NCBI GenBank assembly: GCA_003282105.1
Contig: QCAB01000007.1
Span: forward strand, 1 to 38,413
DNA: 38,413 nucleotides
From: SAR86 cluster bacterium AG-339-G14
Lineage (GTDB): Bacteria; Pseudomonadota; Gammaproteobacteria; Magnimaribacterales; AG-339-G14
Direction of reading: 5' to 3'
The translations under genes and the position numbers were made by a program. The notes under the pieces are model-generated. The model had not been told where the DNA came from. It saw only the letters and a list, made by a program, of their open reading frames with translations, and did not search any database. Positions 1 to 38,413 of the stretch are shown piece by piece. How positions within the stretch are numbered: position 1 is the stretch's first letter; every line of letters starts with the position of its first letter.

Positions 1-623
1 AGTTCAATAAAATTATTATAAGATTTACTCATCTTTCTTCCATCCAACCCTGGAAGAAGAGAAATATCTTCAGAAATAATTGGCTCTGGCAGGTCAAAAG
101 TTTTTCCATACGTGTTATTAAACCTTCCAGCAATGTCTCGAGTCATTTCGATGTGTTGTTTTTGATCGCTTCCTACAGGAACGTATTTTGCATCAAATAA
201 TAATATATCTGCTGCCATTAATATCGGGTAATTAAACAAGCCCGCATTAATACCTTTATCTGGATCGTTATTATCGTTGGCATCAACAGCTGCTTTATAA
301 GCATGCGCTCTATTTAAAATGCCTTTAGGTGTTACGGAAGACAAGATCCAATTCAACTCTAGAATCTGAGGAATATTTGATTGTCGATAGAAGTTAACTT
401 TATCAAGATCTATCCCGCATGCAATCCAAGCGGAAGCAATTTGTAAAGAAGATTGAAAAGTCAGTTTTGGATCTTGATTTTTAATCAAAGAATGATAATC
501 GGCAAGAAAAAGGAAGGTATCTTTAAATTTCTTAGATTCTTCGATAGATGGCTTTATTGCCCCAACATAATTACCCAAATGCGGAGTTCCGCTGGTAGTA
601 ATACCTGTAAGTAGTATAGACAT
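1..623 (-). CDS. trpS: Tryptophan--tRNA ligase, N-terminal part (runs off the window)
   Basis: Charges tRNA-Trp with tryptophan in the cytoplasm. The first 207 residues are visible and the gene continues past the window edge. The class I signature appears as SGTPHLGNY at residues 11-19 (HIGH-like), and KMSKS lies at 197-201 after LPGLDGR. Between them is the usual Rossmann-fold core with GSDQKQHIEMTRDIAGRF. The ATG at 621-623 is chosen because MSILLTGITTSG matches the family start. There is no Shine-Dalgarno: the bases just upstream are the T tail of a hairpin, then TATACT, six bases, and the ATG. This suggests a leaderless transcript started by its own promoter below the terminator. The identity is secure; the leaderless start is an inference. 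Confidence 0.97.
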   Translation of the reverse strand, partial: MSILLTGITTSGTPHLGNYVGAIKPSIEESKKFKDTFLFLADYHSLIKNQDPKLTFQSSLQIASAWIACGIDLDKVNFYRQSNIPQILELNWILSSVTPKGILNRAHAYKAAVDANDNNDPDKGINAGLFNYPILMAADILLFDAKYVPVGSDQKQHIEMTRDIAGRFNNTYGKTFDLPEPIISEDISLLPGLDGRKMSKSYNNFIE

Positions 624-629
624 ATGGTA

Positions 630-635
630 AGTATA
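630..635 (-). promoter_or_regulatory. Candidate -10 element for leaderless trpS
   Basis: Minus-strand TATACT is followed by TACCAT and then the trpS ATG, so the predicted +1 falls on the start codon. No convincing -35 is visible; that position lies in the preceding terminator hairpin. Confidence 0.4.
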
Positions 636-667
636 AAAAAAACACCACTGAGTGGTGTTTCTTTTTT
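635..667. terminator. Bidirectional intrinsic terminator upstream of trpS
   Basis: A nine-base-pair stem AAACACCAC/GTGGTGTTT (640-648 with 652-660) has a TGA loop. Plus-strand T-rich sequence follows at 661-667, and a run of T follows on the minus strand at 639-635. On the minus strand it would end the candidate RNA encoded upstream, only a dozen bases before the trpS start codon. Confidence 0.75.
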
Positions 668-820
668 AGCGAAGTTGAAGGGGCCTAGCGGGCTTCCTAG
701 TGTTGGACTTTACCCCGTGTCCATCATGTGGTGAAATTTCTTTCAGCTTTTCACCCTTCTCCTTCTTTCTACTATTCTCTTTTTTATCGTCTCGAGTTGT
801 TAAAACGTCCTCTAGTAGAT
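635..820 (-). ncRNA. Candidate structured RNA or trpS leader
   Basis: This roughly 185-nt stretch between tRNA-Ser and trpS has no open frame but carries structure. A stem GGTGAAA/TTTCACC lies at 730-755 with a 12-base loop. Near the 3' end a GGGG/CCCC pairing encloses CTAG/CTAG at about 679-716, and the 3' end is the terminator hairpin at 640-660. A promoter-like pair (TTGATC, 16 bases, TAAGAT) lies just upstream. Four GGA motifs (in GAGGACG, AAGGAGA, ATGGACA and AGGAAG) leave a CsrB/RsmY-type sponge possible. I do not recognise it as 4.5S, 6S, tmRNA or RNase P RNA. It could be an independent sRNA or an attenuated trpS leader. Confidence 0.4.
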
Positions 821-826
821 AAATTT

Positions 827-854
827 ATCTTAACCTATATATGAAATCGATCAA
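827..854 (-). promoter_or_regulatory. Candidate promoter of the RNA upstream of trpS
   Basis: On the minus strand, TTGATC (plus 849-854) and TAAGAT (plus 827-832) are separated by 16 bases. Each matches consensus at four of six bases. The predicted start is near 820. Confidence 0.35.
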
Positions 855-934
855 TAGCAAAATTGCGCTTTTTTAGACTAAGTTTTTATAAAAAAAAATT
901 TTTTGATTTATAAAAAGAATTAAAAAGTTTTTTT

Positions 935-1026
935 TGGCGGAGGGGGTGGGATTCGAACCCACGAAGCCATTTCTGACTTGCCGGTTTTCAAGACCGGTGC
1001 ATTCAACCAAGCTCTGCCACCCCTCC
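935..1026 (-). tRNA. tRNA-Ser(UGA)
   Basis: A 92-base tRNA with a long variable arm. The acceptor stem pairs GGAGGGG with CCCCTCC, followed by G and an encoded CCA. The anticodon stem CCGGT/ACCGG encloses CTTGAAA, so the anticodon is UGA, which reads UCN serine codons. The T arm GTGGGTTCGAATCCCAC is intact. T-rich sequence follows the 3' end. Confidence 0.97.
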
Positions 1027-1065
1027 AAAAATACTATTTTAAAAGGATTTGTTCAGAAAAAAAGT

Positions 1066-1299
1066 TTATTTGGGCTTAGCTTCGTTGACTTTAAGCTGTC
1101 TTCCCTCGACTTCTGATTCATTGAGAGCTTCAATAGCTTCTTCGCCACCTGATTCTAGCTCAACAAAACCAAAACCCCTGGATCTATCTGTATTTCTGTC
1201 CTTAATTACTTTTGCTGAAACGACAGAATAGTCAGAGAACAGATCTTCTAATTCCTGATCACCTATGCTCCAAGGAAGGTTGCCTACATATAATTTCAT
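1066..1299 (-). CDS. Single-RRM RNA-binding protein
   Basis: A 77-residue protein that is a single RNA recognition motif and little else. RNP2 is LYVGNL at residues 3-8 and RNP1 is RGFGFVEL at about 41-48, with the aromatic residues that stack on RNA bases in both. It resembles the cold-shock-type RRM proteins of cyanobacteria and proteobacteria that bind single-stranded RNA. A ribosome-binding site AGGA lies upstream of the ATG. It sits upstream of tRNA-Ser on the same strand. Its target RNA cannot be read from sequence. Confidence 0.92.
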   Translation of the reverse strand: MKLYVGNLPWSIGDQELEDLFSDYSVVSAKVIKDRNTDRSRGFGFVELESGGEEAIEALNESEVEGRQLKVNEAKPK

Positions 1300-1379
1300 A
1301 AATTTTTCCTAATTGTTTTAAAGAGTGTATTGAATACTAATTTAAGAAAAAAGAAATACTTTTTTAATCTTTTTACAAT

Positions 1380-2168
1380 TTATTTTAACGTTAATACTTT
1401 TTCGAGATAATCTTGCATAACCTCTTTGAATTCTTTTGTTTGATAGAGTTTTTTTAAATGATTAAACGAAAGAGGAAACTCTTTTTCGAAATTTTTTGAA
1501 ATTAACTCGAATCCTTGTTCTCTTAAAAGATTTTTGTTGTCTCTTTCTCTAAGAAATTGAGCTAAATCACATACGAAAGAAATATCAGCAATTGTTATCT
1601 CATCACCAACTATATAGGCACTCGAGAGAAGAGCTTTTTCAATACCGTCTAAATAAAACTGATAAGCAGAAGTCATTCTTTTATATAAATAATCATTAAG
1701 CTCATCAAGCTCCAGAACATAAACTTGAAATTCTCTTGCAAACCCAAGATTAGCATCTAAAAAACTATCAATTCTTGATTGTTGCATTCTGTTACTGCCG
1801 CCATAAAGATTATGATCATCTGATAAACGAGCAACCGCGCGCATAATGCTGTTCGATTCAAAAATGCCAACAGAACCATCAACGTTAAACCCTGCGGGAA
1901 CAGTTCCAAAAGGATGCTTCGCCAAAAAATCGTCGGTCTTATAAAGGTCTGCTTTGAAGCCTCTTTTGCTTTGCCGTTTAAATTTAGTTAAATCTTTGAA
2001 ATCAATATCATTTAATTTTCTTGCGTCGAAATCCCAAAGCCACTCTGGTAAATTTCTAGGTTTATCACCAATTACATTAACGTTTACGCTAATCAATTTT
2101 GCGGTGATCAAAGACTTCCACACTCTAGGATTTGGGAGATAAGAAAAAATTCTAATATCTTCTTTCAT
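1380..2168 (-). CDS. Glutathione S-transferase-like protein
   Basis: A 262-residue protein with a thioredoxin-like N-terminal half and a helical C-terminal half as in GSTs. FGTVPAGF at about residue 88 provides the conserved cis-proline, and IFESNSIMR shortly after matches the glutathione-binding E-S motif. The C-terminal ADISFVCDLAQF has the usual N-capping aspartate. The N-terminal domain is longer than normal, with an insertion around residues 35-80. It follows the VOC gene by 17 bases, so the two are probably co-transcribed; together they suggest detoxification of electrophiles. The substrate is unknown. Confidence 0.82.
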   Translation of the reverse strand: MKEDIRIFSYLPNPRVWKSLITAKLISVNVNVIGDKPRNLPEWLWDFDARKLNDIDFKDLTKFKRQSKRGFKADLYKTDDFLAKHPFGTVPAGFNVDGSVGIFESNSIMRAVARLSDDHNLYGGSNRMQQSRIDSFLDANLGFAREFQVYVLELDELNDYLYKRMTSAYQFYLDGIEKALLSSAYIVGDEITIADISFVCDLAQFLRERDNKNLLREQGFELISKNFEKEFPLSFNHLKKLYQTKEFKEVMQDYLEKVLTLK

Positions 2169-2185
2169 AATTAAATTTCCTATGA

Positions 2186-2578
2186 CTAAGAGAAAACTTT
2201 AATAGCACAAATTTTATTTCCAGAAGGATCTTTTAAATAAGCAAGATACATTTTCATATTTTCATATTCTCTAATTCCCGGCGGATCTTCGGTAGAAACG
2301 CCACCATGATCTAATCCAGTTTGATGCCATTTATTTCCAGTTTCCTCATCCGGAACATTAAAAGCGACTGTATTGCCATTCCCTGGAACAGCGGGATTAC
2401 CATCGATTGGTTCAGTTATGCAAAAAGTATTCTTATTTAAAAAGTAAAAGTATCTAGTTTGCCCAGTTAAGTTAGGAACGAATACCCCTTCTTTAGCGCC
2501 TAAAATACCTAATAAATTATCGTAAAATATTTTTGATTTTTCTATGTCATTTGCGCCGATCATAATATGACTAAACAT
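2186..2578 (-). CDS. VOC (glyoxalase/dioxygenase superfamily) protein
   Basis: A 130-residue single-domain protein. It opens with FSHIMIGANDIEKSKIFYDNLLG, typical of the first beta-alpha-beta unit of the vicinal oxygen chelate fold, and ends with YLAYLKDPSGNKIC, the typical last strand. His4 could be a metal ligand; the second-half ligands are not clear. The ribosome-binding site AGGAG precedes the ATG. First gene of a likely two-gene unit with the GST-like protein. Members include glyoxalase I-like and fosfomycin-resistance-like enzymes; the specific activity is not recognisable. Confidence 0.85.
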   Translation of the reverse strand: MFSHIMIGANDIEKSKIFYDNLLGILGAKEGVFVPNLTGQTRYFYFLNKNTFCITEPIDGNPAVPGNGNTVAFNVPDEETGNKWHQTGLDHGGVSTEDPPGIREYENMKMYLAYLKDPSGNKICAIKVFS

Positions 2579-2646
2579 ATCTTTCTCCTAAAACATTTTA
2601 ATTATTGTAAATACCATTTTAGTCATAAATTAAAGCAAAGCGAAAT

Positions 2647-2674
2647 TTGACAAATTTAAAAAAATTTTTATAAA
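2647..2674 (+). promoter_or_regulatory. Candidate sigma-70 promoter for the small hydrophobic protein genes
   Basis: TTGACA at 2647-2652 and TATAAA at 2669-2674 are separated by 16 bases. A second possible promoter, TTGAAT (2732-2737) with TGT-GAGAAT (2752-2760) and 17-base spacing, lies closer to the gene. Confidence 0.45.
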
Positions 2675-2691
2675 AGAAATACAAAAATTGA

Positions 2692-2727
2692 CACTTTTCA
2701 ACTAAAAGTGGTACCAACTTTTTTTTT
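2692..2727 (+). promoter_or_regulatory. Two overlapping hairpins in the leader
   Basis: CACTTTT/AAAAGTG (2692-2710, loop CAACT) shares its right arm with a second pairing AAAAGT/ACTTTT across GGTACCA (2704-2722). The second runs straight into a T tract ending at 2727. The two folds are mutually exclusive, and the second resembles a weak terminator. An attenuator or an operator dyad would both fit. Confidence 0.35.
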
Positions 2728-2799
2728 AAAATTGAATCATCGAAACTTTCGTGTGAGAATTTTTAGTGCAAAAACATAAACTTACCTGGGGAGGAAATT

Positions 2800-3018
2800 A
2801 TGGAAAATGCAATGAAAATGATAGGTGACTTAGTTTCTGGATTAACTGGAATCTTGGTCGGTGTTATTGGACTAGGTGTGGTTGCTGGAATAGTATTCGG
2901 TAACTCTTGGTTCTTTGGAGATGTCCTTAATCAGCTTCTTGCTGTTATACAAACTCTTGGCGACAATGGTTTGGTTGGCTTGCTTGCAGCTGCAATATTG
3001 ATTAATCTTCTAAGATAA
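2800..3018 (+). CDS. Small hydrophobic protein, paralogue A (72 aa)
   Basis: A 72-residue, very hydrophobic protein with two likely membrane helices: residues about 13-34 (GLTGILVGVIGLGVVAGIVF) and about 54-71 (GLVGLLAAAILINLL). A conserved middle segment reads WFFGDVLNQLLAVIQTLG. It has one of the best ribosome-binding sites in the window (GGGGAGGAAATT before ATG), suggesting high expression. The next gene encodes a paralogue with the same layout. No known family is recognised. A conserved inner-membrane accessory protein fits best; nothing points to a toxin or a phage holin. Confidence 0.75.
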   Translation: MENAMKMIGDLVSGLTGILVGVIGLGVVAGIVFGNSWFFGDVLNQLLAVIQTLGDNGLVGLLAAAILINLLR

Positions 3019-3024
3019 ATCTTT

Positions 3025-3055
3025 GAGAATGGGGTCATTTATTTGGCCCCTTCTC
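3025..3055 (+). promoter_or_regulatory. Intergenic stem-loop between the paralogues
   Basis: GAGAA (3025-3029) pairs with TTCTC (3051-3055), and GGGGTC (3031-3036) with GGCCCC (3045-3050), around the loop ATTTATTT. T/A-rich sequence follows. It probably stabilises the upstream message or partly terminates it, lowering expression of the second paralogue. Confidence 0.55.
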
Positions 3056-3067
3056 TTTAATTTAATT

Positions 3068-3295
3068 ATGGAATGGTTCAATTTCGATAAGATAAAAGAC
3101 TTTTTTTACAAAGTCACTGAAGTCTTAACCTTATTTGTTGCAATTGCAGTTTTAGTTGGAATTATATTTGGTCCTGAAACAGCTTTTTTCGGTGACGTAG
3201 TAAAAAACTTTTCAAATATTCTTAGCGTGCTTGGCCAAGAAGGTCTTTTGGCCTTAATTTCTATTTTAATTATCGTCGCTATCCTGAAAAGGTAA
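3068..3295 (+). CDS. Small hydrophobic protein, paralogue B (75 aa)
   Basis: Paralogue of the preceding gene, with two predicted membrane helices around the shared core FFGDVV..FSNILSVLGQEGLLAL. Its N-terminus is more amphipathic (MEWFNFDKIKDFFYKV). The frame is open from 3023, but I chose the ATG at 3068. The extra 15 residues would be encoded by the stem-loop at 3025-3055, and the chosen start gives a length matching paralogue A. No Shine-Dalgarno is seen, so translation may depend on the upstream gene. Its stop codon lies inside a terminator shared with the convergent gene. Function unknown. Confidence 0.7.
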   Translation: MEWFNFDKIKDFFYKVTEVLTLFVAIAVLVGIIFGPETAFFGDVVKNFSNILSVLGQEGLLALISILIIVAILKR

Positions 3296-3310
3296 TTAAA
3301 AATTACCTTT
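3288..3310. terminator. Bidirectional terminator spanning both stop codons
   Basis: A perfect ten-base-pair stem AAAGGTAATT/AATTACCTTT has an AAA loop. The stop codon of the plus-strand gene (3293-3295) and that of the minus-strand gene (3303-3305) are both inside the stem. The stem is AT-rich and lacks a strong U tract. Confidence 0.55.
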
Positions 3311-3683
3311 CTGAAACTCTATTTGTATATTTTCCAGAAAAGAAGCACGCTAAAGCTAAAATTAGTTCAATTATGAAAGTTTCCAAGACAAAGGAAGCGT
3401 CATGAAAAGTACTAGCCAACACATTAAATAAAAAAGCTATTAAAAAAATTATCGCTGAAGCAAAATACCATTCAGGTCTCTTTGTGATGAACCCAAGAAA
3501 ACAAAAAATACTAGTTCCAAGAAAAAAAGCAGTAAAGTCTCTGATTAAAGTGTTTTTCTCCACTGGATCACTAATTATCAGTCCTAAAGAAGATGCAGCT
3601 GCTTCTGGGTTAAAGATCCAATTGAGAGCTATTAAGGCTAAAAAGACGGCCGGAAGTAAAGGCGCGTATAATAAAACTTTCAT
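3303..3683 (-). CDS. Four-helix membrane protein (DUF4345-like)
   Basis: A 126-residue protein with four predicted membrane helices at about residues 4-24, 45-66, 70-92 and 100-118, and a short basic C-terminus. The arrangement and the loop NPEAAASSLGL recall DUF4345-type membrane proteins, whose function is not known. No good ribosome-binding site is seen before the ATG. It sits downstream of sohB on the same strand with 12 bases between them, so it may be the last gene of that transcript. Confidence 0.7.
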   Translation of the reverse strand: MKVLLYAPLLPAVFLALIALNWIFNPEAAASSLGLIISDPVEKNTLIRDFTAFFLGTSIFCFLGFITKRPEWYFASAIIFLIAFLFNVLASTFHDASFVLETFIIELILALACFFSGKYTNRVSER

Positions 3684-3695
3684 AAATTAAGTTAA

Positions 3696-4721
3696 TTATT
3701 TGTATTTTCTTTTATCAAAGAAGTCCTCAACTGATCCTAAAGAATCAAACAAAAGTGCTTTAAAAAATTTACTAAATTTATCTTGAAGATTTTTCTTCGG
3801 TTCGAATTTAATACTATAGACATCGTGTTTTTTTATAAATTCTAAAATATATTCATCGCTTGTTTTTATTTCGTCTACTAAGCCTACTTCGAGAGCTTCA
3901 ATGCCTTCCCAGACTTCACCAGTTGCTATTTTACTTATATCTAGATTTGGTCTGAATTTACTCACATGATCCTTGAACAGTTTATGGATATCTTCTAAGT
4001 CTTCTTTAAATTTTTTTCTTCCTTCCTCAGTTGTTTCTCCAAAAGTTGTAATAGTTCTTTTAAATTCGCCCGCGGTATGAAGCTCATAATCAATATCATT
4101 TTTTTTCAAGATTTTATGAAAATTAGGAATTGCGGCCACTACTCCTATAGAACCAATTACTGCGAAAGGTGCAGAAATAATTTTATCAGCGACGCATGCC
4201 ATCATATAACCACCAGAAGCAGCAACTTTGTCTACACATGCTGTTACCTTAATTTTAGCTTCTCTCAATCTTTGCAATTGTGCAGCACATAATCCATAGC
4301 CAATGACCGTGCCACCCCTACTTTCAAGTCTCAAGATAATTTCTTCACACTTGGTTTCACTATTTAAAATTGCATTTATTTCTTCTTTTAAACTATCCAC
4401 GTTCGAAGCTTCAATATCTCCGTAAAAATCAATTACATAAACAGGCTTTTTTTTAGTCTTAGATGCTTGCTTTGAGGAGATTTTTGATTCTTTTTTGGAA
4501 GCTTTAACAAATTTTTTAGTTTCTTCTTTATTCAAACTTAAGACTTTTAAAGAATCAGCCATAGACATGTATTTTCTAGAGAGATTTTTTATTCTCAAAG
4601 TATCAGTTGCTTCGGATTTACCTTTTAATGAAGACGCTATTAAGAAAATTGGAATAAAAATCAGTAAAGTTATTGTTAGTGCTTTTAGCAAAAAGAAAGC
4701 AAATTCTATTATCATTTCCAT
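3696..4721 (-). CDS. sohB: Inner-membrane S49 peptidase SohB
   Basis: A 341-residue serine protease related to signal-peptide peptidase SppA. One N-terminal membrane helix (residues about 5-30) is followed by a charged linker of lysine and serine, then the ClpP-like fold. The nucleophile is the serine in AASGGYMM near residue 169. The catalytic lysine is probably the one in GEFKRTITTFGE near 222, giving a Ser-Lys dyad. ESRGGTVIGYG and GSIGVVAA match the family. The protein faces the periplasm. The length equals E. coli SohB. It lies 50 bases downstream of serS. The physiological substrate of SohB is not well defined. Confidence 0.93.
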   Translation of the reverse strand: MEMIIEFAFFLLKALTITLLIFIPIFLIASSLKGKSEATDTLRIKNLSRKYMSMADSLKVLSLNKEETKKFVKASKKESKISSKQASKTKKKPVYVIDFYGDIEASNVDSLKEEINAILNSETKCEEIILRLESRGGTVIGYGLCAAQLQRLREAKIKVTACVDKVAASGGYMMACVADKIISAPFAVIGSIGVVAAIPNFHKILKKNDIDYELHTAGEFKRTITTFGETTEEGRKKFKEDLEDIHKLFKDHVSKFRPNLDISKIATGEVWEGIEALEVGLVDEIKTSDEYILEFIKKHDVYSIKFEPKKNLQDKFSKFFKALLFDSLGSVEDFFDKRKYK

Positions 4722-4771
4722 AGGCTTGTATTATTTGTGAAAGTGGATTCTATCAGCAATGAGACAAAAGC

Positions 4772-6040
4772 TCATAAAATTTCTTTATCTCCCATGTACG
4801 GTCTTAAAATATTAGGAATAGATATTGTTCCGTCTTTATTTTGGAAGTTTTCGAATATTGCTGCGATTGTTCTTCCAATAGCTAGACCAGAGCCATTAAG
4901 AGTATGACAAAGAATCGTTTTTTCATTTTCTTTTGTTCTTATTTTTAGCCTTCGTGATTGGAAATCACGATAATTACTGCAGGATGAAATCTCTCGATAA
5001 GAACTCTGACTTGGCATCCATACCTCTAAATCGTAGGTTAATGCTGCACCAAATCCAATATCTCCAGCGCATAATTTTATCCTTCGGAAAGGAAGTTCAA
5101 GTAAATCTAAAATTTTTTCCGCATTAGAAGTTAATTTTTCTAGTTCTTCTTCAGAATCGTCAGGGTGTGAAATCTTAACTAACTCAACTTTTTCAAACTG
5201 ATGTTGTCTTATAATGCCTTTGGTATCTAACCCATAACTTCCAGCTTCAGACCTGAAACAAGGAGTATGTGAAACGTAAGACAAAGTTAAGTCTGAAACA
5301 TCTAAAATTTCATCTCTATGATAATTGGTTACTGGAACTTCTGCAGTCGGAATTAAATACATTTCATTTTCTTCATCTTTAATTTGGAATTGCTCATCAT
5401 TAAACTTAGGAAGCTGTCCAGTCCCCAGCATAGATTCCTTATTTACTATAAATGGAACATAGATTTCTGAGTATCCGTGTTCATTTGTATGAGTATCGAT
5501 CATAAATTGAATCAAGGACCTGTTGAGTTGAGCAACTGAATTTTTGAAAACAATAAATCTCGACTTAGCTATTTTTGCAGCAGCTTCGAAATCCATTCCT
5601 CCATTTAAAATACCTAACTCTTGATGATCTTTAGGAGAAAAATCAAAAGACGGAATTTTTCCCCTTTCAAAAATTATTTCATTGTCATTTTCGTCAATTC
5701 CTGATGGAACTAAATCAGATAAAATATTTGGTAATGAAAGCAAGAAATTATCGTATTCAACTTTATTTTCTTGAAACTTTTCCTTAACTTTCTTTAATTC
5801 TTTGGATATTTCAGTGGCTTTTGTTTTTACCTCATTGCTTTCCTTACCATCTTGTTGAAGTTGAGCAATTTCTTTAGCAATCTTATTTTGATCCGCTTGC
5901 AAAGATTCCATCTTCACCTGATAGTACTTTCTATTTTCTTCCAAAGAGGTCCATAAAACTTCGTCCAGCTTAAAACCCCTTTTCATCAAGTTTGAGCTTA
6001 CCTCTTTTAAATTATTTCTTAGATTATCTAAATCGATCAT
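4772..6040 (-). CDS. serS: Serine--tRNA ligase
   Basis: A 422-residue class II synthetase that charges tRNA-Ser. The N-terminal ~110 residues form the long antiparallel coiled coil that grips the tRNA variable arm, rich in K, E and Q. The catalytic domain has TAEVPVTNYHRDEIL, motif 2 as CFRSEAGSYGLDTKGIIRQHQF, and motif 3 as GSGLAIGRTIAAIFENFQ. The length is normal. The start ATG overlaps the lolA stop codon (ATGA), so the two are translationally coupled. The substrate tRNA-Ser(UGA) lies about 3.7 kb away in the same window. Confidence 0.98.
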   Translation of the reverse strand: MIDLDNLRNNLKEVSSNLMKRGFKLDEVLWTSLEENRKYYQVKMESLQADQNKIAKEIAQLQQDGKESNEVKTKATEISKELKKVKEKFQENKVEYDNFLLSLPNILSDLVPSGIDENDNEIIFERGKIPSFDFSPKDHQELGILNGGMDFEAAAKIAKSRFIVFKNSVAQLNRSLIQFMIDTHTNEHGYSEIYVPFIVNKESMLGTGQLPKFNDEQFQIKDEENEMYLIPTAEVPVTNYHRDEILDVSDLTLSYVSHTPCFRSEAGSYGLDTKGIIRQHQFEKVELVKISHPDDSEEELEKLTSNAEKILDLLELPFRRIKLCAGDIGFGAALTYDLEVWMPSQSSYREISSCSNYRDFQSRRLKIRTKENEKTILCHTLNGSGLAIGRTIAAIFENFQNKDGTISIPNILRPYMGDKEIL

Positions 6041-6633
6041 TTTTTATCTATTATTAGTAAATCTTTAACTTCTTGATTATAGCTAAATGCAGACTCATTG
6101 ATATCATTCATCAAGGTCATGTTTCCAAACAAAATTTCAATTTCGTCATACTTAGGACCGCTAAAATTTAATTGTTCAATTTTTTGATCCTTAAAAAATA
6201 TTTCAATTTTATTGTCATTATTTTTTTGACGAATTACACATTCTTTATTGTCACAAATATCCATTGTAAATCCCTCGCAGAACTCTTCTTTAGAAAGTAA
6301 TAAAAATCCTGCTGGAATAAAATCAATCATTGCATCCTTCTCGTATCTTATCGTTTGATCAAGGTCAAAATCAGTTTGAAAAATATAATCTTGATTTATT
6401 ATCAATTCTGAATTTAAAGGCGGTTCTAAATAAATTTTTAGATGACTTGGCCTTTTAATTAAAATCTCACCAGAAATGTTTGGTTTTTCCTTTTCTTCAA
6501 AAACTTGAATAAATTCGGACTGAAAAGAAGAGTTCGAATCAAAAAAATTACTTAATAAATTAGAATTTAAATTGCATTCTCCAAAAAATAAATTGGAAAA
6601 AAATGCAACAAGAATTAGAAATCTATTCTGCAT
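6037..6633 (-). CDS. lolA: Outer-membrane lipoprotein carrier LolA
   Basis: A periplasmic chaperone that takes lipoproteins from LolCDE to LolB. About 198 residues. LSNFFDSNSSFQSEFIQVFEE and SGEILIKRPSHLKIYLEPP correspond to the first strands of the LolA half-barrel, and ADFDLDQTIRY-like sequence follows. The frame is open to 6663, but I chose the ATG at 6633. It gives an N-terminus MQNRFLILVAFFSNLFFG that reads as a signal peptide, while the longer form would add acidic residues in front. It overlaps the end of ftsK by 11 bases and the serS start by 4. The order ftsK-lolA-serS supports the call; sequence similarity alone is modest. Confidence 0.85.
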   Translation of the reverse strand: MQNRFLILVAFFSNLFFGECNLNSNLLSNFFDSNSSFQSEFIQVFEEKEKPNISGEILIKRPSHLKIYLEPPLNSELIINQDYIFQTDFDLDQTIRYEKDAMIDFIPAGFLLLSKEEFCEGFTMDICDNKECVIRQKNNDNKIEIFFKDQKIEQLNFSGPKYDEIEILFGNMTLMNDINESAFSYNQEVKDLLIIDKK

Positions 6634-8980
6634 TGCTTGGAGCAAGCACTTCTCGATTTCCATTAGAATTCATCTCGCTCACTAAACCTGCTGATTCCAT
6701 TGCCTCAATTAGACGAGCAGCTCTGTTGTATCCAATCCTAAATTTTCTTTGAACAGCTGAAATAGAAGCTCTTCTTGATTCAACAACAAACGCCACTGCC
6801 TGATCATAAAATTCATCTTTTTCTGAATCTTCAGAGTCTTCTGAATCTTCACCAGTTTCTGGAGCTTTAGTTACAGCATCAAGATAGCTAACAGTTTCTT
6901 TATCTTTCCAATCTTTAACTACTCTTATTATTTCTTCTTCGCCAACAAACGCTCCATGAACTCTCAAAGGAACAGAAGTACCAGAACCAACGTATAACAT
7001 ATCACCTCTTCCTAATAGCTGCTCAGCTCCAACTTGATCCAACACAACTCTTGAGTCCATCGATGATGCTACGTTGAATGCCATTCTTGCTGAGATGTTA
7101 GCCTTTATTAATCCTGTGATGACGTCAACTGAAGGCCTTTGTGTGGCCAAAAGCATGTGTATACCTGCTGCTCTTGCTTTTTGAGCTAATCTTGCAATCA
7201 ATTGCTCAACCTTTTTTCCTACCACCATCATGAGGTCAGCCAATTCATCAACAGCGATGACAATTTGAGGGAGCTCCTGGAGGTTAGGTATATCTGCTTC
7301 ACTAATGCCTTTTTCTTCATCTATTTTAAAAGTTGGATCTTTAATAGGATTTCCTGATTCGTTGGCTTTTTTAACCTTTGCATTAAAGCCGTTCAAATTC
7401 CTCACAGACATAGCCGCCATTAGTTTATATCTCCTCTCCATTTCATTAACACACCACCTCAAACCAAAAGCAGCCTGGGCCATATCAGTAATAACGGGAC
7501 ACAATAAATGTGGTAAGTCTTCATAAACAGAAAGTTCCAGCATTTTTGGGTCAATTAAAACCAATCTAACTTGTTGTGGTGTTGCTTTGTATAAAATACT
7601 CATCAACATGGCGTTCAAAGCAACAGATTTTCCCGAACCTGTTGTTCCAGCAATTAGTAAGTGTGGTAAAGAAGCAAGATCCTCTAAGACAGGCTTTCCT
7701 TCTATGTCTTTACCGTATGCTAAAGTGAGCGGGCTTTTTGATTCTTCAAATAATTTGGAAGCTATCACTTCTCCTAAAAATACGTCCTCCCGGTCAGCAT
7801 TAGGCACCTCTATTCCTATAGTTTCTCTTCCCTCAATGACTTCAACAATTCTTATACTTCCGACACCTAAGGACCTAGCAAGATCTTTGTTTAAGTTAGA
7901 TACCTGAGAAACTTTGATTCCTTTTGGCAATTCAACTTCGAAACGCGTCACTACTGGTCCACGCATCGTCTCTCTTACAATCGCATATTCTCCCTCTGGA
8001 CCAGTAATCTTGAATTCGGCAAGTTTTGTAATTAGCGCTTCTTTTAATATGTCTAGCTCGTAAAGTTGCTGTGAATTCATAACTTGAGTATCATTTTTTT
8101 TCTCATCAAGAAGTGAAATTTTTGGCATTTCTCCTGGAATTTTTTCCTCAAATAGTTCGACTTGTTTTTCTTGGTGAACTTTTTTCCCCTCAACTATCGG
8201 TTTATCAACCTTCTTTATTTCCGGTTTAGGCATTGACCTAATTTTTTCTTTATGTGAATCTAAAAATGCCTGTCTATTTTTCTGATCTTGTTTCTTTTGT
8301 CTTAATTTTTTAAAATATTCAAATCCATTTTTAGAGTACTTATCTAAAACATAAACAAGGTTTTTAAAATTATCTTGTAATCCAATAAAAGTATTTTTCC
8401 AACTTAAATTGATCATCAGACTAAAACTGACCATCAAAAAGAAAATTCCGAAAAGAGTTGAACCTACCAAGCTTAAGTAAGGATACAAATTTACTGAAAT
8501 AATGGTACCCAAAATCCCTGAACTAGTTTCAGGAAAATAAAATTCGAATGCATTAATGTGAAGATCGATTAATAAACATGAAGAAGAACAAAAAATAAAA
8601 AATCCAAAGATACTAAAAAAATAATTTTTTTGAGCAGGTCCTACTTCCGTGTTTTTTAAATAAGACATAAAGGCAGGATAAAAAAATAGGATAATCATTG
8701 CCCATGCGGTAATTCCCAAAAACTCGTAAAGAAAACTGCTCAACCAAGCACCGACAATGCCAATGCTATTTGTTAAATTAGTTTCTGATGAAGAAATCTC
8801 TTTCCAGTTGGGGTCAGAAATTTCAAACGTCCAAAGAGAGATCAAAAGAACAATCCCTAAAATCACTAAAAAAAGATTAAATAAGTCTAATGTGAGAGTT
8901 TTGGTAGCTGTACTCAGCGAGAAAGCTGGATTGAAAATTTTTGAAAATAGATTTGATTTATTTTTAGTCAATTTTTTCAA
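6623..8980 (-). CDS. ftsK: DNA translocase FtsK
   Basis: A 785-residue septal DNA pump that clears and aligns chromosome termini for XerCD recombination during division. Four membrane helices fill the first ~210 residues, followed by a short charged linker (~215-300), much shorter than in E. coli FtsK (1329 aa). The motor has Walker A GTTGSGKS near residue 445 and Walker B VLIDPKM near 475. The C-terminal gamma winged helix (about 715-785, QRKFRIGYNRAARLIEAME) recognises KOPS. An acidic repeat EDSEDSEDSEKDE separates motor and gamma. The start codon is TTG (8978-8980), with TATAAT ten bases upstream and no Shine-Dalgarno, so the 5' leader is probably only a few bases. Confidence 0.97.
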   Translation of the reverse strand: MKKLTKNKSNLFSKIFNPAFSLSTATKTLTLDLFNLFLVILGIVLLISLWTFEISDPNWKEISSSETNLTNSIGIVGAWLSSFLYEFLGITAWAMIILFFYPAFMSYLKNTEVGPAQKNYFFSIFGFFIFCSSSCLLIDLHINAFEFYFPETSSGILGTIISVNLYPYLSLVGSTLFGIFFLMVSFSLMINLSWKNTFIGLQDNFKNLVYVLDKYSKNGFEYFKKLRQKKQDQKNRQAFLDSHKEKIRSMPKPEIKKVDKPIVEGKKVHQEKQVELFEEKIPGEMPKISLLDEKKNDTQVMNSQQLYELDILKEALITKLAEFKITGPEGEYAIVRETMRGPVVTRFEVELPKGIKVSQVSNLNKDLARSLGVGSIRIVEVIEGRETIGIEVPNADREDVFLGEVIASKLFEESKSPLTLAYGKDIEGKPVLEDLASLPHLLIAGTTGSGKSVALNAMLMSILYKATPQQVRLVLIDPKMLELSVYEDLPHLLCPVITDMAQAAFGLRWCVNEMERRYKLMAAMSVRNLNGFNAKVKKANESGNPIKDPTFKIDEEKGISEADIPNLQELPQIVIAVDELADLMMVVGKKVEQLIARLAQKARAAGIHMLLATQRPSVDVITGLIKANISARMAFNVASSMDSRVVLDQVGAEQLLGRGDMLYVGSGTSVPLRVHGAFVGEEEIIRVVKDWKDKETVSYLDAVTKAPETGEDSEDSEDSEKDEFYDQAVAFVVESRRASISAVQRKFRIGYNRAARLIEAMESAGLVSEMNSNGNREVLAPSNAE

Positions 8981-9030
8981 ATAAAATATTATTATATCTT
9001 CCCTTCTAAGTTAATGACAGTTGGCTTTGA

Positions 9031-10008
<978 letters not shown>

Positions 10009-10018
10009 GAAGATTTAG

Positions 10019-10978
10019 TTAACCAACTTTTGATAATCTAGTTTTAGCAGCATTGTATTCTTGCTCTAAATCATCAACTACATCACCGACCGATTTAACT
10101 TGATTAATATTTCCAATTCCTTGACCAGAACCCCAAATATCTTTCCAAGCTTTGGTTGCAGAAGATCCAAAATTCATTGAATCTTTACTTCCCGACATAT
10201 GCTCTTCAGGATTTAAGCCAGCGGCTTCAACACTTGGTCTAAGATAATTTCCGTGAACCCCTGTAAAAGTCGCACTGTACATAATGTCATCAGCCTTACT
10301 GTCGACAATCATTTGTTTATAACCGGGCGATGCATTAGCTTCAGAAGTTGCTATGAATTTTGTTCCTACGTAGGCGAAGTCAGCACCTAAAGCTAGAGCA
10401 GATAAAATCGAAGAACCTTCAGAAATACTCCCAGAAAGAGCAATTGGGCCATCAAAAAATTCTCTTACTTCTCTTACCAAAGCAAAAGGACTTAGGGTAC
10501 CGGCATGCCCTCCGGCTCCTGCACATACTAAAATTAATCCGTCAGCGCCTTCCTCAATCGCTTTCTTTGCATGCCTAATATTAATTACATCATGCATGAC
10601 TATCCCTCCATAACTATGAACAGCTTCAGTAACAAACTTTGGAGCCCTAAGGCTAGTAATGATGAGTGGAACTTCATGTTTCACACAAATATCAACATCG
10701 TGTTGGAGCCGATCATTGGAATGATGACAAATTTGATTCACTGCAAAGGGAGCTACTTTCTTGTCGGGATTTTCATCTTGATATTTTTTAAGTTCTTCAG
10801 AAATTTTATTAATCCAGACTTCGAGTTCCTCCTGAGGTCTAGCATTTAAGGCTGGAAAAGATCCAACTACGCCAGCTTTGCATTGAGCAATCACCAGTTC
10901 TGGATAAGAAACAGTAAAGAGGGGCGCTCCTATTACAGGCAATCTCAGTTGTTTTTTTAAATCAGAAGCTTTAGTCAT
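10019..10978 (-). CDS. Nitronate monooxygenase-like flavoprotein
   Basis: A 319-residue TIM-barrel FMN protein of the 2-nitropropane dioxygenase/NMO family. The start LPVIGAPLFTVSYPELV matches the usual I-x-x-P-M opening. ADGLILVCAGAGGHAG is the family phosphate/FMN segment, and GADFAYVGTKFIATSEA follows. The catalytic histidine is probably that in the GGHAG motif. Family members oxidise alkyl nitronates such as propionate-3-nitronate; some homologues serve other flavin roles. It follows a 42-aa ORF by 6 bases and the acuI-like gene, so the three probably form one transcript. Confidence 0.88.
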   Translation of the reverse strand: MTKASDLKKQLRLPVIGAPLFTVSYPELVIAQCKAGVVGSFPALNARPQEELEVWINKISEELKKYQDENPDKKVAPFAVNQICHHSNDRLQHDVDICVKHEVPLIITSLRAPKFVTEAVHSYGGIVMHDVINIRHAKKAIEEGADGLILVCAGAGGHAGTLSPFALVREVREFFDGPIALSGSISEGSSILSALALGADFAYVGTKFIATSEANASPGYKQMIVDSKADDIMYSATFTGVHGNYLRPSVEAAGLNPEEHMSGSKDSMNFGSSATKAWKDIWGSGQGIGNINQVKSVGDVVDDLEQEYNAAKTRLSKVG

Positions 10979-10984
10979 AAATGA

Positions 10985-11113
10985 TTATTGAGTTGAAACC
11001 CAAAAAACTATTATAGCAGTGACAATAATTATTGCAGCGACTGCAACTACTGCATCGGCTTTACTATCAGAACTAGCTATTTTTTCATTAAATTTATTTT
11101 CTTTTTGTTCCAT
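10985..11113 (-). CDS. 42-aa single-helix membrane protein
   Basis: An ORF of 42 codons from ATG (11111-11113) to TAA (10985-10987). The charged N-terminus MEQKENKFNEKIASSDSKAD is followed by one hydrophobic helix (AVVAVAAIIIVTAIIVFWV). It starts 2 bases after the stop of the acuI-like gene and ends 6 bases before the start of the NMO-like gene, so it fits exactly into the operon; this is the main support for its being real. The predicted topology is cytoplasmic N-terminus with a single anchor. No family is recognised. It might tether or regulate a neighbouring enzyme, but that is speculation. Confidence 0.6.
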   Translation of the reverse strand: MEQKENKFNEKIASSDSKADAVVAVAAIIIVTAIIVFWVSTQ

Positions 11114-11115
11114 AG

Positions 11116-12099
11116 CTAGATTTTTACTCTGACTCTACCAATTTGTTTTCCTTTAAGAATAGTATCAATTTCTAAAGGTAATTCCGATAAGCTTATTTCT
11201 TTTATTTCGTCTTCTAAATGTTTAAGTTTCCATGTATCTGCAAAATTGTTCCAGATTTCTTCTTTAACCTCAATTTCTGTCTCTGCTGAATCTACTCCAA
11301 ACAAAGTAACTCCTCTCAAAATGAAGGGGAAAATACTAGTATTGAGTTCTGCTCCATTGACCATACCGCAACAAGCTATAGCAGCTCTTTGCCCGGTGAA
11401 GGTAAGAAGATTTGAAAGTACCTTTCCTCCGACTGCGTCTACGCCCCCAATAAAAATTGACTTTTGCAAAGGAGATTTTAAAGGCTCATCAAATTGATCT
11501 CGCATAATTATTTCTTTTGCTCCATAACTTTTTAACATTTGTTCGGATTCTTTTTTTCCGGTAATGGCAGAAACTTCATAACCTAATTTTGATAAAAGCA
11601 TTAGAGAAATAATGCCAACTCCCCCTGTTGCACCAGTTACAAATAATTTTCCCATCTCTGGAGTAATGCCATGATTGATGAGTCTTCTTACACATAATCC
11701 AGCTGTAAGTCCTGCGGTTCCTAAAGCCATAGATTCTGACAATGTTAGGCTCTCTGGTTTTTTTATTACCCAATCTTTTGGGACTCTTACAAATTCTGAA
11801 AACCCTCCCGCGGTGTTCATTCCCAAATCATATCCTGTGACTATAACTTCTTCTCCCTCTGAAAATTCTGCAACAGAAGATGATTTTACAATTCCAGCAA
11901 CATCAATTCCTGGGGTATGGGGATAGTTTCTCGAAACGCCTTTATTGCCTGTAGCTGAAAGCGCGTCTTTGTAATTTAGAGAAGAGAAATTTACTCTTAT
12001 AAGTATTTCCCCTTCTGGAAGTTCTTCAAGATCTCTTTCTTTTATTTCAAGAGAAAATTCTTTGTCAGACTCAGAAGAAACTAATGCGTTAAATTTCAT
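11116..12099 (-). CDS. Zinc-free MDR oxidoreductase, acrylyl-CoA reductase-like (AcuI/YhdH)
   Basis: A 327-residue NADPH-dependent medium-chain reductase. The N-terminus has VNFSSLNYKDALSATG and YPHTPGIDVAG, hallmarks of the YhdH/AcuI branch. The Rossmann fold shows FVTGATGGVGIISLMLLSKLGY, and GGVDAVGGKVLSNLL matches the same branch. AcuI reduces acryloyl-CoA to propionyl-CoA, for example during dimethylsulfoniopropionate breakdown in marine bacteria; YhdH itself is less specific. The frame is open from a TTG at 12135, but the ATG at 12099 (MKFNALV) matches the family start. First gene of the acuI-like/42-aa/NMO unit. The subfamily call is confident; the in vivo substrate is not. Confidence 0.88.
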   Translation of the reverse strand: MKFNALVSSESDKEFSLEIKERDLEELPEGEILIRVNFSSLNYKDALSATGNKGVSRNYPHTPGIDVAGIVKSSSVAEFSEGEEVIVTGYDLGMNTAGGFSEFVRVPKDWVIKKPESLTLSESMALGTAGLTAGLCVRRLINHGITPEMGKLFVTGATGGVGIISLMLLSKLGYEVSAITGKKESEQMLKSYGAKEIIMRDQFDEPLKSPLQKSIFIGGVDAVGGKVLSNLLTFTGQRAAIACCGMVNGAELNTSIFPFILRGVTLFGVDSAETEIEVKEEIWNNFADTWKLKHLEDEIKEISLSELPLEIDTILKGKQIGRVRVKI

Positions 12100-12163
12100 G
12101 GAACTTATTAAAACTTTAAACCTAAAAAAATACAATTTTTTTATTTTTTAGTGCACTTTTTTG

Positions 12164-12207
12164 CACCAAAATGAACCCTAAAACGACTAATAACCTACAT
12201 TTTGTGC
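12164..12207. repeat. Imperfect inverted repeat upstream of the outer-membrane protein gene
   Basis: GCACCAAAATG (12164-12174) and CATTTTGTGC (12198-12207) form an inverted repeat with a 23-base spacer and one extra base. It lies about 40 bases upstream of the candidate -35. An operator for a dimeric regulator is possible. Confidence 0.3.
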
Positions 12208-12248
12208 TTGAAAAGAGCAAAAAATACATATATGGGGTTTTTTAAATA

Positions 12249-12279
12249 TTGCTTAGAACCGCTTGTAAAAGTATATAAT
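12249..12279 (+). promoter_or_regulatory. Promoter of the TorF-type porin gene
   Basis: A perfect TATAAT at 12274-12279 has TTGCTT at 12249-12254 upstream with a 19-base gap. The predicted leader is about 28 bases and contains the Shine-Dalgarno GGAGATG. Confidence 0.55.
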
Positions 12280-12313
12280 TGCCACAGTTTATAAATTTAT
12301 AAATGGAGATGAT

Positions 12314-12922
12314 ATGAATAAACTTAAAACACTAGTCATTAGTTTAGTGCTCATCGTTTCTTCTGGAATTGCTAGTGCGGTTTCAGTTTCTGGAAACATG
12401 GGTCTTACTTCAGATTATATCTGGCGTGGAATGACTCAAAACAATGGTGAAGTGTCTGTATCCGGTGGTCTTGATTTAGAGACTGACTCTGGTTTCTATC
12501 TTGGAACTTGGGCTGGATCAGCTAACTTCGGTGATACTGGAGCTCTAGAACTTGACTACTACGGTGGTTATGCTGGATCTATCGGTGACATTGGTTACGA
12601 CGTTGGTTTTATTGAAGTTACATACCCTGGTTCTTCAGGCGACTTCTCAGAAACTTACCTAGGACTTGATGTAATGGGTGTTGGTATCTTTTACGCAGCT
12701 GGAGACGAATTCGGTGATTACGCTGAAATTTCTTACGGCATAGATGCAGGACCTGGATCAATTGGCCTCTCTTACGGAGACTATGAAGATTCTGGAACTA
12801 ACTACGTAATTGGATACGCAATACCAGTCGGGGACTTTGAATTATCACTTGCATACACAGATTATGAAGGCGACACAGCCGGAACTGATCAAGATGCATT
12901 TGTAGTTTCCATTGGAATGTAA
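12314..12922 (+). CDS. TorF-family putative outer-membrane protein
   Basis: A 202-residue exported protein. A clear signal peptide (residues 1-22, cleavage after ASA) is followed by SVSGNMGLTSDYIWRGMTQ, the opening of the TorF/Gcw_chp family of putative porins. Alternating strands rich in glycine and aromatic residues continue to a C-terminal hydrophobic strand ending FVVSIGM. A beta-barrel in the outer membrane is expected. It has its own promoter, a good ribosome-binding site GGAGATG, and a strong terminator right after the stop, so it is monocistronic and likely well expressed. The codon choice looks less AT-rich than its neighbours, as expected for an abundant protein. The cargo is unknown. 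Confidence 0.88.
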   Translation: MNKLKTLVISLVLIVSSGIASAVSVSGNMGLTSDYIWRGMTQNNGEVSVSGGLDLETDSGFYLGTWAGSANFGDTGALELDYYGGYAGSIGDIGYDVGFIEVTYPGSSGDFSETYLGLDVMGVGIFYAAGDEFGDYAEISYGIDAGPGSIGLSYGDYEDSGTNYVIGYAIPVGDFELSLAYTDYEGDTAGTDQDAFVVSIGM

Positions 12923-12934
12923 AAATCTTTCCAA

Positions 12935-12966
12935 AAAAAAGCCTCTCTTTTGAGAGGCTTTTTTTT
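12935..12966. terminator. Strong bidirectional terminator
   Basis: Stem AAAAAAGCCTCTC/GAGAGGCTTTTTT (12935-12947 with 12952-12964), loop TTTT, with T or A tracts on both sides. It serves the porin gene and the convergent carboxyltransferase gene, whose stop codon lies at its edge. Confidence 0.92.
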
Positions 12967-14335
12967 ATTCAATACTTTTTAAATAGTCAGTTGTGCTGTA
13001 GGGAAATTGAATAAAACACAGCAACATTTCCTCGTTTAAACTGAAATCATTCAATTTATTTTGTTCACAAAAATTCTTTAAATCCTTTTTTCTTTCCTCG
13101 TAATCATCTTGAATGAAATCTGCAAGTCTTTGGTTATTTGTATCTTGTTCAGTTTCAGCCTTTTTTAAAATCTCTTTGTTGACATTACCTGGAACTCTGC
13201 CGTAGTGACCTGTTAATAAATTTATGGTTTCCTTAGATAAAGTTTCATAAGGTTTATTTTCAGATACATTCATCAAGGCTTGCGCGCCAACAATTTGAGA
13301 AACTGGTGTCACTAGCGGAGGAAAGCCAAAATCTTCTCTAACTTTTGGAATCTCCTTAATTACTTCTTCTAAGAGATCTGATTTATTTAAATCCTTTAAT
13401 TGAGACTCTAGGTTAGAAAGCATTCCCCCCGGAACCTGACTAACAAGCATTTGTGTATCTGCACCTTTCAAGCTGCCCTCATATTGAGAATACTTCTTTC
13501 TAATTTTTTTAAAATAGTTTGAAATCTTTTTAAATTTCTTCAGATCTAAGTTCGTTGTTCGCGGAAGATCATCCAAACTTGCTACGATACTCTCAGTTGG
13601 AGAATGTCCATAAGTCATACTCATGGAAGAAATAGATGTATCGATGTTGTCTATTCCAGCTTCTACTGCTTTCAAATTGGTTGCCGTTGATAGGCCCGCA
13701 GTAGCATGTGTTTGCATGTGCAGGGGTATGGAAAGAATTCCTTTTAATTTAGAAACCAATTCATAGGCAACATAAGGCTTCAATATGCCAGCCATGTCCT
13801 TAATAGCTAAAGAATCTACTCCTAAATCTTCTATGCGTTTTGCAAGATCGATCCAATAATCAATATCGTGGATTGGACTTACCGTATAAGCCATTGCAAC
13901 TTGGACGTGTTTAGAATTTTCCTTCACTTGTTTGATGGAGAATTTTAAATTATCAATATCGTTTAAAGCATCAAATATCCTAAATACATCAATACCGTTT
14001 TCAGACGACTTATTAATAAATTTTGAAACCACAGAATCAGGATAATGCTTGTAACCTAAAAGGTTTTGACCTCTCAACAGCATTTGTTGCTTTGTTTTTG
14101 GCATTGCGGCTTTAAAAAGGCGAAGCCTTTCCCATGGGTTTTCATTAAGATATCTCAAACAACTGTCAAAAGTAGCTCCGCCCCATGATTCGATCGACCA
14201 ATAACCTATCTCATCCAAGGCATTTGCAATTGGAAGTAAATCTTCAGTTTTTATGCGCGTTGCAAGGAGAGATTGGTTTCCATCTCTAAGGACGACTTCT
14301 GTGATACCTAATTTACTAGAAACTGGATTGATCAT
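12965..14335 (-). CDS. Biotin-dependent carboxyltransferase subunit (oxaloacetate decarboxylase alpha / PycB-like), no biotin domain
   Basis: A 456-residue TIM-barrel carboxyltransferase. LRDGNQSLLATR near residue 17 carries the first metal ligand (Asp); SLAIKDMAGILKP carries the lysine that is carbamylated in relatives; SSMSMTYGHSPTES closes the barrel. It ends without the Ala/Pro linker and MKM biotin site of full-length OadA (~596 aa in Klebsiella), so it needs a separate biotin carrier. The metal motif normally written H-x-H reads M-Q-T-H (PLHMQTHATAG), replacing one histidine ligand with glutamine, and the RDxHQ motif reads RDGNQ. No biotin carboxylase, carrier or beta subunit is nearby. 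It may be a transcarboxylase 5S-like subunit or a variant with altered metal binding. The family call is firm, the reaction is not. Confidence 0.85.
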   Translation of the reverse strand: MINPVSSKLGITEVVLRDGNQSLLATRIKTEDLLPIANALDEIGYWSIESWGGATFDSCLRYLNENPWERLRLFKAAMPKTKQQMLLRGQNLLGYKHYPDSVVSKFINKSSENGIDVFRIFDALNDIDNLKFSIKQVKENSKHVQVAMAYTVSPIHDIDYWIDLAKRIEDLGVDSLAIKDMAGILKPYVAYELVSKLKGILSIPLHMQTHATAGLSTATNLKAVEAGIDNIDTSISSMSMTYGHSPTESIVASLDDLPRTTNLDLKKFKKISNYFKKIRKKYSQYEGSLKGADTQMLVSQVPGGMLSNLESQLKDLNKSDLLEEVIKEIPKVREDFGFPPLVTPVSQIVGAQALMNVSENKPYETLSKETINLLTGHYGRVPGNVNKEILKKAETEQDTNNQRLADFIQDDYEERKKDLKNFCEQNKLNDFSLNEEMLLCFIQFPYSTTDYLKSIE

Positions 14336-14392
14336 TTATAATTAAAATATTACCTTATTTCCAAACTAAAAATTGGTGAAATAACACTTATA

Positions 14393-15124
14393 ATGGGGGA
14401 GTTTTTAGTAAGCAATTTTCAAGCCTTTGTTCACAGGGGAAATGCAAAGTTCTTCAGAGAAAACACAATTGAGGCTTTTCAATCTGCAAAAGAAATTGGT
14501 TTCAATTATTTAGAAACAGATTTAAGGATAACAAAAGACGATAAAATAATTACCTTTCATGATCCTAGTCTTTTAAGAACATCTGGACATGATATTCAAT
14601 TAATAGATATCAACTATAAAGACTTGAATCGGCTGAGTTTTTTTCAACCTGGGCACACTCCTACTTTTACTGAATTACTTGAAGAATTTCCTACAAATTT
14701 TTTTAATATCGATCTTAAGGTTTCAAAAATTGGCTTAAGAGTCTTAAAAATTATAAAAGATATGAAAGCAGAGGATAGAATTTGCATTGGTTCTTTTCAT
14801 TCCAGCCGTCTTGATGAAATTCAACGAGCTAATTCAAGAGTTTTAACTTCAATGGGAATCAGAGACATTATAAAAATAAAATTTTTAAACATCCCAAATA
14901 AAAGGTCGAAAATTATACAAATACCAGAAAATTGGAATGGCATAAAAGTTTTCACAAAGAAACTTTTGCAAAGAAGTCATTCATTAGGTTTTAAAGTTCA
15001 TGTCTGGACGGTAAATAAAAGAGAGGAAATGCAAAAATTTATCGATCTAGGAGTGGATGGATTAATGACCGACGAACCCGAACTTCTTAAAGAAGTGCTT
15101 TTAGAAAACTCTATTGCTCTTTAA
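14393..15124 (+). CDS. Glycerophosphodiester phosphodiesterase
   Basis: A 243-residue TIM-barrel phosphodiesterase (GDPD family) that hydrolyses glycerophosphodiesters to glycerol-3-phosphate and an alcohol. HRGNAKFFRENTIEAF gives the catalytic His and the E-N pair, ETDLRITKDDKIITFHDPSL gives the metal ligands and second catalytic His, and FNIDLK and HVWTVNKREEM-x-KFIDLGVDGLMTDEPE complete the fold. No signal peptide, so it is cytoplasmic. The ATG at 14393 overlaps a TATAAT sequence (14389-14394); no better start is available in frame. Its 3' end overlaps the convergent MFS gene by 14 bases. Divergent from the carboxyltransferase gene. Confidence 0.93.
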   Translation: MGEFLVSNFQAFVHRGNAKFFRENTIEAFQSAKEIGFNYLETDLRITKDDKIITFHDPSLLRTSGHDIQLIDINYKDLNRLSFFQPGHTPTFTELLEEFPTNFFNIDLKVSKIGLRVLKIIKDMKAEDRICIGSFHSSRLDEIQRANSRVLTSMGIRDIIKIKFLNIPNKRSKIIQIPENWNGIKVFTKKLLQRSHSLGFKVHVWTVNKREEMQKFIDLGVDGLMTDEPELLKEVLLENSIAL

Positions 15125-16373
15125 TTTGTACCATTCTTAGCATGAGTAATCCTGGTATAAACAAAATCAACAAACTTATGATTCCTGCTCTAGGATCATT
15201 GAATAAATAATTTACGATTCCTACCATTGCGGGACCAAAAATGACTGCTGATTTTCCAACTAAATTATAAAATCCAAAAAACTCAGAATCTTTTCCTTCT
15301 GGAATCATTGTTGAAAAAACAGCCCTACTGACTGACTGAACTCCTCCTTGAACTAAGCCAATTATTGCAGCCATTATGTAAAATCCATAAATAGAGGATA
15401 TAACTAAGCCTCCAAAACATATGCATATGTAAATCCCAATTCCAACATACAGCAATAACTTAAGCCCGTATCTATCTGCTAAAAACCCAAATCCGATAGT
15501 TGCTGGAAATCCAACAAACTGAGTAATTATTAGGGCAACTATCAATTCGGAAGTAGCTAAGCCAATGTCGGCACCAAATGCCAGTGCCATTCTAACAACA
15601 GTATCGATCCCATCCATATAAAGCCAGTAAGCTATTAAAAAATAAAAAAGATTTTTATACTCTCTTATTTCTCTAAATGTTTGCATTACTCTAAAAAAAG
15701 ATTTTTTTATTAAATTTATTGAAGAAGTTTTTTCAAACAAGCCTGATTTCTCTTTCACATATCTTATTAAAGGCAAAGTGAAAAAAGACCACCAAACAGC
15801 TACGCTTAAAAAAGAAAATAAAATTGCATCTACCTGAGAAGCTAACCCAAAGACCGCTGGTTGCAAATACATGAAGACATTTAAAACGAATAATAACCCT
15901 CCACCAAGGTAGCCCATTGCGTATCCAAAAGCTGATACTTTGTTTCTTGATTGCTCACTAGAAACATTGATGATCAAAGAATCATAAAAAATATTTCCTC
16001 CAGAAAAACCTATACAAGCAAAAATATATGCACTCATCGCGAGGATCCAATCTCCTTGTTGAATTAAAAAAAATGAAGCCGTTGATCCTGTTCCAATGAT
16101 CATAAAAAAAACTAACAGATATTTTTTTTTAAAAGTGATATCAGCAACTGCTCCCAAGAAAGGGGCAATCAGAACAATTAATAACCCAGACAATGAATTT
16201 GCTATCCCAAGCATGCCCGTACTTTCCGCGTCAGTTAAATTACTCGCCCAAAAACTTTTAAAAAATAAAGGAAAAAACCCAGCCATAACCGTTGTGGCAA
16301 ATGCTGAATTTGCCCAGTCATAAAATGCCCAGGAAATAACTTCTTTACTTAGTATTTTTTTTTCTCTTTTCAT
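15111..16373 (-). CDS. MFS transporter, UMF1 family
   Basis: A 420-residue protein with about twelve membrane helices. EVISWAFYDWANSAFATTVM near the start is the signature of the UMF1 (Atg22-like) branch of the major facilitator superfamily; IYGFYIMAAIIGLVQGGVQSVSRAVFSTMIP is also typical. The frame is open to 16430, but I chose the ATG at 16373. The extra residues would be encoded across the divergent promoter region, and MKREKKILSKEV is a normal family start. A minus-strand TATACT at 16390-16395 would give a leader of about 10 bases. The substrate is unknown. It overlaps the glycerophosphodiesterase gene tail to tail. Confidence 0.9.
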   Translation of the reverse strand: MKREKKILSKEVISWAFYDWANSAFATTVMAGFFPLFFKSFWASNLTDAESTGMLGIANSLSGLLIVLIAPFLGAVADITFKKKYLLVFFMIIGTGSTASFFLIQQGDWILAMSAYIFACIGFSGGNIFYDSLIINVSSEQSRNKVSAFGYAMGYLGGGLLFVLNVFMYLQPAVFGLASQVDAILFSFLSVAVWWSFFTLPLIRYVKEKSGLFEKTSSINLIKKSFFRVMQTFREIREYKNLFYFLIAYWLYMDGIDTVVRMALAFGADIGLATSELIVALIITQFVGFPATIGFGFLADRYGLKLLLYVGIGIYICICFGGLVISSIYGFYIMAAIIGLVQGGVQSVSRAVFSTMIPEGKDSEFFGFYNLVGKSAVIFGPAMVGIVNYLFNDPRAGIISLLILFIPGLLMLRMVQIKEQ

Positions 16374-16389
16374 TTCTTTCAACAAAATT

Positions 16390-16397
16390 AGTATAAT
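16390..16397. promoter_or_regulatory. Overlapping divergent -10 elements (MFS gene / 54-aa ORF)
   Basis: Plus-strand TATAAT (16392-16397) ends six bases before the ATG at 16404. Minus-strand TATACT (16390-16395) shares four base pairs with it and faces the MFS gene. RNA polymerase could not use both at once. A ten-base palindrome ATGTATACAT (16396-16405) covers the start codon of the 54-aa ORF. Confidence 0.45.
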
Positions 16398-16403
16398 GTA
16401 TAC

Positions 16404-16568
16404 ATGTCTAACGATCTTAACGATTCGCAAATAACCAAAAATCTCTTCATCTTTTTTGTTGTTATTGCGTTGATTACTGCCTTGCTCGCTGGGCTAGGAA
16501 TGTATATTCAGGAATCCGACTTTAGGGCTAATCTTGAAGAAGAAACTCGTGAATCCTTAAACGAATAA
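16404..16568 (+). CDS. 54-aa single-helix membrane protein
   Basis: Short ORF encoding MSNDLNDSQITKN, then a hydrophobic helix (LFIFFVVIALITALLAGLGMY, residues 14-34), then an acidic tail (SDFRANLEEETRESLNE). The ATG at 16404 follows a perfect TATAAT by six bases, so a leaderless mRNA is predicted; no Shine-Dalgarno exists. Its TAA is immediately adjacent to the convergent amidase stop, with no intervening base, which fits a real compact gene. A coding frame with a clean helix and charged ends supports translation. No family is recognised; it may be a small membrane-complex subunit. Confidence 0.6.
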   Translation: MSNDLNDSQITKNLFIFFVVIALITALLAGLGMYIQESDFRANLEEETRESLNE

Positions 16569-17996
16569 TTATCCGATTTGAGTTCTCATCTCCTTTATAG
16601 CTGCTTCCCATGGTTCTGCGACCTCAAGTTGTCTAGCTAGACCGAACAACAACGATTCATTCCCGAACGAAGCCGTCAGCATTGTTCCTACTGGAAGATT
16701 TTTAGGCGTGCGGTATAAAGGAAGAGAAATTGATGGATGACCAGATTGATTAAAAATACCTGTAAATGGAGTATAAGTAGATAGTTTTTCTGCGTAGTCA
16801 ACAAAATCAGTGGTATTTAAATCTATGTTACCAATCTCAACCGGGGGCTTAGCCAAAACCGGGCTGAGCAGGATGTCATAATCTAAGAACATCTTTTCAA
16901 CCTCATAACCTATTTTATGATTGGTCTTAACAGCTTGAATGTAATCTTTTGCCAATACCTCTTTACCATTTTTTTGCATTTGGAGCGTAACGTTTTCCAG
17001 CATCGTATTGTCTAAGTTTTTTCCAATTTGTTTTTCCATCTCATCGATCTTGTTTGCCAAACTAGAAGAAATAACTGCCGCTATGGTTGTCATTATTTCA
17101 TCGGTTGGAAGATCAATTGATTTACTTTCAACAGAATGGCCAAGACTTTCTAATAAAGAAAAGGTTTTGGTCATTACGTCTTTCACTTCAGCATCAATTG
17201 AAATACTCTCGGGAACAATATAAGCAATCTTTAGATTTTTTGGATCCTTTTCTAGAGATGAAAGAAAAGAATCTTTTTGATAAGGCGCATGATATGGACT
17301 ACCAATTTCAGGACCTGAGGTTGCATCCAATAGGAGCGCACTATCTCTAACTGATATTGATACGCAATGGGCAATAGATTGACCGGCCCATCCTTCAAAA
17401 ACTTTTGGACCTCTTGGAGTTCTTGCTCTAGTAGGTTTCAAACCAACTAAACCGCAGCAAGAAGCTGGTATTCTAATCGAACCTCCCCCATCAGTTGCTT
17501 GAGCCATAGGTATAATACCTGCTGCAACTGCAGCAGCTGCACCACCACTTGAACCGCCAGCCGAATGATTTAAATTCCAAGGATTTCTTGTAGGACCAAA
17601 TAGCACCGGTTCGGTTGTGACTGTTAAACCAAATTCAGGAGAATTAGTTTTTCCGAAAATTACCAAACCAGAATCCAAACATCTTTGAGTTAAAGTATCA
17701 GTGAAATCAGCCACATTCTTTGCGCTCGACCTCGAGCCGTCAGAAGTGATTGTGCCTTCTAAAGAAGAATGTAAATCTTTTAATAAAAAAGGGACGCCGA
17801 AGAAAGGTCCTTTCAGATCGGTTTCAGCTTGAGCCATAGCAAGCTCAAAGTGTTTTTGGGGCACTGCATTTATAAGGGGATCTAATGTCTCAGTTAAAAA
17901 AATTGCCTCTTCTAATAATTCCTTAGCAGAGACTTCTTTTTTCTTAAGCAACTCAGAGAGGCCTAATGCGTCATACTCTTTATATTCTTTAAACAT
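16569..17996 (-). CDS. Amidase (amidase signature family)
   Basis: A 475-residue serine amidase. The amidase signature GGSSGGAAAAVAAGIIP with downstream DGGGSIRIPASCCGLVGLKPTR provides the Ser-cisSer pair, and the catalytic Lys lies in VPFLLKDLHS near residue 75. It hydrolyses an amide to acid and ammonia; GatA is the best-known relative, but no GatB/C genes are nearby and the sequence is closer to stand-alone amidases. The longer frame starts with a TTG at 18008; the ATG at 17996, one base after the dihydroorotase stop, is preferred. Last gene of the five-gene overlapping run, next to the dihydroorotase-like gene, so a nitrogen or pyrimidine-related substrate is possible. Confidence 0.92.
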   Translation of the reverse strand: MFKEYKEYDALGLSELLKKKEVSAKELLEEAIFLTETLDPLINAVPQKHFELAMAQAETDLKGPFFGVPFLLKDLHSSLEGTITSDGSRSSAKNVADFTDTLTQRCLDSGLVIFGKTNSPEFGLTVTTEPVLFGPTRNPWNLNHSAGGSSGGAAAAVAAGIIPMAQATDGGGSIRIPASCCGLVGLKPTRARTPRGPKVFEGWAGQSIAHCVSISVRDSALLLDATSGPEIGSPYHAPYQKDSFLSSLEKDPKNLKIAYIVPESISIDAEVKDVMTKTFSLLESLGHSVESKSIDLPTDEIMTTIAAVISSSLANKIDEMEKQIGKNLDNTMLENVTLQMQKNGKEVLAKDYIQAVKTNHKIGYEVEKMFLDYDILLSPVLAKPPVEIGNIDLNTTDFVDYAEKLSTYTPFTGIFNQSGHPSISLPLYRTPKNLPVGTMLTASFGNESLLFGLARQLEVAEPWEAAIKEMRTQIG

Positions 17997-17997
17997 C

Positions 17998-19332
17998 TTA
18001 TCTATCAAAAGTTATTTTTTCTACCGAAGTTGAATCAGTAACAAGTTGATTATCTAGAACAATGATTTTTCCATTGACTATGGTACCAGTTACAGAAGAA
18101 CTAAAAGTTTTTCCATCAAATGGAGTCCACCCGCATTTTGTCAGCTCAGTTTCGTTAGCTACTGATATCTCTTTATCTAAATCAAACATCATCAAGTCTG
18201 CCTTATAACCTTCTCTCACATATCCTCTATCTATAATTGAAAATCGATCTGCTACTCTATGACTCATGTAAGAAATAACTTCATCTAAGGTGTAATAACC
18301 TTGTTTGTGCAGCTCTATCATTATTTGAAATGAATGTTCAATAAGAGGAATACCTGCAGGTGCTTGCAAATATGGAAGCTTTTTATCTTCGTAAACATGT
18401 GGAGCGTGATCTGTAGCAACATAGTCTATATATCCATCTTTTAATGCCTGTCGCAGAGCATTCCTATCGGATTCTTTCTTTATAGCAGGATTACAAACAA
18501 TAAGATTTCCTAAAGAATTATAGTCCCTCTCATCAAACCACAAATGATGCACACAAACTTCGCAAGTTATTTTCTTTTTTTTAAGATCAATATTTTCAAA
18601 TAATGCTATTTCTTTTTCAGTTGTGAGGTGTAATACATGAAGGTCAGAAGAATATTTTTTAGCTAGCTCAATTACTTTCGATGAGGAACGATAACAACAA
18701 ATATCATCCTTTATTATGGGATGAAAACTTGCATCGATTTCTTCATTTTCAAGTTTTACTTTTTCTAAGTTATTTTTCATTGTTTCGTTATCTTCACAAT
18801 GAGTCACAATAGTTACAGGGCAATGCTTGAAAATTTGCTCTAGCGCAAAATCATCCTCGACTAATAGTGTTCCTGTTGAAGTCCCCATAAAAACTTTTAA
18901 ACCACAAGTCTCTTTAGGGTCTAATTTTTTAATTTCTTCAAGATTGGTTTCAGTGGCGCCAAAATAGTATGAATAATTAGTCCAAGATTTTTTTGCGCCT
19001 AGTTGATTTCTCTCGTTCATCAACTCTATTGTCGTCATATTTGGATCAACATTAGGCATATCGAATGTTGAGGTAACACCTGCATGCACCGCTGCTAGAG
19101 ATTCAGAACGTATGTCCCCTTTTTCTGTTAATCCAGGATCTCTAAAATGTACTTGGTCATCTATTATTCCTGGGGCAACATATTTTCCCAAACAATCTAC
19201 TTCTTTAAATGATTCACAATCTATTGATGAAGCAATTTTTTCAATTCGATCGTCTTTGATGGCAATATCTACAGTTTTTATTTCTCCTTCGTTTACAAGA
19301 TTGCAATTTTTTAAAACTAGACTAGCTTTCAT
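17998..19332 (-). CDS. Dihydroorotase-like cyclic amidohydrolase
   Basis: A 444-residue metal-dependent hydrolase. DDQVHFRDPGLTEKGDI near residue 60 is the N-terminal metal motif in the form D-Q-V-H, as in one branch of dihydroorotases. KVFMGTSTG carries the likely bridging Lys, IVTHCED and LHVLHLTTEKE the His ligands, and DYVATDHAPH the catalytic Asp. Dihydroorotase closes carbamoyl-aspartate to dihydroorotate in pyrimidine synthesis; allantoinase and hydantoinase are close relatives. The start overlaps the upstream gene by 11 bases and the stop is one base before the amidase ATG. Dihydroorotase is the best call. Confidence 0.88.
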   Translation of the reverse strand: MKASLVLKNCNLVNEGEIKTVDIAIKDDRIEKIASSIDCESFKEVDCLGKYVAPGIIDDQVHFRDPGLTEKGDIRSESLAAVHAGVTSTFDMPNVDPNMTTIELMNERNQLGAKKSWTNYSYYFGATETNLEEIKKLDPKETCGLKVFMGTSTGTLLVEDDFALEQIFKHCPVTIVTHCEDNETMKNNLEKVKLENEEIDASFHPIIKDDICCYRSSSKVIELAKKYSSDLHVLHLTTEKEIALFENIDLKKKKITCEVCVHHLWFDERDYNSLGNLIVCNPAIKKESDRNALRQALKDGYIDYVATDHAPHVYEDKKLPYLQAPAGIPLIEHSFQIMIELHKQGYYTLDEVISYMSHRVADRFSIIDRGYVREGYKADLMMFDLDKEISVANETELTKCGWTPFDGKTFSSSVTGTIVNGKIIVLDNQLVTDSTSVEKITFDR

Positions 19333-19666
19333 TTATTAATGGGTTGGACAACAATAAAATTTTCTTCTTAATTAATTTCTTGTCTATTTCGAATTCTACT
19401 CTAGAGGGCATGGATTCGAAAGTATCATAGATTTCAAAGATTGATTTTGAATATATTTTAGACAGTCCAGATTCATTTCTTATATAAGTAGCGGTGAGTA
19501 GAAAAGTTACTAAAAACCATAATTTTTTAAATTGAAATGAGAAAATTTCTTTGGACAAGGCTTTCAAAGAAACAAAATCCATAATTAAAGAAAAAGATTC
19601 TCCCTCTTTTAAATCCTTGAGAAAGTCTCCTTTCTCGCTCAAAACTATTACTTCTTTTAATTTCAT
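19322..19666 (-). CDS. Protein of unknown function (114 aa)
   Basis: A 114-residue protein with no recognised family. A mixed N-terminus (MKLKEVIVLSEKGDFLKDL) is followed by one hydrophobic segment around residues 45-62 (FKKLWFLVTFLLTATYI) that could be a membrane helix or a buried strand, and a lysine-rich C-terminus (IDKKLIKKKILLL). Its ATG overlaps the stop of the Smr gene by one base and its end overlaps the dihydroorotase start by 11 bases. This tight packing on both sides supports a real, translationally coupled gene. Codon use looks like that of its neighbours. Confidence 0.65.
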   Translation of the reverse strand: MKLKEVIVLSEKGDFLKDLKEGESFSLIMDFVSLKALSKEIFSFQFKKLWFLVTFLLTATYIRNESGLSKIYSKSIFEIYDTFESMPSRVEFEIDKKLIKKKILLLSNPLINES

Positions 19667-19890
19667 TATATTTTTCTGACTATGATTAAACCATAATTGT
19701 TTCCCATGCCTTCTTCATATTCACAATCTATCCTCTCCAAAACTACCTTTACTAGTGAAATCATCTTATGACTATTTCCACAAATTATTCTTAAGGGCAT
19801 ATCTTCTTGATTAAGGTAAACAAAATTTTCAACTAGTAAATCAACTTCATGATGTCTTATTCCATGTAGATCAAGGGAGTTTAATTTCAT
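19666..19890 (-). CDS. Stand-alone Smr domain protein
   Basis: A 74-residue protein consisting of a single Smr domain, a fold related to the C-terminal nuclease domain of MutS2. LDLHGIRHHEVDLLVENFV at residues 6-24 is the conserved LDLHG block. The usual T-G-x-G loop is degenerate here (ICGNSHK), so nuclease activity is doubtful. Larger Smr proteins in gammaproteobacteria (SmrB type) carry an N-terminal extension that is absent here. The start overlaps the O-methyltransferase stop by 4 bases. Confidence 0.75.
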   Translation of the reverse strand: MKLNSLDLHGIRHHEVDLLVENFVYLNQEDMPLRIICGNSHKMISLVKVVLERIDCEYEEGMGNNYGLIIVRKI

Positions 19891-20648
19891 TTTCTAAAAT
19901 AAGAAACTTCGATGCCATCAGGATGTGAACTCGAATACTCTCTTAGGGTGGGAATAAATTTGCTTTCAAAAATTGGATTTGTTCGAACAAACTCTAAGTA
20001 GTCTTCTAGGTGAAAAAGCACAATGTTGTCAGCAAAAATTATAGCGCCATCATTCAAACAATTATTTTCAATTAATAGTTTCAAATCGGTCAGATATGCT
20101 TCTTTCCAGTGATCGATAAAAACAAAATCAAATTTTTCATTTAATCTAGGTATTACTTCTGATGCTTTACCGTTGTAAAAAGTCACTTTGTCATGCAGTC
20201 CAGAAAACTCTAAATGTTCCTGTGCTATTTCTAAAAAATCTTTATTAGCATCGATGGAATATAGATGAGAATTTTTAGACAAGTTTCGAGCGATTCGAAT
20301 TGTCGAATAACCTAAATAAACCCCCAACTCTAAAACCTTTTGTGCTTTGCTCTCTAAAACATAATCGTCCAGAATTTTTCCTTTGTGGTCTCCAATATTC
20401 ATCAAAAAAAATTTATTGTAACCGCAGTCATCAATAATTTTTAGAACGCTCTCTGGATCATTTTTAATTGCTTTTTCTTTGACATAATTCAATACTTTTT
20501 TTTCTTTGGAACTTTCCTTGTCTAAAGACTTATAAATACTATTTTTCAATTCGCTAAAAATAATTTCTAAAACTCCATAAATGCTTTTACGGTTTATTAG
20601 AAACGGCGAATATGACCTTTTCTTGATTTTTTCTTTAGTTCTAGTCAT
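19887..20648 (-). CDS. SAM-dependent O-methyltransferase (COMT-like)
   Basis: A 253-residue class I methyltransferase. About 60 basic residues (RTKEKIKKRSYSP) precede the domain. Motif I is VLELGVYLGYSTIRIA near residue 96, the acidic residue binding SAM ribose is in LYSIDANKD, and FDFVFIDHWKEAY is the metal-binding region seen in catechol O-methyltransferase-type enzymes, with ADNIV supplying further ligands. Substrate unknown; a catechol-like diol is the family default. No Shine-Dalgarno: TATTAT (20655-20660, minus strand) ends exactly six bases before the ATG, so a leaderless message is predicted. First gene of the overlapping run toward amidase. Confidence 0.87.
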   Translation of the reverse strand: MTRTKEKIKKRSYSPFLINRKSIYGVLEIIFSELKNSIYKSLDKESSKEKKVLNYVKEKAIKNDPESVLKIIDDCGYNKFFLMNIGDHKGKILDDYVLESKAQKVLELGVYLGYSTIRIARNLSKNSHLYSIDANKDFLEIAQEHLEFSGLHDKVTFYNGKASEVIPRLNEKFDFVFIDHWKEAYLTDLKLLIENNCLNDGAIIFADNIVLFHLEDYLEFVRTNPIFESKFIPTLREYSSSHPDGIEVSYFRK

Positions 20649-20653
20649 GAAGA

Positions 20654-20660
20654 TATAATA
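20654..20660. promoter_or_regulatory. Symmetric -10 shared by divergent genes
   Basis: TATAATA gives TATAAT on the plus strand (20654-20659, toward the SbmA-like gene) and TATTAT on the minus strand (20655-20660, toward the O-methyltransferase). The minus-strand element is six bases from the ATG. A second plus-strand TATATT (20681-20686) lies seven bases before the SbmA-like ATG. Confidence 0.45.
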
Positions 20661-20693
20661 GTTTAAACTTCTTTCTGTTTTATATTTTTTTTT

Positions 20694-21749
20694 ATGTTGA
20701 GAGCATTTTACGGAACTAGGGAATGGGCGTACTGGGCTTATGGAGGTCTTGCGCTCCTCATAACCTCATTATGGATGCAGGTTCAAATGACTGTAGCCAT
20801 TAATACTTGGTACGGTGGTTTTTACGATCATTTACAAATAGCGGCAGATTTTTCAGAAAATCCTCAAGAAGGAATTGATATTTTTTATGATTTTTTAATC
20901 TCGACAGACTATCTCTTTAATGGATTTCAAGGCTCTCCTAGTTTTCTAGTCATAGCAATGCCGTATGTGGTACTTGCAACCTTTACAGCTTGGTTTACCA
21001 GAATCTATGGTTTGAGATGGAGACAAGCTATGACCTTTAATTACATTCCTAGATGGCAAAGTGTTGAAGAAGAAATTGAGGGAGCAAGCCAAAGAATTCA
21101 AGAAGACTGCAATAGATTCGCAAGAATAGTAGAGAGTCTTGGACTGCAAGTTGTAAGAGCTATTATGACATTAGTTGCATTTGTCCCAGTGCTTTGGAGT
21201 TTGAGTGAATCGGTCACAATTCCTTTTTTTAGCAATATTGAAGGTTCGCTAGTTTGGACTGCTCTTACAGTTTCTATTGGTGGCTTAGTAATTTCCTGGT
21301 TCGTTGGATACAAGTTACCTGGGTTGGAATACAATAATCAGAAAGTTGAGGCAGCATTCAGAAAGGATCTTGTTTTAGGAGAAGACGATAAAGTCAATTA
21401 TGCGCAAAGCGATACTCTTTGGTATCTTTTCACTGGTATAAGATTCAATTATCAAAGACTTTATCTTCATTACGGATATTTCGACATATGGATTGAAAGT
21501 TATGGTCAATTTATGGTGATTGTTCCGTTCCTAATTATTGGACCTAGCCTTTTTACTGGGGCAGCGCTCTTAGGAGTAGTGATCCAAATTTCTAATGCCT
21601 TTGATCGAGTTCATAGTGGTTTCGCTCTATTTTTATTCAATTGGACCACAATAACCGAGCTAAGAAGTATTTGGAAACGACTTCATGAGTTTGAGGCGAA
21701 TCTAGAAAGATTTTCAAATCCAAGTAGGATTGAGTCTAAATCTGTTTAA
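20694..21749 (+). CDS. SbmA/BacA-like peptide transporter
   Basis: A 351-residue inner-membrane protein of the SbmA/BacA family, proton-driven importers of peptides and related compounds with an ABC-type membrane fold but no ATPase. Family blocks are clear: VAINTWYGGFYD (residue 34 on), EIEGASQRIQEDCNRFARIVESLG, KLPGLEYNNQKVEAAFRKDLVLGEDD and NWTTITELRSIWKRLHEFE. It is shorter than E. coli SbmA (406 aa) because the first N-terminal helix region is missing; no in-frame start upstream restores it. No Shine-Dalgarno; a T-rich leader precedes the ATG. The 3' end overlaps the convergent hydrolase gene by 14 bases. Confidence 0.92.
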   Translation: MLRAFYGTREWAYWAYGGLALLITSLWMQVQMTVAINTWYGGFYDHLQIAADFSENPQEGIDIFYDFLISTDYLFNGFQGSPSFLVIAMPYVVLATFTAWFTRIYGLRWRQAMTFNYIPRWQSVEEEIEGASQRIQEDCNRFARIVESLGLQVVRAIMTLVAFVPVLWSLSESVTIPFFSNIEGSLVWTALTVSIGGLVISWFVGYKLPGLEYNNQKVEAAFRKDLVLGEDDKVNYAQSDTLWYLFTGIRFNYQRLYLHYGYFDIWIESYGQFMVIVPFLIIGPSLFTGAALLGVVIQISNAFDRVHSGFALFLFNWTTITELRSIWKRLHEFEANLERFSNPSRIESKSV

Positions 21750-22719
21750 GAAAATTTAATAAAAATTCGTTTACTTGTTTTGGAGCTTCTTGTTGAGTCC
21801 AATGACCTACATCATCAATTAACTCAACTGAAACTAAATTTTCATAGACCGGATCAAAATTTGCTTTTAAATCAGCGGTATCTTTGTATCCTTCGCCAAC
21901 AAAAAAATTAACTGGATCTAACGAACCAACCATTAAGGCTGCAGGTTGTTTTAATTTTTTATCTTTATAGCCTTTTAAATCATCAAAATCTTTTCTCTGT
22001 GCTCTATATCTATTGAGAGGACCTCTCATACCACTGTTTTCGAACTCATTTATAAGATAATTCATTTCATCATGATTAATCCATTTTGGATAATCATCAA
22101 ATTGAATAACATTATCTAGATACTTAGCCTCTGGCCCTTTGTCACTAACATTGAAGGGGCTTTCGAATTGTTTCTTCATACCTCTTCCATCTGCTGAAAA
22201 ATAAGTTGACTCCAAATATTTTCTTAAATTTGGTTCGAATTCAGATTCTGCTACCCCTTCTTCTTGAAAATAAATCATATAAAAAAATTTATCTTCAAAA
22301 ATTGCCTCGAAAGCATCCATGGGAGAAACATCGCCTTGAGGAAAATAAGGCACTGAAAGCCCTGCAACTGCCGAAACTCTTTTCTCATTCAAAAGGCTTG
22401 TGTACCAGACTATTGGCGCTCCCCAATCATGACCAAATAATATGGCTTTTTCTTCACCAAAAAAATCTATAACGCCGACAACATCGTCACTTAACTTCTT
22501 GAGAGTATATTCTTCAATTGCGTGGGGTTTATCAGAGCCGCCATAACCTCTTACGTCAATGGCAACAACTTTATATCCTGCCTCAGCAATTACAGGAATT
22601 TGATGTCTCCAACTAAACCAGCTCTCTGGACATCCGTGCACCATAATCACCAAAGGCCCTTCTCCTTCTACTGCAGCGCGAAGAGTGATTCCATTTGTTT
22701 CAATAAACTTAAATTCCAT
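21736..22719 (-). CDS. Epoxide hydrolase-like alpha/beta hydrolase
   Basis: A 327-residue alpha/beta hydrolase. The oxyanion motif is HGCPESWFSWRHQIP (residue 29 on), the nucleophile Asp is in GHDWGAPIVW near 103, and the general base His is in DDVGHWTQQEAP near 303. A cap-domain tyrosine in LNRYRAQRKDF fits the epoxide-opening role. Soluble epoxide hydrolases convert epoxides to diols; haloalkane dehalogenases have a similar active site, but the HGxP motif favours epoxide hydrolase. It starts 21 bases from the divergent MBL gene, with no Shine-Dalgarno; a minus-strand TATTTT (22730-22735) predicts a leader of only a few bases. Confidence 0.9.
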   Translation of the reverse strand: MEFKFIETNGITLRAAVEGEGPLVIMVHGCPESWFSWRHQIPVIAEAGYKVVAIDVRGYGGSDKPHAIEEYTLKKLSDDVVGVIDFFGEEKAILFGHDWGAPIVWYTSLLNEKRVSAVAGLSVPYFPQGDVSPMDAFEAIFEDKFFYMIYFQEEGVAESEFEPNLRKYLESTYFSADGRGMKKQFESPFNVSDKGPEAKYLDNVIQFDDYPKWINHDEMNYLINEFENSGMRGPLNRYRAQRKDFDDLKGYKDKKLKQPAALMVGSLDPVNFFVGEGYKDTADLKANFDPVYENLVSVELIDDVGHWTQQEAPKQVNEFLLNFLKQI

Positions 22720-22728
22720 TATTTACAG

Positions 22729-22735
22729 TAAAATA
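22729..22735. promoter_or_regulatory. Shared -10 in the 21-base divergent intergenic gap
   Basis: TAAAATA reads TAAAAT on the plus strand (22729-22734), six bases before the GTG of the MBL gene. It reads TATTTT on the minus strand (22730-22735), ten bases before the ATG of the hydrolase. Any -35 must lie inside the opposing coding sequence. Confidence 0.4.
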
Positions 22736-22740
22736 CATTA

Positions 22741-23409
22741 GTGAGTAATCTTAAGGCAAAAATAATTCCAGTAACACCCTTGATGCAGAATTCTTGCGTT
22801 ATATGGAATGAAGAGACAAAAAATGCTGCAGTAACTGATCCTGGGGGAGATTTAGATAAGATTGAAAGTTATCTTGAAGCAAATGGCTTAAAGTTAAAAA
22901 AAATTTTTATAACACATGGTCACTTGGATCATGCAGGAGGAGCATTTAATCTTTCTCAAAAATATAAAATCTCTATTGAAGGTCCACATAAAGAGGATGA
23001 ATTTCTAATTTCTGCTCTTGAAGAACACGGAAAAATGTACGGGCTCTCGGACTCTAAAAACTTTTTGCCGGATAGATGGCTCGAAGATGGCGATCAACTT
23101 GAATTGGATGGGATAAATTTTGATGTATATCATTGTCCTGGTCATACTCCTGGACATGTAATTTTTCACAACAAAGAAGCCAAATTTGCCATTGTCGGGG
23201 ACGTATTGTTTCAAGGCTCTATCGGTAGAACAGATTTTCCCAGAGGTAATCATGAGGATCTAATCAATGCTATAAGAACTAAGCTATGGCCTTTGGGAGA
23301 TGACGTAACTTTTGTGCCTGGTCATGGGCCTGTTTCAACTTTTGGCCAAGAAAGACAAACCAATCCTTACGTTGCAGATCAGTTATTCAAAACTTCTAAT
23401 TCTGAGTAA
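22741..23409 (+). CDS. Metallo-beta-lactamase-fold hydrolase (YcbL / glyoxalase II-like)
   Basis: A 222-residue dinuclear metal hydrolase. The signature THGHLDHAGG lies near residue 60, HCPGHTPGHV near 131, the bridging Asp is in AIVGDVLFQGSIGRTDFPRG, and the last His is in PGHGP. The layout and the GRTDFPRG segment match YcbL-type glyoxalase II homologues that cleave S-lactoylglutathione or related thioesters. The start is GTG at 22741 (VSNLKAKIIPV), with no Shine-Dalgarno and a -10-like TAAAAT six bases upstream, suggesting leaderless translation. The 3' end overlaps the convergent serine hydrolase gene by 31 bases. Confidence 0.92.
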   Translation: MSNLKAKIIPVTPLMQNSCVIWNEETKNAAVTDPGGDLDKIESYLEANGLKLKKIFITHGHLDHAGGAFNLSQKYKISIEGPHKEDEFLISALEEHGKMYGLSDSKNFLPDRWLEDGDQLELDGINFDVYHCPGHTPGHVIFHNKEAKFAIVGDVLFQGSIGRTDFPRGNHEDLINAIRTKLWPLGDDVTFVPGHGPVSTFGQERQTNPYVADQLFKTSNSE

Positions 23410-24545
23410 GCGGCCTTTTCTAAAGCTTCTAAAACGTTGATGCATTTTTCGTCATAATGTGGAGACAATTGCATCATTAAAGTCCCGCCTAATCCTGAAG
23501 CAGGATCGATCCAAAAATAAGTATTACAAATTCCCGACCATGCTAGAGAGCCAGATTTTCTTCTTCCTGGCATATCTTCTAAGTTAGTCAAAAAACCATA
23601 AGTAAATTTTTTCTTAATTTCGGGATACCATTCATGGGGGTGGATTAAGCTTGGGTTAAAAGTAGGTTGATGAAGATAATTTAAGTCACCAATTTGGTTT
23701 TTCATCATAAGATTTAAAGTTTTAGTGCTGATAAATGGATTTCCGTTAATTTTTCCTTCATTCAGGAAAAGTCTCATAAACTTGCAATAATCGTCAGGTG
23801 TAGAATAAATTCCGCCGCCGCCGTAATAAAACCCATCGGTTGAATCGTCAACAAAATCGTCTACGTTAATAAAATTTTCTGCTTCCATTGCGTGAAGAAC
23901 CGCAATATTTTTTTTATCAAAAGTTGAAGCATCGAAAGTTGAATCCTTCATTCCTAAGGGTAAAAAAACTTCTTCGGTGATGAAATCGTTGAGATTGTTA
24001 CCTGAAATTTTTTCTATTATTTTTCCAATCCATCCAAGGCTTATACCATATTCCCATCTCGTTCCAGGTTGATAAGCTAAAGGAGCTTTGAGCTGAGATC
24101 CATCTTTACTAGTCAAGGGCGCAAGCTCTTGATTTACAACTAAATGACTTAGAGTGGGATCGTGAAAATCATATCCAAATCCAGACGTATGCGATAAAAG
24201 TTGATGGATAGTAATGTCTGATTCAATTTCATCATAGGTAATATTGTTTTCATGCAATTTAGCTACCTTTATCTCGCCGAGTTCTGGAAAATATTCTTTA
24301 GCATAGGTATTTAGCTGAAATTTTCCATCATCTAATAATTTTAAAGCAGCTAAAGTGGTCACTGCTTTAGACATTGAGGCTATACGATAGCGTGTGTCAT
24401 TAGTAGGAGGTAATTCACTAGTTAAATCTTGTGTGCCGAAGTGCTCATAAAGTATTGTTTCATTTTTATCCGTTAATGCGTATGAGGCAAAAGGAATATT
24501 TTCTTTTCGAAGAGCTTCTTCAACTGCTAGTGTTATATTTTTCAT
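23379..24545 (-). CDS. Serine hydrolase, beta-lactamase/PBP4-like fold
   Basis: A 388-residue member of the class C beta-lactamase-related family. The nucleophile is the Ser in SMSKAVTTLAAL (SxxK, residues about 57-60), and the Tyr of YGISLGW near residue 174 is the second catalytic element. GYDFHDPTLSH, FYYGGGGIYSTPDDYCKFMRLFL and the C-terminal WSGICNTYFWIDPASG are typical of cytosolic or periplasmic esterase-type members. No signal peptide. Family members include esterases and peptidases; true beta-lactamase activity is unlikely. The ATG is only 17 bases downstream of tRNA-Gly(UCC) on the same strand and has no Shine-Dalgarno, so the mRNA may arise by processing of the tRNA transcript. Confidence 0.9.
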   Translation of the reverse strand: MKNITLAVEEALRKENIPFASYALTDKNETILYEHFGTQDLTSELPPTNDTRYRIASMSKAVTTLAALKLLDDGKFQLNTYAKEYFPELGEIKVAKLHENNITYDEIESDITIHQLLSHTSGFGYDFHDPTLSHLVVNQELAPLTSKDGSQLKAPLAYQPGTRWEYGISLGWIGKIIEKISGNNLNDFITEEVFLPLGMKDSTFDASTFDKKNIAVLHAMEAENFINVDDFVDDSTDGFYYGGGGIYSTPDDYCKFMRLFLNEGKINGNPFISTKTLNLMMKNQIGDLNYLHQPTFNPSLIHPHEWYPEIKKKFTYGFLTNLEDMPGRRKSGSLAWSGICNTYFWIDPASGLGGTLMMQLSPHYDEKCINVLEALEKAAYSELEVLNN

Positions 24546-24562
24546 AGATATTTAAATTTTTT

Positions 24563-24637
<75 letters not shown>

Positions 24638-24753
24638 AAATCTTAATTTAAAGAAAGATTATACATCTTTGCTCATTGCTATAAAAAAAAGATTGTTCCA
24701 ATGGATTTTTTAGAAGAAACTTATAAGATAGTCAGTCTTTTAAGGAGGAAAGT

Positions 24754-25998
24754 ATGAATTTAGAGTTTGGCTCAGAATACGACGATTTTACTAAGGAAGT
24801 CGAAAAGTTCTGTAAAGAATTTAGCGGCGCAACTATCACTAAAGATGATAAGAAATTCGAAATGCACGATGCCTTGTCTGGAAATGCATCTAACTCTTCA
24901 GGTAAATCTGTTGGCAGATCTGAATGGCAGAAAATTTTGATTGAAAAAGGCTTTTTTGCCAGATCAATACCAAAAGAATATGGTGGCTTTGGAGGAGAAC
25001 CCGATATTATCAAAAGTAGAATAATTGCTGGGGCTTTCGCTAAATATAAAGTTCCGAATGCAATGGGAGGTCAGGGAATTGACATGCTAGTACCTACTTT
25101 ACTCGAATGGGGCACAGAAGAACAAAAACAACAATATATTGAATCAACCTTGCTTGGTAAAACAATATGGTGTCAAGGCTATTCCGAACCAAATGCAGGA
25201 AGTGATTTAGCAAGCTTACAAACTAAAGGAGAGTTGGTTGATGGTAATTGGGTAATCAATGGACAGAAAATATGGACTAGTACGGCTCAATTTTCTCAAA
25301 TGATGTTTTGTTTAGTAAGGACCGAACCTCAAGCCTCAAAGCATGCTGGAATAAGTTTTATTTTAATTCCCATGGATACTCCTGGCATAGAAATTAGGCC
25401 ACTTGTTGACATGACTTTAAAAGCCGGCTTCAACGAAGTCTTTTTTGATAACGTAACAGTTCCAGAAGAAAATATAGTCGGGAAAAGAGGCGAAGGTTGG
25501 TCAGTAGCTAATTCGGTTCTAGGTCATGAAAGAGGCTCTCTAGCAAACCCAAACGCAACTTTGAATAGACTCAACACCTTAATTAATCTGATGAAAGAAG
25601 AAACAATCGATGGAAGAAGATTAATCGATGTTGCCTCTTATCGTGATAGATTGCTGCAAATCCAGGGAAAAGTTTTAGCTGTGCAAGCAAACTCGTTAAG
25701 ATTGCTTTCGGCAAAAATTAATCCGGGCCAAAATGTAAAACTTGGCGGTATGATCCAAAAATTAGTTGGAACTGAACTGCGACATGAATTGGAAGGTCTT
25801 GCTATAGACATCATGGGAGAGCTTGGAACATTATATGAAGATGACCCTAATGTAAGAGGTGGAGGATCATGGCAATTTACTTACATGTATTTTCTTGGAT
25901 TAATTATTGGGGGTGGAACTAATCAAATTCAAAAAAATATTATTTCCGAGAGAGGTCTTGGAATGCCTCGCGAACCAAAAGTGCAAGTAGAGGTATAA
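24754..25998 (+). CDS. Acyl-CoA dehydrogenase (first of a pair)
   Basis: A 414-residue FAD enzyme that introduces a trans-2 double bond into acyl-CoA. The FAD/substrate segment QGYSEPNAGSDLASLQT (around residue 145) and WVINGQKIWTS are clear. GFNEVFFDNVTVPEENIVGKRGEGW and the C-terminal GGGTNQIQKNIISERGLGMPR are also family hallmarks. A near-perfect AAGGAGG ribosome-binding site precedes the ATG. The next gene starts 2 bases after its stop and encodes a second, shorter dehydrogenase. Such pairs form heteromeric enzymes for sterol side chains in actinobacteria (FadE26/27 type) and also occur in marine proteobacteria. The substrate is not readable. Confidence 0.93.
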   Translation: MNLEFGSEYDDFTKEVEKFCKEFSGATITKDDKKFEMHDALSGNASNSSGKSVGRSEWQKILIEKGFFARSIPKEYGGFGGEPDIIKSRIIAGAFAKYKVPNAMGGQGIDMLVPTLLEWGTEEQKQQYIESTLLGKTIWCQGYSEPNAGSDLASLQTKGELVDGNWVINGQKIWTSTAQFSQMMFCLVRTEPQASKHAGISFILIPMDTPGIEIRPLVDMTLKAGFNEVFFDNVTVPEENIVGKRGEGWSVANSVLGHERGSLANPNATLNRLNTLINLMKEETIDGRRLIDVASYRDRLLQIQGKVLAVQANSLRLLSAKINPGQNVKLGGMIQKLVGTELRHELEGLAIDIMGELGTLYEDDPNVRGGGSWQFTYMYFLGLIIGGGTNQIQKNIISERGLGMPREPKVQVEV

Positions 25999-26000
25999 AA

Positions 26001-27098
26001 ATGTATTTTGGACTATCAGAAGAGCAAGAATCGATTCAAGATTTTGTAAAGAAATTTCTTGATGACAACGCTACAGTGGACGAAATTAGAAAAATTGCAA
26101 ATGGTGAGGGGGAAGAAATTGAAAATAATATTTTTGAGGGCATTTTAAACCTTGGAATTAATACACTTTTAGTTCCTGAAGAACACAGAGGCCTTGGAGC
26201 AGGATTGTTGCATGCCGTAGCAGTTGCGCAGTCTCTAGGTTCAGGAATTGGTCCCATTCCATTTGTTGGTTCTTATGTAATGGCACCTATAGCGATTAAT
26301 TTAGGAGGAAGTGAAGATCAGAAAAAAAATTACCTACCTAAAATTGCTGATAATGCAATTAGATTTGGAGTTGGGATGAGTGAATTCGTGGGTGCAAGAG
26401 AAGATGCAGGAATAGAATTCTCTAAAAACAAACTTAATGGACGTTCTCTATTTGTCCTAGATGCAGAAAAATCCGATTTCTTGATACTCTCTGACAAATC
26501 GGGAGGACTGTTTGTAATTGATTCAAATGCAAAGGGGGTCGTCATGAATAAATTAACCACAGTCGATAAGACTCGTACATTTCATGAAATTTTACTAAAA
26601 AATGTTGATGCTGAAATCTTAGAAAAAACCTTAGACAATAATGAAATTGCTAAAAAAGTTATTGATGCTGGAAGAATAATTTTATCTGCAGATACCTTAG
26701 GAGCGTCCGAAGCCATGGTAGAAAAGGCCGTAACTTATTCAAAAGAGAGAAAGCAATTCAATCGAACTATCGGCTCATTTCAAGCAGTAAAACATATGTG
26801 TGCTGAAATGGCTGCGGATTTAGAGCCTTGTTACTCCCTTGTATGGCAAGCTGCTCATTCATATGACACGGAAGAAATTTCTTCATCGAGACTTCTAGCT
26901 TGTCAGTCTAAATCACATATTTCTGAAGTAGCGAAGATGATTTCAAAAAAAGCAACTGAGGTTCATGGTGGGATGGGTTTTACCGATCTTCTAGGCCTTC
27001 ATTATTGGTTCAAAAGGATAGGGTTGAATCGTCAAATCTTAGGCGCGCCTGAAATCGTAAGAGAAGAAGCCGCGGAACTTCAAGGTTTTAACCAATAA
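26001..27098 (+). CDS. Acyl-CoA dehydrogenase (second of a pair)
   Basis: A 365-residue, more divergent acyl-CoA dehydrogenase. The N-terminal YFGLSEEQESIQDFVKKFLDDN and EEHRGLGAGLLHAVAVAQSLG are typical, while the central beta domain is shortened and lacks the normal FAD-binding T-x-P/SDxAS sequence (it reads FGVGMSEFVGAREDAG). RKQFNRTIGSFQAVKHMCAEM and HGGMGFTDLLGLHYWFKRI in the C-terminal half are well kept. This asymmetry fits an alpha2beta2 enzyme in which the two chains share the active site. It follows the first gene by 2 bases, and its stop is directly adjacent to that of the convergent amidohydrolase. Confidence 0.9.
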   Translation: MYFGLSEEQESIQDFVKKFLDDNATVDEIRKIANGEGEEIENNIFEGILNLGINTLLVPEEHRGLGAGLLHAVAVAQSLGSGIGPIPFVGSYVMAPIAINLGGSEDQKKNYLPKIADNAIRFGVGMSEFVGAREDAGIEFSKNKLNGRSLFVLDAEKSDFLILSDKSGGLFVIDSNAKGVVMNKLTTVDKTRTFHEILLKNVDAEILEKTLDNNEIAKKVIDAGRIILSADTLGASEAMVEKAVTYSKERKQFNRTIGSFQAVKHMCAEMAADLEPCYSLVWQAAHSYDTEEISSSRLLACQSKSHISEVAKMISKKATEVHGGMGFTDLLGLHYWFKRIGLNRQILGAPEIVREEAAELQGFNQ

Positions 27099-28103
27099 TC
27101 AAAGCTTGTAAAAAGACTCCGCAGTTTTTAAAAACATTAGATCTTTATCAGAATTTGTATGACCTGAAGTCATTTTTTTGAATGCATTCCAAATGATGTT
27201 GTATGAAACTGATTGTTTGTCTACTGGAAAATTACTTTCGAACATACATCTCTCTGGCCCAAAACAAAATATTAAATAATCGTAATAACGTCTTTGAGAA
27301 TTTACAATTTGATCAGAGTTTGGGGGCAATTTTTGTTTATGAAACTCATATCCGTTTATTGGCATCGCTAAGCCACCTAATTTAGCGTATACGTTTGTAT
27401 GCTTTGCCAATTGGGTAATATCTTTTTTCCATATCTCGAAAATTTCGTCTTTTTTGTTAGCGTACGGACCGATGCCAATAGGTCCGCTAAAATGATTCAA
27501 AACAATTTTTAAATCGGGCAGGGTTTCAGCCATTTTTGTAACCTGATTTATTTGATGATGATATTGCCAAGCTTCAAAAGATAAATTTAAGTTAATTAGT
27601 TCGTTGAGACTTTCTATAAATATTTCGTTTGAATACATATTTTTAGGAGGACTGTGATGAGAATTAGATAATTCAGAATGGTGATCCCATCCTCCCGCAT
27701 GCCTTATCCCTTTAAATAAATTTCCGCCCTCTTTCAAGTGACTTGTCAGAACCTCGTGAGTTTTCTCTGGTCCTATTAGTAAATTTACGTGCCCAACTAT
27801 TCCTTCAATTTGAGTTTTGTGCTTTTCTTTTCTAGCTTCGTCGCTGATTTTTTTTACGAAGATTGTCTCGCCCACTGGAGCAAAATCTGTATCTCCAGTT
27901 TTTAAAAACTCCTGAGAACATTCGATAAAAACTGTTTTTTTTATGTTGTGACCACTGTGAGTGTCTAGCCATAGATCTTCAAGCAAGTAATGTTGTTCAC
28001 CAGGCCATAAATGATGATGGGGATCGACTATAGGTCTTTCCGGTTCGAGAGTTGCTTCTTGATGAAGATTAAGCCATTTTAGGTGATCTTCCAGTAAGCT
28101 CAC
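27099..28103 (-). CDS. Amidohydrolase-2 family hydrolase
   Basis: A 334-residue TIM-barrel metal hydrolase. VDPHHHLWP near residue 26 supplies the first metal histidines, IRHAGGWDHH and VLNHFSGPIG the inner-barrel histidines, and MFESNFPVDKQS the catalytic acidic residue near the C-terminus. It belongs with 2-pyrone-4,6-dicarboxylate lactonase and other lactonases or amidohydrolases of COG3618. The start is GTG, sharing a base with the malate synthase stop (TAGTG), so the two genes are translationally coupled. The natural substrate is unknown; a lactone or hydroxy acid linked to glyoxylate use would suit the neighbour. Confidence 0.87.
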   Translation of the reverse strand: MSLLEDHLKWLNLHQEATLEPERPIVDPHHHLWPGEQHYLLEDLWLDTHSGHNIKKTVFIECSQEFLKTGDTDFAPVGETIFVKKISDEARKEKHKTQIEGIVGHVNLLIGPEKTHEVLTSHLKEGGNLFKGIRHAGGWDHHSELSNSHHSPPKNMYSNEIFIESLNELINLNLSFEAWQYHHQINQVTKMAETLPDLKIVLNHFSGPIGIGPYANKKDEIFEIWKKDITQLAKHTNVYAKLGGLAMPINGYEFHKQKLPPNSDQIVNSQRRYYDYLIFCFGPERCMFESNFPVDKQSVSYNIIWNAFKKMTSGHTNSDKDLMFLKTAESFYKL

Positions 28104-30268
28104 TAAGCTTTGAAATCTAATCGTTTCGAATGCAAAATTGGCTCAGTATAACCACTTGGCTGATTTCTGCCTTCAAGTACAAGTGCACAAGCGGCTTTAA
28201 AAGCATGGCCGTCGTAACTTGGAGCCATTGGAATGTAGTTGGGATCTCCTGAATTTTGTTCGTCCACTACAAGTGCCATTTTTTTCATCGTATCTATGAC
28301 TTGAGTTTCATCACACAATCCATGGTGTAACCAATTTGCAATATGTTGACTGGAGATTCGGCATGTAGCTCGGTCTTCCATTAGACCAACATTATTTATG
28401 TCCGGTACTTTTGAACAACCAACTCCCTGATCTACCCATCTGACTACATAACCTAAAATACCTTGAGCGTTATTATCCAGTTCACTTTGAATTTCTTCAG
28501 TAGAAAGCGAGCCAGGATTTTTAAGAAGTGGAATCTCTAGTATGTCATCTAAATTTGCTTTTTCTTGGGTGAGCAAATTTTCTTGCACTTTTGAAACGCT
28601 TATTTTGTGATAATGCAGTGCATGGATAGTTGCAGCAGTCGGTGAAGGAACCCAAGCACAATTTGCTCCAGCCTCTGGATGATTAGTTTTTCCTTCATAC
28701 ATTCCCAACATTTCATCTGGCATAGCCCACATTCCTTTACCTATCTGAGCTTTTCCTTTGAATCCAGTTTCAAGGCCGGTGTCAACATTCCAATTCTCAT
28801 ATGCGTTAATCCAAGTTTGTTGTTTCATCTCGGATTTTTTTATCATTGGGCCTGCTTCAATGCTTGTATGAATTTCGTCACCTGTTCTATCCAAGAAACC
28901 TGTATTGATAAAAATAACTCTATCTTTTGCAATTCTTATACATTCTTTAAGATTAACCGTAGTTCTCCTTTCTTCATCCATGATTCCAATTTTTGCTGTT
29001 AGAGGTTCTAGACCTAATGCAGATTCGACTGCTGCGAAAAGATCACAGGTGAATTTTACTTCTTCAGGACCATGCATTTTTGGTTTAACAATATAAATAC
29101 TTTTAGTTTTACTATTAACTTTTGATCCAGTATTCAAAATATCATGCTTTGCAATTGCAATGGTGAACATTGCGTCCATAATTCCTTCAAACACTTCATT
29201 ACCGTCTTTATCTAAAATCGCTGGGTTGGTCATAAGATGGCCTACATTCCTGACTAGAAGAGTGCTTCTTCCAGGTAAAGAGAAAGATTCTCCTTTAGGC
29301 TTAATATAATCTCTGTCTTCATTGAGTACCCTCGTCATCGATTGGTCATTTTTTTGAAAAGTCTCAGCCAAGTCGCCTTTCATTAATCCTAACCAATTTT
29401 CGTAAACTTGAGCTTTGTCGTCACCGTCAACTGCAGCGACTGAATCTTCGCAATCTTGAATTGTGGTTATTGCGCTTTCTACTAAAACATCCTTTATGCC
29501 AGCAGGGTCTTGTGAGCCGATTGAATCAGAACGGTCAATTTGGATTTCCATGTGCAGATTATTATTCTTTAACAAAATCCCTTTAGGATTATCTTCTGAC
29601 CCAGAGAACCCCTCAAATTTTGATTCATCAGACAAAGAAACTTGGCTTTGATCAGCAAGCGTAATTTGTAGCTTTCCTGCTTTTATTTGAAAAGCGGTTA
29701 CATCTGCAAAACTTCCTGTAACTAAAGGAAAGGTCTCATCTAGAAATTTTTTTGAAAATTCAATTACTTTATCGCCTCTTATTGGATTGTAAGACCCGCC
29801 TTTTTCAGCCCCATTTTCTTCCGGGATAACGTCTGTCCCATAAAGAGCATCATAAAGACTTCCCCATCTGGCATTTGCAGCGTTTAGAGCGAATCTTGCA
29901 TTCATCACTGGCACTACTAGTTGAGGTCCAGCAATCTTTGATATTTCAGGATCTACATTCTCAGTTTCTATTGAAAAGTCATCACCTTCTTCCAATAAAT
30001 AGCCAATTTCTTTTAAAAAATCTTTATAAGCTTCTTTATCAAAATCCGTTCCTTTTTTAGAAATATGCCATTCATCGATTTGGTTTTGAAGAATCTCCCT
30101 TTTCTCAAGCAAAGCTTTATTCTTGGGTGTAAATTCATTTAGTATTTCTTCGAACGCATTCCAAAAAATTTCCGGTGTGACTTCAATAGAATCGCAAACT
30201 TTCTCATTTATTAATGTGTCTAAACTCTTTGAAACTTTCAAATTACCCTTGTTGACATATGTACTCAT
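28103..30268 (-). CDS. glcB: Malate synthase G
   Basis: A 721-residue monomeric malate synthase that condenses glyoxylate with acetyl-CoA to malate. The length equals E. coli MSG (723). [34 protein letters not shown] (acidic Mg ligands), [17 protein letters not shown] and the C-terminal catalytic Asp in [21 protein letters not shown] are all present. It shows the isoform G insertions, unlike the shorter AceB. A ribosome-binding site AAGGAT precedes the ATG. No isocitrate lyase gene is in the window, so glyoxylate may come from glycolate or purine breakdown. Followed by a coupled amidohydrolase. Confidence 0.97.
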
Positions 30269-30360
30269 AAAAATCCTTATTTACTTAATGCAAAAATTTA
30301 TTCTACCAGCGAAAAAAAATTTTTTTAATAAATAGTTAAAATGTTTTAGACTTAACAAAA

Positions 30361-31497
30361 ATGAACCTAGAAAACCTTGTTACTGATTTAATTAAAATCG
30401 AATCTATATCTCCAAAAGATAAAGGTTGTTTTGATATTATTGAACCAATTCTTAATGAACTTGGATTTGTATCCGAAAGAATAGACTACAAAAACGTAGA
30501 AAATCTTTATTCTGTTTATGGAAACGACGGGCCAACTTTTTGCTTTCTAGGCCACACAGACGTTGTGCCGACAGGTCCTGAAAATTTATGGACACATCCT
30601 CCCTTTTCGGCAAAAAAAGTAGACGATAAAATTTACGGGAGAGGAGCTGCAGACATGAAAGGAAATATCTGTGCCTTTTTAAAAGCTCTTTCTGAATTTG
30701 TTAATACCGAAGAAAATCTAAACTTTAAAATAGCTATCCTTTTGACCAGTAATGAAGAAGGAGAATCAGATGATGGATTTATAGACATTTTATTAGATAA
30801 ATTGATACAAAGAGGAGAAAAAATTGACTATTGTTTGGTAGGCGAGCCGTCATCTTCAGAAATTGTTGGGGATACTATTAGGATTGGAAGAAGAGGATCT
30901 CTAAGTGGAAAACTAAAAATTTTAGGCAAGCAAGGTCATATCGCCTATCCAGAAAAAATTATCAATCCAATTTTCCTTGTTTCGAATATTATTACTGAAT
31001 TAAAGGAAAAAAAATGGGACGTTGGTAATGATCATTTTCAGCCCACCTCTTTTCAAATTTCTAATATTAATTCTGGTACTGGTGCTGGCAACATTGTGCC
31101 AGGAGAATTGGAGATGGATTTTAATTTTAGATTTTGCTCAGAATCTACGAGTGAAGGGCTAATTGAGGAATTTGAAAAAATTTTAAATTCTCATGATATT
31201 GATTACAAAGTTGAATGGAATCTTAGCGGGCTTCCTTTCCTAACAACGAAAACCTATTTTGTTGATTTAGTTATTGATTCAATAAGAAAAGTATTAGGTA
31301 GAGAGCCAGTAATTAATAATGGAGGCGGTACTTCTGATGGCAGGTTTATGCCCGTTATGGATGCTGAAATAGTAGAACTTGGTCCTTTAAATGAAACGAT
31401 CCATAAAATTGATGAAAATGTGTCCTTAAAAGATTTGAAAGATCTAAGTAAAATTTATTTAGAGATTTTAAAAAAGATCGCTATTTCAAATTCCTAA
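30361..31497 (+). CDS. dapE: Succinyl-diaminopimelate desuccinylase
   Basis: A 378-residue dizinc hydrolase of lysine/peptidoglycan synthesis that removes succinate from N-succinyl-LL-diaminopimelate. FLGHTDVVPTGPENLWTHPPF near residue 61, YGRGAADMKGNICAF (bridging Asp), LLTSNEEGESDDG (catalytic Glu and metal Glu), GEPSSSEIVGDTIRIGRRGS, and NNGGGTSDGRFM match DapE closely, including the signature GGTSDGRF that separates it from ArgE. No Shine-Dalgarno; a TAAAAT element at 30337-30342 predicts a leader of about 12 bases. Divergent from malate synthase; overlaps the convergent enoyl-CoA hydratase gene by 17 bases. Confidence 0.95.
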   Translation: MNLENLVTDLIKIESISPKDKGCFDIIEPILNELGFVSERIDYKNVENLYSVYGNDGPTFCFLGHTDVVPTGPENLWTHPPFSAKKVDDKIYGRGAADMKGNICAFLKALSEFVNTEENLNFKIAILLTSNEEGESDDGFIDILLDKLIQRGEKIDYCLVGEPSSSEIVGDTIRIGRRGSLSGKLKILGKQGHIAYPEKIINPIFLVSNIITELKEKKWDVGNDHFQPTSFQISNINSGTGAGNIVPGELEMDFNFRFCSESTSEGLIEEFEKILNSHDIDYKVEWNLSGLPFLTTKTYFVDLVIDSIRKVLGREPVINNGGGTSDGRFMPVMDAEIVELGPLNETIHKIDENVSLKDLKDLSKIYLEILKKIAISNS

Positions 31498-32287
31498 AAT
31501 TCGGTTTTCTTTTTTCTAAAAACGCTACAACTCCCTCTTTAAAGGCTGGTCCGTCGCAAAGAACTCTTTGAGTTTTCGTTTCATAAACTAATTGTTCATC
31601 CAAAGAAACATTGACGGCATGATCGTGAGCATGAACACATGCTTTTAGACCTTCTATGGCGCTATCTGAAATTTGTAAAGCAATTTTCATTGCTTCCTCT
31701 AAAAGTACTTCATCATCAAAAGTTTTCCAAATCAGCCCCCATTCTTCGGCTTGATCAGCCGAGAGGTCTTCTCCTAATAAAGCAAGAGCATTGGCTCTAG
31801 CCCTGGAGATTAATTTGGGAACAAACCAAGATGCGCCAACATCTGAAATGATTCCAAGTTGTTTGCCAAAAACTAATTTAAATTTAGCTGACTTCGCAGC
31901 TATTAATATATCACCGCTCAATGCTAGGCCTACTCCACCTCCAGCTGCAATTCCATTTATTGCATTAACAACAGGTTTAGGGCAAGCAACTATCTTCTTT
32001 ATCATCGGATTTAAAAAAAGTTCCATATTATTAGCTGAAATTTCACCGCTAGTCCATTCTGGTTCTGTTGGCCACCCGCCTCCACTTAAATCAGCGCCAG
32101 AACAAAAACCTCTTCCCTCCCCTGTTAAGATTACAGATCTTACTTCATCATTGGAGGCGGCCTCATCAAAGGCTTCAATAACGCCTGTAACCAATCCATA
32201 GTTGAGGCTATTCAGACTTTTGGGTCTATTAAGTACAATTATCATTACGCCAGAATCATTTATTTCTTTTTTAACTTCTTCGTTCAT
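31481..32287 (-). CDS. Enoyl-CoA hydratase/isomerase, PaaG-like
   Basis: A 268-residue crotonase-fold protein. GRGFCSGADLSGG and NGIAAGGGVGLALSGDILIA form the oxyanion hole that binds the thioester. GIISDVGASWFVPKLISRARANALALLGE and AEEWGLIW match the 1,2-epoxyphenylacetyl-CoA isomerase (PaaG) branch, where the Asp in this loop is catalytic and the crotonase glutamates are missing. PaaG homologues also act as enoyl-CoA isomerases on other acyl-CoAs; no other paa genes are present here. A ribosome-binding site AAGGAGA precedes the ATG. It overlaps dapE tail to tail. Confidence 0.9.
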   Translation of the reverse strand: MNEEVKKEINDSGVMIIVLNRPKSLNSLNYGLVTGVIEAFDEAASNDEVRSVILTGEGRGFCSGADLSGGGWPTEPEWTSGEISANNMELFLNPMIKKIVACPKPVVNAINGIAAGGGVGLALSGDILIAAKSAKFKLVFGKQLGIISDVGASWFVPKLISRARANALALLGEDLSADQAEEWGLIWKTFDDEVLLEEAMKIALQISDSAIEGLKACVHAHDHAVNVSLDEQLVYETKTQRVLCDGPAFKEGVVAFLEKRKPNFRNLK

Positions 32288-32375
32288 ATTCTTATCTCCT
32301 TGTATTTATATTATCTGAATACGTAGTTTTTTTTATATATCTTTTTAATAGTATCATTATTTTATATATAGCTTT

Positions 32376-32391
32376 TAGATATATATATCTA
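32376..32391. repeat. 16-base AT palindrome upstream of the alternative oxidase
   Basis: TAGATATATATATCTA is a perfect palindrome about 55 bases before the oxidase start. It might be a regulator site or simply an AT-rich promoter region. Confidence 0.3.
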
Positions 32392-32443
32392 TATTAAAGG
32401 TTCATTTAATTTTATGTGAGGAATTAGTGTGTAGGATAACAAT

Positions 32444-33103
32444 ATGTTAAATCAGGATTTACCACCAAACATGCAAAATGAGATAGCAGGTCATAAACTT
32501 CCTAACTCAGTTAGCGACTCTTTTGCACTTGGAATAACTAGGTTTTTAAGAAATTCCGCTGATTTTTTGTTTAAGAAAAGATATGGACACAGAGCTGTAG
32601 TTTTAGAAACTGTTGCTGCAGTGCCCGGAATGGTTGCCGGAGTAATTCATCACTTGCGTTCTTTAAGAAGAATGCAAGACGACAATGGTTTGATTCGCGA
32701 AATGTTGGAGGAAGCTGAAAATGAAAGAATGCATTTAATGACTTTCATAGAAATAGCACAACCTTCATCTTTTGAGAGATTTTTGATATTTCTTGCTCAA
32801 ATTGGTTTTGGTACTTTTTATACCTTTCTTTACATATTTTTTAATAGAACAGCACACAGGATGATAGGTTATTTTGAAGAAGAAGCTGTCACTTCATATA
32901 CAGAGTATTTAGAAGAAATAGATAAGGGAGAAATAGATAACTCTCCTGCTCCCAAAATCGCAATTGACTATTGGAATTTGAATAAGAATGCAACTTTAAG
33001 AGACGTTGTAATTGCAGTCAGAAACGATGAGGCGGGACATAGAGATAAAAACCACTTAATTGCTGACGAAATAGATACTTCTAATTTATCGCAATCGGAT
33101 TAA
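32444..33103 (+). CDS. aox: Alternative oxidase (cyanide-insensitive quinol oxidase)
   Basis: A 219-residue diiron oxidase at the inner face of the membrane that oxidises ubiquinol and reduces oxygen to water without pumping protons. All iron ligands are visible: Glu55 in LETVAAVPGMV, Glu94 and His97 in NERMHLMTF, the Glu in FEEEAVTSYTEY near 147, and Glu196/His199 in NDEAGHRDKNH. The membrane-associating hydrophobic region lies near 112-135. It lacks the N-terminal targeting sequence of plant AOX, as expected for bacteria. AGGATAACAATATG supplies a usable ribosome-binding site. The last 23 bases overlap a decayed cyclase gene on the other strand. Confidence 0.95.
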   Translation: MLNQDLPPNMQNEIAGHKLPNSVSDSFALGITRFLRNSADFLFKKRYGHRAVVLETVAAVPGMVAGVIHHLRSLRRMQDDNGLIREMLEEAENERMHLMTFIEIAQPSSFERFLIFLAQIGFGTFYTFLYIFFNRTAHRMIGYFEEEAVTSYTEYLEEIDKGEIDNSPAPKIAIDYWNLNKNATLRDVVIAVRNDEAGHRDKNHLIADEIDTSNLSQSD

Positions 33104-33376
33104 CAATCATTTGTTCAGCTCCTCTTGCCTTAAATGGGCCAAGAATAAATAAAAAACTGTAACATCATCCTCAGCCATTTTTCCTGTATTAATTACTTCT
33201 AAAATTTAGATTCCATTTGTTAGAAGGATAGGATGTGCAGGGGACGGCTCTTTTTCATCAAATACTGGAACAACGTCTAATGACCTAGTATTGGCGCCTA
33301 AAGCAATAACTTGCTTTTCTTTAAGATATTCTGCAATTTCTGGCAAAGTTCCTGAAGCTCCACTGCCCCATTCTTC
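33081..33376 (-). pseudogene. C-terminal remnant of a cyclase-family (PF04199-like) gene
   Basis: Reading the minus strand from the base after the tRNA-Gly CCA, the frame gives SGASGTLPEIAEYLKEKQVI, then ALGANTRSLDVVP, PAHPILLTNGI and a TAA (33206-33208) where the family usually has Tyr. After the stop the same frame continues ILEVINTGKMAEDDVTVFYLFLA. Near 33136-33142 a one-base deletion shifts into PFKARGAEQMIVNPIAIN, ending in TAG (33081-33083). The order GADTW-like segment, PVHQ-like segment, GIY, and N-P-I-A-I end is that of putative cyclases/kynurenine formamidase relatives. The N-terminal half, including the metal-binding HxGTHxD region, is gone. The only open frame here (33206-33421) would begin inside the tRNA, so it is not a gene. 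Confidence 0.72.
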
Positions 33377-33452
33377 TGGAGCGATTGACGGGGTTCGAAC
33401 CCGTGGCCTCGACCTTGGCAAGGTCGCGCTCTACCAGCTGAGCTACAATCGC
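33377..33452 (-). tRNA. tRNA-Gly(GCC)
   Basis: A 76-base tRNA including an encoded CCA. The acceptor stem pairs GCGATTG with CAATCGC, the anticodon loop TTGCCAA gives GCC, reading GGC/GGU glycine codons, and the T arm ACGGGTTCGAACCCGT is intact. A decayed gene begins directly after the CCA. Confidence 0.98.
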
Positions 33453-33534
33453 AGAATATGTAATTTACATACTATAAAAATCTGAATCAACCTTTACTTT
33501 TAAAAAAAAATGTGAAATTTTAAAAATAAAAGTT

Positions 33535-33563
33535 TTGACCTTCAAAGATTTTTTTTATATCTT
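33535..33563 (+). promoter_or_regulatory. Promoter of the candidate small RNA
   Basis: TTGACC (33535-33540) and TATCTT (33558-33563) are 17 bases apart. The predicted start, about 33570, coincides with the first base of a ten-base-pair hairpin. Confidence 0.5.
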
Positions 33564-33568
33564 ATATT

Positions 33569-33641
33569 GCTTCTTGTGTAAGGGGGAGATTCACAAGAAG
33601 CTCCAAAAAAAAACTCCAGCTTATAGAGCTGGAGTTTTTTT
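33569..33641 (+). ncRNA. Candidate ~70-nt small RNA, two hairpins
   Basis: A perfect ten-base-pair stem GCTTCTTGTG/CACAAGAAGC (33569-33601) has the 13-base loop TAAGGGGGAGATT. A short A-rich single-stranded spacer (33604-33610) and a strong terminator hairpin with T tail (33611-33641) follow. A sigma-70-like promoter places the transcription start at the foot of the first hairpin. There is no start codon with a sensible frame. The purine-rich loop could pair with C/U-rich target sequences, or bind a protein. It lies antiparallel to the proteorhodopsin gene, and the terminator serves both. Class not recognised. Confidence 0.55.
33611..33641. terminator. Bidirectional terminator (small RNA / proteorhodopsin)
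   Basis: Stem AAACTCCAGCT/AGCTGGAGTTT (33611-33621 with 33627-33637), loop TATAG, with T or A tracts on both sides. On the minus strand it follows the proteorhodopsin stop codon by about a dozen bases. Confidence 0.92.
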
Positions 33642-33649
33642 ATTTAAAA

Positions 33650-34366
33650 TTAACTTGAATAAGAACTTTCAGTTGAAGTCTCTGAATCTGCTTTAGCAGC
33701 AGCCCAAATCGCTAAACCGAATAAAGTTTTGTTAATTAAATCAGCTAAGTTGTAAATGATATTTAAAGAGTTTGCATCTACACCGCCACCGAAATATCCA
33801 ATTGCATATCCCAATGGGTAAATTGCCCAACCAACTGTTACGATCCATTTAATGGTCGTAAATGCTTGTTGACTAGCAGCGTTGCCACTTCCAGCATTTG
33901 CCGCAGCAGTCTCACCAAAGAAAATTTCGTAGATGATGTAAAACCAAGCAATCATTCCAAGAACCCAACCAATGGTGACATCCATTAGACCGGTTTCTCC
34001 AAGATAACCAAAAACTAGCATCAAAATTGAAGCAATTAAAAGTTTCCAAAAAATCATCACGCTTATGGTAGTCACCGCCGCAACAATTAAATAAAACTCA
34101 ATTATTTGTAAAGGCACCGTAATTAACCAATCAATATATCTGTAAACAGTTGGGGTATCGCCAACCATCACCCAGATATCTCTCATGTAAAGATAATGCC
34201 AGAAAGCTACTCCAGTAACTAAACCTGCGACAGTCAAAGAGGTTTTCCACTTCCCTTTTACATCGGATCTTTCAATAAAGAAAAAAACGGTTGATGCAAG
34301 CATAATTGCTGTAGCTAGCCAAAAAGAAATACCAACGTAGTCGTTAGTAGCTAGAACATATTCCAT
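33650..34366 (-). CDS. Proteorhodopsin, blue-absorbing type, proton pump
   Basis: A 238-residue seven-helix retinal protein that pumps protons out of the cell in light. Against the green-absorbing reference, the Schiff base Lys is 213 (Lys231, in NLADLINKTLFG), the counterion is Asp79 (Asp97) with Asp209 (Asp227), and the DTE set is Asp79/Thr83/Glu90, diagnostic of an outward proton pump. His57 corresponds to His75. The spectral tuning position (105) is Gln87, which marks a blue-absorbing pigment. The usual N-terminal signal peptide is absent; the protein starts MEYVLATNDYVG. A good ribosome-binding site GGGAGAG supports that start. It is monocistronic with a strong terminator. Retinal synthesis genes are not in the window. 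Confidence 0.98.
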   Translation of the reverse strand: MEYVLATNDYVGISFWLATAIMLASTVFFFIERSDVKGKWKTSLTVAGLVTGVAFWHYLYMRDIWVMVGDTPTVYRYIDWLITVPLQIIEFYLIVAAVTTISVMIFWKLLIASILMLVFGYLGETGLMDVTIGWVLGMIAWFYIIYEIFFGETAAANAGSGNAASQQAFTTIKWIVTVGWAIYPLGYAIGYFGGGVDANSLNIIYNLADLINKTLFGLAIWAAAKADSETSTESSYSS

Positions 34367-34443
34367 AATATCTCTCCCGGATATATAAATTATTAATAAT
34401 TATCCTAATGATACAACAAAAGTGAATAATTTTAAATTTTTAG

Positions 34444-35814
34444 TTATAAATTGGTTTTCATCCATTTTCCAGAATTAAACCTATAAGCAAATAGAATAGC
34501 TTTAACTAAATAATCGACCATTAAACTTGCAAATATGTATTCGACAGGAAGATTAAATTGTAAAAATATTAAAGCTATTGAAAGTCTAAAAAAAACCAAC
34601 CCAATCAAAGTAATAATCAATGGAGACTTTGTGTCTCCTGCTCCTCTAAGAGCTCCTCCAATTGCAAATTCAATAGCCATTAAAGGTTGCATCGAGCCCA
34701 AAAACCACACAAAGATGACCGTTAATCTAATTACTTCTTCGTCATCAACTAAAAAACTTGAAATTTCATAGGAAAATATTGCAATCAACAATCCAACAAT
34801 TCCCATTGAAATGATAGATAAGCCGGTTGATTTCCATCCGCTTCTTTTAGCTTCTCTAGGGTTATTTGCTCCAAGAAATTGCCCAGTTAATGTCGCACCA
34901 GCTACTGAAAACCCCTGGCCGATCATAAAGGAAAGCATCAGGATGTTTATCCCAATATTGTAAGCCGCGCTGGGCTCAGTTCCATACAAGGAAATAATCC
35001 AAAAATAAAATAAGAGTCCTGACTGAAAAACTCCTGACTCAAGAGTTGCGGGCAAAGAAATTTTAAAAATTTTCCTTAATCTATCGTAAATAATATTTTT
35101 TAAAGAAGGTAAGGGAATTACGGTCATTTTTGAAAGCCACATAATTACATATACTGCTGTACCTACAGTAAAAGATATGCCCCAAGCGAAGGAAGCCCCA
35201 ACAACGCCCATTTCGGGAAATCCGAATTGTCCGTTAACGAGACCTATTAAAAGATAAATATTTAAAAGATTTTGAAAAATCATTATTGCTAGAGGTGTTT
35301 TTGCATCTCCAGCCGCTCTTAACGCCGAACTAAATATAAAGGAGCTTGAAAAAGCTGCCGAAAATAACATCGTGTACTTAATATATATAACGGCTAATTT
35401 TTTAGATTCAGGGTCTAATCCGAAAAGAGAGATTATTGATTCCCCATACAGCCACATAGAAGTAGCAGCTAAAATACTCAAAATTACTCCAATCCATAAA
35501 GAGTCTAAAAGCACTTGCGCTGCTTCTTTGTAGTTAGCAGAACCAAAAGCTCTGGCCACTAAAGCAGCTGTTCCAGTAGAGACAGCCATAATAATTGATT
35601 GAATTACAAAGAGAATTCTTTGCCCAGTTCCTACAGCTGCCACTGCTTCTGTACCTAAGATGCCTACTGCTTTTATAGAGACTACCCCAGCAGCGGCAAA
35701 TAAAATGTTAGCCAGTATCGACGGCCAAGCCAGTCCCCAGATAGACAGAGTCTCAGGACTAGAAACTGTTTCAATATTCTCTGATAACTCTTCGGAGTCT
35801 CTTTGATAACTCAC
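34444..35814 (-). CDS. MATE-family multidrug exporter
   Basis: A 456-residue inner-membrane exporter with twelve predicted helices in two similar halves. The N-terminal WPSILANILFAAAGVVSIKAVG is typical, as are AVAAVGTGQRI in the first half and FSVAGATLTGQFLGANNPREAKR in the second. MATE proteins expel cationic drugs and metabolites using sodium or proton gradients; the coupling ion is not clear here. The start is GTG at 35814, 8 bases after the TonB receptor stop, with no Shine-Dalgarno, so translational coupling is likely. Confidence 0.93.
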   Translation of the reverse strand: MSYQRDSEELSENIETVSSPETLSIWGLAWPSILANILFAAAGVVSIKAVGILGTEAVAAVGTGQRILFVIQSIIMAVSTGTAALVARAFGSANYKEAAQVLLDSLWIGVILSILAATSMWLYGESIISLFGLDPESKKLAVIYIKYTMLFSAAFSSSFIFSSALRAAGDAKTPLAIMIFQNLLNIYLLIGLVNGQFGFPEMGVVGASFAWGISFTVGTAVYVIMWLSKMTVIPLPSLKNIIYDRLRKIFKISLPATLESGVFQSGLLFYFWIISLYGTEPSAAYNIGINILMLSFMIGQGFSVAGATLTGQFLGANNPREAKRSGWKSTGLSIISMGIVGLLIAIFSYEISSFLVDDEEVIRLTVIFVWFLGSMQPLMAIEFAIGGALRGAGDTKSPLIITLIGLVFFRLSIALIFLQFNLPVEYIFASLMVDYLVKAILFAYRFNSGKWMKTNL

Positions 35815-35822
35815 GGGTGTTT

Positions 35823-37826
35823 TTAGTTATATTTATAATTTATGGCAAATCGCCACTTTAAAGGAATTCCTGGAAAAAATCTTTCTCCTGAAAAGGACGA
35901 ATAGTCCGCGCGCTCAGCATAAGCTTTATCAAAAAGATTGATAACACTAAAATTAAGACTTAGGTTTTTATTTACTTCGTAGGAAGATCTTATATTTGTC
36001 AAATTATGCCCCTTGTAAATATAGAGATTTGAAGGCTCCGTATAATATTCATCCATAAATTCTTGCTCAATTTGGAATTTAATTCGCTTATTTAATTCGT
36101 AATTAAAAAAAACGCTCCCAAAAAGATTTGGAGACGTATCGATATCGTTTCCTGAATAAATTCCTAGGCTGGAATTAGTAAAATCGTAAAGATGCTCTGT
36201 CAAGTTAAAAGCATATTTCAGAGAAAATTTAGAATTCAAAACTTTTGAACCCGTTAATTCCAATCCTCTATGTCGAGAACGGCCCCCTAAAACCATATTA
36301 GAAGATGCATCCTTAAAAATGTAATTATTCTTTTTTGAGTAGTAAAAAACTATTTGATTTCTAGAAGTATCGCCTTCATTGATGAAAGCAATTTCTAATG
36401 AATCCATTTCTTCGGTATCTAAATCAGCCAAGGTTTGGCCTTTTTGTAATCTGAATAATTCATTGATTTGAGGAGGTCTGTGTCCAGTGCTAAATTGAAA
36501 AAAAAGACTTCCGTTGATTAATTTTCGTTCAACTCCAAATCTATAGGAATTGTCAAAAAAATTTAAATCTGTGTCCGAAGGCCTAGAGTAAAAGCAACCG
36601 CCAAATCCACAAGAAGTACCGTCATCTTTCAAACGGCCATCATTCATTAAATTCTCGTAATTGTAATTAAGTGACTCAATTCTCAGGTCAGAAAAAAAAG
36701 ATATTTTGTCATTTACTTTGTAGTTATGATTCAAGAAGACAGCAGCCAAATTAGTGAGTACTTCAAAATTGTAATGAAATCCTTGAGGACGAACAGCGTT
36801 ATTAAAAGCAGAGCTAGTGGTAAGTTTATTGGGCTGGAATTCATCAAGGTTTATATCAGCAGCTTCAAATTGTACTCCAAAATTGAAGGTATTTTTTTTG
36901 ATTTTATGTCCTAAAATTTTAAAAAATAAGCCTAAACTTTGTTGACCATTTTTTTCGATTGGTTTTCCAGGAAGATAATGTTGAATAAATTCCATAGAGC
37001 TTTTTCTAACATAAGGATTAAGTGTGAGCGTTACTTCGTCAAATTGTTTTGAAAATTTTGTATTCAATCTTATAGAATTTGCATTTCTGTAAGCTTCAAG
37101 ATTTTGATTTTCAAGTCTCCTAGGGTGCTCGTAAGAATCAATATAACCTGCAGTTTCTTGATTTAAGTTTGTGATACTTATTAGACTTTCCATCGACCAA
37201 TCCTTGTAACGATTTTCCGTTTTAAGCACAAACTTTTGTTGGTCATAGCCAGAACCTTTTCTAAATCCTTTATCGCTATCTAACTCCATGCCAAAGGCCA
37301 AAACATTATTTTTTCTATTGATAAATTTTGATCTTAAGGAATTGTTTTTATCTATTTCAAAACCAATTGAATTTTGACCTTCAAATGTAATGGATTTTAA
37401 ATTAATTAACCCATGTAATGCGTTGCCTCCAAATACTGAACTAGATGATCCCTTGATGACCTGTATTTCGGAAGAAAGATTTCCTGAAACCTCAAACAGA
37501 TTATTTACATTACAAAAACCTAAAGGTCGAATAGGTATTTCGTCTTCAATTATTAAAAAAGATCCACAGGCACCTGAACCAGTTAAGACTGGAGATCTAA
37601 TTGAGATTAAACTTTCCTGACCAGACCCTCTGCTGATCCAAGTTCCAGAAGATAAATTTAATAATTCTTTAAAATGATGTGCATTTATTTCACTGATATC
37701 TTCTTCTGAAAGATTATCTACGGAAGGAGTAAACACCCAACCCCTCTCAGCAATGACAATAATTTCTTCTTCTTGGGAAAATATAGATAAAGAAAGAATT
37801 ATTAAAAATCCTAAAACACATCTCAT
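35823..37826 (-). CDS. TonB-dependent outer-membrane receptor
   Basis: A 667-residue outer-membrane transporter. A signal peptide (MRCVLGFLIILSLSIFS) is followed by a plug domain with EEEIIVIAERG (TonB-box-like), ISIRSPVLTGSGACGSFLIIEDEIP and IQVIKGSSSSVFGGNALHGLINL, and then a beta-barrel ending with the C-terminal aromatic-rich strand RFAINYKYN. Two cysteine pairs (GACGSF/GFCNV and CGFGGCF) stand out. The frame is open to 37880, but the ATG at 37826 gives the signal peptide and lies six bases after TATAAT. Substrate unknown; SAR86-like bacteria carry many such receptors for glycans and lipids. Operon with a MATE exporter. Confidence 0.92.
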   Translation of the reverse strand: MRCVLGFLIILSLSIFSQEEEIIVIAERGWVFTPSVDNLSEEDISEINAHHFKELLNLSSGTWISRGSGQESLISIRSPVLTGSGACGSFLIIEDEIPIRPLGFCNVNNLFEVSGNLSSEIQVIKGSSSSVFGGNALHGLINLKSITFEGQNSIGFEIDKNNSLRSKFINRKNNVLAFGMELDSDKGFRKGSGYDQQKFVLKTENRYKDWSMESLISITNLNQETAGYIDSYEHPRRLENQNLEAYRNANSIRLNTKFSKQFDEVTLTLNPYVRKSSMEFIQHYLPGKPIEKNGQQSLGLFFKILGHKIKKNTFNFGVQFEAADINLDEFQPNKLTTSSAFNNAVRPQGFHYNFEVLTNLAAVFLNHNYKVNDKISFFSDLRIESLNYNYENLMNDGRLKDDGTSCGFGGCFYSRPSDTDLNFFDNSYRFGVERKLINGSLFFQFSTGHRPPQINELFRLQKGQTLADLDTEEMDSLEIAFINEGDTSRNQIVFYYSKKNNYIFKDASSNMVLGGRSRHRGLELTGSKVLNSKFSLKYAFNLTEHLYDFTNSSLGIYSGNDIDTSPNLFGSVFFNYELNKRIKFQIEQEFMDEYYTEPSNLYIYKGHNLTNIRSSYEVNKNLSLNFSVINLFDKAYAERADYSSFSGERFFPGIPLKWRFAINYKYN

Positions 37827-37832
37827 CGAGAG

Positions 37833-37838
37833 ATTATA
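37833..37838 (-). promoter_or_regulatory. -10 element for a leaderless TonB receptor mRNA
   Basis: Minus-strand TATAAT, then CTCTCG, then the ATG at 37824-37826. The predicted +1 is the A of the start codon. AAGGA lies just upstream of TATAAT, too far from the ATG to act as a ribosome-binding site. Confidence 0.45.
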
Positions 37839-37868
37839 TCCTTGGTTTTGAGGGTATAAGTAAATGAA

Positions 37869-37901
37869 AAAAGCAGGCAAGGGAGGCTTGCCTGCTTTTT
37901 A
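37869..37901 (-). terminator. Terminator of the ammonium transporter gene
   Basis: Stem AAAAGCAGGCAAG/CTTGCCTGCTTTT (37869-37881 with 37887-37899), loop GGAGG. On the minus strand the T run after the stem ends the amt transcript before the TonB receptor promoter. Confidence 0.88.
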
Positions 37902-37912
37902 TTAGGGAGAAA

Positions 37913-38413
37913 TTAATCCGAGAATTCTGGGTAAGCTGATACCCCAACTTCTGTTGAATCAAGACCTGCGTCTTGCTCTTCATCAGTTGCTCTGATTGGC
38001 ATAATTACATTGATAATAAATGTAACTATTAAACTTGCTATGTAAGTAAAGCCACCAATAGCTAATACTCCATAAAGCTGCCACAAGAAAGAGGCATCAG
38101 AAGTGAATGGAACAACCATTACACCTAAGATTCCTACAGTTCCGTGAGCAGAAATTGCTCCCACTGGATCATCAACTTTCAAAGTTTTATCAAAGAAAAG
38201 TATTGAGAAGTATACCAATACTCCACCAGCGGCACCGATAAATACAGCTTCTCCACCACTTGGCGCACTTGGCCCAGCGGTAATCGCTACTAATCCAGCA
38301 ATTGCTCCGTTGATTGCCATGGTTACGTCCATTTTTCCAGTTGCAAATAAACTAGTTAACAACGCTGCTATTACACCACCAGCTGCAGCCATGTTAGTGT
38401 TCAAGAACACCTG
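37913..38413 (-). CDS. amt: Ammonium transporter, C-terminal part (runs off the window)
   Basis: The last ~166 residues of an Amt/MEP/Rh ammonium channel; the gene continues beyond the window. NTNMAAAGGVIAALLTSLFATGKMD, NGAIAGLVAITAGPSAPS, and DDPVGAISAHGTVGILGVMVVPF (with the pore histidine of the twin-His pair) match the AmtB second half. The C-terminal cytoplasmic tail is short and acidic (RATDEEQDAGLDSTEVGVSAYPEFSD); its E-x-G-L-D-x-x-E-V-G-x-x-A-Y motif is the conserved region that contacts regulators such as GlnK. glnK, if linked, would lie outside the window. Confidence 0.95.
   Translation of the reverse strand, partial: QVFLNTNMAAAGGVIAALLTSLFATGKMDVTMAINGAIAGLVAITAGPSAPSGGEAVFIGAAGGVLVYFSILFFDKTLKVDDPVGAISAHGTVGILGVMVVPFTSDASFLWQLYGVLAIGGFTYIASLIVTFIINVIMPIRATDEEQDAGLDSTEVGVSAYPEFSD

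Follow-up and report, generated by a model that had tools for sequence, protein, structure and literature searches.

In a SAR86 bacterium, does the short gap beside the gene for proteorhodopsin (PR), a light-driven proton pump, hold a small RNA (sRNA) gene of its own, and, if so, what might that RNA do? The question arises from a stretch of 38,413 nucleotides (the window hereafter), taken from an assembly of 868 kb that is 70% complete (G000). To our knowledge, the regulation of proteorhodopsin in ocean bacteria is largely open. We compared the locus with the 40 genomes of the SAR86 family to which the window belongs (f1), seven of which make up the window's own genus (g1); further genera of the family are labelled g2–g4 and other families of the order f2–f4.

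The unit occupies positions 33535–33641 of the plus strand. It opens with a sigma-70-type promoter (33535–33563), whose hexamers TTGACC (33535–33540) and TATCTT (33558–33563) lie 17 nt apart. The transcript predicted from this promoter, about 73 nt in length (33569–33641, +), would begin with a first hairpin (33569–33601, +) that has a perfect 10 bp stem with arms GCTTCTTGTG (33569–33578) and CACAAGAAGC (33592–33601). An A-rich linker leads to an intrinsic terminator with a perfect 15 bp stem (33607–33641, +), which, being palindromic, can also be used by the convergent PR gene on the minus strand (33650–34366; PF01036, E = 2.5e-44). The Shine-Dalgarno sequence of that gene, GGGAGAG (34372–34378, −), resembles the sRNA loop, and on the other side of the unit lies tRNA-Gly(GCC) (33377–33452, −). 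Promoter, ten-base-pair hairpin and strong terminator are therefore where the preliminary description had put them. Its GGGGGAG loop is present as a motif, but the loop itself has 13 nt (UAAGGGGGAGAUU); two extra A-U pairs may form within it, according to the modelled fold, which would leave GGGGGAGA (33582–33589) open. The reported absence of a coding frame also holds, in that there is no open reading frame of at least 60 amino acids inside the locus and no start codon after the G-run that is common to the genera carrying the sRNA. A mini-ORF following GGGGGAG was rejected, its ATG being seen in most g4 copies only. Rejected as well, by reasoning on geometry, was a pseudoknot between GAG of the loop and CUC after the stem, there being no linker to span the 10 bp stem.

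How much of this layout exceeds chance? Folding of the 73-nt RNA gives two hairpins with an energy of −34.9 kcal/mol (z = −7.3), a stability reached by none of 200 shuffled sequences. The promoter match by itself is at chance level, with 10 sites in the region against 9.3 expected from shuffles, and a simple terminator scan did not pick up the terminator at 33607–33641. Because the promoter pair is no better than chance, the case was built on comparison among genomes; it is conservation that raises promoter and terminator above chance.

A covariance model of the hairpin locates the unit in 25 of the 40 f1 genomes and in three genera, namely g1 (7/7), g3 (6/8) and g4 (12/16), with none in g2 (0/9). 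By DNA search all seven genomes of g1 were matched, the six relatives at 87–93% identity, together with part of g3 at about 74% and always between tRNA-Gly(GCC) and PR; the g4 copies were found by the covariance model. Common to the 25 genomes are a TTGAC-17 nt-TA..TT promoter, a 10–11 bp hairpin with a GGGGGAGA loop, an A-rich linker and a terminator. A pattern of promoter plus loop recovered the same 25 loci and scattered single matches, with matches to the reversed-pattern control nearly absent. Across the order (203 genomes), the covariance model gave only weak, unrelated matches in other families, and those in G058, G064, G074, G114 and G177 were rejected since the surrounding sequence is unrelated. 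After retraining, the model returned no match beyond the genus in 369 genomes sampled from the class (about 365 other Gammaproteobacteria) and nothing convincing in the f1 genomes without the sRNA. Scanning 84,980 species genomes for the exact pattern placed 23 SAR86 loci at 54.8 bits or more and everything else at 24.1 bits or less. No Rfam 15 family exceeds its gathering cut-off for the sRNA. A literature search on SAR86 or PR together with small RNAs yielded nothing relevant, and an unnamed earlier sighting is possible among the psRNAs of station ALOHA from 2009 (cited in PMC13414033). The gene is apparently lineage-restricted and undescribed.

The pattern of conservation supports the sRNA gene. 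Among the seven g1 genomes, identity reaches 100% in the promoter hexamers and 98.3% in the hairpin, against 82.9% in the promoter spacer and 82.8% in the upstream gap. At all 25 loci the hexamers and their 17-nt spacing are kept, and GGGGGAGA is identical in 25 of 25 sequences while the stem varies. Thus, g4 has GTCCCTTGTGC/GTGCAAGGGGC where g1 has GCTTCTTGTG/CACAAGAAGC, and three stem pairs show changes on both sides. The covariation score is 0.400, compared with 0.239 in shuffles (0 of 500 as high), and all 130 cells (100%) are paired. These counts lean toward the model structure, since a model of that very structure guided the alignment; the arms align without gaps, and the stem changes reflect few independent events. 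A lack of conservation or of compensatory changes of the hairpin in relatives had been set beforehand as one refutation of the sRNA, and what we find is a hairpin conserved across relatives with compensatory changes. The strand can be read from the same substitutions, the G-U pairs of the g4 stem being compatible with the plus strand only. A minus-strand element in the 3' UTR of PR was rejected, since the g4 pairs become A-C mismatches there and the minus strand folds much worse. That the locus might be unexpressed, a terminator with a chance hairpin beside it, would agree with a promoter match that is by itself at chance, but the covariation, and hexamers and spacing that stay unchanged across three genera, speak against it, and we consider it very improbable. 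With a conserved promoter of its own, a covarying plus-strand hairpin, a terminator and no coding frame, 33535–33641 is very probably an independent, trans-encoded sRNA gene of SAR86, as had been suggested.

What does the sRNA accompany? It is convergent with PR in each of the 25 genomes. In g1 and g3 it sits between tRNA-Gly and PR, whereas in g4 the tRNA-Gly is about 900 nt away, with what looks by eye like a Sir2-type gene in between, so that PR is the constant neighbour. The location first given thus stands in every sRNA-bearing genus as regards PR, and in g1 and g3 only as regards tRNA-Gly. Six g3 and g4 genomes lack the sRNA, and PR is also absent from their assemblies; the neighbours of PR are different ones in g2 and in the remaining families, and no RNA of this kind adjoins it there. 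This constancy of PR as neighbour wherever a genus has the sRNA lends support to the tie to PR that was earlier put forward as speculation; the light- or energy-linked role suggested alongside is conjecture. The same convergence, together with the palindromic terminator in common, could mean that the transcript acts on PR in cis, either interfering with its transcription or pairing as antisense through the terminator ends that the two have in common. We regard such an effect as quite improbable, for it leaves unexplained the invariant loop and the covarying stem, both located outside the overlap.

The seed of a classical base-pairing sRNA typically looks like this, an unchanging loop on a stem that covaries, and GGGGGAGA might kiss or pair with a single pyrimidine-rich RNA or a small number of them; this is the main rival to the decoy reading developed below. 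The analysis covered the complete genome G005 in full and a large part of G026. In G005, 0 of 17 TCTCCCCC sites and 0 of 43 CTCCCCC sites lie near a start codon, and among 960 G005/G026 orthologue pairs 3 share a loop-complementary site, where permuted loops give 3.4 on average, although enrichment tests of this kind would miss a single target. Since complements of the loop show no enrichment around start codons, the C/U-rich translation starts envisaged as targets in the preliminary description are unsupported. Neither Hfq (PF17209) nor ProQ (PF04352) was found in any of the 40 f1 genomes, with positive controls for both, which is a further point against base pairing. A possible partner for the loop is a CU-rich patch at 37868–37912 of the window, between the stop codon of an ammonium transporter and its terminator (TTTCTCCCTAATAAAA; CCTCCCCCTAAAA in g4). 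It lies upstream of a PR-linked TonB-receptor gene in both g1 and g4, and its sequence varies. Taken together, we consider base pairing with few targets possible, if somewhat unlikely.

The loop motif recurs, in its own sense, at the starts of mRNAs. First, the PR Shine-Dalgarno sequence includes GGGAG in 24 of 24 sRNA-bearing genomes and in 0 of 8 genomes of g2, the sister genus without the sRNA, a comparison confounded by ancestry. Second, GGGGGA(G) is conserved in the PR leader of 29 of 32 genomes of family f2, where it lies at −46 to −39 relative to the start of PR. It has the look of a cis leader element not described before, and a small hairpin often comes between it and the Shine-Dalgarno sequence (L270–L287, L289–L299, L104–L113). 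Third, a TonB-dependent receptor mRNA has its start codon in a hairpin, TTAAACAT-TATGGGGGAGATT-ATGTTTAA (L216, near 17554–17582; G005:C1:136954), whose loop TATGGGGGAGATT shares 12 of its 13 bases with that of the sRNA; in G026 this ribosome-binding-site hairpin is not preserved. In G026, GGGGGA precedes 2 of 5 TonB-receptor starts and 1 of 1082 other genes, although the numbers are small and the seeds were chosen by motif. Matches to the 13-nt loop near starts are mildly above expectation, 5 against a mean of 1.5 for shuffled motifs, with 7 of 200 shuffles as high. Since Shine-Dalgarno motifs are purine-rich, the likeness of the loop to them could be partly trivial. Elsewhere in G005 (C1 near 44731, minus strand; L212), an intergenic hairpin, GCCCATTGAT-TTAAAAAGGGGGAG-ATCAATGGGC, with two more GGA motifs adjoins polA, and is possibly a second RNA with the same loop motif.

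Which factor could read such a motif? CsrA would be a candidate, with GGGGGA offering it a GGA and the RNA titrating it off the PR and TonB-receptor leaders. CsrA occurs in 34 of the 40 f1 genomes, where Hfq and ProQ were not found (its search was negative in the window's own assembly, 70% complete); the GGA lies within a hairpin loop, and a similar motif overlaps Shine-Dalgarno sites. CsrA-titrating RNAs, however, carry several GGA sites, or ANGGAN hexaloops on short stems (PMC7652899), and against these usual rules the sRNA has a single conserved GGA, no ANGGAN and a stem of 10 bp or more; in the predicted g3/g4 fold the GGA is partly paired. Nor does the distribution agree. Within the order (202 genomes) CsrA is present in f1 and f3 and was not found in f2 and f4, and both g2 and f3 possess CsrA but lack the sRNA. 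The f2 PR leaders carry the motif though CsrA was not found in f2, so CsrA cannot explain them. That CsrA is what the sRNA sequesters seems to us quite improbable.

Because the loop motif recurs at mRNA starts, we favour, with modest confidence, a decoy that mimics an mRNA leader. The sigma-70 promoter would start the RNA of about 73 nt at the foot of the hairpin, and we infer that it is expressed; the stable hairpin would present GGGGGAGA, the putative working part; and the RNA would end at the terminator common to it and the convergent PR gene. The loop would imitate the G-rich leader to which ribosomes bind in the mRNAs of PR and of some TonB receptors, and compete for whatever factor binds that element, and the competition might tune synthesis of the pump and the receptors without Hfq or ProQ. 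Gene and decoy mechanism together we hold to be plausible, if short of probable. Stated in full, namely that a PR-linked RNA in a lineage without Hfq or ProQ copies with its G5 loop a leader element of PR and TonB receptors and titrates the reader of that element, which f2 has in cis, the proposal is unlikely, if conceivable.

If the sRNA gene is accepted, the abundant, uncultured SAR86 gains a small RNA that accompanies a pump gene in three genera, and it would serve as an example of a streamlined genome that uses an sRNA and in which Hfq and ProQ were not found. Reporter constructs offer a direct test of the G-rich element that the sRNA loop has in common with PR leaders and the start regions of some TonB receptors.

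Several known systems bear comparison. IMES-5 RNA (RF02995), a marine RNA family, occurs in the same window (670–817, −; 124.8 bits) and in the same genomes, beside tRNA-Ser(TGA). Within the order it is confined to f1 and f3, the two families with CsrA. A role as a CsrB-like sponge was rejected; IMES-5 is not obviously CsrB-like because its GGA motifs are not conserved. It differs from the SAR86 sRNA in sequence, in its doubled length, in its presence in f3 and in the tRNA beside it. The best sub-threshold Rfam matches of the sRNA, BSnc120 (RF02621; 33.8 bits, cut-off 114) and RsaE (RF01820; 32.2 bits, cut-off 79), have a similar size and hairpin-terminator layout and are taken as chance. With CsrB/CsrC, RsmX/Y/Z and the short McaS, the sRNA has in common a GGA in a hairpin loop, CsrA in the family and the motif at Shine-Dalgarno sites; unlike them, it has one GGA, no ANGGAN loop and a long, stable stem (10–11 bp). 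As to general kind, it resembles those free-standing bacterial sRNAs of intergenic regions that have a promoter of their own, a 5' hairpin and an intrinsic terminator, and which agree with it in layout, size and intergenic position, and in a conserved loop on a covarying stem. The SAR86 sRNA departs from these in its host family without detected Hfq or ProQ, in having no Rfam match and in its constant partner gene, PR. Its layout is ordinary; its partner gene and its setting are what make it interesting.
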